Origin: Plumapathes pennacea
Taxonomy: Eukaryota > Cnidaria > Anthozoa > Antipatharia > Myriopathidae
NCBI GenBank assembly: GCA_964036295.1
Contig: OZ038469.1
Location: 7,022,067-7,086,066, forward strand
DNA: 64,000 nucleotides
Direction: 5' to 3'
Below are positions 1 through 64,000 of the stretch, piece after piece. The notes under the pieces were generated by a model. It searched no databases and had not been told where the DNA came from. It saw only the letters and a program-made list of their open reading frames with translations. Within the stretch, counting starts at the first letter, position 1, and every line of letters begins with the position of its first letter. The translations under genes and the position numbers were made by a program.

Positions 1-45
1 CTAGTCACCGTCTTTTTTTCTTAATTTCTTCTTTACTTCTTTTGG

Positions 46-89
46 AAGGGGACGAGCGCGAACGCAGGTCCCCACTACCAGAAATTATA

Positions 90-121
<32 letters not shown>

Positions 122-210
122 GGGGTCAACCCAGTCCAAGTGCAATGAAAGGGCCTCACCCTGAGAGGACTGCCTCCATGATCACAGTACCTCCCGCGTC
201 AGGTAAGTAT
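46..210 (-). ncRNA. RNU1: U1 spliceosomal snRNA, unit 1
   Basis: U1 snRNA base-pairs with the 5' splice site during early spliceosome assembly. Read on the minus strand, the gene starts ATACTTACCTG, the 5' splice-site recognition sequence. It continues with the stem-loop I GATCATG loop bound by U1-70K, the stem-loop II ATTGCAC loop bound by U1A, the Sm-site region ATAATTTCTGGTAG, and the GC-rich terminal stem-loop IV (about positions 48-73). The length is about 165 nt, against about 164 nt in vertebrates. Ends are set by similarity; the 3' end may be off by 1-3 nt. All critical segments look intact, so the copy should be functional. Confidence 0.97.
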
Positions 211-403
211 GAAGTTGTTTTGTCCACAAAACAACTGAGCCGACCGCACATCCGCTTCCTTCCTTATGGGACGACCCTTCCACCCTTTCAAGCGTCCATT
301 CTATGCCGCCTTGCATGCTAAAGTGTGCCAGAACCGACGCACTAGGGGCCCAGGCCTTTATCTCAATGTTCTCTTTGCTTTTATTGGGTTCCCCCGGAGG
401 GGA

Positions 404-590
404 GTGGGCCGTACTCGGAGGTAGTGCTATACCGAGACAACCCGTGGCTGGGACGAGGCAAGCCTCTATTCCACAGCCCAGTTCCAAAAATCAGTTTAAT
501 ATTTGAGCCACTCAATGAGCAGCGTATCAGATATTAAGCTGATAAGAACAGATACTACACTTGATCTTAGCCATAAGGCCGAGAAGCGAT
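404..590 (-). ncRNA. RNU2: U2 spliceosomal snRNA, unit 1
   Basis: U2 snRNA pairs with the intron branch point and with U6. On the minus strand the gene begins ATCGCTTCTCGGCC, then GTAGTA (branch-point recognition, RNA nt 33-38), TTATCAGCTTAATATCTGAT of stem II, the Sm site GATTTTTGG, and stem-loop IV with the GGTATAGCACTACC loop that binds U2B''. It is about 187 nt, as in other animals. It is transcribed in the same direction as U1, lies about 193 nt upstream of it, and points away from the 5S gene, whose 5' end is 186 nt away. No inactivating change is visible. Confidence 0.98.
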
Positions 591-776
591 ACCGACTTCT
601 AGTTTCTTAGGGTGGCCGTCCGCCACAAAATCTCCCTACATGTGGTATTCGTTTTCCCCCAGTTCCTCGCGGCCACCACAAGTCCCCATGTATGTGGAGG
701 CAAGACACTTAGTCCCAGGCCTCCTCTCGTTAATCGACAGTCGCCATAACATGCTAAATTTGACGCCAATACTCTC

Positions 777-837
777 GCCTACGACCATACCACCGGGAAA
801 ACACCGGTTCTCGTCCGATCACCGAAGTTAAGCCCGG

Positions 838-872
<35 letters not shown>

Positions 873-895
873 GGGAATACCCCGTGTCGTAGGCT
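777..895 (+). rRNA. RN5S: 5S ribosomal RNA, unit 1
   Basis: A 119-nt 5S rRNA, the small RNA of the large ribosomal subunit, transcribed by RNA polymerase III. The 5' GCCTACGACCATACCACC and 3' GTCGTAGGCT ends pair to close helix I. The internal promoter is present: the A-box region AAGTTAAGCCCGG and the C-box region GGATGGGTGACCGCCTGGGA. Downstream lie two T-runs that can terminate Pol III. It is on the strand opposite U1 and U2. The AAAACACCGGTTCTCGTCC segment recalls cnidarian 5S genes, which is a memory-based impression. Confidence 0.98.
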
Positions 896-910
896 TCCTT
901 TTTCATTTTT
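896..910 (+). terminator. Pol III terminator of 5S, unit 1
   Basis: Two T5 runs separated by CA follow the 5S 3' end directly (TCCTTTTTCATTTTT). Four or more T residues terminate RNA polymerase III. The same sequence follows every 5S gene in the window, and a near-identical stretch recurs in the 3' UTR of the U2-inserted element. Confidence 0.8.
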
Positions 911-1418
911 CTCACACAAAACCGCCCGGTACTCCGTCAGTTTGCGGCCTGAAGAGTTCAAATTTTGCAGTGTACGAAAAAAGATGTGTAGGGTTGTTTT
1001 TTTAAACAACAAAAGAACAAAAAATCACACAGATCGAGATCTTTTCTGCAATTATAAGTGACAAGCGCTTGCACGCACGCACGCGCGCGCGCGCGCGCGC
1101 GCACGGACGTGCGCTTGTCCTTGTGACGAATTTGCACGTTCCACTGTCAACAATGAACATAAAACGTTCCATTAACACCTAAACTTCGAGCCCAACAAGT
1201 CGTTCAAAAAGTACCAAGAGGCGCCAGAACGGGAGAAATAAAAATTGTCACACGTACCAGACGATTGACAGTGAACATGAGCACGTGAATGAACATATGG
1301 TTTGTTTTTAGTCCCCACTTGCCTTTCTTCTTCTTCAACGTTTCTGCTGCAAGACAAAATCAAACACGACATGCTAGTCACCGTCTTTTTTTCTTAATTT
1401 CTTCTTTACTTCTTTTGG

Positions 1419-1462
1419 AAGGGGACGAGCGCGAACGCAGGTCCCCACTACCAGAAATTATA

Positions 1463-1494
<32 letters not shown>

Positions 1495-1583
1495 GGGGTC
1501 AACCCAGTCCAAGTGCAATGAAAGGGCCTCACCCTGAGAGGACTGCCTCCATGATCACAGTACCTCCCGCGTCAGGTAAGTAT
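1419..1583 (-). ncRNA. RNU1: U1 snRNA, unit 2
   Basis: Left array unit 2; same as the unit 1 gene. Confidence 0.96.
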
Positions 1584-1776
1584 GAAGTTGTTTTGTCCAC
1601 AAAACAACTGAGCCGACCGCACATCCGCTTCCTTCCTTATGGGACGACCCTTCCACCCTTTCAAGCGTCCATTCTATGCCGCCTTGCATGCTAAAGTGTG
1701 CCAGAACCGACGCACTAGGGGCCCAGGCCTTTATCTCAATGTTCTCTTTGCTTTTATTGGGTTCCCCCGGAGGGGA

Positions 1777-1963
1777 GTGGGCCGTACTCGGAGGTAGTGC
1801 TATACCGAGACAACCCGTGGCTGGGACGAGGCAAGCCTCTATTCCACAGCCCAGTTCCAAAAATCAGTTTAATATTTGAGCCACTCAATGAGCAGCGTAT
1901 CAGATATTAAGCTGATAAGAACAGATACTACACTTGATCTTAGCCATAAGGCCGAGAAGCGAT
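1777..1963 (-). ncRNA. RNU2: U2 snRNA, unit 2
   Basis: Left array unit 2; same as the unit 1 gene. Confidence 0.96.
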
Positions 1964-2149
1964 ACCGACTTCTAGTTTCTTAGGGTGGCCGTCCGCCACA
2001 AAATCTCCCTACATGTGGTATTCGTTTTCCCCCAGTTCCTCGCGGCCACCACAAGTCCCCATGTATGTGGAGGCAAGACACTTAGTCCCAGGCCTCCTCT
2101 CGTTAATCGACAGTCGCCATAACATGCTAAATTTGACGCCAATACTCTC

Positions 2150-2210
2150 GCCTACGACCATACCACCGGGAAAACACCGGTTCTCGTCCGATCACCGAAG
2201 TTAAGCCCGG

Positions 2211-2245
<35 letters not shown>

Positions 2246-2268
2246 GGGAATACCCCGTGTCGTAGGCT
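2150..2268 (+). rRNA. RN5S: 5S rRNA, unit 2
   Basis: Left array unit 2; same as the unit 1 gene. Confidence 0.96.
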
Positions 2269-2789
2269 TCCTTTTTCATTTTTCTCACACAAAACCGCCC
2301 GGTACTCCGTCAGTTTGCGGCCTGAAGAGTTCAAATTTTGCAGTGTACGAAAAAAGATGTGTAGGGTTGTTTTTTTAAACAACAAAAGAACAAAAAATCA
2401 CACAGATCGAGATCTTTTCTGCAATTATAAGTGACAAGCGCTTGCACGCACGCACGCGCGCGCGCGCGCGCGCACGGACGTGCGCTTGTCCTTGTGACGA
2501 ATTTGCACGTTCCACTGTCAACAATGAACATAAAACGTTCCATTAACACCTAAACTTCGAGCCCAACAAGTCGTTCAAAAAGTACCAAGAGGCGCCAGAA
2601 CGGGAGAAATAAAAATTGTCACACGTACCAGACGATTGACAGTGAACATGAGCACGTGAATGAACATATGGTTTGTTTTTAGTCCCCACTTGCCTTTCTT
2701 CTTCTTCAACGTTTCTGCTGCAAGACAAAATCAAACACGACATGCTAGTCACCGTCTTTTTTTCTTAATTTCTTCTTTACTTCTTTTGG

Positions 2790-2833
2790 AAGGGGACGAG
2801 CGCGAACGCAGGTCCCCACTACCAGAAATTATA

Positions 2834-2865
<32 letters not shown>

Positions 2866-2954
2866 GGGGTCAACCCAGTCCAAGTGCAATGAAAGGGCCT
2901 CACCCTGAGAGGACTGCCTCCATGATCACAGTACCTCCCGCGTCAGGTAAGTAT
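2790..2954 (-). ncRNA. RNU1: U1 snRNA, unit 3
   Basis: Left array unit 3. Confidence 0.96.
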
Positions 2955-3147
2955 GAAGTTGTTTTGTCCACAAAACAACTGAGCCGACCGCACATCCGCT
3001 TCCTTCCTTATGGGACGACCCTTCCACCCTTTCAAGCGTCCATTCTATGCCGCCTTGCATGCTAAAGTGTGCCAGAACCGACGCACTAGGGGCCCAGGCC
3101 TTTATCTCAATGTTCTCTTTGCTTTTATTGGGTTCCCCCGGAGGGGA

Positions 3148-3334
3148 GTGGGCCGTACTCGGAGGTAGTGCTATACCGAGACAACCCGTGGCTGGGACGA
3201 GGCAAGCCTCTATTCCACAGCCCAGTTCCAAAAATCAGTTTAATATTTGAGCCACTCAATGAGCAGCGTATCAGATATTAAGCTGATAAGAACAGATACT
3301 ACACTTGATCTTAGCCATAAGGCCGAGAAGCGAT
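3148..3334 (-). ncRNA. RNU2: U2 snRNA, unit 3
   Basis: Left array unit 3. Confidence 0.96.
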
Positions 3335-3520
3335 ACCGACTTCTAGTTTCTTAGGGTGGCCGTCCGCCACAAAATCTCCCTACATGTGGTATTCGTTTTC
3401 CCCCAGTTCCTCGCGGCCACCACAAGTCCCCATGTATGTGGAGGCAAGACACTTAGTCCCAGGCCTCCTCTCGTTAATCGACAGTCGCCATAACATGCTA
3501 AATTTGACGCCAATACTCTC

Positions 3521-3581
3521 GCCTACGACCATACCACCGGGAAAACACCGGTTCTCGTCCGATCACCGAAGTTAAGCCCGG

Positions 3582-3616
<35 letters not shown>

Positions 3617-3639
3617 GGGAATACCCCGTGTCGTAGGCT
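3521..3639 (+). rRNA. RN5S: 5S rRNA, unit 3
   Basis: Left array unit 3. Confidence 0.96.
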
Positions 3640-4160
3640 TCCTTTTTCATTTTTCTCACACAAAACCGCCCGGTACTCCGTCAGTTTGCGGCCTGAAGAG
3701 TTCAAATTTTGCAGTGTACGAAAAAAGATGTGTAGGGTTGTTTTTTTAAACAACAAAAGAACAAAAAATCACACAGATCGAGATCTTTTCTGCAATTATA
3801 AGTGACAAGCGCTTGCACGCACGCACGCGCGCGCGCGCGCGCGCACGGACGTGCGCTTGTCCTTGTGACGAATTTGCACGTTCCACTGTCAACAATGAAC
3901 ATAAAACGTTCCATTAACACCTAAACTTCGAGCCCAACAAGTCGTTCAAAAAGTACCAAGAGGCGCCAGAACGGGAGAAATAAAAATTGTCACACGTACC
4001 AGACGATTGACAGTGAACATGAGCACGTGAATGAACATATGGTTTGTTTTTAGTCCCCACTTGCCTTTCTTCTTCTTCAACGTTTCTGCTGCAAGACAAA
4101 ATCAAACACGACATGCTAGTCACCGTCTTTTTTTCTTAATTTCTTCTTTACTTCTTTTGG

Positions 4161-4204
4161 AAGGGGACGAGCGCGAACGCAGGTCCCCACTACCAGAAAT
4201 TATA

Positions 4205-4236
<32 letters not shown>

Positions 4237-4325
4237 GGGGTCAACCCAGTCCAAGTGCAATGAAAGGGCCTCACCCTGAGAGGACTGCCTCCATGATCAC
4301 AGTACCTCCCGCGTCAGGTAAGTAT
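4161..4325 (-). ncRNA. RNU1: U1 snRNA, unit 4
   Basis: Left array unit 4. Confidence 0.96.
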
Positions 4326-4518
4326 GAAGTTGTTTTGTCCACAAAACAACTGAGCCGACCGCACATCCGCTTCCTTCCTTATGGGACGACCCTTCCACCC
4401 TTTCAAGCGTCCATTCTATGCCGCCTTGCATGCTAAAGTGTGCCAGAACCGACGCACTAGGGGCCCAGGCCTTTATCTCAATGTTCTCTTTGCTTTTATT
4501 GGGTTCCCCCGGAGGGGA

Positions 4519-4705
4519 GTGGGCCGTACTCGGAGGTAGTGCTATACCGAGACAACCCGTGGCTGGGACGAGGCAAGCCTCTATTCCACAGCCCAGTTCC
4601 AAAAATCAGTTTAATATTTGAGCCACTCAATGAGCAGCGTATCAGATATTAAGCTGATAAGAACAGATACTACACTTGATCTTAGCCATAAGGCCGAGAA
4701 GCGAT
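4519..4705 (-). ncRNA. RNU2: U2 snRNA, unit 4
   Basis: Left array unit 4. Confidence 0.96.
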
Positions 4706-4891
4706 ACCGACTTCTAGTTTCTTAGGGTGGCCGTCCGCCACAAAATCTCCCTACATGTGGTATTCGTTTTCCCCCAGTTCCTCGCGGCCACCACAAGTCC
4801 CCATGTATGTGGAGGCAAGACACTTAGTCCCAGGCCTCCTCTCGTTAATCGACAGTCGCCATAACATGCTAAATTTGACGCCAATACTCTC

Positions 4892-4952
4892 GCCTACGAC
4901 CATACCACCGGGAAAACACCGGTTCTCGTCCGATCACCGAAGTTAAGCCCGG

Positions 4953-4987
<35 letters not shown>

Positions 4988-5010
4988 GGGAATACCCCGT
5001 GTCGTAGGCT
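4892..5010 (+). rRNA. RN5S: 5S rRNA, unit 4
   Basis: Left array unit 4. Confidence 0.96.
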
Positions 5011-5531
5011 TCCTTTTTCATTTTTCTCACACAAAACCGCCCGGTACTCCGTCAGTTTGCGGCCTGAAGAGTTCAAATTTTGCAGTGTACGAAAAAAGAT
5101 GTGTAGGGTTGTTTTTTTAAACAACAAAAGAACAAAAAATCACACAGATCGAGATCTTTTCTGCAATTATAAGTGACAAGCGCTTGCACGCACGCACGCG
5201 CGCGCGCGCGCGCGCACGGACGTGCGCTTGTCCTTGTGACGAATTTGCACGTTCCACTGTCAACAATGAACATAAAACGTTCCATTAACACCTAAACTTC
5301 GAGCCCAACAAGTCGTTCAAAAAGTACCAAGAGGCGCCAGAACGGGAGAAATAAAAATTGTCACACGTACCAGACGATTGACAGTGAACATGAGCACGTG
5401 AATGAACATATGGTTTGTTTTTAGTCCCCACTTGCCTTTCTTCTTCTTCAACGTTTCTGCTGCAAGACAAAATCAAACACGACATGCTAGTCACCGTCTT
5501 TTTTTCTTAATTTCTTCTTTACTTCTTTTGG

Positions 5532-5575
5532 AAGGGGACGAGCGCGAACGCAGGTCCCCACTACCAGAAATTATA

Positions 5576-5607
<32 letters not shown>

Positions 5608-5696
5608 GGGGTCAACCCAGTCCAAGTGCAATGAAAGGGCCTCACCCTGAGAGGACTGCCTCCATGATCACAGTACCTCCCGCGTCAGGTAAGTAT
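5532..5696 (-). ncRNA. RNU1: U1 snRNA, unit 5
   Basis: Left array unit 5. Confidence 0.96.
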
Positions 5697-5889
5697 GAAG
5701 TTGTTTTGTCCACAAAACAACTGAGCCGACCGCACATCCGCTTCCTTCCTTATGGGACGACCCTTCCACCCTTTCAAGCGTCCATTCTATGCCGCCTTGC
5801 ATGCTAAAGTGTGCCAGAACCGACGCACTAGGGGCCCAGGCCTTTATCTCAATGTTCTCTTTGCTTTTATTGGGTTCCCCCGGAGGGGA

Positions 5890-6076
5890 GTGGGCCGTAC
5901 TCGGAGGTAGTGCTATACCGAGACAACCCGTGGCTGGGACGAGGCAAGCCTCTATTCCACAGCCCAGTTCCAAAAATCAGTTTAATATTTGAGCCACTCA
6001 ATGAGCAGCGTATCAGATATTAAGCTGATAAGAACAGATACTACACTTGATCTTAGCCATAAGGCCGAGAAGCGAT
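5890..6076 (-). ncRNA. RNU2: U2 snRNA, unit 5
   Basis: Left array unit 5. Confidence 0.96.
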
Positions 6077-6262
6077 ACCGACTTCTAGTTTCTTAGGGTG
6101 GCCGTCCGCCACAAAATCTCCCTACATGTGGTATTCGTTTTCCCCCAGTTCCTCGCGGCCACCACAAGTCCCCATGTATGTGGAGGCAAGACACTTAGTC
6201 CCAGGCCTCCTCTCGTTAATCGACAGTCGCCATAACATGCTAAATTTGACGCCAATACTCTC

Positions 6263-6323
6263 GCCTACGACCATACCACCGGGAAAACACCGGTTCTCGT
6301 CCGATCACCGAAGTTAAGCCCGG

Positions 6324-6358
<35 letters not shown>

Positions 6359-6381
6359 GGGAATACCCCGTGTCGTAGGCT
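6263..6381 (+). rRNA. RN5S: 5S rRNA, unit 5
   Basis: Left array unit 5. Confidence 0.96.
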
Positions 6382-6902
6382 TCCTTTTTCATTTTTCTCA
6401 CACAAAACCGCCCGGTACTCCGTCAGTTTGCGGCCTGAAGAGTTCAAATTTTGCAGTGTACGAAAAAAGATGTGTAGGGTTGTTTTTTTAAACAACAAAA
6501 GAACAAAAAATCACACAGATCGAGATCTTTTCTGCAATTATAAGTGACAAGCGCTTGCACGCACGCACGCGCGCGCGCGCGCGCGCACGGACGTGCGCTT
6601 GTCCTTGTGACGAATTTGCACGTTCCACTGTCAACAATGAACATAAAACGTTCCATTAACACCTAAACTTCGAGCCCAACAAGTCGTTCAAAAAGTACCA
6701 AGAGGCGCCAGAACGGGAGAAATAAAAATTGTCACACGTACCAGACGATTGACAGTGAACATGAGCACGTGAATGAACATATGGTTTGTTTTTAGTCCCC
6801 ACTTGCCTTTCTTCTTCTTCAACGTTTCTGCTGCAAGACAAAATCAAACACGACATGCTAGTCACCGTCTTTTTTTCTTAATTTCTTCTTTACTTCTTTT
6901 GG

Positions 6903-6946
6903 AAGGGGACGAGCGCGAACGCAGGTCCCCACTACCAGAAATTATA

Positions 6947-6978
<32 letters not shown>

Positions 6979-7067
6979 GGGGTCAACCCAGTCCAAGTGC
7001 AATGAAAGGGCCTCACCCTGAGAGGACTGCCTCCATGATCACAGTACCTCCCGCGTCAGGTAAGTAT
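6903..7067 (-). ncRNA. RNU1: U1 snRNA, unit 6
   Basis: Left array unit 6. Confidence 0.96.
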
Positions 7068-7260
7068 GAAGTTGTTTTGTCCACAAAACAACTGAGCCGA
7101 CCGCACATCCGCTTCCTTCCTTATGGGACGACCCTTCCACCCTTTCAAGCGTCCATTCTATGCCGCCTTGCATGCTAAAGTGTGCCAGAACCGACGCACT
7201 AGGGGCCCAGGCCTTTATCTCAATGTTCTCTTTGCTTTTATTGGGTTCCCCCGGAGGGGA

Positions 7261-7447
7261 GTGGGCCGTACTCGGAGGTAGTGCTATACCGAGACAACCC
7301 GTGGCTGGGACGAGGCAAGCCTCTATTCCACAGCCCAGTTCCAAAAATCAGTTTAATATTTGAGCCACTCAATGAGCAGCGTATCAGATATTAAGCTGAT
7401 AAGAACAGATACTACACTTGATCTTAGCCATAAGGCCGAGAAGCGAT
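7261..7447 (-). ncRNA. RNU2: U2 snRNA, unit 6
   Basis: Left array unit 6. Confidence 0.96.
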
Positions 7448-7633
7448 ACCGACTTCTAGTTTCTTAGGGTGGCCGTCCGCCACAAAATCTCCCTACATGT
7501 GGTATTCGTTTTCCCCCAGTTCCTCGCGGCCACCACAAGTCCCCATGTATGTGGAGGCAAGACACTTAGTCCCAGGCCTCCTCTCGTTAATCGACAGTCG
7601 CCATAACATGCTAAATTTGACGCCAATACTCTC

Positions 7634-7694
7634 GCCTACGACCATACCACCGGGAAAACACCGGTTCTCGTCCGATCACCGAAGTTAAGCCCGG

Positions 7695-7729
<35 letters not shown>

Positions 7730-7752
7730 GGGAATACCCCGTGTCGTAGGCT
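7634..7752 (+). rRNA. RN5S: 5S rRNA, unit 6
   Basis: Left array unit 6. Confidence 0.96.
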
Positions 7753-8273
7753 TCCTTTTTCATTTTTCTCACACAAAACCGCCCGGTACTCCGTCAGTTT
7801 GCGGCCTGAAGAGTTCAAATTTTGCAGTGTACGAAAAAAGATGTGTAGGGTTGTTTTTTTAAACAACAAAAGAACAAAAAATCACACAGATCGAGATCTT
7901 TTCTGCAATTATAAGTGACAAGCGCTTGCACGCACGCACGCGCGCGCGCGCGCGCGCACGGACGTGCGCTTGTCCTTGTGACGAATTTGCACGTTCCACT
8001 GTCAACAATGAACATAAAACGTTCCATTAACACCTAAACTTCGAGCCCAACAAGTCGTTCAAAAAGTACCAAGAGGCGCCAGAACGGGAGAAATAAAAAT
8101 TGTCACACGTACCAGACGATTGACAGTGAACATGAGCACGTGAATGAACATATGGTTTGTTTTTAGTCCCCACTTGCCTTTCTTCTTCTTCAACGTTTCT
8201 GCTGCAAGACAAAATCAAACACGACATGCTAGTCACCGTCTTTTTTTCTTAATTTCTTCTTTACTTCTTTTGG

Positions 8274-8317
8274 AAGGGGACGAGCGCGAACGCAGGTCCC
8301 CACTACCAGAAATTATA

Positions 8318-8349
<32 letters not shown>

Positions 8350-8438
8350 GGGGTCAACCCAGTCCAAGTGCAATGAAAGGGCCTCACCCTGAGAGGACTG
8401 CCTCCATGATCACAGTACCTCCCGCGTCAGGTAAGTAT
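8274..8438 (-). ncRNA. RNU1: U1 snRNA, unit 7
   Basis: Left array unit 7. Confidence 0.96.
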
Positions 8439-8631
8439 GAAGTTGTTTTGTCCACAAAACAACTGAGCCGACCGCACATCCGCTTCCTTCCTTATGGGAC
8501 GACCCTTCCACCCTTTCAAGCGTCCATTCTATGCCGCCTTGCATGCTAAAGTGTGCCAGAACCGACGCACTAGGGGCCCAGGCCTTTATCTCAATGTTCT
8601 CTTTGCTTTTATTGGGTTCCCCCGGAGGGGA

Positions 8632-8818
8632 GTGGGCCGTACTCGGAGGTAGTGCTATACCGAGACAACCCGTGGCTGGGACGAGGCAAGCCTCTATTCC
8701 ACAGCCCAGTTCCAAAAATCAGTTTAATATTTGAGCCACTCAATGAGCAGCGTATCAGATATTAAGCTGATAAGAACAGATACTACACTTGATCTTAGCC
8801 ATAAGGCCGAGAAGCGAT
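8632..8818 (-). ncRNA. RNU2: U2 snRNA, unit 7
   Basis: Left array unit 7. Confidence 0.96.
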
Positions 8819-9004
8819 ACCGACTTCTAGTTTCTTAGGGTGGCCGTCCGCCACAAAATCTCCCTACATGTGGTATTCGTTTTCCCCCAGTTCCTCGCGG
8901 CCACCACAAGTCCCCATGTATGTGGAGGCAAGACACTTAGTCCCAGGCCTCCTCTCGTTAATCGACAGTCGCCATAACATGCTAAATTTGACGCCAATAC
9001 TCTC

Positions 9005-9065
9005 GCCTACGACCATACCACCGGGAAAACACCGGTTCTCGTCCGATCACCGAAGTTAAGCCCGG

Positions 9066-9100
<35 letters not shown>

Positions 9101-9123
9101 GGGAATACCCCGTGTCGTAGGCT
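9005..9123 (+). rRNA. RN5S: 5S rRNA, unit 7
   Basis: Left array unit 7. Confidence 0.96.
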
Positions 9124-9644
9124 TCCTTTTTCATTTTTCTCACACAAAACCGCCCGGTACTCCGTCAGTTTGCGGCCTGAAGAGTTCAAATTTTGCAGTG
9201 TACGAAAAAAGATGTGTAGGGTTGTTTTTTTAAACAACAAAAGAACAAAAAATCACACAGATCGAGATCTTTTCTGCAATTATAAGTGACAAGCGCTTGC
9301 ACGCACGCACGCGCGCGCGCGCGCGCGCACGGACGTGCGCTTGTCCTTGTGACGAATTTGCACGTTCCACTGTCAACAATGAACATAAAACGTTCCATTA
9401 ACACCTAAACTTCGAGCCCAACAAGTCGTTCAAAAAGTACCAAGAGGCGCCAGAACGGGAGAAATAAAAATTGTCACACGTACCAGACGATTGACAGTGA
9501 ACATGAGCACGTGAATGAACATATGGTTTGTTTTTAGTCCCCACTTGCCTTTCTTCTTCTTCAACGTTTCTGCTGCAAGACAAAATCAAACACGACATGC
9601 TAGTCACCGTCTTTTTTTCTTAATTTCTTCTTTACTTCTTTTGG

Positions 9645-9688
9645 AAGGGGACGAGCGCGAACGCAGGTCCCCACTACCAGAAATTATA

Positions 9689-9720
<32 letters not shown>

Positions 9721-9809
9721 GGGGTCAACCCAGTCCAAGTGCAATGAAAGGGCCTCACCCTGAGAGGACTGCCTCCATGATCACAGTACCTCCCGCGTCA
9801 GGTAAGTAT
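9645..9809 (-). ncRNA. RNU1: U1 snRNA, unit 8
   Basis: Left array unit 8. Confidence 0.96.
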
Positions 9810-10002
9810 GAAGTTGTTTTGTCCACAAAACAACTGAGCCGACCGCACATCCGCTTCCTTCCTTATGGGACGACCCTTCCACCCTTTCAAGCGTCCATTC
9901 TATGCCGCCTTGCATGCTAAAGTGTGCCAGAACCGACGCACTAGGGGCCCAGGCCTTTATCTCAATGTTCTCTTTGCTTTTATTGGGTTCCCCCGGAGGG
10001 GA

Positions 10003-10189
10003 GTGGGCCGTACTCGGAGGTAGTGCTATACCGAGACAACCCGTGGCTGGGACGAGGCAAGCCTCTATTCCACAGCCCAGTTCCAAAAATCAGTTTAATA
10101 TTTGAGCCACTCAATGAGCAGCGTATCAGATATTAAGCTGATAAGAACAGATACTACACTTGATCTTAGCCATAAGGCCGAGAAGCGAT
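10003..10189 (-). ncRNA. RNU2: U2 snRNA, unit 8
   Basis: Left array unit 8. Confidence 0.96.
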
Positions 10190-10375
10190 ACCGACTTCTA
10201 GTTTCTTAGGGTGGCCGTCCGCCACAAAATCTCCCTACATGTGGTATTCGTTTTCCCCCAGTTCCTCGCGGCCACCACAAGTCCCCATGTATGTGGAGGC
10301 AAGACACTTAGTCCCAGGCCTCCTCTCGTTAATCGACAGTCGCCATAACATGCTAAATTTGACGCCAATACTCTC

Positions 10376-10436
10376 GCCTACGACCATACCACCGGGAAAA
10401 CACCGGTTCTCGTCCGATCACCGAAGTTAAGCCCGG

Positions 10437-10471
<35 letters not shown>

Positions 10472-10494
10472 GGGAATACCCCGTGTCGTAGGCT
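10376..10494 (+). rRNA. RN5S: 5S rRNA, unit 8
   Basis: Left array unit 8. Confidence 0.96.
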
Positions 10495-11015
10495 TCCTTT
10501 TTCATTTTTCTCACACAAAACCGCCCGGTACTCCGTCAGTTTGCGGCCTGAAGAGTTCAAATTTTGCAGTGTACGAAAAAAGATGTGTAGGGTTGTTTTT
10601 TTAAACAACAAAAGAACAAAAAATCACACAGATCGAGATCTTTTCTGCAATTATAAGTGACAAGCGCTTGCACGCACGCACGCGCGCGCGCGCGCGCGCA
10701 CGGACGTGCGCTTGTCCTTGTGACGAATTTGCACGTTCCACTGTCAACAATGAACATAAAACGTTCCATTAACACCTAAACTTCGAGCCCAACAAGTCGT
10801 TCAAAAAGTACCAAGAGGCGCCAGAACGGGAGAAATAAAAATTGTCACACGTACCAGACGATTGACAGTGAACATGAGCACGTGAATGAACATATGGTTT
10901 GTTTTTAGTCCCCACTTGCCTTTCTTCTTCTTCAACGTTTCTGCTGCAAGACAAAATCAAACACGACATGCTAGTCACCGTCTTTTTTTCTTAATTTCTT
11001 CTTTACTTCTTTTGG

Positions 11016-11059
11016 AAGGGGACGAGCGCGAACGCAGGTCCCCACTACCAGAAATTATA

Positions 11060-11091
<32 letters not shown>

Positions 11092-11180
11092 GGGGTCAAC
11101 CCAGTCCAAGTGCAATGAAAGGGCCTCACCCTGAGAGGACTGCCTCCATGATCACAGTACCTCCCGCGTCAGGTAAGTAT
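11016..11180 (-). ncRNA. RNU1: U1 snRNA, unit 9
   Basis: Left array unit 9. Confidence 0.96.
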
Positions 11181-11373
11181 GAAGTTGTTTTGTCCACAAA
11201 ACAACTGAGCCGACCGCACATCCGCTTCCTTCCTTATGGGACGACCCTTCCACCCTTTCAAGCGTCCATTCTATGCCGCCTTGCATGCTAAAGTGTGCCA
11301 GAACCGACGCACTAGGGGCCCAGGCCTTTATCTCAATGTTCTCTTTGCTTTTATTGGGTTCCCCCGGAGGGGA

Positions 11374-11560
11374 GTGGGCCGTACTCGGAGGTAGTGCTAT
11401 ACCGAGACAACCCGTGGCTGGGACGAGGCAAGCCTCTATTCCACAGCCCAGTTCCAAAAATCAGTTTAATATTTGAGCCACTCAATGAGCAGCGTATCAG
11501 ATATTAAGCTGATAAGAACAGATACTACACTTGATCTTAGCCATAAGGCCGAGAAGCGAT
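11374..11560 (-). ncRNA. RNU2: U2 snRNA, unit 9
   Basis: Left array unit 9. Confidence 0.96.
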
Positions 11561-11746
11561 ACCGACTTCTAGTTTCTTAGGGTGGCCGTCCGCCACAAAA
11601 TCTCCCTACATGTGGTATTCGTTTTCCCCCAGTTCCTCGCGGCCACCACAAGTCCCCATGTATGTGGAGGCAAGACACTTAGTCCCAGGCCTCCTCTCGT
11701 TAATCGACAGTCGCCATAACATGCTAAATTTGACGCCAATACTCTC

Positions 11747-11807
11747 GCCTACGACCATACCACCGGGAAAACACCGGTTCTCGTCCGATCACCGAAGTTA
11801 AGCCCGG

Positions 11808-11842
<35 letters not shown>

Positions 11843-11865
11843 GGGAATACCCCGTGTCGTAGGCT
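11747..11865 (+). rRNA. RN5S: 5S rRNA, unit 9
   Basis: Left array unit 9. Confidence 0.96.
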
Positions 11866-12386
11866 TCCTTTTTCATTTTTCTCACACAAAACCGCCCGGT
11901 ACTCCGTCAGTTTGCGGCCTGAAGAGTTCAAATTTTGCAGTGTACGAAAAAAGATGTGTAGGGTTGTTTTTTTAAACAACAAAAGAACAAAAAATCACAC
12001 AGATCGAGATCTTTTCTGCAATTATAAGTGACAAGCGCTTGCACGCACGCACGCGCGCGCGCGCGCGCGCACGGACGTGCGCTTGTCCTTGTGACGAATT
12101 TGCACGTTCCACTGTCAACAATGAACATAAAACGTTCCATTAACACCTAAACTTCGAGCCCAACAAGTCGTTCAAAAAGTACCAAGAGGCGCCAGAACGG
12201 GAGAAATAAAAATTGTCACACGTACCAGACGATTGACAGTGAACATGAGCACGTGAATGAACATATGGTTTGTTTTTAGTCCCCACTTGCCTTTCTTCTT
12301 CTTCAACGTTTCTGCTGCAAGACAAAATCAAACACGACATGCTAGTCACCGTCTTTTTTTCTTAATTTCTTCTTTACTTCTTTTGG

Positions 12387-12430
12387 AAGGGGACGAGCGC
12401 GAACGCAGGTCCCCACTACCAGAAATTATA

Positions 12431-12462
<32 letters not shown>

Positions 12463-12551
12463 GGGGTCAACCCAGTCCAAGTGCAATGAAAGGGCCTCAC
12501 CCTGAGAGGACTGCCTCCATGATCACAGTACCTCCCGCGTCAGGTAAGTAT
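12387..12551 (-). ncRNA. RNU1: U1 snRNA, unit 10
   Basis: Left array unit 10. Confidence 0.96.
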
Positions 12552-12744
12552 GAAGTTGTTTTGTCCACAAAACAACTGAGCCGACCGCACATCCGCTTCC
12601 TTCCTTATGGGACGACCCTTCCACCCTTTCAAGCGTCCATTCTATGCCGCCTTGCATGCTAAAGTGTGCCAGAACCGACGCACTAGGGGCCCAGGCCTTT
12701 ATCTCAATGTTCTCTTTGCTTTTATTGGGTTCCCCCGGAGGGGA

Positions 12745-12931
12745 GTGGGCCGTACTCGGAGGTAGTGCTATACCGAGACAACCCGTGGCTGGGACGAGGC
12801 AAGCCTCTATTCCACAGCCCAGTTCCAAAAATCAGTTTAATATTTGAGCCACTCAATGAGCAGCGTATCAGATATTAAGCTGATAAGAACAGATACTACA
12901 CTTGATCTTAGCCATAAGGCCGAGAAGCGAT
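12745..12931 (-). ncRNA. RNU2: U2 snRNA, unit 10
   Basis: Left array unit 10. Confidence 0.96.
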
Positions 12932-13117
12932 ACCGACTTCTAGTTTCTTAGGGTGGCCGTCCGCCACAAAATCTCCCTACATGTGGTATTCGTTTTCCCC
13001 CAGTTCCTCGCGGCCACCACAAGTCCCCATGTATGTGGAGGCAAGACACTTAGTCCCAGGCCTCCTCTCGTTAATCGACAGTCGCCATAACATGCTAAAT
13101 TTGACGCCAATACTCTC

Positions 13118-13178
13118 GCCTACGACCATACCACCGGGAAAACACCGGTTCTCGTCCGATCACCGAAGTTAAGCCCGG

Positions 13179-13213
<35 letters not shown>

Positions 13214-13236
13214 GGGAATACCCCGTGTCGTAGGCT
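13118..13236 (+). rRNA. RN5S: 5S rRNA, unit 10
   Basis: Left array unit 10. Confidence 0.96.
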
Positions 13237-13757
13237 TCCTTTTTCATTTTTCTCACACAAAACCGCCCGGTACTCCGTCAGTTTGCGGCCTGAAGAGTTC
13301 AAATTTTGCAGTGTACGAAAAAAGATGTGTAGGGTTGTTTTTTTAAACAACAAAAGAACAAAAAATCACACAGATCGAGATCTTTTCTGCAATTATAAGT
13401 GACAAGCGCTTGCACGCACGCACGCGCGCGCGCGCGCGCGCACGGACGTGCGCTTGTCCTTGTGACGAATTTGCACGTTCCACTGTCAACAATGAACATA
13501 AAACGTTCCATTAACACCTAAACTTCGAGCCCAACAAGTCGTTCAAAAAGTACCAAGAGGCGCCAGAACGGGAGAAATAAAAATTGTCACACGTACCAGA
13601 CGATTGACAGTGAACATGAGCACGTGAATGAACATATGGTTTGTTTTTAGTCCCCACTTGCCTTTCTTCTTCTTCAACGTTTCTGCTGCAAGACAAAATC
13701 AAACACGACATGCTAGTCACCGTCTTTTTTTCTTAATTTCTTCTTTACTTCTTTTGG

Positions 13758-13801
13758 AAGGGGACGAGCGCGAACGCAGGTCCCCACTACCAGAAATTAT
13801 A

Positions 13802-13833
<32 letters not shown>

Positions 13834-13922
13834 GGGGTCAACCCAGTCCAAGTGCAATGAAAGGGCCTCACCCTGAGAGGACTGCCTCCATGATCACAGT
13901 ACCTCCCGCGTCAGGTAAGTAT
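13758..13922 (-). ncRNA. RNU1: U1 snRNA, unit 11
   Basis: Left array unit 11. Confidence 0.96.
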
Positions 13923-14115
13923 GAAGTTGTTTTGTCCACAAAACAACTGAGCCGACCGCACATCCGCTTCCTTCCTTATGGGACGACCCTTCCACCCTTT
14001 CAAGCGTCCATTCTATGCCGCCTTGCATGCTAAAGTGTGCCAGAACCGACGCACTAGGGGCCCAGGCCTTTATCTCAATGTTCTCTTTGCTTTTATTGGG
14101 TTCCCCCGGAGGGGA

Positions 14116-14302
14116 GTGGGCCGTACTCGGAGGTAGTGCTATACCGAGACAACCCGTGGCTGGGACGAGGCAAGCCTCTATTCCACAGCCCAGTTCCAAA
14201 AATCAGTTTAATATTTGAGCCACTCAATGAGCAGCGTATCAGATATTAAGCTGATAAGAACAGATACTACACTTGATCTTAGCCATAAGGCCGAGAAGCG
14301 AT
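14116..14302 (-). ncRNA. RNU2: U2 snRNA, unit 11
   Basis: Left array unit 11. Confidence 0.96.
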
Positions 14303-14488
14303 ACCGACTTCTAGTTTCTTAGGGTGGCCGTCCGCCACAAAATCTCCCTACATGTGGTATTCGTTTTCCCCCAGTTCCTCGCGGCCACCACAAGTCCCCA
14401 TGTATGTGGAGGCAAGACACTTAGTCCCAGGCCTCCTCTCGTTAATCGACAGTCGCCATAACATGCTAAATTTGACGCCAATACTCTC

Positions 14489-14549
14489 GCCTACGACCAT
14501 ACCACCGGGAAAACACCGGTTCTCGTCCGATCACCGAAGTTAAGCCCGG

Positions 14550-14584
<35 letters not shown>

Positions 14585-14607
14585 GGGAATACCCCGTGTC
14601 GTAGGCT
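14489..14607 (+). rRNA. RN5S: 5S rRNA, unit 11
   Basis: Left array unit 11. Confidence 0.96.
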
Positions 14608-15128
14608 TCCTTTTTCATTTTTCTCACACAAAACCGCCCGGTACTCCGTCAGTTTGCGGCCTGAAGAGTTCAAATTTTGCAGTGTACGAAAAAAGATGTG
14701 TAGGGTTGTTTTTTTAAACAACAAAAGAACAAAAAATCACACAGATCGAGATCTTTTCTGCAATTATAAGTGACAAGCGCTTGCACGCACGCACGCGCGC
14801 GCGCGCGCGCGCACGGACGTGCGCTTGTCCTTGTGACGAATTTGCACGTTCCACTGTCAACAATGAACATAAAACGTTCCATTAACACCTAAACTTCGAG
14901 CCCAACAAGTCGTTCAAAAAGTACCAAGAGGCGCCAGAACGGGAGAAATAAAAATTGTCACACGTACCAGACGATTGACAGTGAACATGAGCACGTGAAT
15001 GAACATATGGTTTGTTTTTAGTCCCCACTTGCCTTTCTTCTTCTTCAACGTTTCTGCTGCAAGACAAAATCAAACACGACATGCTAGTCACCGTCTTTTT
15101 TTCTTAATTTCTTCTTTACTTCTTTTGG

Positions 15129-15172
15129 AAGGGGACGAGCGCGAACGCAGGTCCCCACTACCAGAAATTATA

Positions 15173-15204
<32 letters not shown>

Positions 15205-15293
15205 GGGGTCAACCCAGTCCAAGTGCAATGAAAGGGCCTCACCCTGAGAGGACTGCCTCCATGATCACAGTACCTCCCGCGTCAGGTAAGTAT
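15129..15293 (-). ncRNA. RNU1: U1 snRNA, unit 12
   Basis: Left array unit 12. Confidence 0.96.
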
Positions 15294-15486
15294 GAAGTTG
15301 TTTTGTCCACAAAACAACTGAGCCGACCGCACATCCGCTTCCTTCCTTATGGGACGACCCTTCCACCCTTTCAAGCGTCCATTCTATGCCGCCTTGCATG
15401 CTAAAGTGTGCCAGAACCGACGCACTAGGGGCCCAGGCCTTTATCTCAATGTTCTCTTTGCTTTTATTGGGTTCCCCCGGAGGGGA

Positions 15487-15673
15487 GTGGGCCGTACTCG
15501 GAGGTAGTGCTATACCGAGACAACCCGTGGCTGGGACGAGGCAAGCCTCTATTCCACAGCCCAGTTCCAAAAATCAGTTTAATATTTGAGCCACTCAATG
15601 AGCAGCGTATCAGATATTAAGCTGATAAGAACAGATACTACACTTGATCTTAGCCATAAGGCCGAGAAGCGAT
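15487..15673 (-). ncRNA. RNU2: U2 snRNA, unit 12
   Basis: Left array unit 12. Confidence 0.96.
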
Positions 15674-15859
15674 ACCGACTTCTAGTTTCTTAGGGTGGCC
15701 GTCCGCCACAAAATCTCCCTACATGTGGTATTCGTTTTCCCCCAGTTCCTCGCGGCCACCACAAGTCCCCATGTATGTGGAGGCAAGACACTTAGTCCCA
15801 GGCCTCCTCTCGTTAATCGACAGTCGCCATAACATGCTAAATTTGACGCCAATACTCTC

Positions 15860-15920
15860 GCCTACGACCATACCACCGGGAAAACACCGGTTCTCGTCCG
15901 ATCACCGAAGTTAAGCCCGG

Positions 15921-15955
<35 letters not shown>

Positions 15956-15978
15956 GGGAATACCCCGTGTCGTAGGCT
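15860..15978 (+). rRNA. RN5S: 5S rRNA, unit 12
   Basis: Left array unit 12. Confidence 0.96.
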
Positions 15979-16499
15979 TCCTTTTTCATTTTTCTCACAC
16001 AAAACCGCCCGGTACTCCGTCAGTTTGCGGCCTGAAGAGTTCAAATTTTGCAGTGTACGAAAAAAGATGTGTAGGGTTGTTTTTTTAAACAACAAAAGAA
16101 CAAAAAATCACACAGATCGAGATCTTTTCTGCAATTATAAGTGACAAGCGCTTGCACGCACGCACGCGCGCGCGCGCGCGCGCACGGACGTGCGCTTGTC
16201 CTTGTGACGAATTTGCACGTTCCACTGTCAACAATGAACATAAAACGTTCCATTAACACCTAAACTTCGAGCCCAACAAGTCGTTCAAAAAGTACCAAGA
16301 GGCGCCAGAACGGGAGAAATAAAAATTGTCACACGTACCAGACGATTGACAGTGAACATGAGCACGTGAATGAACATATGGTTTGTTTTTAGTCCCCACT
16401 TGCCTTTCTTCTTCTTCAACGTTTCTGCTGCAAGACAAAATCAAACACGACATGCTAGTCACCGTCTTTTTTTCTTAATTTCTTCTTTACTTCTTTTGG

Positions 16500-16543
16500 A
16501 AGGGGACGAGCGCGAACGCAGGTCCCCACTACCAGAAATTATA

Positions 16544-16575
<32 letters not shown>

Positions 16576-16664
16576 GGGGTCAACCCAGTCCAAGTGCAAT
16601 GAAAGGGCCTCACCCTGAGAGGACTGCCTCCATGATCACAGTACCTCCCGCGTCAGGTAAGTAT
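16500..16664 (-). ncRNA. RNU1: U1 snRNA, unit 13
   Basis: Left array unit 13. Confidence 0.96.
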
Positions 16665-16857
16665 GAAGTTGTTTTGTCCACAAAACAACTGAGCCGACCG
16701 CACATCCGCTTCCTTCCTTATGGGACGACCCTTCCACCCTTTCAAGCGTCCATTCTATGCCGCCTTGCATGCTAAAGTGTGCCAGAACCGACGCACTAGG
16801 GGCCCAGGCCTTTATCTCAATGTTCTCTTTGCTTTTATTGGGTTCCCCCGGAGGGGA

Positions 16858-17044
16858 GTGGGCCGTACTCGGAGGTAGTGCTATACCGAGACAACCCGTG
16901 GCTGGGACGAGGCAAGCCTCTATTCCACAGCCCAGTTCCAAAAATCAGTTTAATATTTGAGCCACTCAATGAGCAGCGTATCAGATATTAAGCTGATAAG
17001 AACAGATACTACACTTGATCTTAGCCATAAGGCCGAGAAGCGAT
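16858..17044 (-). ncRNA. RNU2: U2 snRNA, unit 13
   Basis: Left array unit 13. Confidence 0.96.
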
Positions 17045-17230
17045 ACCGACTTCTAGTTTCTTAGGGTGGCCGTCCGCCACAAAATCTCCCTACATGTGGT
17101 ATTCGTTTTCCCCCAGTTCCTCGCGGCCACCACAAGTCCCCATGTATGTGGAGGCAAGACACTTAGTCCCAGGCCTCCTCTCGTTAATCGACAGTCGCCA
17201 TAACATGCTAAATTTGACGCCAATACTCTC

Positions 17231-17291
17231 GCCTACGACCATACCACCGGGAAAACACCGGTTCTCGTCCGATCACCGAAGTTAAGCCCGG

Positions 17292-17326
<35 letters not shown>

Positions 17327-17349
17327 GGGAATACCCCGTGTCGTAGGCT
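17231..17349 (+). rRNA. RN5S: 5S rRNA, unit 13
   Basis: Left array unit 13. Confidence 0.96.
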
Positions 17350-17870
17350 TCCTTTTTCATTTTTCTCACACAAAACCGCCCGGTACTCCGTCAGTTTGCG
17401 GCCTGAAGAGTTCAAATTTTGCAGTGTACGAAAAAAGATGTGTAGGGTTGTTTTTTTAAACAACAAAAGAACAAAAAATCACACAGATCGAGATCTTTTC
17501 TGCAATTATAAGTGACAAGCGCTTGCACGCACGCACGCGCGCGCGCGCGCGCGCACGGACGTGCGCTTGTCCTTGTGACGAATTTGCACGTTCCACTGTC
17601 AACAATGAACATAAAACGTTCCATTAACACCTAAACTTCGAGCCCAACAAGTCGTTCAAAAAGTACCAAGAGGCGCCAGAACGGGAGAAATAAAAATTGT
17701 CACACGTACCAGACGATTGACAGTGAACATGAGCACGTGAATGAACATATGGTTTGTTTTTAGTCCCCACTTGCCTTTCTTCTTCTTCAACGTTTCTGCT
17801 GCAAGACAAAATCAAACACGACATGCTAGTCACCGTCTTTTTTTCTTAATTTCTTCTTTACTTCTTTTGG

Positions 17871-17914
17871 AAGGGGACGAGCGCGAACGCAGGTCCCCAC
17901 TACCAGAAATTATA

Positions 17915-17946
<32 letters not shown>

Positions 17947-18035
17947 GGGGTCAACCCAGTCCAAGTGCAATGAAAGGGCCTCACCCTGAGAGGACTGCCT
18001 CCATGATCACAGTACCTCCCGCGTCAGGTAAGTAT
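17871..18035 (-). ncRNA. RNU1: U1 snRNA, unit 14
   Basis: Left array unit 14. Confidence 0.96.
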
Positions 18036-18228
18036 GAAGTTGTTTTGTCCACAAAACAACTGAGCCGACCGCACATCCGCTTCCTTCCTTATGGGACGAC
18101 CCTTCCACCCTTTCAAGCGTCCATTCTATGCCGCCTTGCATGCTAAAGTGTGCCAGAACCGACGCACTAGGGGCCCAGGCCTTTATCTCAATGTTCTCTT
18201 TGCTTTTATTGGGTTCCCCCGGAGGGGA

Positions 18229-18415
18229 GTGGGCCGTACTCGGAGGTAGTGCTATACCGAGACAACCCGTGGCTGGGACGAGGCAAGCCTCTATTCCACA
18301 GCCCAGTTCCAAAAATCAGTTTAATATTTGAGCCACTCAATGAGCAGCGTATCAGATATTAAGCTGATAAGAACAGATACTACACTTGATCTTAGCCATA
18401 AGGCCGAGAAGCGAT
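18229..18415 (-). ncRNA. RNU2: U2 snRNA, unit 14
   Basis: Left array unit 14. Confidence 0.96.
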
Positions 18416-18601
18416 ACCGACTTCTAGTTTCTTAGGGTGGCCGTCCGCCACAAAATCTCCCTACATGTGGTATTCGTTTTCCCCCAGTTCCTCGCGGCCA
18501 CCACAAGTCCCCATGTATGTGGAGGCAAGACACTTAGTCCCAGGCCTCCTCTCGTTAATCGACAGTCGCCATAACATGCTAAATTTGACGCCAATACTCT
18601 C

Positions 18602-18662
18602 GCCTACGACCATACCACCGGGAAAACACCGGTTCTCGTCCGATCACCGAAGTTAAGCCCGG

Positions 18663-18697
<35 letters not shown>

Positions 18698-18720
18698 GGG
18701 AATACCCCGTGTCGTAGGCT
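18602..18720 (+). rRNA. RN5S: 5S rRNA, unit 14
   Basis: Left array unit 14. Confidence 0.96.
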
Positions 18721-19241
18721 TCCTTTTTCATTTTTCTCACACAAAACCGCCCGGTACTCCGTCAGTTTGCGGCCTGAAGAGTTCAAATTTTGCAGTGTAC
18801 GAAAAAAGATGTGTAGGGTTGTTTTTTTAAACAACAAAAGAACAAAAAATCACACAGATCGAGATCTTTTCTGCAATTATAAGTGACAAGCGCTTGCACG
18901 CACGCACGCGCGCGCGCGCGCGCGCACGGACGTGCGCTTGTCCTTGTGACGAATTTGCACGTTCCACTGTCAACAATGAACATAAAACGTTCCATTAACA
19001 CCTAAACTTCGAGCCCAACAAGTCGTTCAAAAAGTACCAAGAGGCGCCAGAACGGGAGAAATAAAAATTGTCACACGTACCAGACGATTGACAGTGAACA
19101 TGAGCACGTGAATGAACATATGGTTTGTTTTTAGTCCCCACTTGCCTTTCTTCTTCTTCAACGTTTCTGCTGCAAGACAAAATCAAACACGACATGCTAG
19201 TCACCGTCTTTTTTTCTTAATTTCTTCTTTACTTCTTTTGG

Positions 19242-19285
19242 AAGGGGACGAGCGCGAACGCAGGTCCCCACTACCAGAAATTATA

Positions 19286-19317
<32 letters not shown>

Positions 19318-19406
19318 GGGGTCAACCCAGTCCAAGTGCAATGAAAGGGCCTCACCCTGAGAGGACTGCCTCCATGATCACAGTACCTCCCGCGTCAGGT
19401 AAGTAT
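19242..19406 (-). ncRNA. RNU1: U1 snRNA, unit 15
   Basis: Left array unit 15. Confidence 0.96.
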
Positions 19407-19599
19407 GAAGTTGTTTTGTCCACAAAACAACTGAGCCGACCGCACATCCGCTTCCTTCCTTATGGGACGACCCTTCCACCCTTTCAAGCGTCCATTCTAT
19501 GCCGCCTTGCATGCTAAAGTGTGCCAGAACCGACGCACTAGGGGCCCAGGCCTTTATCTCAATGTTCTCTTTGCTTTTATTGGGTTCCCCCGGAGGGGA

Positions 19600-19786
19600 G
19601 TGGGCCGTACTCGGAGGTAGTGCTATACCGAGACAACCCGTGGCTGGGACGAGGCAAGCCTCTATTCCACAGCCCAGTTCCAAAAATCAGTTTAATATTT
19701 GAGCCACTCAATGAGCAGCGTATCAGATATTAAGCTGATAAGAACAGATACTACACTTGATCTTAGCCATAAGGCCGAGAAGCGAT
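19600..19786 (-). ncRNA. RNU2: U2 snRNA, unit 15
   Basis: Left array unit 15. Confidence 0.96.
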
Positions 19787-19972
19787 ACCGACTTCTAGTT
19801 TCTTAGGGTGGCCGTCCGCCACAAAATCTCCCTACATGTGGTATTCGTTTTCCCCCAGTTCCTCGCGGCCACCACAAGTCCCCATGTATGTGGAGGCAAG
19901 ACACTTAGTCCCAGGCCTCCTCTCGTTAATCGACAGTCGCCATAACATGCTAAATTTGACGCCAATACTCTC

Positions 19973-20033
19973 GCCTACGACCATACCACCGGGAAAACAC
20001 CGGTTCTCGTCCGATCACCGAAGTTAAGCCCGG

Positions 20034-20068
<35 letters not shown>

Positions 20069-20091
20069 GGGAATACCCCGTGTCGTAGGCT
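19973..20091 (+). rRNA. RN5S: 5S rRNA, unit 15
   Basis: Left array unit 15. Confidence 0.96.
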
Positions 20092-20612
20092 TCCTTTTTC
20101 ATTTTTCTCACACAAAACCGCCCGGTACTCCGTCAGTTTGCGGCCTGAAGAGTTCAAATTTTGCAGTGTACGAAAAAAGATGTGTAGGGTTGTTTTTTTA
20201 AACAACAAAAGAACAAAAAATCACACAGATCGAGATCTTTTCTGCAATTATAAGTGACAAGCGCTTGCACGCACGCACGCGCGCGCGCGCGCGCGCACGG
20301 ACGTGCGCTTGTCCTTGTGACGAATTTGCACGTTCCACTGTCAACAATGAACATAAAACGTTCCATTAACACCTAAACTTCGAGCCCAACAAGTCGTTCA
20401 AAAAGTACCAAGAGGCGCCAGAACGGGAGAAATAAAAATTGTCACACGTACCAGACGATTGACAGTGAACATGAGCACGTGAATGAACATATGGTTTGTT
20501 TTTAGTCCCCACTTGCCTTTCTTCTTCTTCAACGTTTCTGCTGCAAGACAAAATCAAACACGACATGCTAGTCACCGTCTTTTTTTCTTAATTTCTTCTT
20601 TACTTCTTTTGG

Positions 20613-20656
20613 AAGGGGACGAGCGCGAACGCAGGTCCCCACTACCAGAAATTATA

Positions 20657-20688
<32 letters not shown>

Positions 20689-20777
20689 GGGGTCAACCCA
20701 GTCCAAGTGCAATGAAAGGGCCTCACCCTGAGAGGACTGCCTCCATGATCACAGTACCTCCCGCGTCAGGTAAGTAT
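20613..20777 (-). ncRNA. RNU1: U1 snRNA, unit 16
   Basis: Left array unit 16. Confidence 0.96.
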
Positions 20778-20970
20778 GAAGTTGTTTTGTCCACAAAACA
20801 ACTGAGCCGACCGCACATCCGCTTCCTTCCTTATGGGACGACCCTTCCACCCTTTCAAGCGTCCATTCTATGCCGCCTTGCATGCTAAAGTGTGCCAGAA
20901 CCGACGCACTAGGGGCCCAGGCCTTTATCTCAATGTTCTCTTTGCTTTTATTGGGTTCCCCCGGAGGGGA

Positions 20971-21157
20971 GTGGGCCGTACTCGGAGGTAGTGCTATACC
21001 GAGACAACCCGTGGCTGGGACGAGGCAAGCCTCTATTCCACAGCCCAGTTCCAAAAATCAGTTTAATATTTGAGCCACTCAATGAGCAGCGTATCAGATA
21101 TTAAGCTGATAAGAACAGATACTACACTTGATCTTAGCCATAAGGCCGAGAAGCGAT
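20971..21157 (-). ncRNA. RNU2: U2 snRNA, unit 16
   Basis: Left array unit 16. Confidence 0.96.
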
Positions 21158-21343
21158 ACCGACTTCTAGTTTCTTAGGGTGGCCGTCCGCCACAAAATCT
21201 CCCTACATGTGGTATTCGTTTTCCCCCAGTTCCTCGCGGCCACCACAAGTCCCCATGTATGTGGAGGCAAGACACTTAGTCCCAGGCCTCCTCTCGTTAA
21301 TCGACAGTCGCCATAACATGCTAAATTTGACGCCAATACTCTC

Positions 21344-21404
21344 GCCTACGACCATACCACCGGGAAAACACCGGTTCTCGTCCGATCACCGAAGTTAAGC
21401 CCGG

Positions 21405-21439
<35 letters not shown>

Positions 21440-21462
21440 GGGAATACCCCGTGTCGTAGGCT
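21344..21462 (+). rRNA. RN5S: 5S rRNA, unit 16
   Basis: Left array unit 16. Confidence 0.96.
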
Positions 21463-21983
21463 TCCTTTTTCATTTTTCTCACACAAAACCGCCCGGTACT
21501 CCGTCAGTTTGCGGCCTGAAGAGTTCAAATTTTGCAGTGTACGAAAAAAGATGTGTAGGGTTGTTTTTTTAAACAACAAAAGAACAAAAAATCACACAGA
21601 TCGAGATCTTTTCTGCAATTATAAGTGACAAGCGCTTGCACGCACGCACGCGCGCGCGCGCGCGCGCACGGACGTGCGCTTGTCCTTGTGACGAATTTGC
21701 ACGTTCCACTGTCAACAATGAACATAAAACGTTCCATTAACACCTAAACTTCGAGCCCAACAAGTCGTTCAAAAAGTACCAAGAGGCGCCAGAACGGGAG
21801 AAATAAAAATTGTCACACGTACCAGACGATTGACAGTGAACATGAGCACGTGAATGAACATATGGTTTGTTTTTAGTCCCCACTTGCCTTTCTTCTTCTT
21901 CAACGTTTCTGCTGCAAGACAAAATCAAACACGACATGCTAGTCACCGTCTTTTTTTCTTAATTTCTTCTTTACTTCTTTTGG

Positions 21984-22027
21984 AAGGGGACGAGCGCGAA
22001 CGCAGGTCCCCACTACCAGAAATTATA

Positions 22028-22059
<32 letters not shown>

Positions 22060-22148
22060 GGGGTCAACCCAGTCCAAGTGCAATGAAAGGGCCTCACCCT
22101 GAGAGGACTGCCTCCATGATCACAGTACCTCCCGCGTCAGGTAAGTAT
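21984..22148 (-). ncRNA. RNU1: U1 snRNA, unit 17
   Basis: Left array unit 17. Confidence 0.96.
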
Positions 22149-22341
22149 GAAGTTGTTTTGTCCACAAAACAACTGAGCCGACCGCACATCCGCTTCCTTC
22201 CTTATGGGACGACCCTTCCACCCTTTCAAGCGTCCATTCTATGCCGCCTTGCATGCTAAAGTGTGCCAGAACCGACGCACTAGGGGCCCAGGCCTTTATC
22301 TCAATGTTCTCTTTGCTTTTATTGGGTTCCCCCGGAGGGGA

Positions 22342-22528
22342 GTGGGCCGTACTCGGAGGTAGTGCTATACCGAGACAACCCGTGGCTGGGACGAGGCAAG
22401 CCTCTATTCCACAGCCCAGTTCCAAAAATCAGTTTAATATTTGAGCCACTCAATGAGCAGCGTATCAGATATTAAGCTGATAAGAACAGATACTACACTT
22501 GATCTTAGCCATAAGGCCGAGAAGCGAT
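22342..22528 (-). ncRNA. RNU2: U2 snRNA, unit 17
   Basis: Left array unit 17. Confidence 0.96.
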
Positions 22529-22714
22529 ACCGACTTCTAGTTTCTTAGGGTGGCCGTCCGCCACAAAATCTCCCTACATGTGGTATTCGTTTTCCCCCAG
22601 TTCCTCGCGGCCACCACAAGTCCCCATGTATGTGGAGGCAAGACACTTAGTCCCAGGCCTCCTCTCGTTAATCGACAGTCGCCATAACATGCTAAATTTG
22701 ACGCCAATACTCTC

Positions 22715-22775
22715 GCCTACGACCATACCACCGGGAAAACACCGGTTCTCGTCCGATCACCGAAGTTAAGCCCGG

Positions 22776-22810
<35 letters not shown>

Positions 22811-22833
22811 GGGAATACCCCGTGTCGTAGGCT
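22715..22833 (+). rRNA. RN5S: 5S rRNA, unit 17
   Basis: Left array unit 17. Confidence 0.96.
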
Positions 22834-23354
22834 TCCTTTTTCATTTTTCTCACACAAAACCGCCCGGTACTCCGTCAGTTTGCGGCCTGAAGAGTTCAAA
22901 TTTTGCAGTGTACGAAAAAAGATGTGTAGGGTTGTTTTTTTAAACAACAAAAGAACAAAAAATCACACAGATCGAGATCTTTTCTGCAATTATAAGTGAC
23001 AAGCGCTTGCACGCACGCACGCGCGCGCGCGCGCGCGCACGGACGTGCGCTTGTCCTTGTGACGAATTTGCACGTTCCACTGTCAACAATGAACATAAAA
23101 CGTTCCATTAACACCTAAACTTCGAGCCCAACAAGTCGTTCAAAAAGTACCAAGAGGCGCCAGAACGGGAGAAATAAAAATTGTCACACGTACCAGACGA
23201 TTGACAGTGAACATGAGCACGTGAATGAACATATGGTTTGTTTTTAGTCCCCACTTGCCTTTCTTCTTCTTCAACGTTTCTGCTGCAAGACAAAATCAAA
23301 CACGACATGCTAGTCACCGTCTTTTTTTCTTAATTTCTTCTTTACTTCTTTTGG

Positions 23355-23398
23355 AAGGGGACGAGCGCGAACGCAGGTCCCCACTACCAGAAATTATA

Positions 23399-23430
<32 letters not shown>

Positions 23431-23519
23431 GGGGTCAACCCAGTCCAAGTGCAATGAAAGGGCCTCACCCTGAGAGGACTGCCTCCATGATCACAGTACC
23501 TCCCGCGTCAGGTAAGTAT
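23355..23519 (-). ncRNA. RNU1: U1 snRNA, unit 18
   Basis: Left array unit 18, the last before the gap. Confidence 0.96.
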
Positions 23520-23712
23520 GAAGTTGTTTTGTCCACAAAACAACTGAGCCGACCGCACATCCGCTTCCTTCCTTATGGGACGACCCTTCCACCCTTTCAA
23601 GCGTCCATTCTATGCCGCCTTGCATGCTAAAGTGTGCCAGAACCGACGCACTAGGGGCCCAGGCCTTTATCTCAATGTTCTCTTTGCTTTTATTGGGTTC
23701 CCCCGGAGGGGA

Positions 23713-23899
23713 GTGGGCCGTACTCGGAGGTAGTGCTATACCGAGACAACCCGTGGCTGGGACGAGGCAAGCCTCTATTCCACAGCCCAGTTCCAAAAAT
23801 CAGTTTAATATTTGAGCCACTCAATGAGCAGCGTATCAGATATTAAGCTGATAAGAACAGATACTACACTTGATCTTAGCCATAAGGCCGAGAAGCGAT
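23713..23899 (-). ncRNA. RNU2: U2 snRNA, unit 18
   Basis: Left array unit 18. Confidence 0.96.
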
Positions 23900-24085
23900 A
23901 CCGACTTCTAGTTTCTTAGGGTGGCCGTCCGCCACAAAATCTCCCTACATGTGGTATTCGTTTTCCCCCAGTTCCTCGCGGCCACCACAAGTCCCCATGT
24001 ATGTGGAGGCAAGACACTTAGTCCCAGGCCTCCTCTCGTTAATCGACAGTCGCCATAACATGCTAAATTTGACGCCAATACTCTC

Positions 24086-24146
24086 GCCTACGACCATACC
24101 ACCGGGAAAACACCGGTTCTCGTCCGATCACCGAAGTTAAGCCCGG

Positions 24147-24181
<35 letters not shown>

Positions 24182-24204
24182 GGGAATACCCCGTGTCGTA
24201 GGCT
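24086..24204 (+). rRNA. RN5S: 5S rRNA, unit 18
   Basis: Left array unit 18; the last gene before the gap and the orientation switch. Confidence 0.96.
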
Positions 24205-24672
24205 TCCTTTTTCATTTTTCTCACACAAAACCGCCCGGTACTCCGTCAGTTTGCGGCCTGAAGAGTTCAAATTTTGCAGTGTACGAAAAAAGATGTGTAG
24301 GGTTGTTTTTTTAAACAACAAAAGAACAAAAAATCACACAGATCGAGATCTTTTCTGCAATTATAAGTGACAAGCGCTTGCACGCACGCACGCGCGCGCG
24401 CGCGCGCGCACGGACGTGCGCTTGTCCTTGTGACGAATTTGCACGTTCCACTGTCAACAATGAACATAAAACGTTCCATTAACACCTAAACTTCGAGCCC
24501 AACAAGTCGTTCAAAAAGTACCAAGAGGCGCCAGAACGGGAGAAATAAAAATTGTCACACGTACCAGACGATTGACAGTGAACATGAGCACGTGAATGAA
24601 CATATGGTTTGTTTTTAGTCCCCACTTGCCTTTCTTCTTCTTCAACGTTTCTGCTGCAAGACAAAATCAAAC

Positions 24673-24872
24673 NNNNNNNNNNNNNNNNNNNNNNNNNNNN
24701 NNNNNNNNNNNNNNNNNNNNNNNNNNNNNNNNNNNNNNNNNNNNNNNNNNNNNNNNNNNNNNNNNNNNNNNNNNNNNNNNNNNNNNNNNNNNNNNNNNNN
24801 NNNNNNNNNNNNNNNNNNNNNNNNNNNNNNNNNNNNNNNNNNNNNNNNNNNNNNNNNNNNNNNNNNNNNNNN
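24673..24872. other. Assembly gap (200 N)
   Basis: Exactly 200 N, a round number typical of a scaffold join of unknown true size. The array changes orientation across it. To the left the sequence stops in the spacer between 5S and U1; to the right it restarts in the spacer upstream of U2. Confidence 0.98.
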
Positions 24873-24984
24873 GTCGATTAACGAGAGGAGGCCTGGGACT
24901 AAGTGTCTTGCCTCCACATACATGGGGACTTGTGGTGGCCGCGAGGAACTGGGGGAAAACGAATACCACATGTAGGGAGATTTT

Positions 24985-24999
24985 GTGGCGGACGGCCAC
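24985..24999 (+). promoter_or_regulatory. Inverted repeat in U2 proximal promoter
   Basis: A perfect 5-bp inverted repeat (GTGGC, 5-nt spacer, GCCAC) at -36 to -22 of the U2 start, repeated upstream of every U2. A candidate proximal sequence element may lie just upstream (CCACATGTAGGGAG from about -55). Metazoan snRNA promoters usually carry a PSE near -55, but the motif is lineage-specific, so this is only a positional guess. Confidence 0.3.
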
Positions 25000-25020
25000 C
25001 CTAAGAAACTAGAAGTCGGT

Positions 25021-25207
25021 ATCGCTTCTCGGCCTTATGGCTAAGATCAAGTGTAGTATCTGTTCTTATCAGCTTAATATCTGATACGCTGCTCATTGAG
25101 TGGCTCAAATATTAAACTGATTTTTGGAACTGGGCTGTGGAATAGAGGCTTGCCTCGTCCCAGCCACGGGTTGTCTCGGTATAGCACTACCTCCGAGTAC
25201 GGCCCAC
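25021..25207 (+). ncRNA. RNU2: U2 snRNA, right array unit 1
   Basis: First U2 after the gap, with 148 nt of upstream sequence present. It carries the branch-point recognition GTAGTA, Sm site GATTTTTGG and stem-loop IV. Followed 18 nt later by a candidate 3' box. Confidence 0.97.
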
Positions 25208-25225
25208 TCCCCTCCGGGGGAACCC

Positions 25226-25241
25226 AATAAAAGCAAAGAGA
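25226..25241 (+). promoter_or_regulatory. Candidate snRNA 3' box after U2
   Basis: AATAAAAGCAAAGAGA starts 19 nt after the U2 3' end. Pol II snRNA genes need a 3' box about 9-19 nt downstream for 3' end formation by Integrator. A similar A/G-rich motif follows U1, but conservation within a homogenised array proves little. Confidence 0.4.
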
Positions 25242-25375
25242 ACATTGAGATAAAGGCCTGGGCCCCTAGTGCGTCGGTTCTGGCACACTTTAGCATGCAA
25301 GGCGGCATAGAATGGACGCTTGAAAGGGTGGAAGGGTCGTCCCATAAGGAAGGAAGCGGATGTGCGGTCGGCTCA

Positions 25376-25397
25376 GTTGTTTTGTGGACAAAACAAC
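25376..25397 (+). promoter_or_regulatory. Perfect hairpin directly upstream of U1
   Basis: A 9-bp perfect inverted repeat (GTTGTTTTG, loop TGGA, CAAAACAAC) at -25 to -4 of the U1 start, present before every U1 copy. A candidate PSE lies upstream near -60 (CCCATAAGGAAGGAAG). Function unknown. Confidence 0.4.
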
Positions 25398-25400
25398 TTC

Positions 25401-25489
25401 ATACTTACCTGACGCGGGAGGTACTGTGATCATGGAGGCAGTCCTCTCAGGGTGAGGCCCTTTCATTGCACTTGGACTGGGTTGACCCC

Positions 25490-25521
<32 letters not shown>

Positions 25522-25565
25522 TATAATTTCTGGTAGTGGGGACCTGCGTTCGCGCTCGTCCCCTT
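25401..25565 (+). ncRNA. RNU1: U1 snRNA, right array unit 1
   Basis: Starts ATACTTACCTG 193 nt after U2 ends, same strand. Sm-site region ATAATTTCTGG and terminal stem-loop present. Confidence 0.97.
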
Positions 25566-25585
25566 CCAAAAGAAGTAAAGAAGAA
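25566..25585 (+). promoter_or_regulatory. Candidate snRNA 3' box after U1
   Basis: CCAAAAGAAGTAAAGAAGAA lies directly downstream of U1 and shares the AAAAG...AAAGA pattern with the motif after U2. Confidence 0.35.
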
Positions 25586-25864
25586 ATTAAGAAAAAAAGA
25601 CGGTGACTAGCATGTCGTGTTTGATTTTGTCTTGCAGCAGAAACGTTGAAGAAGAAGAAAGGCAAGTGGGGACTAAAAACAAACCATATGTTCATTCACG
25701 TGCTCATGTTCACTGTCAATCGTCTGGTACGTGTGACAATTTTTATTTCTCCCGTTCTGGCGCCTCTTGGTACTTTTTGAACGACTTGTTGGGCTCGAAG
25801 TTTAGGTGTTAATGGAACGTTTTATGTTCATTGTTGACAGTGGAACGTGCAAATTCGTCACAAG

Positions 25865-25922
25865 GACAAGCGCACGTCCGTGCGCGCGCGCGCGCGCGCG
25901 TGCGTGCGTGCAAGCGCTTGTC
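25865..25922. repeat. Inverted repeat around alternating CG tract
   Basis: GACAAGCGC at the left and its exact complement GCGCTTGTC at the right enclose a 19-base pure CG alternation (25882-25900) extended by GTGCGTGCGTGC. Alternating CG favours Z-DNA, and the flanking arms could extrude a cruciform. Present once per unit. The tract is the only length-variable site found: 21 nt in left unit 1, 19 normally, 13 near 39588 and 9 in the two units at 52183 and 53544. Confidence 0.85.
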
Positions 25923-26070
25923 ACTTATAATTGCAGAAAAGATCTCGATCTGTGTGATTTTTTGTTCTTTTGTTGTTTAAAAAAACAACCCTACACATCT
26001 TTTTTCGTACACTGCAAAATTTGAACTCTTCAGGCCGCAAACTGACGGAGTACCGGGCGGTTTTGTGTGA

Positions 26071-26086
26071 GAAAAATGAAAAAGGA
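26071..26086 (-). terminator. Pol III terminator of 5S, right array unit 1
   Basis: On the minus strand two T5 runs follow the 5S 3' end, as in the left array. Confidence 0.8.
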
Positions 26087-26109
26087 AGTCTACGACACGG
26101 GGTATTCCC

Positions 26110-26144
<35 letters not shown>

Positions 26145-26205
26145 CCGGGCTTAACTTCGGTGATCGGACGAGAACCGGTGTTTTCCCGGTGGTATGGTCG
26201 TAGGC
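26087..26205 (-). rRNA. RN5S: 5S rRNA variant, right array unit 1
   Basis: Carries a base change at 26089 (RNA nt 117, G to A) inside closing helix I, turning a G-C pair into an A-C mismatch. Otherwise like the other copies. It is the first 5S right of the gap, where end units of arrays often diverge. It may be a mildly impaired copy or an assembly error. Confidence 0.93.
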
Positions 26206-26391
26206 GAGAGTATTGGCGTCAAATTTAGCATGTTATGGCGACTGTCGATTAACGAGAGGAGGCCTGGGACTAAGTGTCTTGCCTCCACATACATGGGGAC
26301 TTGTGGTGGCCGCGAGGAACTGGGGGAAAACGAATACCACATGTAGGGAGATTTTGTGGCGGACGGCCACCCTAAGAAACTAGAAGTCGGT

Positions 26392-26578
26392 ATCGCTTCT
26401 CGGCCTTATGGCTAAGATCAAGTGTAGTATCTGTTCTTATCAGCTTAATATCTGATACGCTGCTTATTGAGTGGCTCAAATATTAAACTGATTTTTGGAA
26501 CTGGGCTGTGGAATAGAGGCTTGCCTCGTCCCAGCCACGGGTTGTCTCGGTATAGCACTACCTCCGAGTACGGCCCAC
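26392..26578 (+). ncRNA. RNU2: U2 snRNA variant, right array unit 2
   Basis: Has T instead of C at 26465 (RNA nt 74) in stem II, which would change a C-G pair to U-G and is probably tolerated. Confidence 0.95.
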
Positions 26579-26771
26579 TCCCCTCCGGGGGAACCCAATA
26601 AAAGCAAAGAGAACATTGAGATAAAGGCCTGGGCCCCTAGTGCGTCGGTTCTGGCACACTTTAGCATGCAAGGCGGCATAGAATGGACGCTTGAAAGGGT
26701 GGAAGGGTCGTCCCATAAGGAAGGAAGCGGATGTGCGGTCGGCTCAGTTGTTTTGTGGACAAAACAACTTC

Positions 26772-26860
26772 ATACTTACCTGACGCGGGAGGTACTGTGA
26801 TCATGGAGGCAGTCCTCTCAGGGTGAGGCCCTTTCATTGCACTTGGACTGGGTTGACCCC

Positions 26861-26892
<32 letters not shown>

Positions 26893-26936
26893 TATAATTT
26901 CTGGTAGTGGGGACCTGCGTTCGCGCTCGTCCCCTT
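26772..26936 (+). ncRNA. RNU1: U1 snRNA, right unit 2
   Basis: Right array unit 2. Confidence 0.96.
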
Positions 26937-27457
26937 CCAAAAGAAGTAAAGAAGAAATTAAGAAAAAAAGACGGTGACTAGCATGTCGTGTTTGATTTTG
27001 TCTTGCAGCAGAAACGTTGAAGAAGAAGAAAGGCAAGTGGGGACTAAAAACAAACCATATGTTCATTCACGTGCTCATGTTCACTGTCAATCGTCTGGTA
27101 CGTGTGACAATTTTTATTTCTCCCGTTCTGGCGCCTCTTGGTACTTTTTGAACGACTTGTTGGGCTCGAAGTTTAGGTGTTAATGGAACGTTTTATGTTC
27201 ATTGTTGACAGTGGAACGTGCAAATTCGTCACAAGGACAAGCGCACGTCCGTGCGCGCGCGCGCGCGCGCGTGCGTGCGTGCAAGCGCTTGTCACTTATA
27301 ATTGCAGAAAAGATCTCGATCTGTGTGATTTTTTGTTCTTTTGTTGTTTAAAAAAACAACCCTACACATCTTTTTTCGTACACTGCAAAATTTGAACTCT
27401 TCAGGCCGCAAACTGACGGAGTACCGGGCGGTTTTGTGTGAGAAAAATGAAAAAGGA

Positions 27458-27480
27458 AGCCTACGACACGGGGTATTCCC

Positions 27481-27515
<35 letters not shown>

Positions 27516-27576
27516 CCGGGCTTAACTTCGGTGATCGGACGAGAACCGGTGTTTTCCCGGTGGTATGGTCGTAGGC
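27458..27576 (-). rRNA. RN5S: 5S rRNA, right unit 2
   Basis: Right array unit 2; helix I has the standard base. Confidence 0.96.
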
Positions 27577-27762
27577 GAGAGTATTGGCGTCAAATTTAGC
27601 ATGTTATGGCGACTGTCGATTAACGAGAGGAGGCCTGGGACTAAGTGTCTTGCCTCCACATACATGGGGACTTGTGGTGGCCGCGAGGAACTGGGGGAAA
27701 ACGAATACCACATGTAGGGAGATTTTGTGGCGGACGGCCACCCTAAGAAACTAGAAGTCGGT

Positions 27763-27949
27763 ATCGCTTCTCGGCCTTATGGCTAAGATCAAGTGTAGTA
27801 TCTGTTCTTATCAGCTTAATATCTGATACGCTGCTCATTGAGTGGCTCAAATATTAAACTGATTTTTGGAACTGGGCTGTGGAATAGAGGCTTGCCTCGT
27901 CCCAGCCACGGGTTGTCTCGGTATAGCACTACCTCCGAGTACGGCCCAC
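27763..27949 (+). ncRNA. RNU2: U2 snRNA, right unit 3
   Basis: Right array unit 3. Confidence 0.96.
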
Positions 27950-28142
27950 TCCCCTCCGGGGGAACCCAATAAAAGCAAAGAGAACATTGAGATAAAGGCC
28001 TGGGCCCCTAGTGCGTCGGTTCTGGCACACTTTAGCATGCAAGGCGGCATAGAATGGACGCTTGAAAGGGTGGAAGGGTCGTCCCATAAGGAAGGAAGCG
28101 GATGTGCGGTCGGCTCAGTTGTTTTGTGGACAAAACAACTTC

Positions 28143-28231
28143 ATACTTACCTGACGCGGGAGGTACTGTGATCATGGAGGCAGTCCTCTCAGGGTGAGGC
28201 CCTTTCATTGCACTTGGACTGGGTTGACCCC

Positions 28232-28263
<32 letters not shown>

Positions 28264-28307
28264 TATAATTTCTGGTAGTGGGGACCTGCGTTCGCGCTCG
28301 TCCCCTT
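28143..28307 (+). ncRNA. RNU1: U1 snRNA, right unit 3
   Basis: Right array unit 3. Confidence 0.96.
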
Positions 28308-28828
28308 CCAAAAGAAGTAAAGAAGAAATTAAGAAAAAAAGACGGTGACTAGCATGTCGTGTTTGATTTTGTCTTGCAGCAGAAACGTTGAAGAAGAAGA
28401 AAGGCAAGTGGGGACTAAAAACAAACCATATGTTCATTCACGTGCTCATGTTCACTGTCAATCGTCTGGTACGTGTGACAATTTTTATTTCTCCCGTTCT
28501 GGCGCCTCTTGGTACTTTTTGAACGACTTGTTGGGCTCGAAGTTTAGGTGTTAATGGAACGTTTTATGTTCATTGTTGACAGTGGAACGTGCAAATTCGT
28601 CACAAGGACAAGCGCACGTCCGTGCGCGCGCGCGCGCGCGCGTGCGTGCGTGCAAGCGCTTGTCACTTATAATTGCAGAAAAGATCTCGATCTGTGTGAT
28701 TTTTTGTTCTTTTGTTGTTTAAAAAAACAACCCTACACATCTTTTTTCGTACACTGCAAAATTTGAACTCTTCAGGCCGCAAACTGACGGAGTACCGGGC
28801 GGTTTTGTGTGAGAAAAATGAAAAAGGA

Positions 28829-28851
28829 AGCCTACGACACGGGGTATTCCC

Positions 28852-28886
<35 letters not shown>

Positions 28887-28947
28887 CCGGGCTTAACTTC
28901 GGTGATCGGACGAGAACCGGTGTTTTCCCGGTGGTATGGTCGTAGGC
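28829..28947 (-). rRNA. RN5S: 5S rRNA, right unit 3
   Basis: Right array unit 3. Confidence 0.96.
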
Positions 28948-29133
28948 GAGAGTATTGGCGTCAAATTTAGCATGTTATGGCGACTGTCGATTAACGAGAG
29001 GAGGCCTGGGACTAAGTGTCTTGCCTCCACATACATGGGGACTTGTGGTGGCCGCGAGGAACTGGGGGAAAACGAATACCACATGTAGGGAGATTTTGTG
29101 GCGGACGGCCACCCTAAGAAACTAGAAGTCGGT

Positions 29134-29320
29134 ATCGCTTCTCGGCCTTATGGCTAAGATCAAGTGTAGTATCTGTTCTTATCAGCTTAATATCTGATAC
29201 GCTGCTCATTGAGTGGCTCAAATATTAAACTGATTTTTGGAACTGGGCTGTGGAATAGAGGCTTGCCTCGTCCCAGCCACGGGTTGTCTCGGTATAGCAC
29301 TACCTCCGAGTACGGCCCAC
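29134..29320 (+). ncRNA. RNU2: U2 snRNA, right unit 4
   Basis: Right array unit 4. Confidence 0.96.
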
Positions 29321-29513
29321 TCCCCTCCGGGGGAACCCAATAAAAGCAAAGAGAACATTGAGATAAAGGCCTGGGCCCCTAGTGCGTCGGTTCTGGCACA
29401 CTTTAGCATGCAAGGCGGCATAGAATGGACGCTTGAAAGGGTGGAAGGGTCGTCCCATAAGGAAGGAAGCGGATGTGCGGTCGGCTCAGTTGTTTTGTGG
29501 ACAAAACAACTTC

Positions 29514-29602
29514 ATACTTACCTGACGCGGGAGGTACTGTGATCATGGAGGCAGTCCTCTCAGGGTGAGGCCCTTTCATTGCACTTGGACTGGGTTGACC
29601 CC

Positions 29603-29634
<32 letters not shown>

Positions 29635-29678
29635 TATAATTTCTGGTAGTGGGGACCTGCGTTCGCGCTCGTCCCCTT
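29514..29678 (+). ncRNA. RNU1: U1 snRNA, right unit 4
   Basis: Right array unit 4. Confidence 0.96.
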
Positions 29679-30199
29679 CCAAAAGAAGTAAAGAAGAAAT
29701 TAAGAAAAAAAGACGGTGACTAGCATGTCGTGTTTGATTTTGTCTTGCAGCAGAAACGTTGAAGAAGAAGAAAGGCAAGTGGGGACTAAAAACAAACCAT
29801 ATGTTCATTCACGTGCTCATGTTCACTGTCAATCGTCTGGTACGTGTGACAATTTTTATTTCTCCCGTTCTGGCGCCTCTTGGTACTTTTTGAACGACTT
29901 GTTGGGCTCGAAGTTTAGGTGTTAATGGAACGTTTTATGTTCATTGTTGACAGTGGAACGTGCAAATTCGTCACAAGGACAAGCGCACGTCCGTGCGCGC
30001 GCGCGCGCGCGCGTGCGTGCGTGCAAGCGCTTGTCACTTATAATTGCAGAAAAGATCTCGATCTGTGTGATTTTTTGTTCTTTTGTTGTTTAAAAAAACA
30101 ACCCTACACATCTTTTTTCGTACACTGCAAAATTTGAACTCTTCAGGCCGCAAACTGACGGAGTACCGGGCGGTTTTGTGTGAGAAAAATGAAAAAGGA

Positions 30200-30222
30200 A
30201 GCCTACGACACGGGGTATTCCC

Positions 30223-30257
<35 letters not shown>

Positions 30258-30318
30258 CCGGGCTTAACTTCGGTGATCGGACGAGAACCGGTGTTTTCCC
30301 GGTGGTATGGTCGTAGGC
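30200..30318 (-). rRNA. RN5S: 5S rRNA, right unit 4
   Basis: Right array unit 4. Confidence 0.96.
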
Positions 30319-30504
30319 GAGAGTATTGGCGTCAAATTTAGCATGTTATGGCGACTGTCGATTAACGAGAGGAGGCCTGGGACTAAGTGTCTTGCCTCCA
30401 CATACATGGGGACTTGTGGTGGCCGCGAGGAACTGGGGGAAAACGAATACCACATGTAGGGAGATTTTGTGGCGGACGGCCACCCTAAGAAACTAGAAGT
30501 CGGT

Positions 30505-30691
30505 ATCGCTTCTCGGCCTTATGGCTAAGATCAAGTGTAGTATCTGTTCTTATCAGCTTAATATCTGATACGCTGCTCATTGAGTGGCTCAAATATTAAA
30601 CTGATTTTTGGAACTGGGCTGTGGAATAGAGGCTTGCCTCGTCCCAGCCACGGGTTGTCTCGGTATAGCACTACCTCCGAGTACGGCCCAC
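30505..30691 (+). ncRNA. RNU2: U2 snRNA, right unit 5
   Basis: Right array unit 5. Confidence 0.96.
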
Positions 30692-30884
30692 TCCCCTCCG
30701 GGGGAACCCAATAAAAGCAAAGAGAACATTGAGATAAAGGCCTGGGCCCCTAGTGCGTCGGTTCTGGCACACTTTAGCATGCAAGGCGGCATAGAATGGA
30801 CGCTTGAAAGGGTGGAAGGGTCGTCCCATAAGGAAGGAAGCGGATGTGCGGTCGGCTCAGTTGTTTTGTGGACAAAACAACTTC

Positions 30885-30973
30885 ATACTTACCTGACGCG
30901 GGAGGTACTGTGATCATGGAGGCAGTCCTCTCAGGGTGAGGCCCTTTCATTGCACTTGGACTGGGTTGACCCC

Positions 30974-31005
<32 letters not shown>

Positions 31006-31049
31006 TATAATTTCTGGTAGTGGGGACCTGCGTTCGCGCTCGTCCCCTT
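30885..31049 (+). ncRNA. RNU1: U1 snRNA, right unit 5
   Basis: Right array unit 5. Confidence 0.96.
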
Positions 31050-31570
31050 CCAAAAGAAGTAAAGAAGAAATTAAGAAAAAAAGACGGTGACTAGCATGTC
31101 GTGTTTGATTTTGTCTTGCAGCAGAAACGTTGAAGAAGAAGAAAGGCAAGTGGGGACTAAAAACAAACCATATGTTCATTCACGTGCTCATGTTCACTGT
31201 CAATCGTCTGGTACGTGTGACAATTTTTATTTCTCCCGTTCTGGCGCCTCTTGGTACTTTTTGAACGACTTGTTGGGCTCGAAGTTTAGGTGTTAATGGA
31301 ACGTTTTATGTTCATTGTTGACAGTGGAACGTGCAAATTCGTCACAAGGACAAGCGCACGTCCGTGCGCGCGCGCGCGCGCGCGTGCGTGCGTGCAAGCG
31401 CTTGTCACTTATAATTGCAGAAAAGATCTCGATCTGTGTGATTTTTTGTTCTTTTGTTGTTTAAAAAAACAACCCTACACATCTTTTTTCGTACACTGCA
31501 AAATTTGAACTCTTCAGGCCGCAAACTGACGGAGTACCGGGCGGTTTTGTGTGAGAAAAATGAAAAAGGA

Positions 31571-31593
31571 AGCCTACGACACGGGGTATTCCC

Positions 31594-31628
<35 letters not shown>

Positions 31629-31689
31629 CCGGGCTTAACTTCGGTGATCGGACGAGAACCGGTGTTTTCCCGGTGGTATGGTCGTAGGC
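31571..31689 (-). rRNA. RN5S: 5S rRNA, right unit 5
   Basis: Right array unit 5. Confidence 0.96.
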
Positions 31690-31875
31690 GAGAGTATTGG
31701 CGTCAAATTTAGCATGTTATGGCGACTGTCGATTAACGAGAGGAGGCCTGGGACTAAGTGTCTTGCCTCCACATACATGGGGACTTGTGGTGGCCGCGAG
31801 GAACTGGGGGAAAACGAATACCACATGTAGGGAGATTTTGTGGCGGACGGCCACCCTAAGAAACTAGAAGTCGGT

Positions 31876-32062
31876 ATCGCTTCTCGGCCTTATGGCTAAG
31901 ATCAAGTGTAGTATCTGTTCTTATCAGCTTAATATCTGATACGCTGCTCATTGAGTGGCTCAAATATTAAACTGATTTTTGGAACTGGGCTGTGGAATAG
32001 AGGCTTGCCTCGTCCCAGCCACGGGTTGTCTCGGTATAGCACTACCTCCGAGTACGGCCCAC
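31876..32062 (+). ncRNA. RNU2: U2 snRNA, right unit 6
   Basis: Right array unit 6. Confidence 0.96.
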
Positions 32063-32255
32063 TCCCCTCCGGGGGAACCCAATAAAAGCAAAGAGAACAT
32101 TGAGATAAAGGCCTGGGCCCCTAGTGCGTCGGTTCTGGCACACTTTAGCATGCAAGGCGGCATAGAATGGACGCTTGAAAGGGTGGAAGGGTCGTCCCAT
32201 AAGGAAGGAAGCGGATGTGCGGTCGGCTCAGTTGTTTTGTGGACAAAACAACTTC

Positions 32256-32344
32256 ATACTTACCTGACGCGGGAGGTACTGTGATCATGGAGGCAGTCCT
32301 CTCAGGGTGAGGCCCTTTCATTGCACTTGGACTGGGTTGACCCC

Positions 32345-32376
<32 letters not shown>

Positions 32377-32420
32377 TATAATTTCTGGTAGTGGGGACCT
32401 GCGTTCGCGCTCGTCCCCTT
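32256..32420 (+). ncRNA. RNU1: U1 snRNA, right unit 6
   Basis: Right array unit 6. Confidence 0.96.
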
Positions 32421-32941
32421 CCAAAAGAAGTAAAGAAGAAATTAAGAAAAAAAGACGGTGACTAGCATGTCGTGTTTGATTTTGTCTTGCAGCAGAAACG
32501 TTGAAGAAGAAGAAAGGCAAGTGGGGACTAAAAACAAACCATATGTTCATTCACGTGCTCATGTTCACTGTCAATCGTCTGGTACGTGTGACAATTTTTA
32601 TTTCTCCCGTTCTGGCGCCTCTTGGTACTTTTTGAACGACTTGTTGGGCTCGAAGTTTAGGTGTTAATGGAACGTTTTATGTTCATTGTTGACAGTGGAA
32701 CGTGCAAATTCGTCACAAGGACAAGCGCACGTCCGTGCGCGCGCGCGCGCGCGCGTGCGTGCGTGCAAGCGCTTGTCACTTATAATTGCAGAAAAGATCT
32801 CGATCTGTGTGATTTTTTGTTCTTTTGTTGTTTAAAAAAACAACCCTACACATCTTTTTTCGTACACTGCAAAATTTGAACTCTTCAGGCCGCAAACTGA
32901 CGGAGTACCGGGCGGTTTTGTGTGAGAAAAATGAAAAAGGA

Positions 32942-32964
32942 AGCCTACGACACGGGGTATTCCC

Positions 32965-32999
<35 letters not shown>

Positions 33000-33060
33000 C
33001 CGGGCTTAACTTCGGTGATCGGACGAGAACCGGTGTTTTCCCGGTGGTATGGTCGTAGGC
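32942..33060 (-). rRNA. RN5S: 5S rRNA, right unit 6
   Basis: Right array unit 6. Confidence 0.96.
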
Positions 33061-33246
33061 GAGAGTATTGGCGTCAAATTTAGCATGTTATGGCGACTGT
33101 CGATTAACGAGAGGAGGCCTGGGACTAAGTGTCTTGCCTCCACATACATGGGGACTTGTGGTGGCCGCGAGGAACTGGGGGAAAACGAATACCACATGTA
33201 GGGAGATTTTGTGGCGGACGGCCACCCTAAGAAACTAGAAGTCGGT

Positions 33247-33433
33247 ATCGCTTCTCGGCCTTATGGCTAAGATCAAGTGTAGTATCTGTTCTTATCAGCT
33301 TAATATCTGATACGCTGCTCATTGAGTGGCTCAAATATTAAACTGATTTTTGGAACTGGGCTGTGGAATAGAGGCTTGCCTCGTCCCAGCCACGGGTTGT
33401 CTCGGTATAGCACTACCTCCGAGTACGGCCCAC
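33247..33433 (+). ncRNA. RNU2: U2 snRNA, right unit 7
   Basis: Right array unit 7. Confidence 0.96.
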
Positions 33434-33626
33434 TCCCCTCCGGGGGAACCCAATAAAAGCAAAGAGAACATTGAGATAAAGGCCTGGGCCCCTAGTGCGT
33501 CGGTTCTGGCACACTTTAGCATGCAAGGCGGCATAGAATGGACGCTTGAAAGGGTGGAAGGGTCGTCCCATAAGGAAGGAAGCGGATGTGCGGTCGGCTC
33601 AGTTGTTTTGTGGACAAAACAACTTC

Positions 33627-33715
33627 ATACTTACCTGACGCGGGAGGTACTGTGATCATGGAGGCAGTCCTCTCAGGGTGAGGCCCTTTCATTGCACTTG
33701 GACTGGGTTGACCCC

Positions 33716-33747
<32 letters not shown>

Positions 33748-33791
33748 TATAATTTCTGGTAGTGGGGACCTGCGTTCGCGCTCGTCCCCTT
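33627..33791 (+). ncRNA. RNU1: U1 snRNA, right unit 7
   Basis: Right array unit 7. Confidence 0.96.
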
Positions 33792-34312
33792 CCAAAAGAA
33801 GTAAAGAAGAAATTAAGAAAAAAAGACGGTGACTAGCATGTCGTGTTTGATTTTGTCTTGCAGCAGAAACGTTGAAGAAGAAGAAAGGCAAGTGGGGACT
33901 AAAAACAAACCATATGTTCATTCACGTGCTCATGTTCACTGTCAATCGTCTGGTACGTGTGACAATTTTTATTTCTCCCGTTCTGGCGCCTCTTGGTACT
34001 TTTTGAACGACTTGTTGGGCTCGAAGTTTAGGTGTTAATGGAACGTTTTATGTTCATTGTTGACAGTGGAACGTGCAAATTCGTCACAAGGACAAGCGCA
34101 CGTCCGTGCGCGCGCGCGCGCGCGCGTGCGTGCGTGCAAGCGCTTGTCACTTATAATTGCAGAAAAGATCTCGATCTGTGTGATTTTTTGTTCTTTTGTT
34201 GTTTAAAAAAACAACCCTACACATCTTTTTTCGTACACTGCAAAATTTGAACTCTTCAGGCCGCAAACTGACGGAGTACCGGGCGGTTTTGTGTGAGAAA
34301 AATGAAAAAGGA

Positions 34313-34335
34313 AGCCTACGACACGGGGTATTCCC

Positions 34336-34370
<35 letters not shown>

Positions 34371-34431
34371 CCGGGCTTAACTTCGGTGATCGGACGAGAA
34401 CCGGTGTTTTCCCGGTGGTATGGTCGTAGGC
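34313..34431 (-). rRNA. RN5S: 5S rRNA, right unit 7
   Basis: Right array unit 7. Confidence 0.96.
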
Positions 34432-34617
34432 GAGAGTATTGGCGTCAAATTTAGCATGTTATGGCGACTGTCGATTAACGAGAGGAGGCCTGGGACTAAG
34501 TGTCTTGCCTCCACATACATGGGGACTTGTGGTGGCCGCGAGGAACTGGGGGAAAACGAATACCACATGTAGGGAGATTTTGTGGCGGACGGCCACCCTA
34601 AGAAACTAGAAGTCGGT

Positions 34618-34804
34618 ATCGCTTCTCGGCCTTATGGCTAAGATCAAGTGTAGTATCTGTTCTTATCAGCTTAATATCTGATACGCTGCTCATTGAGTGG
34701 CTCAAATATTAAACTGATTTTTGGAACTGGGCTGTGGAATAGAGGCTTGCCTCGTCCCAGCCACGGGTTGTCTCGGTATAGCACTACCTCCGAGTACGGC
34801 CCAC
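34618..34804 (+). ncRNA. RNU2: U2 snRNA, right unit 8
   Basis: Right array unit 8. Confidence 0.96.
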
Positions 34805-34997
34805 TCCCCTCCGGGGGAACCCAATAAAAGCAAAGAGAACATTGAGATAAAGGCCTGGGCCCCTAGTGCGTCGGTTCTGGCACACTTTAGCATGCAAGGC
34901 GGCATAGAATGGACGCTTGAAAGGGTGGAAGGGTCGTCCCATAAGGAAGGAAGCGGATGTGCGGTCGGCTCAGTTGTTTTGTGGACAAAACAACTTC

Positions 34998-35086
34998 ATA
35001 CTTACCTGACGCGGGAGGTACTGTGATCATGGAGGCAGTCCTCTCAGGGTGAGGCCCTTTCATTGCACTTGGACTGGGTTGACCCC

Positions 35087-35118
<32 letters not shown>

Positions 35119-35162
35119 TATAATTTCTGGTAGTGGGGACCTGCGTTCGCGCTCGTCCCCTT
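34998..35162 (+). ncRNA. RNU1: U1 snRNA, right unit 8
   Basis: Right array unit 8. Confidence 0.96.
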
Positions 35163-35683
35163 CCAAAAGAAGTAAAGAAGAAATTAAGAAAAAAAGACGG
35201 TGACTAGCATGTCGTGTTTGATTTTGTCTTGCAGCAGAAACGTTGAAGAAGAAGAAAGGCAAGTGGGGACTAAAAACAAACCATATGTTCATTCACGTGC
35301 TCATGTTCACTGTCAATCGTCTGGTACGTGTGACAATTTTTATTTCTCCCGTTCTGGCGCCTCTTGGTACTTTTTGAACGACTTGTTGGGCTCGAAGTTT
35401 AGGTGTTAATGGAACGTTTTATGTTCATTGTTGACAGTGGAACGTGCAAATTCGTCACAAGGACAAGCGCACGTCCGTGCGCGCGCGCGCGCGCGCGTGC
35501 GTGCGTGCAAGCGCTTGTCACTTATAATTGCAGAAAAGATCTCGATCTGTGTGATTTTTTGTTCTTTTGTTGTTTAAAAAAACAACCCTACACATCTTTT
35601 TTCGTACACTGCAAAATTTGAACTCTTCAGGCCGCAAACTGACGGAGTACCGGGCGGTTTTGTGTGAGAAAAATGAAAAAGGA

Positions 35684-35706
35684 AGCCTACGACACGGGGT
35701 ATTCCC

Positions 35707-35741
<35 letters not shown>

Positions 35742-35802
35742 CCGGGCTTAACTTCGGTGATCGGACGAGAACCGGTGTTTTCCCGGTGGTATGGTCGTAG
35801 GC
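35684..35802 (-). rRNA. RN5S: 5S rRNA, right unit 8
   Basis: Right array unit 8. Confidence 0.96.
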
Positions 35803-35988
35803 GAGAGTATTGGCGTCAAATTTAGCATGTTATGGCGACTGTCGATTAACGAGAGGAGGCCTGGGACTAAGTGTCTTGCCTCCACATACATGGGGACTTG
35901 TGGTGGCCGCGAGGAACTGGGGGAAAACGAATACCACATGTAGGGAGATTTTGTGGCGGACGGCCACCCTAAGAAACTAGAAGTCGGT

Positions 35989-36175
35989 ATCGCTTCTCGG
36001 CCTTATGGCTAAGATCAAGTGTAGTATCTGTTCTTATCAGCTTAATATCTGATACGCTGCTCATTGAGTGGCTCAAATATTAAACTGATTTTTGGAACTG
36101 GGCTGTGGAATAGAGGCTTGCCTCGTCCCAGCCACGGGTTGTCTCGGTATAGCACTACCTCCGAGTACGGCCCAC
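35989..36175 (+). ncRNA. RNU2: U2 snRNA, right unit 9
   Basis: Right array unit 9. Confidence 0.96.
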
Positions 36176-36368
36176 TCCCCTCCGGGGGAACCCAATAAAA
36201 GCAAAGAGAACATTGAGATAAAGGCCTGGGCCCCTAGTGCGTCGGTTCTGGCACACTTTAGCATGCAAGGCGGCATAGAATGGACGCTTGAAAGGGTGGA
36301 AGGGTCGTCCCATAAGGAAGGAAGCGGATGTGCGGTCGGCTCAGTTGTTTTGTGGACAAAACAACTTC

Positions 36369-36457
36369 ATACTTACCTGACGCGGGAGGTACTGTGATCA
36401 TGGAGGCAGTCCTCTCAGGGTGAGGCCCTTTCATTGCACTTGGACTGGGTTGACCCC

Positions 36458-36489
<32 letters not shown>

Positions 36490-36533
36490 TATAATTTCTG
36501 GTAGTGGGGACCTGCGTTCGCGCTCGTCCCCTT
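36369..36533 (+). ncRNA. RNU1: U1 snRNA, right unit 9
   Basis: Right array unit 9. Confidence 0.96.
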
Positions 36534-37054
36534 CCAAAAGAAGTAAAGAAGAAATTAAGAAAAAAAGACGGTGACTAGCATGTCGTGTTTGATTTTGTCT
36601 TGCAGCAGAAACGTTGAAGAAGAAGAAAGGCAAGTGGGGACTAAAAACAAACCATATGTTCATTCACGTGCTCATGTTCACTGTCAATCGTCTGGTACGT
36701 GTGACAATTTTTATTTCTCCCGTTCTGGCGCCTCTTGGTACTTTTTGAACGACTTGTTGGGCTCGAAGTTTAGGTGTTAATGGAACGTTTTATGTTCATT
36801 GTTGACAGTGGAACGTGCAAATTCGTCACAAGGACAAGCGCACGTCCGTGCGCGCGCGCGCGCGCGCGTGCGTGCGTGCAAGCGCTTGTCACTTATAATT
36901 GCAGAAAAGATCTCGATCTGTGTGATTTTTTGTTCTTTTGTTGTTTAAAAAAACAACCCTACACATCTTTTTTCGTACACTGCAAAATTTGAACTCTTCA
37001 GGCCGCAAACTGACGGAGTACCGGGCGGTTTTGTGTGAGAAAAATGAAAAAGGA

Positions 37055-37077
37055 AGCCTACGACACGGGGTATTCCC

Positions 37078-37112
<35 letters not shown>

Positions 37113-37173
37113 CCGGGCTTAACTTCGGTGATCGGACGAGAACCGGTGTTTTCCCGGTGGTATGGTCGTAGGC
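37055..37173 (-). rRNA. RN5S: 5S rRNA, right unit 9
   Basis: Right array unit 9. Confidence 0.96.
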
Positions 37174-37359
37174 GAGAGTATTGGCGTCAAATTTAGCATG
37201 TTATGGCGACTGTCGATTAACGAGAGGAGGCCTGGGACTAAGTGTCTTGCCTCCACATACATGGGGACTTGTGGTGGCCGCGAGGAACTGGGGGAAAACG
37301 AATACCACATGTAGGGAGATTTTGTGGCGGACGGCCACCCTAAGAAACTAGAAGTCGGT

Positions 37360-37546
37360 ATCGCTTCTCGGCCTTATGGCTAAGATCAAGTGTAGTATCT
37401 GTTCTTATCAGCTTAATATCTGATACGCTGCTCATTGAGTGGCTCAAATATTAAACTGATTTTTGGAACTGGGCTGTGGAATAGAGGCTTGCCTCGTCCC
37501 AGCCACGGGTTGTCTCGGTATAGCACTACCTCCGAGTACGGCCCAC
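37360..37546 (+). ncRNA. RNU2: U2 snRNA, right unit 10
   Basis: Right array unit 10. Confidence 0.96.
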
Positions 37547-37739
37547 TCCCCTCCGGGGGAACCCAATAAAAGCAAAGAGAACATTGAGATAAAGGCCTGG
37601 GCCCCTAGTGCGTCGGTTCTGGCACACTTTAGCATGCAAGGCGGCATAGAATGGACGCTTGAAAGGGTGGAAGGGTCGTCCCATAAGGAAGGAAGCGGAT
37701 GTGCGGTCGGCTCAGTTGTTTTGTGGACAAAACAACTTC

Positions 37740-37828
37740 ATACTTACCTGACGCGGGAGGTACTGTGATCATGGAGGCAGTCCTCTCAGGGTGAGGCCCT
37801 TTCATTGCACTTGGACTGGGTTGACCCC

Positions 37829-37860
<32 letters not shown>

Positions 37861-37904
37861 TATAATTTCTGGTAGTGGGGACCTGCGTTCGCGCTCGTCC
37901 CCTT
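37740..37904 (+). ncRNA. RNU1: U1 snRNA, right unit 10
   Basis: Right array unit 10. Confidence 0.96.
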
Positions 37905-38425
37905 CCAAAAGAAGTAAAGAAGAAATTAAGAAAAAAAGACGGTGACTAGCATGTCGTGTTTGATTTTGTCTTGCAGCAGAAACGTTGAAGAAGAAGAAAG
38001 GCAAGTGGGGACTAAAAACAAACCATATGTTCATTCACGTGCTCATGTTCACTGTCAATCGTCTGGTACGTGTGACAATTTTTATTTCTCCCGTTCTGGC
38101 GCCTCTTGGTACTTTTTGAACGACTTGTTGGGCTCGAAGTTTAGGTGTTAATGGAACGTTTTATGTTCATTGTTGACAGTGGAACGTGCAAATTCGTCAC
38201 AAGGACAAGCGCACGTCCGTGCGCGCGCGCGCGCGCGCGTGCGTGCGTGCAAGCGCTTGTCACTTATAATTGCAGAAAAGATCTCGATCTGTGTGATTTT
38301 TTGTTCTTTTGTTGTTTAAAAAAACAACCCTACACATCTTTTTTCGTACACTGCAAAATTTGAACTCTTCAGGCCGCAAACTGACGGAGTACCGGGCGGT
38401 TTTGTGTGAGAAAAATGAAAAAGGA

Positions 38426-38448
38426 AGCCTACGACACGGGGTATTCCC

Positions 38449-38483
<35 letters not shown>

Positions 38484-38544
38484 CCGGGCTTAACTTCGGT
38501 GATCGGACGAGAACCGGTGTTTTCCCGGTGGTATGGTCGTAGGC
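38426..38544 (-). rRNA. RN5S: 5S rRNA, right unit 10
   Basis: Right array unit 10. Confidence 0.96.
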
Positions 38545-38730
38545 GAGAGTATTGGCGTCAAATTTAGCATGTTATGGCGACTGTCGATTAACGAGAGGAG
38601 GCCTGGGACTAAGTGTCTTGCCTCCACATACATGGGGACTTGTGGTGGCCGCGAGGAACTGGGGGAAAACGAATACCACATGTAGGGAGATTTTGTGGCG
38701 GACGGCCACCCTAAGAAACTAGAAGTCGGT

Positions 38731-38917
38731 ATCGCTTCTCGGCCTTATGGCTAAGATCAAGTGTAGTATCTGTTCTTATCAGCTTAATATCTGATACGCT
38801 GCTCATTGAGTGGCTCAAATATTAAACTGATTTTTGGAACTGGGCTGTGGAATAGAGGCTTGCCTCGTCCCAGCCACGGGTTGTCTCGGTATAGCACTAC
38901 CTCCGAGTACGGCCCAC
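38731..38917 (+). ncRNA. RNU2: U2 snRNA, right unit 11
   Basis: Right array unit 11, the 1,365-bp unit. Confidence 0.96.
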
Positions 38918-39110
38918 TCCCCTCCGGGGGAACCCAATAAAAGCAAAGAGAACATTGAGATAAAGGCCTGGGCCCCTAGTGCGTCGGTTCTGGCACACTT
39001 TAGCATGCAAGGCGGCATAGAATGGACGCTTGAAAGGGTGGAAGGGTCGTCCCATAAGGAAGGAAGCGGATGTGCGGTCGGCTCAGTTGTTTTGTGGACA
39101 AAACAACTTC

Positions 39111-39199
39111 ATACTTACCTGACGCGGGAGGTACTGTGATCATGGAGGCAGTCCTCTCAGGGTGAGGCCCTTTCATTGCACTTGGACTGGGTTGACCCC

Positions 39200-39231
<32 letters not shown>

Positions 39232-39275
39232 TATAATTTCTGGTAGTGGGGACCTGCGTTCGCGCTCGTCCCCTT
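39111..39275 (+). ncRNA. RNU1: U1 snRNA, right unit 11
   Basis: Right array unit 11. Confidence 0.96.
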
Positions 39276-39790
39276 CCAAAAGAAGTAAAGAAGAAATTAA
39301 GAAAAAAAGACGGTGACTAGCATGTCGTGTTTGATTTTGTCTTGCAGCAGAAACGTTGAAGAAGAAGAAAGGCAAGTGGGGACTAAAAACAAACCATATG
39401 TTCATTCACGTGCTCATGTTCACTGTCAATCGTCTGGTACGTGTGACAATTTTTATTTCTCCCGTTCTGGCGCCTCTTGGTACTTTTTGAACGACTTGTT
39501 GGGCTCGAAGTTTAGGTGTTAATGGAACGTTTTATGTTCATTGTTGACAGTGGAACGTGCAAATTCGTCACAAGGACAAGCGCACGTCCGTGCGCGCGCG
39601 CGCGTGCGTGCGTGCAAGCGCTTGTCACTTATAATTGCAGAAAAGATCTCGATCTGTGTGATTTTTTGTTCTTTTGTTGTTTAAAAAAACAACCCTACAC
39701 ATCTTTTTTCGTACACTGCAAAATTTGAACTCTTCAGGCCGCAAACTGACGGAGTACCGGGCGGTTTTGTGTGAGAAAAATGAAAAAGGA

Positions 39791-39813
39791 AGCCTACGAC
39801 ACGGGGTATTCCC

Positions 39814-39848
<35 letters not shown>

Positions 39849-39909
39849 CCGGGCTTAACTTCGGTGATCGGACGAGAACCGGTGTTTTCCCGGTGGTATG
39901 GTCGTAGGC
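39791..39909 (-). rRNA. RN5S: 5S rRNA, right unit 11
   Basis: Right array unit 11; shifted 6 nt by the short CG tract. Confidence 0.96.
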
Positions 39910-40095
39910 GAGAGTATTGGCGTCAAATTTAGCATGTTATGGCGACTGTCGATTAACGAGAGGAGGCCTGGGACTAAGTGTCTTGCCTCCACATACATGG
40001 GGACTTGTGGTGGCCGCGAGGAACTGGGGGAAAACGAATACCACATGTAGGGAGATTTTGTGGCGGACGGCCACCCTAAGAAACTAGAAGTCGGT

Positions 40096-40282
40096 ATCGC
40101 TTCTCGGCCTTATGGCTAAGATCAAGTGTAGTATCTGTTCTTATCAGCTTAATATCTGATACGCTGCTCATTGAGTGGCTCAAATATTAAACTGATTTTT
40201 GGAACTGGGCTGTGGAATAGAGGCTTGCCTCGTCCCAGCCACGGGTTGTCTCGGTATAGCACTACCTCCGAGTACGGCCCAC
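40096..40282 (+). ncRNA. RNU2: U2 snRNA, right unit 12
   Basis: Right array unit 12. Confidence 0.96.
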
Positions 40283-40475
40283 TCCCCTCCGGGGGAACCC
40301 AATAAAAGCAAAGAGAACATTGAGATAAAGGCCTGGGCCCCTAGTGCGTCGGTTCTGGCACACTTTAGCATGCAAGGCGGCATAGAATGGACGCTTGAAA
40401 GGGTGGAAGGGTCGTCCCATAAGGAAGGAAGCGGATGTGCGGTCGGCTCAGTTGTTTTGTGGACAAAACAACTTC

Positions 40476-40564
40476 ATACTTACCTGACGCGGGAGGTACT
40501 GTGATCATGGAGGCAGTCCTCTCAGGGTGAGGCCCTTTCATTGCACTTGGACTGGGTTGACCCC

Positions 40565-40596
<32 letters not shown>

Positions 40597-40640
40597 TATA
40601 ATTTCTGGTAGTGGGGACCTGCGTTCGCGCTCGTCCCCTT
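40476..40640 (+). ncRNA. RNU1: U1 snRNA, right unit 12
   Basis: Right array unit 12; the spacer downstream has a private A-to-T change at 40937. Confidence 0.96.
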
Positions 40641-41161
40641 CCAAAAGAAGTAAAGAAGAAATTAAGAAAAAAAGACGGTGACTAGCATGTCGTGTTTGAT
40701 TTTGTCTTGCAGCAGAAACGTTGAAGAAGAAGAAAGGCAAGTGGGGACTAAAAACAAACCATATGTTCATTCACGTGCTCATGTTCACTGTCAATCGTCT
40801 GGTACGTGTGACAATTTTTATTTCTCCCGTTCTGGCGCCTCTTGGTACTTTTTGAACGACTTGTTGGGCTCGAAGTTTAGGTGTTAATGGAACGTTTTAT
40901 GTTCATTGTTGACAGTGGAACGTGCAAATTCGTCACTAGGACAAGCGCACGTCCGTGCGCGCGCGCGCGCGCGCGTGCGTGCGTGCAAGCGCTTGTCACT
41001 TATAATTGCAGAAAAGATCTCGATCTGTGTGATTTTTTGTTCTTTTGTTGTTTAAAAAAACAACCCTACACATCTTTTTTCGTACACTGCAAAATTTGAA
41101 CTCTTCAGGCCGCAAACTGACGGAGTACCGGGCGGTTTTGTGTGAGAAAAATGAAAAAGGA

Positions 41162-41184
41162 AGCCTACGACACGGGGTATTCCC

Positions 41185-41219
<35 letters not shown>

Positions 41220-41280
41220 CCGGGCTTAACTTCGGTGATCGGACGAGAACCGGTGTTTTCCCGGTGGTATGGTCGTAGGC
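41162..41280 (-). rRNA. RN5S: 5S rRNA, right unit 12
   Basis: Right array unit 12. Confidence 0.96.
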
Positions 41281-41466
41281 GAGAGTATTGGCGTCAAATT
41301 TAGCATGTTATGGCGACTGTCGATTAACGAGAGGAGGCCTGGGACTAAGTGTCTTGCCTCCACATACATGGGGACTTGTGGTGGCCGCGAGGAACTGGGG
41401 GAAAACGAATACCACATGTAGGGAGATTTTGTGGCGGACGGCCACCCTAAGAAACTAGAAGTCGGT

Positions 41467-41653
41467 ATCGCTTCTCGGCCTTATGGCTAAGATCAAGTGT
41501 AGTATCTGTTCTTATCAGCTTAATATCTGATACGCTGCTCATTGAGTGGCTCAAATATTAAACTGATTTTTGGAACTGGGCTGTGGAATAGAGGCTTGCC
41601 TCGTCCCAGCCACGGGTTGTCTCGGTATAGCACTACCTCCGAGTACGGCCCAC
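41467..41653 (+). ncRNA. RNU2: U2 snRNA, right unit 13
   Basis: Right array unit 13. Confidence 0.96.
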
Positions 41654-41846
41654 TCCCCTCCGGGGGAACCCAATAAAAGCAAAGAGAACATTGAGATAAA
41701 GGCCTGGGCCCCTAGTGCGTCGGTTCTGGCACACTTTAGCATGCAAGGCGGCATAGAATGGACGCTTGAAAGGGTGGAAGGGTCGTCCCATAAGGAAGGA
41801 AGCGGATGTGCGGTCGGCTCAGTTGTTTTGTGGACAAAACAACTTC

Positions 41847-41935
41847 ATACTTACCTGACGCGGGAGGTACTGTGATCATGGAGGCAGTCCTCTCAGGGTG
41901 AGGCCCTTTCATTGCACTTGGACTGGGTTGACCCC

Positions 41936-41967
<32 letters not shown>

Positions 41968-42011
41968 TATAATTTCTGGTAGTGGGGACCTGCGTTCGCG
42001 CTCGTCCCCTT
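41847..42011 (+). ncRNA. RNU1: U1 snRNA, right unit 13
   Basis: Right array unit 13. Confidence 0.96.
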
Positions 42012-42532
42012 CCAAAAGAAGTAAAGAAGAAATTAAGAAAAAAAGACGGTGACTAGCATGTCGTGTTTGATTTTGTCTTGCAGCAGAAACGTTGAAGAAG
42101 AAGAAAGGCAAGTGGGGACTAAAAACAAACCATATGTTCATTCACGTGCTCATGTTCACTGTCAATCGTCTGGTACGTGTGACAATTTTTATTTCTCCCG
42201 TTCTGGCGCCTCTTGGTACTTTTTGAACGACTTGTTGGGCTCGAAGTTTAGGTGTTAATGGAACGTTTTATGTTCATTGTTGACAGTGGAACGTGCAAAT
42301 TCGTCACAAGGACAAGCGCACGTCCGTGCGCGCGCGCGCGCGCGCGTGCGTGCGTGCAAGCGCTTGTCACTTATAATTGCAGAAAAGATCTCGATCTGTG
42401 TGATTTTTTGTTCTTTTGTTGTTTAAAAAAACAACCCTACACATCTTTTTTCGTACACTGCAAAATTTGAACTCTTCAGGCCGCAAACTGACGGAGTACC
42501 GGGCGGTTTTGTGTGAGAAAAATGAAAAAGGA

Positions 42533-42555
42533 AGCCTACGACACGGGGTATTCCC

Positions 42556-42590
<35 letters not shown>

Positions 42591-42651
42591 CCGGGCTTAA
42601 CTTCGGTGATCGGACGAGAACCGGTGTTTTCCCGGTGGTATGGTCGTAGGC
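42533..42651 (-). rRNA. RN5S: 5S rRNA, right unit 13
   Basis: Right array unit 13. Confidence 0.96.
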
Positions 42652-42837
42652 GAGAGTATTGGCGTCAAATTTAGCATGTTATGGCGACTGTCGATTAACG
42701 AGAGGAGGCCTGGGACTAAGTGTCTTGCCTCCACATACATGGGGACTTGTGGTGGCCGCGAGGAACTGGGGGAAAACGAATACCACATGTAGGGAGATTT
42801 TGTGGCGGACGGCCACCCTAAGAAACTAGAAGTCGGT

Positions 42838-43024
42838 ATCGCTTCTCGGCCTTATGGCTAAGATCAAGTGTAGTATCTGTTCTTATCAGCTTAATATCTG
42901 ATACGCTGCTCATTGAGTGGCTCAAATATTAAACTGATTTTTGGAACTGGGCTGTGGAATAGAGGCTTGCCTCGTCCCAGCCACGGGTTGTCTCGGTATA
43001 GCACTACCTCCGAGTACGGCCCAC
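42838..43024 (+). ncRNA. RNU2: U2 snRNA, right unit 14
   Basis: Right array unit 14. Confidence 0.96.
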
Positions 43025-43217
43025 TCCCCTCCGGGGGAACCCAATAAAAGCAAAGAGAACATTGAGATAAAGGCCTGGGCCCCTAGTGCGTCGGTTCTGG
43101 CACACTTTAGCATGCAAGGCGGCATAGAATGGACGCTTGAAAGGGTGGAAGGGTCGTCCCATAAGGAAGGAAGCGGATGTGCGGTCGGCTCAGTTGTTTT
43201 GTGGACAAAACAACTTC

Positions 43218-43306
43218 ATACTTACCTGACGCGGGAGGTACTGTGATCATGGAGGCAGTCCTCTCAGGGTGAGGCCCTTTCATTGCACTTGGACTGGGTT
43301 GACCCC

Positions 43307-43338
<32 letters not shown>

Positions 43339-43382
43339 TATAATTTCTGGTAGTGGGGACCTGCGTTCGCGCTCGTCCCCTT
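43218..43382 (+). ncRNA. RNU1: U1 snRNA, right unit 14
   Basis: Right array unit 14. Confidence 0.96.
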
Positions 43383-43903
43383 CCAAAAGAAGTAAAGAAG
43401 AAATTAAGAAAAAAAGACGGTGACTAGCATGTCGTGTTTGATTTTGTCTTGCAGCAGAAACGTTGAAGAAGAAGAAAGGCAAGTGGGGACTAAAAACAAA
43501 CCATATGTTCATTCACGTGCTCATGTTCACTGTCAATCGTCTGGTACGTGTGACAATTTTTATTTCTCCCGTTCTGGCGCCTCTTGGTACTTTTTGAACG
43601 ACTTGTTGGGCTCGAAGTTTAGGTGTTAATGGAACGTTTTATGTTCATTGTTGACAGTGGAACGTGCAAATTCGTCACAAGGACAAGCGCACGTCCGTGC
43701 GCGCGCGCGCGCGCGCGTGCGTGCGTGCAAGCGCTTGTCACTTATAATTGCAGAAAAGATCTCGATCTGTGTGATTTTTTGTTCTTTTGTTGTTTAAAAA
43801 AACAACCCTACACATCTTTTTTCGTACACTGCAAAATTTGAACTCTTCAGGCCGCAAACTGACGGAGTACCGGGCGGTTTTGTGTGAGAAAAATGAAAAA
43901 GGA

Positions 43904-43926
43904 AGCCTACGACACGGGGTATTCCC

Positions 43927-43961
<35 letters not shown>

Positions 43962-44022
43962 CCGGGCTTAACTTCGGTGATCGGACGAGAACCGGTGTTT
44001 TCCCGGTGGTATGGTCGTAGGC
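43904..44022 (-). rRNA. RN5S: 5S rRNA, right unit 14
   Basis: Right array unit 14. Confidence 0.96.
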
Positions 44023-44208
44023 GAGAGTATTGGCGTCAAATTTAGCATGTTATGGCGACTGTCGATTAACGAGAGGAGGCCTGGGACTAAGTGTCTTGCC
44101 TCCACATACATGGGGACTTGTGGTGGCCGCGAGGAACTGGGGGAAAACGAATACCACATGTAGGGAGATTTTGTGGCGGACGGCCACCCTAAGAAACTAG
44201 AAGTCGGT

Positions 44209-44395
44209 ATCGCTTCTCGGCCTTATGGCTAAGATCAAGTGTAGTATCTGTTCTTATCAGCTTAATATCTGATACGCTGCTCATTGAGTGGCTCAAATAT
44301 TAAACTGATTTTTGGAACTGGGCTGTGGAATAGAGGCTTGCCTCGTCCCAGCCACGGGTTGTCTCGGTATAGCACTACCTCCGAGTACGGCCCAC
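44209..44395 (+). ncRNA. RNU2: U2 snRNA, right unit 15
   Basis: Right array unit 15. Confidence 0.96.
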
Positions 44396-44588
44396 TCCCC
44401 TCCGGGGGAACCCAATAAAAGCAAAGAGAACATTGAGATAAAGGCCTGGGCCCCTAGTGCGTCGGTTCTGGCACACTTTAGCATGCAAGGCGGCATAGAA
44501 TGGACGCTTGAAAGGGTGGAAGGGTCGTCCCATAAGGAAGGAAGCGGATGTGCGGTCGGCTCAGTTGTTTTGTGGACAAAACAACTTC

Positions 44589-44677
44589 ATACTTACCTGA
44601 CGCGGGAGGTACTGTGATCATGGAGGCAGTCCTCTCAGGGTGAGGCCCTTTCATTGCACTTGGACTGGGTTGACCCC

Positions 44678-44709
<32 letters not shown>

Positions 44710-44753
44710 TATAATTTCTGGTAGTGGGGACCTGCGTTCGCGCTCGTCCCCTT
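44589..44753 (+). ncRNA. RNU1: U1 snRNA, right unit 15
   Basis: Right array unit 15. Confidence 0.96.
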
Positions 44754-45274
44754 CCAAAAGAAGTAAAGAAGAAATTAAGAAAAAAAGACGGTGACTAGCA
44801 TGTCGTGTTTGATTTTGTCTTGCAGCAGAAACGTTGAAGAAGAAGAAAGGCAAGTGGGGACTAAAAACAAACCATATGTTCATTCACGTGCTCATGTTCA
44901 CTGTCAATCGTCTGGTACGTGTGACAATTTTTATTTCTCCCGTTCTGGCGCCTCTTGGTACTTTTTGAACGACTTGTTGGGCTCGAAGTTTAGGTGTTAA
45001 TGGAACGTTTTATGTTCATTGTTGACAGTGGAACGTGCAAATTCGTCACAAGGACAAGCGCACGTCCGTGCGCGCGCGCGCGCGCGCGTGCGTGCGTGCA
45101 AGCGCTTGTCACTTATAATTGCAGAAAAGATCTCGATCTGTGTGATTTTTTGTTCTTTTGTTGTTTAAAAAAACAACCCTACACATCTTTTTTCGTACAC
45201 TGCAAAATTTGAACTCTTCAGGCCGCAAACTGACGGAGTACCGGGCGGTTTTGTGTGAGAAAAATGAAAAAGGA

Positions 45275-45297
45275 AGCCTACGACACGGGGTATTCCC

Positions 45298-45332
<35 letters not shown>

Positions 45333-45393
45333 CCGGGCTTAACTTCGGTGATCGGACGAGAACCGGTGTTTTCCCGGTGGTATGGTCGTAGGC
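45275..45393 (-). rRNA. RN5S: 5S rRNA, right unit 15
   Basis: Right array unit 15, the last 5S before the first retrotransposon. Confidence 0.96.
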
Positions 45394-45579
45394 GAGAGTA
45401 TTGGCGTCAAATTTAGCATGTTATGGCGACTGTCGATTAACGAGAGGAGGCCTGGGACTAAGTGTCTTGCCTCCACATACATGGGGACTTGTGGTGGCCG
45501 CGAGGAACTGGGGGAAAACGAATACCACATGTAGGGAGATTTTGTGGCGGACGGCCACCCTAAGAAACTAGAAGTCGGT

Positions 45580-45610
45580 ATCGCTTCTCGGCCTTATGGC
45601 TAAGATCAAG
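45580..45610 (+). pseudogene. RNU2: U2 snRNA 5' stub, interrupted by element copy 1
   Basis: The first 31 nt of U2, ending GATCAAG, then element sequence (TTTTCTTAG). The rest of the gene resumes at 51357. Promoter sequences upstream are intact, so transcription could run into the element. Confidence 0.95.
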
Positions 45611-45747
45611 TTTTCTTAGTTTGTCGTAAGTTTCGAGATAGCTCCTTGGTTTCTGATCGCCCGTTCGTTCCTTTTAGTGTCTTGGATATATAGCCGTTTT
45701 AGCTCCAAGATACAATTTTAGTTTTTATTTTTCGCGTCTCCAACTCA

Positions 45748-46671
45748 ATGTCTGGCGGATTCACGCCACGCCGGACCGTACGGCTCTTCCCTGACGGCGA
45801 GGATGTCGACGTTTTGGAAATCGCCCATGCTCTGACAGAGCAGAAGGAGAGCATTCAAGGCATCCAGCCCCGCTTTGGAGGGAAATGCTATGACGTGACC
45901 TTCAAAGATAACATAAGCGCCGAAACAGCGGCTTCAACTGGCCTAGACATCGCTGGCCGCCATTTTGACCTCAAGGTAGTAGGCCGAAAGAACCTTGACG
46001 TGTCAGTGTTTGTCTCGTGCGAGTTCCCCGACGCATACCTGATCGAAGCCCTGAAGCAATACGGGGAGTTCAACCTCAACATACGACATCTGTATCTGAA
46101 GGAACCTGGGTTTACCCATATAGAAAACGGTATAAGGGTCATCACCTTTACCAAGATGACGAAATCTCTCCCGCCCATGCTAGTCTATCGCAACACGCCA
46201 CTGAGCTTTAGATACACTGGCCAACCCAAGGTGTGTTTCAAGTGTGGCTCGGCTGAACATTTAATCAGGGAATGCCCGAAGAAAAACAAGCGCCAAGTCC
46301 CGGTGGAAACCGCCGACGAAGCAGTTCCTGCGTCTGAGGAGGAAACCGGGAACGTTACACAGCGCGAGGAAACCGCGGACAACTCGTCCTCACACGAAAT
46401 GGATGAGGACGAGCGGAAAGGAACCAAACGAGCGCGCTCGTCTGACAACGAACCAGCAGCGAAGCACAGCACCCCAGCGGCCACTTCACAAGACACTCCA
46501 GAACTTTTCACTCCTGCACCTTCGGAAACTCCAACAACATCTAACACAGCATCTAACACGGCATCTAACACAGAATCTACCAGCTCACAACCCACAACTG
46601 AACCTCCCTTTCAACCCGTCACCTCTGGGCCCACCTACAAGAAATTCATCGAGGCGCTCAAGAACCGGTGA
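45748..46671 (+). CDS. ORF1 gag-like nucleic-acid-binding protein, truncated (copy 1)
   Basis: A 307-aa product that should package element RNA into a ribonucleoprotein for retrotransposition. Residues 1 to about 155 resemble the N-terminal region of Tx1-type ORF1 proteins. A CCHC zinc knuckle follows (C163, C166, H171, C176; CX2CX4HX4C), then an acidic, Ser/Thr-rich, probably disordered segment with a basic KGTKRARSS patch and a short SNTA repeat. The frame stops at TGA 46669-46671. In copy 2 the same site reads GGA and the frame continues for 89 residues; the two copies differ at two adjacent bases (46668-46669, GT against TG). The downstream frame to 46938 is still open here, so the stop is the only ORF1 lesion. 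Start chosen at the first ATG after the 5' UTR. Confidence 0.9.
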   Translation: MSGGFTPRRTVRLFPDGEDVDVLEIAHALTEQKESIQGIQPRFGGKCYDVTFKDNISAETAASTGLDIAGRHFDLKVVGRKNLDVSVFVSCEFPDAYLIEALKQYGEFNLNIRHLYLKEPGFTHIENGIRVITFTKMTKSLPPMLVYRNTPLSFRYTGQPKVCFKCGSAEHLIRECPKKNKRQVPVETADEAVPASEEETGNVTQREETADNSSSHEMDEDERKGTKRARSSDNEPAAKHSTPAATSQDTPELFTPAPSETPTTSNTASNTASNTESTSSQPTTEPPFQPVTSGPTYKKFIEALKNR

Positions 46672-46938
46672 AAAAACCGTTCTCAGCTCGTCAAGGTGAT
46701 CGACGGGGGCGTTTTTTACCGGGCTCAAGGACTTTGGCTCCAGTACCAATATGGGGACTTCGCCGACAGCTCCCGGGCCGCTCAACAAGGCTACTCAGAC
46801 AGATGTTTGGAGGAGTGGCGGCGCGTACACGGGCAACTTCGCCAGGACGCCTTCGCCGAGATGTTGACACTGTACCAAGAGCTAAGAGACAAATTTGTTT
46901 TATTCCCGTCGAAACCCTCTAAAGTTTCCCAATCTTAA
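46672..46938 (+). pseudogene. ORF1 C-terminal segment, untranslated after stop (copy 1)
   Basis: In frame with the 307-aa ORF1 and matching the last 88 residues of the intact copy 2 protein, but separated from the rest by the TGA. The segment is charged and aromatic and looks helical. Readthrough would restore it. Confidence 0.85.
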
Positions 46939-46943
46939 TCATC

Positions 46944-49900
46944 ATGTATCCTTTCACCGTATTTGTAGTCCTAATGGCTTTATCTATATGTTCGCTCAAT
47001 GTAAATGGTATTCAGGAAAGGTCGAAGCGGAGTAAAGTATTTGCTTCGCTTCGAGCTAAGAATTGCGACATCTATCTTCTGCAGGAGACGCATGTACAGA
47101 GCGTGTCCGAGGGAGAACAGTGGGAGAGAGAATGGGGCGGGCGAGCAATCTTCTCGCCCGGCTCAAACCGCTCAGCCGGCGTGGGTTTACTCATTGCCCC
47201 ACGGTCACAGCTAAAAGTCGCCAGCCACCGAACGGATAAACAAGGGCGCCTAATTTCGGCCAAAATTCAATCTCTTGCATCACCCAATTCGGATTTCCAA
47301 ATCCTCAACGTCTACGCGCCGAACATAGTGTCTGCCCGCAGGGAATTTTTTGACACCTTTTGGCAACACATTTTCCCAAATGTGCCGCTCGTGCTGGGTG
47401 GCGACTTTAATTGTGTACCTGATGTGCACAGAGATAAGTTTGGCGGTGATGACACCTTTGGGGACAAAGGCATCACTGAGCTAAATTCCTTCACAGCGGC
47501 CAATTCTCTGATTGATATTTATCGTTCTAAATTCCCAAACACCTCTGTGTACACTTGGGTTAATGGACCCCGTACCGTCGGCTGTCGGCTTGATCGTTTC
47601 TACGTGCCGCAGTCATGGAAAATGCAAGTTTCCGAAGTGACTGTAAAACCTTTCGCTTATTCGGACCACTCGTTGGTACGGATGACGTTCACCGTGGGGC
47701 ATTCAAAGTCCCGCGGGAGGGGCGTCTGGAAATTCAACACGTCTCTTCTAAAGTCAGAATCGTTCTGCGAAGAGACTCTGAATTTCCTAAAGCACTGGCG
47801 GACACAGAGAGCGTCCTATACAGACCCCAGAGTCTGGTGGGACGCGGGGAAATTGTTTATCAAACAGATAGCAATTGACCACAGTGTCCGCCGTGCGAAA
47901 GACCGGAGATCCAAAGTGGCCGCCCTGGAGACCGAGTATCAAGATATTTTAAGTAAAGTCGATTCAAGCGACAGCGCTCAGCGTGCTCGATTGCTGGAGA
48001 TCAAGGAGTCCCTTCAGGCAATGGAGGATGAGCGCATAGAGGGAATAAAAATTCGGAGCAAAGAAAATTGGCTTGAATTTGGCGAAAAACCCACCAAGTA
48101 TTTCTTTCAATTGGAGAACAAAACGCAAACAAAACATGCCATTAACGCCCTGCGGGTTGGCACGGTCACTGTCACGACCGATAAAGAAATACTTGCCGAA
48201 GCTTTGAATTTTTATAAGGCCCTCTATACGGAAGAACCTGTTGACGAGGCCTGTCAGAACTGGCTCCTCGGTCAGTTAGATAAAACCTTGGCATGCAAAG
48301 ACCAAGCAAAATGCGAAGGCGAACTAACGCTCTCTGAGTGTTATGACGCTCTCAACTCAATGGAGTCTGGCAAATCTCCCGGTCCGGATGGTTTGCCTGC
48401 TGAGTTCTACTTAAGATTCTGGGGTCACCTAGGGCCAGATCTTGTCAACACGCTGAATTATAGCTACGACAAAGGCGAGCTCTCAGTAACACAGCGCCGA
48501 GCGGTACTCCGACTTTTGTTTAAGAAGGACGACCCGGAGCTGCTGAAAAATTGGCGACCAATCTCTTTGCTAAACGTGGACTACAAGATCGCCACAAAAT
48601 GTTTAGCGAACAGATTACGCACAGTTATCCGGCATGTGGTCTCTGAAGATCAAACATGCGGGATACCTGACCGCAGTATTCACGAAAATCTTTTTCTGAT
48701 TCGCGATGCGATTAATTACGTGCAGGAGAAAAACCTTCCCCTGGCACTTATTAGTTTAGATCAGGAAAAGGCTTTTGACAGAGTCAACCGCCGCTTCCTC
48801 GGCAGGATCTTAGAAAAAATGAATTTCGGTCCGAGCTTCCGGCGCTGGATTGAAGTCATTTACGCAGGCACGCAATCGGCTATTGTAAACAATGGCTGGC
48901 TGTCCGATTATTTCACGCTCACCAGAGGGGTGCGACAGGGTTGTCCCCTGTCGCCTCTTCTGTACTGTTTAGTGGCTGAAACTTTAGGCCAAGCAATCAG
49001 GAACGATAAATTTATCGAGGGAATTCAAATCCCAGGGTCATCTGGCAAGGAGAGTCGCATCTCCCAATATGCCGATGACGGAACCCTGCTGCTCCGGAAT
49101 AACTTTTCAGTTGACCGAGCTTTCGGTATAATTGAATCGTTTGAACGGGGTTCAGGCTCCAAACTGAATCCTGATAAGACTGAGGGGATCTGGGTAGGCT
49201 CTAAAGCCGGTCAGTCCACAGGTCCGCAGTCCAACAAAATGTCTTGGCGTTCAGACAAGATTAAAGTCCTTGGCCTGTTTTTCGGTAACGGAAAACTTGA
49301 CAGGGCAAATTGGTCTGATCGCGTGAAGAAACTGGAAAAGCGCCTGAACTGTTGGAAATCGCGCACTCTTTCCCTCAAGGGAAAGGCAATGATTGTCAAT
49401 ACTTTGGGCGCTTCTGGCCTTTGGTACACAGCCACGGTTTTGCCGATGCCCAACTGGGTTCACACGCAAGTCTATCAGTTAATCTGGGACTTCCTGTGGT
49501 CAGGTAAAACTGAACTCGTGAAGCGTGAAACCTGTACACTGCCCTGTGATCAGGGCGGCTTACAGGTCATAAATCCTGCGGAGAAAGCGAAGGCTCTAAA
49601 GCTGCGCTGGTTTCCTTGCCTGGGAAATCCAGCATACACCGCCAAATGGGCGTATTTCGGACGTTACTGGCTCGGTTTGCCGATCGGTAAATTGTTGCCG
49701 GATTGGGGATTCCTCCGGGATAACTCCCGACCGAAATACGCGGGTGATAATCGACCCAGAATCTACAAGAAGCTTCTAACTGACATCGACAGAGTCAAGT
49801 CTGACTTGCCTCAGCTGCAGGACTACCGAGTGAAAACTTTTTATCTCCTGCTTGTTCGGTCTCCGGGCCGATTAGCTTGTGAGTCCACGTGGACTTCGGA

Positions 49901-50477
49901 GCTCGGGCTTCGACTCACGTGGACGGATCTCTGGCCCCGTATCTACGGTGGTTTGAATCACAACAAAGAATGCGATGTAGCGTGGAAGATCGCTCACGGA
50001 GTCCTTCCAACAAAGGCATATTTACACACCTGGAAACGACTTCGGTTGAGTGAACGCTGCTCGCGCTGTAAGGCGCGGGAAACGATCTCTCACATCTTCC
50101 TCGACTGCGCTCAGGCGCCTTCTGTGTGGGGATGGTTGTCGCAATTTACTTCTAAAGTCACTGCCATTAAATTAGAGCCAGCTACTGTCCTGCTCGGCCA
50201 CGGCTTATCCTGGACGAAGCAGGACAAACACAAATCGCTATTATTTTTATATTTAATTAAGGTCACTCTCAATGCCCTTTGGCAGGCCCGGAATTTATCT
50301 ATTTTTGAACGCAAACAACTCTCACACACCGAACTCACAACGCAAATCACTCAAACGGTTCGTTTTCGAATCAAATCAGCATACAAACACAACACAACCG
50401 ACCACTTTACCCAATCCTGGGCAATAAATAACGCGCTCTGCTCTATCACGCAGGGCAAGCTAGCTTTTCACATTTAA
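46944..50477 (+). CDS. ORF2: APE endonuclease / reverse transcriptase (copy 1)
   Basis: A 1,177-aa enzyme for target-primed reverse transcription. An apurinic-type endonuclease spans about residues 12-250: SLNVNG 17-22, catalytic E48 in LLQETH, GDFN 153-156, SDH 240-242. The reverse transcriptase spans about 470-760: GKSPGPDG from 476, NWRPIS 536-541, motif A D606 followed by KAFD, motif B RGVRQG near 661-666, catalytic YADD 709-712. Near the C-terminus is CX2CX7HX4C (C1039, C1042, H1050, C1055), the zinc-finger-like motif of L1-group ORF2 proteins. No frameshift or stop. The ATG is 5 nt after the ORF1 frame's TAA; a second ATG at 46974 gives MALSICSLNVNG and may be the true start. It differs from copy 2 at residues 264 (F/L) and 403 (L/P). 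Confidence 0.96.
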   Translation: MYPFTVFVVLMALSICSLNVNGIQERSKRSKVFASLRAKNCDIYLLQETHVQSVSEGEQWEREWGGRAIFSPGSNRSAGVGLLIAPRSQLKVASHRTDKQGRLISAKIQSLASPNSDFQILNVYAPNIVSARREFFDTFWQHIFPNVPLVLGGDFNCVPDVHRDKFGGDDTFGDKGITELNSFTAANSLIDIYRSKFPNTSVYTWVNGPRTVGCRLDRFYVPQSWKMQVSEVTVKPFAYSDHSLVRMTFTVGHSKSRGRGVWKFNTSLLKSESFCEETLNFLKHWRTQRASYTDPRVWWDAGKLFIKQIAIDHSVRRAKDRRSKVAALETEYQDILSKVDSSDSAQRARLLEIKESLQAMEDERIEGIKIRSKENWLEFGEKPTKYFFQLENKTQTKHAINALRVGTVTVTTDKEILAEALNFYKALYTEEPVDEACQNWLLGQLDKTLACKDQAKCEGELTLSECYDALNSMESGKSPGPDGLPAEFYLRFWGHLGPDLVNTLNYSYDKGELSVTQRRAVLRLLFKKDDPELLKNWRPISLLNVDYKIATKCLANRLRTVIRHVVSEDQTCGIPDRSIHENLFLIRDAINYVQEKNLPLALISLDQEKAFDRVNRRFLGRILEKMNFGPSFRRWIEVIYAGTQSAIVNNGWLSDYFTLTRGVRQGCPLSPLLYCLVAETLGQAIRNDKFIEGIQIPGSSGKESRISQYADDGTLLLRNNFSVDRAFGIIESFERGSGSKLNPDKTEGIWVGSKAGQSTGPQSNKMSWRSDKIKVLGLFFGNGKLDRANWSDRVKKLEKRLNCWKSRTLSLKGKAMIVNTLGASGLWYTATVLPMPNWVHTQVYQLIWDFLWSGKTELVKRETCTLPCDQGGLQVINPAEKAKALKLRWFPCLGNPAYTAKWAYFGRYWLGLPIGKLLPDWGFLRDNSRPKYAGDNRPRIYKKLLTDIDRVKSDLPQLQDYRVKTFYLLLVRSPGRLACESTWTSELGLRLTWTDLWPRIYGGLNHNKECDVAWKIAHGVLPTKAYLHTWKRLRLSERCSRCKARETISHIFLDCAQAPSVWGWLSQFTSKVTAIKLEPATVLLGHGLSWTKQDKHKSLLFLYLIKVTLNALWQARNLSIFERKQLSHTELTTQITQTVRFRIKSAYKHNTTDHFTQSWAINNALCSITQGKLAFHI

Positions 50478-50634
50478 TGTGCAGAGTCACGCTCGCGTGA
50501 TTCGTTCCTAATTAGTTTCTAATTGTTTTTGAGGACAGTCACCCTGTGACTGCCCCGTTGCTGTAAACACGGTACTTTTAAGTACCTGCTAAACGGCTCA
50601 AGTGCCGATAATTTTTGATCCCTTGATTTTTCCA

Positions 50635-50717
50635 AAGTTAAGCCCGTTCCGGCGGGGACAATTTCTGGATGGGTGACCGTCAGGGAATGCCTTGATCGAG
50701 TTTCCTTTTTCATTTTT
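50635..50717 (+). other. 5S rRNA-derived segment 1 in 3' UTR (copy 1)
   Basis: Aligns with 5S from about nt 48 through the 3' end and into its downstream flank. AAGTTAAGCCCG (A-box region) and GGATGGGTGACCG (C-box region) are identical to the array 5S. The end TTCCTTTTTCATTTTT matches the terminator flank exactly. The middle and the helix I part have diverged. The first 47 nt of 5S are absent. Confidence 0.85.
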
Positions 50718-50790
50718 AGCATTTTCAATCAGCTATATCTCACTCGTTATTAATCTCCAATCCATAATTTTTGTTACATGATTTAGTCTA

Positions 50791-50867
50791 CCGCATAGAG
50801 TCAACCTTTCGTCCATAACTAAACTTATGCAGGTCTGGGCGTGCCTGTAGTACCGGGCTCTATGCGG
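50791..50867 (+). other. Structured hairpin domain 1 in 3' UTR (copy 1)
   Basis: A perfect 10-bp outer stem (50791-50800 with 50858-50867) encloses a smaller CAGG/CCTG hairpin. The duplicate at 51052-51128 keeps both stems while the loop varies, as expected of a selected RNA structure. Confidence 0.6.
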
Positions 50868-50895
50868 CTTATGACCCTTATAATTCATAATTCCC

Positions 50896-50978
50896 AAGTT
50901 AAGCCCGTTCCGGCGGGGACAGTTTTAGGATGGGTGACCGTCAGGGAATACCTTGACCGAGTTTCCTTTTTCCTTTTT
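50896..50978 (+). other. 5S rRNA-derived segment 2 in 3' UTR (copy 1)
   Basis: Second copy of the 5S-like segment. It keeps the same 12-nt and 13-nt identical blocks and GGGAATACC, and ends TTTCCTTTTTCCTTTTT. Confidence 0.85.
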
Positions 50979-51051
50979 AACATTTTCAATCAGTTAGATC
51001 TCACTTGTTATTAATCTACACTCAATAATTTTTGTTACATGATTTAGTATA

Positions 51052-51128
51052 CCGCATAGAGTCACCCTTTCGTCCATTAAAAGACTTATGCAGGTCTGGG
51101 CGTGCCTGTAGTACTGGGCTCTATGCGG
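51052..51128 (+). other. Structured hairpin domain 2 in 3' UTR (copy 1)
   Basis: The same 10-bp outer stem as domain 1 (51052-51061 with 51119-51128). Confidence 0.6.
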
Positions 51129-51318
51129 CAGAATTACCATAATTCACTCTAGGTAGAAAAAGAAAAATAGCACATAAATATCATTATAAGAGGGAATACC
51201 CCTCGCATATACAACAAAAACATATCAAACTCTCAAAATAGTAACTTGCATGTCAGTCGGCCTCAGATGTCTGTCTGTCTGCTGACTCAAAGTTATGTAA
51301 ATAAAAATAAATAAACGG

Positions 51319-51332
51319 GGAGCTTCGGCTCC
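51319..51332 (+). other. 3'-terminal UUCG hairpin (copy 1)
   Basis: GGAGC-TTCG-GCTCC, a 5-bp stem capped by the very stable UUCG tetraloop, 24 nt from the element end. 3'-terminal stem-loops are recognition elements for reverse transcriptases of several LINE families. Confidence 0.7.
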
Positions 51333-51356
51333 TTCAGTTTTAAAAACAAAAAAAAA

Positions 51357-51508
51357 GTATCTGTTCTTATCAGCTTAATATCTGATACGCTGCTCATTGA
51401 GTGGCTCAAATATTAAACTGATTTTTGGAACTGGGCTGTGGAATAGAGGCTTGCCTCGTCCCAGCCACGGGTTGTCTCGGTATAGCACTACCTCCGAGTA
51501 CGGCCCAC
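51357..51508 (+). pseudogene. RNU2: U2 snRNA 3' part, after element copy 1
   Basis: U2 from nt 36 (GTATCTG) to the end, directly after the A-rich tail. It lacks the 5' 35 nt and its promoter, so it is not expected to make U2. Confidence 0.95.
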
Positions 51509-51701
51509 TCCCCTCCGGGGGAACCCAATAAAAGCAAAGAGAACATTGAGATAAAGGCCTGGGCCCCTAGTGCGTCGGTTCTGGCACACTTTAGCATGCA
51601 AGGCGGCATAGAATGGACGCTTGAAAGGGTGGAAGGGTCGTCCCATAAGGAAGGAAGCGGATGTGCGGTCGGCTCAGTTGTTTTGTGGACAAAACAACTT
51701 C

Positions 51702-51790
51702 ATACTTACCTGACGCGGGAGGTACTGTGATCATGGAGGCAGTCCTCTCAGGGTGAGGCCCTTTCATTGCACTTGGACTGGGTTGACCCC

Positions 51791-51822
<32 letters not shown>

Positions 51823-51866
51823 TATAATTTCTGGTAGTGGGGACCTGCGTTCGCGCTCGTCCCCTT
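51702..51866 (+). ncRNA. RNU1: U1 snRNA, inter-element unit 1
   Basis: Complete, with its own upstream hairpin; downstream of the broken U2. Confidence 0.96.
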
Positions 51867-52377
51867 CCAAAAGAAGTAAAGAAGAAATTAAGAAAAAAAG
51901 ACGGTGACTAGCATGTCGTGTTTGATTTTGTCTTGCAGCAGAAACGTTGAAGAAGAAGAAAGGCAAGTGGGGACTAAAAACAAACCATATGTTCATTCAC
52001 GTGCTCATGTTCACTGTCAATCGTCTGGTACGTGTGACAATTTTTATTTCTCCCGTTCTGGCGCCTCTTGGTACTTTTTGAACGACTTGTTGGGCTCGAA
52101 GTTTAGGTGTTAATGGAACGTTTTATGTTCATTGTTGACAGTGGAACGTGCAAATTCGTCACAAGGACAAGCGCACGTCCGTGCGCGCGCGTGCGTGCGT
52201 GCAAGCGCTTGTCACTTATAATTGCAGAAAAGATCTCGATCTGTGTGATTTTTTGTTCTTTTGTTGTTTAAAAAAACAACCCTACACATCTTTTTTCGTA
52301 CACTGCAAAATTTGAACTCTTCAGGCCGCAAACTGACGGAGTACCGGGCGGTTTTGTGTGAGAAAAATGAAAAAGGA

Positions 52378-52400
52378 AGCCTACGACACGGGGTATTCCC

Positions 52401-52435
<35 letters not shown>

Positions 52436-52496
52436 CCGGGCTTAACTTCGGTGATCGGACGAGAACCGGTGTTTTCCCGGTGGTATGGTCGTAGGC
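52378..52496 (-). rRNA. RN5S: 5S rRNA, inter-element unit 1
   Basis: Complete 5S with standard helix I. Confidence 0.96.
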
Positions 52497-52682
52497 GAGA
52501 GTATTGGCGTCAAATTTAGCATGTTATGGCGACTGTCGATTAACGAGAGGAGGCCTGGGACTAAGTGTCTTGCCTCCACATACATGGGGACTTGTGGTGG
52601 CCGCGAGGAACTGGGGGAAAACGAATACCACATGTAGGGAGATTTTGTGGCGGACGGCCACCCTAAGAAACTAGAAGTCGGT

Positions 52683-52869
52683 ATCGCTTCTCGGCCTTAT
52701 GGCTAAGATCAAGTGTAGTATCTGTTCTTATCAGCTTAATATCTGATACGCTGCTCATTGAGTGGCTCAAATATTAAACTGATTTTTGGAACTGGGCTGT
52801 GGAATAGAGGCTTGCCTCGTCCCAGCCACGGGTTGTCTCGGTATAGCACTACCTCCGAGTACGGCCCAC
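52683..52869 (+). ncRNA. RNU2: U2 snRNA, inter-element
   Basis: The only complete U2 between the two elements. Confidence 0.96.
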
Positions 52870-53062
52870 TCCCCTCCGGGGGAACCCAATAAAAGCAAAG
52901 AGAACATTGAGATAAAGGCCTGGGCCCCTAGTGCGTCGGTTCTGGCACACTTTAGCATGCAAGGCGGCATAGAATGGACGCTTGAAAGGGTGGAAGGGTC
53001 GTCCCATAAGGAAGGAAGCGGATGTGCGGTCGGCTCAGTTGTTTTGTGGACAAAACAACTTC

Positions 53063-53151
53063 ATACTTACCTGACGCGGGAGGTACTGTGATCATGGAGG
53101 CAGTCCTCTCAGGGTGAGGCCCTTTCATTGCACTTGGACTGGGTTGACCCC

Positions 53152-53183
<32 letters not shown>

Positions 53184-53227
53184 TATAATTTCTGGTAGTG
53201 GGGACCTGCGTTCGCGCTCGTCCCCTT
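53063..53227 (+). ncRNA. RNU1: U1 snRNA, inter-element unit 2
   Basis: Complete copy. Confidence 0.96.
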
Positions 53228-53738
53228 CCAAAAGAAGTAAAGAAGAAATTAAGAAAAAAAGACGGTGACTAGCATGTCGTGTTTGATTTTGTCTTGCAGC
53301 AGAAACGTTGAAGAAGAAGAAAGGCAAGTGGGGACTAAAAACAAACCATATGTTCATTCACGTGCTCATGTTCACTGTCAATCGTCTGGTACGTGTGACA
53401 ATTTTTATTTCTCCCGTTCTGGCGCCTCTTGGTACTTTTTGAACGACTTGTTGGGCTCGAAGTTTAGGTGTTAATGGAACGTTTTATGTTCATTGTTGAC
53501 AGTGGAACGTGCAAATTCGTCACAAGGACAAGCGCACGTCCGTGCGCGCGCGTGCGTGCGTGCAAGCGCTTGTCACTTATAATTGCAGAAAAGATCTCGA
53601 TCTGTGTGATTTTTTGTTCTTTTGTTGTTTAAAAAAACAACCCTACACATCTTTTTTCGTACACTGCAAAATTTGAACTCTTCAGGCCGCAAACTGACGG
53701 AGTACCGGGCGGTTTTGTGTGAGAAAAATGAAAAAGGA

Positions 53739-53761
53739 AGCCTACGACACGGGGTATTCCC

Positions 53762-53796
<35 letters not shown>

Positions 53797-53857
53797 CCGG
53801 GCTTAACTTCGGTGATCGGACGAGAACCGGTGTTTTCCCGGTGGTATGGTCGTAGGC
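53739..53857 (-). rRNA. RN5S: 5S rRNA, inter-element unit 2
   Basis: Complete copy. Confidence 0.96.
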
Positions 53858-54043
53858 GAGAGTATTGGCGTCAAATTTAGCATGTTATGGCGACTGTCGA
53901 TTAACGAGAGGAGGCCTGGGACTAAGTGTCTTGCCTCCACATACATGGGGACTTGTGGTGGCCGCGAGGAACTGGGGGAAAACGAATACCACATGTAGGG
54001 AGATTTTGTGGCGGACGGCCACCCTAAGAAACTAGAAGTCGGT

Positions 54044-54074
54044 ATCGCTTCTCGGCCTTATGGCTAAGATCAAG
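54044..54074 (+). pseudogene. RNU2: U2 snRNA 5' stub, interrupted by element copy 2
   Basis: The same 31-nt stub and same junction bases as at 45580-45610. Confidence 0.95.
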
Positions 54075-54211
54075 TTTTCTTAGTTTGTCGTAAGTTTCGA
54101 GATAGCTCCTTGGTTTCTGATCGCCCGTTCGTTCCTTTTAGTGTCTTGGATATATAGCCGTTTTAGCTCCAAGATACAATTTTAGTTTTTATTTTTCGCG
54201 TCTCCAACTCA

Positions 54212-55402
54212 ATGTCTGGCGGATTCACGCCACGCCGGACCGTACGGCTCTTCCCTGACGGCGAGGATGTCGACGTTTTGGAAATCGCCCATGCTCTGAC
54301 AGAGCAGAAGGAGAGCATTCAAGGCATCCAGCCCCGCTTTGGAGGGAAATGCTATGACGTGACCTTCAAAGATAACATAAGCGCCGAAACAGCGGCTTCA
54401 ACTGGCCTAGACATCGCTGGCCGCCATTTTGACCTCAAGGTAGTAGGTCGAAAGAACCTTGACGTGTCAGTGTTTGTCTCGTGCGAGTTCCCCGACGCAT
54501 ACCTGATCGAAGCCCTGAAGCAATACGGGGAGTTCAACCTCAACATACGACATCTGTATCTGAAGGAACCTGGGTTTACCCATATAGAAAACGGTATAAG
54601 GGTCATCACCTTTACCAAGATGACGAAATCTCTCCCGCCCATGCTAGTCTATCGCAACACGCCACTGAGCTTTAGATACACTGGCCAACCCAAGGTGTGT
54701 TTCAAGTGTGGCTCGGCTGAACATTTAATCAGGGAATGCCCGAAGAAAAACAAGCGCCAAGTCCCGGTGGAAACCGCCGACGAAGCAGTTCCTGCGTCTG
54801 AGGAGGAAACCGGGAACGTTACACAGCGCGAGGAAACCGCGGACAACTCGTCCTCACACGAAATGGATGAGGACGAGCGGAAAGGAACCAAACGAGCGCG
54901 CTCGTCTGACAACGAACCAGCAGCGAAGCACAGCACCCCAGCGGCCACTTCACAAGACACTCCAGAACTTTTCACTCCTGCACCTTCGGAAACTCCAACA
55001 ACATCTAACACAGCATCTAACACGGCATCTAACACAGAATCTACCAGCTCACAACCCACAACTGAACCTCCCTTTCAACCCGTCACCTCTGGGCCCACCT
55101 ACAAGAAATTCATCGAGGCGCTCAAGAACCGTGGAAAAAACCGTTCTCAGCTCGTCAAGGTGATCGACGGGGGCGTTTTTTACCGGGCTCAAGGACTTTG
55201 GCTCCAGTACCAATATGGGGACTTCGCCGACAGCTCCCGGGCCGCTCAACAAGGCTACTCAGACAGATGTTTGGAGGAGTGGCGGCGCGTACACGGGCAA
55301 CTTCGCCAGGACGCCTTCGCCGAGATGTTGACACTGTACCAAGAGCTAAGAGACAAATTTGTTTTATTCCCGTCGAAACCCTCTAAAGTTTCCCAATCTT
55401 AA
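54212..55402 (+). CDS. ORF1 gag-like nucleic-acid-binding protein, intact (copy 2)
   Basis: 396 aa. The same N-terminal region and CCHC knuckle (C163, C166, H171, C176) as copy 1. Codon 308 is GGA, so the frame continues into an 89-residue C-terminal segment with a helical, charged pattern (around CLEEWRRVHGQLRQ) that presumably mediates oligomerisation or contact with ORF2. The latter role is inference. The YTGQPKVCFKC junction into the knuckle resembles YSGQPKICRVC in the U1-inserted element, so the two ORF1 proteins are related. ORF1 ends TAA 5 nt before the ORF2 ATG, a spacing that suits termination and reinitiation. Confidence 0.93.
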   Translation: MSGGFTPRRTVRLFPDGEDVDVLEIAHALTEQKESIQGIQPRFGGKCYDVTFKDNISAETAASTGLDIAGRHFDLKVVGRKNLDVSVFVSCEFPDAYLIEALKQYGEFNLNIRHLYLKEPGFTHIENGIRVITFTKMTKSLPPMLVYRNTPLSFRYTGQPKVCFKCGSAEHLIRECPKKNKRQVPVETADEAVPASEEETGNVTQREETADNSSSHEMDEDERKGTKRARSSDNEPAAKHSTPAATSQDTPELFTPAPSETPTTSNTASNTASNTESTSSQPTTEPPFQPVTSGPTYKKFIEALKNRGKNRSQLVKVIDGGVFYRAQGLWLQYQYGDFADSSRAAQQGYSDRCLEEWRRVHGQLRQDAFAEMLTLYQELRDKFVLFPSKPSKVSQS

Positions 55403-55407
55403 TCATC

Positions 55408-58400
55408 ATGTATCCTTTCACCGTATTTGTAGTCCTAATGGCTTTATCTATATGTTCGCTCAATGTAAATGGTATTCAGGAAAGGTCGAAGCGGAGTAAA
55501 GTATTTGCTTCGCTTCGAGCTAAGAATTGCGACATCTATCTTCTGCAGGAGACGCATGTACAGAGCGTGTCCGAGGGAGAACAGTGGGAGAGAGAATGGG
55601 GCGGGCGAGCAATCTTCTCGCCCGGCTCAAACCGCTCAGCCGGCGTGGGTTTACTCATTGCCCCACGGTCACAGCTAAAAGTCGCCAGCCACCGAACGGA
55701 TAAACAAGGGCGCCTAATTTCGGCCAAAATTCAATCTCTTGCATCACCCAATTCGGATTTCCAAATCCTCAACGTCTACGCGCCGAACATAGTGTCTGCC
55801 CGCAGGGAATTTTTTGACACCTTTTGGCAACACATTTTCCCAAATGTGCCGCTCGTGCTGGGTGGCGACTTTAATTGTGTACCTGATGTGCACAGAGATA
55901 AGTTTGGCGGTGATGACACCTTTGGGGACAAAGGCATCACTGAGCTAAATTCCTTCACAGCGGCCAATTCTCTGATTGATATTTATCGTTCTAAATTCCC
56001 AAACACCTCTGTGTACACTTGGGTTAATGGACCCCGTACCGTCGGCTGTCGGCTTGATCGTTTCTACGTGCCGCAGTCATGGAAAATGCAAGTTTCCGAA
56101 GTGACTGTAAAACCTTTCGCTTATTCGGACCACTCGTTGGTACGGATGACGTTCACCGTGGGGCATTCAAAGTCCCGCGGGAGGGGCGTCTGGAAACTCA
56201 ACACGTCTCTTCTAAAGTCAGAATCGTTCTGCGAAGAGACTCTGAATTTCCTAAAGCACTGGCGGACACAGAGAGCGTCCTATACAGACCCCAGAGTCTG
56301 GTGGGACGCGGGGAAATTGTTTATCAAACAGATAGCAATTGACCACAGTGTCCGCCGTGCGAAAGACCGGAGATCCAAAGTGGCCGCCCTGGAGACCGAG
56401 TATCAAGATATTTTAAGTAAAGTCGATTCAAGCGACAGCGCTCAGCGTGCTCGATTGCTGGAGATCAAGGAGTCCCTTCAGGCAATGGAGGATGAGCGCA
56501 TAGAGGGAATAAAAATTCGGAGCAAAGAAAATTGGCTTGAATTTGGCGAAAAACCCACCAAGTATTTCTTTCAATTGGAGAACAAAACGCAAACAAAACA
56601 TGCCATTAACGCCCCGCGGGTTGGCACGGTCACTGTCACGACCGATAAAGAAATACTTGCCGAAGCTTTGAATTTTTATAAGGCCCTCTATACGGAAGAA
56701 CCTGTTGACGAGGCCTGTCAGAACTGGCTCCTCGGTCAGTTAGATAAAACCTTGGCATGCAAAGACCAAGCAAAATGCGAAGGCGAACTAACGCTCTCTG
56801 AGTGTTATGACGCTCTCAACTCGATGGAGTCTGGCAAATCTCCCGGTCCGGATGGTTTGCCTGCTGAGTTCTACTTAAGATTCTGGGGTCACCTAGGGCC
56901 AGATCTTGTCAACACGCTGAATTATAGCTACGACAAAGGCGAGCTCTCAGTAACACAGCGCCGAGCGGTACTCCGACTTTTGTTTAAGAAGGACGACCCG
57001 GAGCTGCTGAAAAATTGGCGACCAATCTCTTTGCTAAACGTGGACTACAAGATCGCCACAAAATGTTTAGCGAACAGATTACGCACAGTTATCCGGCATG
57101 TGGTCTCTGAAGATCAAACATGCGGGATACCTGACCGCAGTATTCACGAAAATCTTTTTCTGATTCGCGATGCGATTAATTACGTGCAGGAGAAAAACCT
57201 TCCCCTGGCACTTATTAGTTTAGATCAGGAAAAGGCTTTTGACAGAGTCAACCGCCGCTTCCTCGGCAGGATCTTAGAAAAAATGAATTTCGGTCCGAGC
57301 TTCCGGCGCTGGATTGAAGTCATTTACGCAGGCACGCAATCGGCTATTGTAAACAATGGCTGGCTGTCCGATTATTTCACGCTCACCAGAGGGGTGCGAC
57401 AGGGTTGTCCCCTGTCGCCTCTTCTGTACTGTTTAGTGGCTGAAACTTTAGGCCAAGCAATCAGGAACGATAAATTTATCGAGGGAATTCAAATCCCAGG
57501 GTCATCTGGCAAGGAGAGTCGCATCTCCCAATATGCCGATGACGGAACCCTGCTGCTCCGGAATAACTTTTCAGTTGACCGAGCTTTCGGTATAATTGAA
57601 TCGTTTGAACGGGGTTCAGGCTCCAAACTGAATCCTGATAAGACTGAGGGGATCTGGGTAGGCTCTAAAGCCGGTCAGTCCACAGGTCCGCAGTCCAACA
57701 AAATGTCTTGGCGTTCAGACAAGATTAAAGTCCTTGGCCTGTTTTTCGGTAACGGAAAACTTGACAGGGCAAATTGGTCTGATCGCGTGAAGAAACTGGA
57801 AAAGCGCCTGAACTGTTGGAAATCGCGCACTCTTTCCCTCAAGGGAAAGGCAATGATTGTCAATACTTTGGGCGCTTCTGGCCTTTGGTACACAGCCACG
57901 GTTTTGCCGATGCCCAACTGGGTTCACACGCAAGTCTATCAGTTAATCTGGGACTTCCTGTGGTCAGGTAAAACTGAACTCGTGAAGCGTGAAACCTGTA
58001 CACTGCCCTGTGATCAGGGCGGCTTACAGGTCATAAATCCTGCGGAGAAAGCGAAGGCTCTAAAGCTGCGCTGGTTTCCTTGCCTGGGAAATCCAGCATA
58101 CACCGCCAAATGGGCGTATTTCGGACGTTACTGGCTCGGTTTGCCGATCGGTAAATTGTTGCCGGATTGGGGATTCCTCCGGGATAACTCCCGACCGAAA
58201 TACGCGGGTGATAATCGACCCAGAATCTACAAGAAGCTTCTAACTGACATCGACAGAGTCAAGTCTGACTTGCCTCAGCTGCAGGACTACCGAGTGAAAA
58301 CTTTTTATCTCCTGCTTGTTCGGTCTCCGGGCCGATTAGCTTGTGAGTCCACGTGGACTTCGGAGCTCGGGCTTCGACTCACGTGGACGGATCTCTGGCC

Positions 58401-58941
58401 CCGTATCTACGGTGGTTTGAATCACAACAAAGAATGCGATGTAGCGTGGAAGATCGCTCACGGAGTCCTTCCAACAAAGGCATATTTACACACCTGGAAA
58501 CGACTTCGGTTGAGTGAACGCTGCTCGCGCTGTAAGGCGCGGGAAACGATCTCTCACATCTTCCTCGACTGCGCTCAGGCGCCTTCTGTGTGGGGATGGT
58601 TGTCGCAATTTACTTCTAAAGTCACTGCCATTAAATTAGAGCCAGCTACTGTCCTGCTCGGCCACGGCTTATCCTGGACGAAGCAGGACAAACACAAATC
58701 GCTATTATTTTTATATTTAATTAAGGTCACTCTCAATGCCCTTTGGCAGGCCCGGAATTTATCTATTTTTGAACGCAAACAACTCTCACACACCGAACTC
58801 ACAACGCAAATCACTCAAACGGTTCGTTTTCGAATCAAATCAGCATACAAACACAACACAACCGACCACTTTACCCAATCCTGGGCAATAAATAACGCGC
58901 TCTGCTCTATCACGCAGGGCAAGCTAGCTTTTCACATTTAA
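55408..58941 (+). CDS. ORF2: APE endonuclease / reverse transcriptase (copy 2)
   Basis: 1,177 aa, with the same domain order as copy 1: endonuclease (E48, GDFN 153-156, SDH 240-242), reverse transcriptase (D606, YADD 709-712) and C-terminal CX2CX7HX4C (C1039-C1055). Residue 264 is L (F in copy 1) and residue 403 is P (L in copy 1). Both lie outside the recognised catalytic motifs; L403P falls in the linker between endonuclease and reverse transcriptase. The alternative start MALSICSLNVNG lies 10 codons in. All visible catalytic residues are present, so activity is plausible. Confidence 0.96.
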   Translation: MYPFTVFVVLMALSICSLNVNGIQERSKRSKVFASLRAKNCDIYLLQETHVQSVSEGEQWEREWGGRAIFSPGSNRSAGVGLLIAPRSQLKVASHRTDKQGRLISAKIQSLASPNSDFQILNVYAPNIVSARREFFDTFWQHIFPNVPLVLGGDFNCVPDVHRDKFGGDDTFGDKGITELNSFTAANSLIDIYRSKFPNTSVYTWVNGPRTVGCRLDRFYVPQSWKMQVSEVTVKPFAYSDHSLVRMTFTVGHSKSRGRGVWKLNTSLLKSESFCEETLNFLKHWRTQRASYTDPRVWWDAGKLFIKQIAIDHSVRRAKDRRSKVAALETEYQDILSKVDSSDSAQRARLLEIKESLQAMEDERIEGIKIRSKENWLEFGEKPTKYFFQLENKTQTKHAINAPRVGTVTVTTDKEILAEALNFYKALYTEEPVDEACQNWLLGQLDKTLACKDQAKCEGELTLSECYDALNSMESGKSPGPDGLPAEFYLRFWGHLGPDLVNTLNYSYDKGELSVTQRRAVLRLLFKKDDPELLKNWRPISLLNVDYKIATKCLANRLRTVIRHVVSEDQTCGIPDRSIHENLFLIRDAINYVQEKNLPLALISLDQEKAFDRVNRRFLGRILEKMNFGPSFRRWIEVIYAGTQSAIVNNGWLSDYFTLTRGVRQGCPLSPLLYCLVAETLGQAIRNDKFIEGIQIPGSSGKESRISQYADDGTLLLRNNFSVDRAFGIIESFERGSGSKLNPDKTEGIWVGSKAGQSTGPQSNKMSWRSDKIKVLGLFFGNGKLDRANWSDRVKKLEKRLNCWKSRTLSLKGKAMIVNTLGASGLWYTATVLPMPNWVHTQVYQLIWDFLWSGKTELVKRETCTLPCDQGGLQVINPAEKAKALKLRWFPCLGNPAYTAKWAYFGRYWLGLPIGKLLPDWGFLRDNSRPKYAGDNRPRIYKKLLTDIDRVKSDLPQLQDYRVKTFYLLLVRSPGRLACESTWTSELGLRLTWTDLWPRIYGGLNHNKECDVAWKIAHGVLPTKAYLHTWKRLRLSERCSRCKARETISHIFLDCAQAPSVWGWLSQFTSKVTAIKLEPATVLLGHGLSWTKQDKHKSLLFLYLIKVTLNALWQARNLSIFERKQLSHTELTTQITQTVRFRIKSAYKHNTTDHFTQSWAINNALCSITQGKLAFHI

Positions 58942-59098
58942 TGTGCAGAGTCACGCTCGCGTGATTCGTTCCTAATTAGTTTCTAATTGTTTTTGAGGAC
59001 AGTCACCCTGTGACTGCCCCGTTGCTGTAAACACGGTACTTTTAAGTACCTGCTAAACGGCTCAAGTGCCGATAATTTTTGATCCCTTGATTTTTCCA

Positions 59099-59181
59099 AA
59101 GTTAAGCCCGTTCCGGCGGGGACAATTTCTGGATGGGTGACCGTCAGGGAATGCCTTGATCGAGTTTCCTTTTTCATTTTT
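59099..59181 (+). other. 5S rRNA-derived segment 1 in 3' UTR (copy 2)
   Basis: Matches the copy 1 segment at 50635. Confidence 0.85.
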
Positions 59182-59359
59182 AGCATTTTCAATCAGCTAT
59201 ATCTCACTCGTTATTAATCTCCAATCCATAATTTTTGTTACATGATTTAGTCTACCGCATAGAGTCAACCTTTCGTCCATAACTAAACTTATGCAGGTCT
59301 GGGCGTGCCTGTAGTACCGGGCTCTATGCGGCTTATGACCCTTATAATTCATAATTCCC

Positions 59360-59442
59360 AAGTTAAGCCCGTTCCGGCGGGGACAGTTTTAGGATGGGTG
59401 ACCGTCAGGGAATACCTTGACCGAGTTTCCTTTTTCCTTTTT
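59360..59442 (+). other. 5S rRNA-derived segment 2 in 3' UTR (copy 2)
   Basis: Matches the copy 1 segment at 50896. Confidence 0.85.
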
Positions 59443-59781
59443 AACATTTTCAATCAGTTAGATCTCACTTGTTATTAATCTACACTCAATAATTTTTGTT
59501 ACATGATTTAGTATACCGCATAGAGTCACCCTTTCGTCCATTAAAAGACTTATGCAGGTCTGGGCGTGCCTGTAGTACTGGGCTCTATGCGGCAAAATTA
59601 CCATAATTCACTCTAGTAGAAAAAGAAAAATAGCACATAAATATCATTATAAGAGGGAATACCCCTCGCATAAACAACAAAAACATATCAAAATCTCAAA
59701 ATAGTAACTAGCATGTCGGTCGGCCTCAGATGTCTGTCTGTCTGCTGACTCAAAGTTATGTGAATAAAAATAAATAAACGG

Positions 59782-59795
59782 GGAGCTTCGGCTCC
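59782..59795 (+). other. 3'-terminal UUCG hairpin (copy 2)
   Basis: GGAGC-TTCG-GCTCC is unchanged although surrounding bases differ between the copies. Confidence 0.7.
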
Positions 59796-59818
59796 TTCAG
59801 TTTTAAAAACAAAAAAAA

Positions 59819-59970
59819 GTATCTGTTCTTATCAGCTTAATATCTGATACGCTGCTCATTGAGTGGCTCAAATATTAAACTGATTTTTGGAACTGGGCTG
59901 TGGAATAGAGGCTTGCCTCGTCCCAGCCACGGGTTGTCTCGGTATAGCACTACCTCCGAGTACGGCCCAC
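59819..59970 (+). pseudogene. RNU2: U2 snRNA 3' part, after element copy 2
   Basis: U2 from nt 36 to the end, lacking its 5' end and promoter. Confidence 0.95.
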
Positions 59971-60163
59971 TCCCCTCCGGGGGAACCCAATAAAAGCAAA
60001 GAGAACATTGAGATAAAGGCCTGGGCCCCTAGTGCGTCGGTTCTGGCACACTTTAGCATGCAAGGCGGCATAGAATGGACGCTTGAAAGGGTGGAAGGGT
60101 CGTCCCATAAGGAAGGAAGCGGATGTGCGGTCGGCTCAGTTGTTTTGTGGACAAAACAACTTC

Positions 60164-60252
60164 ATACTTACCTGACGCGGGAGGTACTGTGATCATGGAG
60201 GCAGTCCTCTCAGGGTGAGGCCCTTTCATTGCACTTGGACTGGGTTGACCCC

Positions 60253-60284
<32 letters not shown>

Positions 60285-60328
60285 TATAATTTCTGGTAGT
60301 GGGGACCTGCGTTCGCGCTCGTCCCCTT
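60164..60328 (+). ncRNA. RNU1: U1 snRNA, third block unit 1
   Basis: Complete copy. Confidence 0.96.
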
Positions 60329-60849
60329 CCAAAAGAAGTAAAGAAGAAATTAAGAAAAAAAGACGGTGACTAGCATGTCGTGTTTGATTTTGTCTTGCAG
60401 CAGAAACGTTGAAGAAGAAGAAAGGCAAGTGGGGACTAAAAACAAACCATATGTTCATTCACGTGCTCATGTTCACTGTCAATCGTCTGGTACGTGTGAC
60501 AATTTTTATTTCTCCCGTTCTGGCGCCTCTTGGTACTTTTTGAACGACTTGTTGGGCTCGAAGTTTAGGTGTTAATGGAACGTTTTATGTTCATTGTTGA
60601 CAGTGGAACGTGCAAATTCGTCACAAGGACAAGCGCACGTCCGTGCGCGCGCGCGCGCGCGCGTGCGTGCGTGCAAGCGCTTGTCACTTATAATTGCAGA
60701 AAAGATCTCGATCTGTGTGATTTTTTGTTCTTTTGTTGTTTAAAAAAACAACCCTACACATCTTTTTTCGTACACTGCAAAATTTGAACTCTTCAGGCCG
60801 CAAACTGACGGAGTACCGGGCGGTTTTGTGTGAGAAAAATGAAAAAGGA

Positions 60850-60872
60850 AGCCTACGACACGGGGTATTCCC

Positions 60873-60907
<35 letters not shown>

Positions 60908-60968
60908 CCGGGCTTAACTTCGGTGATCGGACGAGAACCGGTGTTTTCCCGGTGGTATGGTCGTAGGC
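60850..60968 (-). rRNA. RN5S: 5S rRNA, third block unit 1
   Basis: Complete copy. Confidence 0.96.
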
Positions 60969-61154
60969 GAGAGTATTGGCGTCAAATTTAGCATGTTATG
61001 GCGACTGTCGATTAACGAGAGGAGGCCTGGGACTAAGTGTCTTGCCTCCACATACATGGGGACTTGTGGTGGCCGCGAGGAACTGGGGGAAAACGAATAC
61101 CACATGTAGGGAGATTTTGTGGCGGACGGCCACCCTAAGAAACTAGAAGTCGGT

Positions 61155-61341
61155 ATCGCTTCTCGGCCTTATGGCTAAGATCAAGTGTAGTATCTGTTCT
61201 TATCAGCTTAATATCTGATACGCTGCTCATTGAGTGGCTCAAATATTAAACTGATTTTTGGAACTGGGCTGTGGAATAGAGGCTTGCCTCGTCCCAGCCA
61301 CGGGTTGTCTCGGTATAGCACTACCTCCGAGTACGGCCCAC
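61155..61341 (+). ncRNA. RNU2: U2 snRNA, third block unit 2
   Basis: Complete copy. Confidence 0.96.
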
Positions 61342-61534
61342 TCCCCTCCGGGGGAACCCAATAAAAGCAAAGAGAACATTGAGATAAAGGCCTGGGCCCC
61401 TAGTGCGTCGGTTCTGGCACACTTTAGCATGCAAGGCGGCATAGAATGGACGCTTGAAAGGGTGGAAGGGTCGTCCCATAAGGAAGGAAGCGGATGTGCG
61501 GTCGGCTCAGTTGTTTTGTGGACAAAACAACTTC

Positions 61535-61623
61535 ATACTTACCTGACGCGGGAGGTACTGTGATCATGGAGGCAGTCCTCTCAGGGTGAGGCCCTTTCAT
61601 TGCACTTGGACTGGGTTGACCCC

Positions 61624-61655
<32 letters not shown>

Positions 61656-61699
61656 TATAATTTCTGGTAGTGGGGACCTGCGTTCGCGCTCGTCCCCTT
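61535..61699 (+). ncRNA. RNU1: U1 snRNA, third block unit 2
   Basis: Last complete U1 in the window. Confidence 0.96.
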
Positions 61700-62220
61700 C
61701 CAAAAGAAGTAAAGAAGAAATTAAGAAAAAAAGACGGTGACTAGCATGTCGTGTTTGATTTTGTCTTGCAGCAGAAACGTTGAAGAAGAAGAAAGGCAAG
61801 TGGGGACTAAAAACAAACCATATGTTCATTCACGTGCTCATGTTCACTGTCAATCGTCTGGTACGTGTGACAATTTTTATTTCTCCCGTTCTGGCGCCTC
61901 TTGGTACTTTTTGAACGACTTGTTGGGCTCGAAGTTTAGGTGTTAATGGAACGTTTTATGTTCATTGTTGACAGTGGAACGTGCAAATTCGTCACAAGGA
62001 CAAGCGCACGTCCGTGCGCGCGCGCGCGCGCGCGTGCGTGCGTGCAAGCGCTTGTCACTTATAATTGCAGAAAAGATCTCGATCTGTGTGATTTTTTGTT
62101 CTTTTGTTGTTTAAAAAAACAACCCTACACATCTTTTTTCGTACACTGCAAAATTTGAACTCTTCAGGCCGCAAACTGACGGAGTACCGGGCGGTTTTGT
62201 GTGAGAAAAATGAAAAAGGA

Positions 62221-62243
62221 AGCCTACGACACGGGGTATTCCC

Positions 62244-62278
<35 letters not shown>

Positions 62279-62339
62279 CCGGGCTTAACTTCGGTGATCG
62301 GACGAGAACCGGTGTTTTCCCGGTGGTATGGTCGTAGGC
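62221..62339 (-). rRNA. RN5S: 5S rRNA, third block unit 2
   Basis: Last 5S in the window. Confidence 0.96.
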
Positions 62340-62525
62340 GAGAGTATTGGCGTCAAATTTAGCATGTTATGGCGACTGTCGATTAACGAGAGGAGGCCTG
62401 GGACTAAGTGTCTTGCCTCCACATACATGGGGACTTGTGGTGGCCGCGAGGAACTGGGGGAAAACGAATACCACATGTAGGGAGATTTTGTGGCGGACGG
62501 CCACCCTAAGAAACTAGAAGTCGGT

Positions 62526-62712
62526 ATCGCTTCTCGGCCTTATGGCTAAGATCAAGTGTAGTATCTGTTCTTATCAGCTTAATATCTGATACGCTGCTCA
62601 TTGAGTGGCTCAAATATTAAACTGATTTTTGGAACTGGGCTGTGGAATAGAGGCTTGCCTCGTCCCAGCCACGGGTTGTCTCGGTATAGCACTACCTCCG
62701 AGTACGGCCCAC
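62526..62712 (+). ncRNA. RNU2: U2 snRNA, third block unit 3
   Basis: Last U2 in the window, complete. Confidence 0.96.
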
Positions 62713-62905
62713 TCCCCTCCGGGGGAACCCAATAAAAGCAAAGAGAACATTGAGATAAAGGCCTGGGCCCCTAGTGCGTCGGTTCTGGCACACTTTAGCA
62801 TGCAAGGCGGCATAGAATGGACGCTTGAAAGGGTGGAAGGGTCGTCCCATAAGGAAGGAAGCGGATGTGCGGTCGGCTCAGTTGTTTTGTGGACAAAACA
62901 ACTTC

Positions 62906-62924
62906 ATACTTACCTGACGCGGGA
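62906..62924 (+). pseudogene. RNU1: U1 snRNA 5' stub, interrupted by a second element type
   Basis: The first 19 nt of U1 (ATACTTACCTGACGCGGGA), after which the sequence leaves the unit (CTATCGTTTTGG). The U1 promoter region and its hairpin are intact upstream. Confidence 0.92.
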
Positions 62925-63248
62925 CTATCGTTTTGGCGCGGGTTCAAGTCGCTGGAGTTACATCCAAGTTCATTCAAGCAAAGGATTTTGTAAGCCCTTC
63001 TTCTTTTTTCTTTTCTCTTTCCTTCTCTTGTTTGTTTTTTTGCGGCCACCCTCCTGGGGACTCCATGCTCAGTGCCTAGCACTGTAACCCAGGGTAACCG
63101 CTTTTCCTCTAATTTCTCGTATTCAACGCTCAACGGATTTATGCTCCGAATATTCGTAGCGGGAACCTCCATATTCCTGTAGAATATTCGGTAACGTTGA
63201 CTTGAATACCTAGCTCGCTCGGGTTCTTCCGACGAGTCCTTCTTGCTT

Positions 63249-63265
63249 CCCGAAAGTCTTTCGGG
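63249..63265 (+). other. Palindromic hairpin in 5' UTR of U1-inserted element
   Basis: CCCGAAAG, one base, CTTTCGGG: an 8-bp perfect inverted repeat followed by ATTTTT. It lies 65 nt before the ORF1 start. It could be a structural element of the 5' UTR; function unknown. Confidence 0.45.
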
Positions 63266-63330
63266 ATTTTTCGTCGCCAAGTTTGGCTCAATCGTCAGCG
63301 TTTTTCGCCATATTCTGCAAATTTTGCAAA

Positions 63331-64000
63331 ATGGCGCTTCGACGTTTGCGTACCCTTACGGCTCACGTACCTTCTCCACTCGGTATGGTTGACCGAAAGG
63401 TTTTTTTGGATGCTCTTCTAAAGAGCACACCTAAAGAAGCAGTAAAGTGTGTGCAAGACATGCACGGGTATTTTCGAGTCACTTTCATCTCGGAAGAGAC
63501 AAAAGATCTCTTTGCTTCTAATGGTATGACGGTGAAAGGGGTTTCAATCCCTTTACAAGAGGCCGATGAGGCCACTCTAGTTCGTCTCTATGGGGTACCT
63601 TTCGAGGTTCCCGAAGGAAACATCCGAGCCGTCCTAGGAAAATTTGGAAATGTCCTCTCCCACCAAATGGAGATGGATAAGAAATCTGGGATCCTGACAG
63701 GGACGCGCTTGATACGGATCCGACTCACCCAGCCTATCCCAGATAGGCTTTACGTCTTGAGATATAGGTTCCAAGTATGGTACTCGGGTCAACCGAAAAT
63801 CTGCCGGGTATGCCAAGTCCAGGGTCATGTGGCCGCACGCTGCCCTAACAAGGGCCTATGCCGAGTCTGCCGCCAACCGGGACACACAGCAAAGAACTGT
63901 CCTGAGGCAAACACCCTTGTCAGCCAAAATCCCTGGCATACTCGCCTAAGGTCCAATGCTGCATCTACCAATGTTGCAGATTCTGAAAGGATTGCTGAGC
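63331..64000 (+). CDS. ORF1 gag-like zinc-knuckle protein, partial (U1-inserted element)
   Basis: 223 complete codons, open to the window edge. An in-frame stop at 63211-63213 and the first in-frame ATG at 63331 set the start (MALRRLRTLTAHVPS). Residues from about 85 resemble an RRM-like fold (LVRLYGVPFEV, then an FGNV turn). Two CX2CX4HX4C knuckles follow: CRVCQVQGHVAARC at about 169-182 and CRVCRQPGHTAKNC at about 188-201. The lead-in WYSGQPKICRVC parallels YTGQPKVCFKC of the U2-inserted element, which has one knuckle. Role inferred: RNA binding and ribonucleoprotein formation. Confidence 0.85.
   Translation, partial: MALRRLRTLTAHVPSPLGMVDRKVFLDALLKSTPKEAVKCVQDMHGYFRVTFISEETKDLFASNGMTVKGVSIPLQEADEATLVRLYGVPFEVPEGNIRAVLGKFGNVLSHQMEMDKKSGILTGTRLIRIRLTQPIPDRLYVLRYRFQVWYSGQPKICRVCQVQGHVAARCPNKGLCRVCRQPGHTAKNCPEANTLVSQNPWHTRLRSNAASTNVADSERIAE

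Follow-up and report, generated by a model that had tools for sequence, protein, structure and literature searches.

Non-LTR retrotransposons very probably specific for one site of the U1 snRNA gene in the U1/U2/5S array of Plumapathes pennacea

Keno is a member of the Tx1 clade, a trait of which is a gag-like ORF1 with CCHC knuckles. In the accessible part of a 2015 paper, the only snRNA-gene transposons named are Keno and Utopia, which target U2, and Dada-U1 and Dada-U6, and Keno is recorded there from frogs, fish, lancelet and hydra (PMC4640811). The elements of Plumapathes pennacea described here, i.e., families A to D at one site of the U1 gene (site 1) and the S2 elements at another (site 2), are like Keno, as far as the accessible text describes it, in being LINEs with an AP-like endonuclease in a multicopy snRNA gene of an animal (PMC4640811). 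However, Keno, which is compared here by its description, targets U2, whereas families A–D and S2 lie in U1 and leave a duplication of 16–17 bp (site 1) or 8 bp (site 2). Utopia is similar, again according to the accessible part of the paper, in the strict snRNA-gene specificity of some of its families, in the presence of several families per array and in occasional tandem insertion (PMC4640811), but it belongs to an early-branching lineage with a restriction-like endonuclease and targets U2, whereas the endonuclease of the U1 families is AP-like. Dada-U1 also occupies a fixed U1 site and can be inserted in tandem (accessible part of PMC3706591); it is, however, a DNA transposon with a DDE transposase, for which a 6-bp duplication (GCGAAT/GCGAAC) at another U1 site is proposed in the accessible parts of PMC3706591 and PMC8869645, whereas the elements described here carry a reverse transcriptase (RT) and duplicate 16–17 bp or 8 bp elsewhere in U1. 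Among solved structures, the closest relative of the family A ORF2 is human L1 ORF2p, its best PDB match (E 6e-84; best R2 protein 1e-19), which aligns over query residues 3–862 and whose RT is ~28% identical to that of family A. To our knowledge, human L1 has no such fixed target, and its ORF1 is without zinc knuckles.

The window (the whole stretch of 64,000 nt that was analysed) is C8:7022067–7086066 of a 290-Mb genome in 24 contigs. It consists of a tandem array with units of ~1,371 bp, in which U1 (164 nt) and U2 are on the same strand and 5S is on the opposite strand. At window positions ~24200–25020 the orientation of the array flips, U1 and U2 being on the - strand leftward and on the + strand rightward. 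All U1- and U2-inserted elements found are in the right-hand + block, at ~7.05–7.42 Mb; in the + block listed at 6.84–6.88 Mb no inserted elements were found. Exact U1 starts that are uninterrupted at site 1 number at least 193 genome-wide (at least 71 on the + strand and at least 122 on the - strand), counts of repeats in the genome searches being lower bounds; 100 places are listed, all on C8, and at least one of these 193 starts (7167167) is interrupted at site 2. The search pattern ATACTTACCTGGC... had no match in the genome because the host U1 reads CTGACG.

The features at the right end of the window, their continuation and the related insertions are collected in Table 1. The initial annotation had placed the start of an element 19 nt inside a U1 gene, in the sense direction, and this is confirmed: U1 homology ends at 62925 and the element begins directly after U1 nt 19, the junction reading ATACTTACCTGACGCGGGA-GGTACTG in uninterrupted units and ...GGGA-CTATCG in the interrupted one. 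ORF1, with ATG 63331 as its start codon, is gag-like with two knuckles as had been claimed, and its supposed kinship with ORF1 of the U2 element, which has one knuckle, is borne out (25% identity over 147 aa, E 9e-11). Extension past position 64000, which had been proposed as a check, brings in an ORF2 and a 3′ junction at which U1 resumes. The ORF2 contains Exo_endo_phos (PF03372, E 4e-19), RVT_1 (PF00078, E 1e-32) and zf-RVT domains and is 35% identical to ORF2 of the U2 element; the strings GDFN, SDH and YADD are found in families A, B and C, and the literal string QETH is present in A and absent from B and C. The 3′ end of the element is ATAAAAAAAA, then comes CTTACCTGACGCGGGAGGTACTG and the rest of U1 continues after it; therefore, U1 nt 4–19 are duplicated (16 bp, or 17 if U1 contributes one A of the tail). 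The two ends of family A are unlike in sequence. That is to say, with an AP-like endonuclease and a reverse transcriptase in ORF2 and without LTRs, this is a non-LTR retrotransposon of the APE type, and the A-run at its 3′ end followed by the duplicated CTTACCTGACGCGGGA is the footprint expected of target-primed reverse transcription.

Table 1. Elements in the U1 and U2 genes of the array and their parts (window positions unless a contig or locus is given).
Feature	Position	Strand	Remark
U2a copy 1	45612..51356	+	after U2 nt 32; U2 resumes at GTATCTG
U2a copy 2	54076..59818	+	
U1 snRNA gene, interrupted 5′ piece	62906..62924	+	U1 nt 1–19
Target-site duplication, 5′ copy	62909..62924	+	CTTACCTGACGCGGGA, 16 bp (17 counting the preceding A)
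U1 site-1 family A element, 5′ part	62925..64000, on to C8:7090848 (L001:92-5949)	+	5,858 bp in full
ORF1 of family A, gag-like	63331..64000	+	430 aa in full, two CCHC knuckles; cut at window end
ORF2 of family A	L001:2222-5722		1,166 aa; beyond window
S2a	C8:7167200-7172546		interrupts U1 after nt 33
S2b	C8:7175259-7180941		interrupts U1 after nt 33

The exact 5′ junction between U1 and the element occurs six times in the 290-Mb genome. Patterns holding no element-internal sequence occur eight times for the 5′ junction, independently of family, and nine times for the 3′ junction between A-tail and U1; each of the three reversed controls gave 0. When the 226 bases at the 3′ end of the element were used as a similarity query, 19 matches were obtained, 14 on C8 and five on C2 and C9. 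All 14 of the 3′ ends on C8 adjoin the U1 site, with U1 from nt 4 or 5 following, in some cases with substitutions, and in L012 and L015 with the 16-mer and then the next element, while the five on C2 and C9 are matches to the 3′ tail that U1 does not follow. The first 328 bases of the element gave 17 matches, 15 of them on C8, where U1 up to ~nt 19 precedes (some with substitutions), except in L035, L036 and L040, which are preceded by the tail of another element plus the duplicated stretch; the remaining two are 5′-UTR fragments on C11 and C12, outside U1. The idea that all copies lie at U1 nt 19 thus holds on C8 (14/14 3′ ends and 15/15 5′ ends), where the copies behave as a site-specific element, and fails for the matches elsewhere (5/5 and 2/2), which are tail matches or fragments. 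We conclude that these elements are, very probably, a group of APE-type LINEs that insert strictly at one site of the U1 gene in the U1/U2/5S array.

The off-array loci on C2 (L019, L020, L021 and L025) and C9 (L023) carry the same hairpin-containing 3′ tail as the U1 elements but are not flanked by U1, and the ORFs of families A to C matched nothing in these 3.1-kb loci; it is possible that they are SINEs or another LINE with the same tail. The C11 fragment (L044:1470–1500) is preceded by ATGACTTACCCAACACAGGCA, which resembles the U1 site. At the expected end of a full element (L051) no element match was found, and in L044 the ORFs of families A to C had no counterpart and CTTACC did not occur a second time on the strand of the fragment. 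The fragment is not taken as evidence of off-target insertion.

In the proposed course of insertion, the first nick would fall on the bottom strand, which is complementary to the 5′ end of U1; the AP-like endonuclease of ORF2 would make it beside CAGGTAAG^T, the position to which the 3′ junction points. Reverse transcription of the element RNA, starting in its A-rich 3′ tail, would be primed by the freed end, the top strand would be cut 16–17 nt further, after U1 nt 19, and second-strand synthesis would leave the duplication of 16–17 bp. The 5′ end of U1 pairs with 5′ splice sites, and its bottom-strand complement reads as a consensus 5′ splice site; since site 1 overlaps this pairing stretch, such a splice-site consensus stands on the strand that would be nicked. 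The sequence just before the interrupted U1 (62906) matches uninterrupted units (window 61480–61534), which suggests that the U1 promoter could transcribe the element. Over 1.5 kb upstream, three of the five family A copies are without substitutions among themselves, copy 7128734 has 27 substitutions and ~130 gap columns, and copy 7298941 is not alignable over the whole. If the element were transcribed from the U1 upstream region, U1 nt 1–19 would stand at the 5′ end of its RNA, which could explain the precise 5′ junctions.

Site 1 is occupied by at least four families with distinct ORF2, A (L001), B (L045), C (L046) and D (L047), an assignment that leaves out some decayed copies. Their RTs are 60–72% identical although the site is shared, and they therefore do not represent one insertion that was duplicated. 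ORF1 and ORF2 are open in the copies of A, B and C that were read, and the ORF2 of D has two stops. Family A has five full copies among the protein-search matches listed, in which the A-run varies from 7 to 10 nt and the substitutions differ as well. Between copies 7084992 and 7121491 there is no difference in the 3,553 bases that were compared, and some copies therefore probably arose by duplication of array blocks and not by retrotransposition; other pairs differ by 0–6 substitutions per 1.7–1.8 kb, except in the 3′ part of 7137352 (15–21), whose 3′ tail resembles the tails of B and C. A block with two U2a elements and one family A element at C8:7069–7090 kb is seen again at C8:7107–7127 kb, ~36–38 kb on, and this recurrence is likely a duplication within the array. 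Some elements stand head to tail with the duplicated 16-mer alone between them (L012/L036 and L015/L035, with L040 similar), so that the sequence flanking the 16-mer would be dispensable on one side at least. At L041/L022 (C8:7211.6–7213.6 kb), site 1 holds a derivative of ~2 kb with only the start of ORF1 and the end of ORF2, which appears to be an internally deleted copy and is perhaps non-autonomous.

The resemblance between families differs from one part of the element to another. The first 187 nt of A and B are 97% identical, whereas their ORF1 proteins are 30% identical; C and D agree at 84% in their first 1.9 kb and at 65–68% in the alignable parts of ORF2. Judging from such mosaics, co-resident families appear to exchange modules. 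The number of CCHC knuckles per ORF1 is two in A–D and in S2b, one in U2a and three in U2b. In the 3′ tails, which come from related and not independent copies, a hairpin whose 5-bp stem carries the loop TTCGATT is found in 15 of 19 (absent in L017, L024, L026 and L027), and the stem varies with pairing kept (CCAGG/CCTGG, CAAGG/CCTTG and CGAGG/CCTCG, and one CGAGG/CCTTG with a G-T pair); a second one, GTAGC-TGGT-GCTAC, is present in 19/19, in L027 as GTGGC-TGGT-GCCAC. The first hairpin bears what we take to be a resemblance to the T-arm of tRNA; nevertheless, the family A 3′ UTR yielded nothing in Rfam (E up to 5) or with ARAGORN and therefore belongs to no known tRNA or RNA family there. It is plausible that these hairpins serve as recognition elements for the RT.

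In the S2 elements, U1 resumes at nt 26, which gives an 8-bp duplication, GTGATCAT (nt 26–33). They end in ATTTAAA and lack a long A-tail, whereas the site-1 families end in an A-tail, and a search with the 3′ end of S2b gave three places (in one case a match of 75 bases), with U1 nt 26 next in 3/3. Insertion of U2a, whose two copies are 99.8% identical, leaves no duplication and costs 2–3 bases of U2; the ORF1 frame is shorter in copy 1 than in copy 2 (307 vs 396 aa). In U2b, U2 is broken after ~nt 33 (one 5′ end) and resumes at nt 37–38 (two copies).

The origin of U1 targeting was approached with an unrooted RT tree of 458 columns comprising A–D, S2a, S2b, U2a, U2b, human L1 and six off-array loci of three families, a small choice out of 1,174 candidates, 40 of which were scored. 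Among these loci, L053 (C8:7217500–7224500) lies inside the array interval and was counted as off-array because snRNA matches in the 7 kb read did not exceed 13 nt. The array families are split from the sampled off-array loci and human L1 at 99.9/99 (SH-aLRT/UFBoot), and A–D from the rest at 100/100. The former split lends substance to the initial suggestion that a target shift within the array is plausible; in the one off-array family checked (two copies), no shared 3′ flank was found. We lean towards the reading that one APE LINE lineage settled in the U1/U2/5S array and radiated onto at least three sites (U1 nt 3/19, U1 nt 25/33 and U2 near nt 32–38) by target switching among neighbouring genes of the repeat unit, with swapping of 5′ UTR, ORF1 and 3′ tail modules. 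Whether U1 was reached once or twice is evenly poised: site 1 (A–D) and site 2 (S2) may have been acquired independently, from U2-targeting or other ancestors, as the RTs of the two groups (43–45% identical) are no closer to each other than either is to U2a (47–50% for site 1 and 45–46% for S2), the maximum likelihood tree joins S2 with the U2 families (support 1.5/26) and the 3′ ends differ, A-tail against ATTTAAA. However, the AU test does not reject the constraint that unites all U1 families (p 0.515) or that which places S2 outside site 1 plus U2 (p 0.45–0.52 over the set, in which the members of each of two pairs of constraints amount to a single split when the tree is unrooted, and two further constraints coincide with the maximum likelihood tree).

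A simpler history, in which a weakly specific LINE entered U1 once by chance and array duplication or gene conversion spread the insertion, could draw on the U2a/U2a/family A block that recurs ~36–38 kb away with two family A copies free of differences in the compared parts. It is nevertheless hardly credible in view of families with divergent ORF2 at the identical site, each with its own tail, of A-runs of different lengths, and of elements that adjoin one another at the duplicated 16-mer. The strict site specificity argued above is thus the reading retained, and the question is whether it has been described before. It is unlikely that these are Keno-like elements of the Tx1 clade with a U1 specificity already catalogued, e.g., in Repbase, even though APE-type U2 families that fit the description of Keno also reside in the array, and frogs, fish, lancelet and hydra are recorded as hosts of Keno (accessible part of PMC4640811). 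Keno targets U2, and the accessible part of that paper gives only Keno and Utopia for U2 besides Dada-U1 and Dada-U6; in the accessible parts of PMC7754599 and PMC13188248 there is nothing on U1-targeting retrotransposons. The statement of the initial annotation that it knew of no described U1-targeting non-LTR family agrees with the open literature searched, in which none was found in the titles and starts of abstracts listed, most subscription papers, preprints and Repbase lying outside this search. In our judgement, the U1 elements are a variant of APE-type site-specific LINEs with a new target.

The pairing stretch for 5′ splice sites is one of the best conserved segments of U1 RNA, and since the nicked site lies in it, animals in general probably possess this target. 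For non-LTR retrotransposons, U1 would be new as a target, with two distinct sites in one gene of 164 nt. Related endonucleases with different targets in one array offer a comparative set for the residues that set site specificity, which are of interest to programmable retrotransposon tools, and the radiation of a single lineage over the array, if true, would be a natural experiment on the change of endonuclease specificity.
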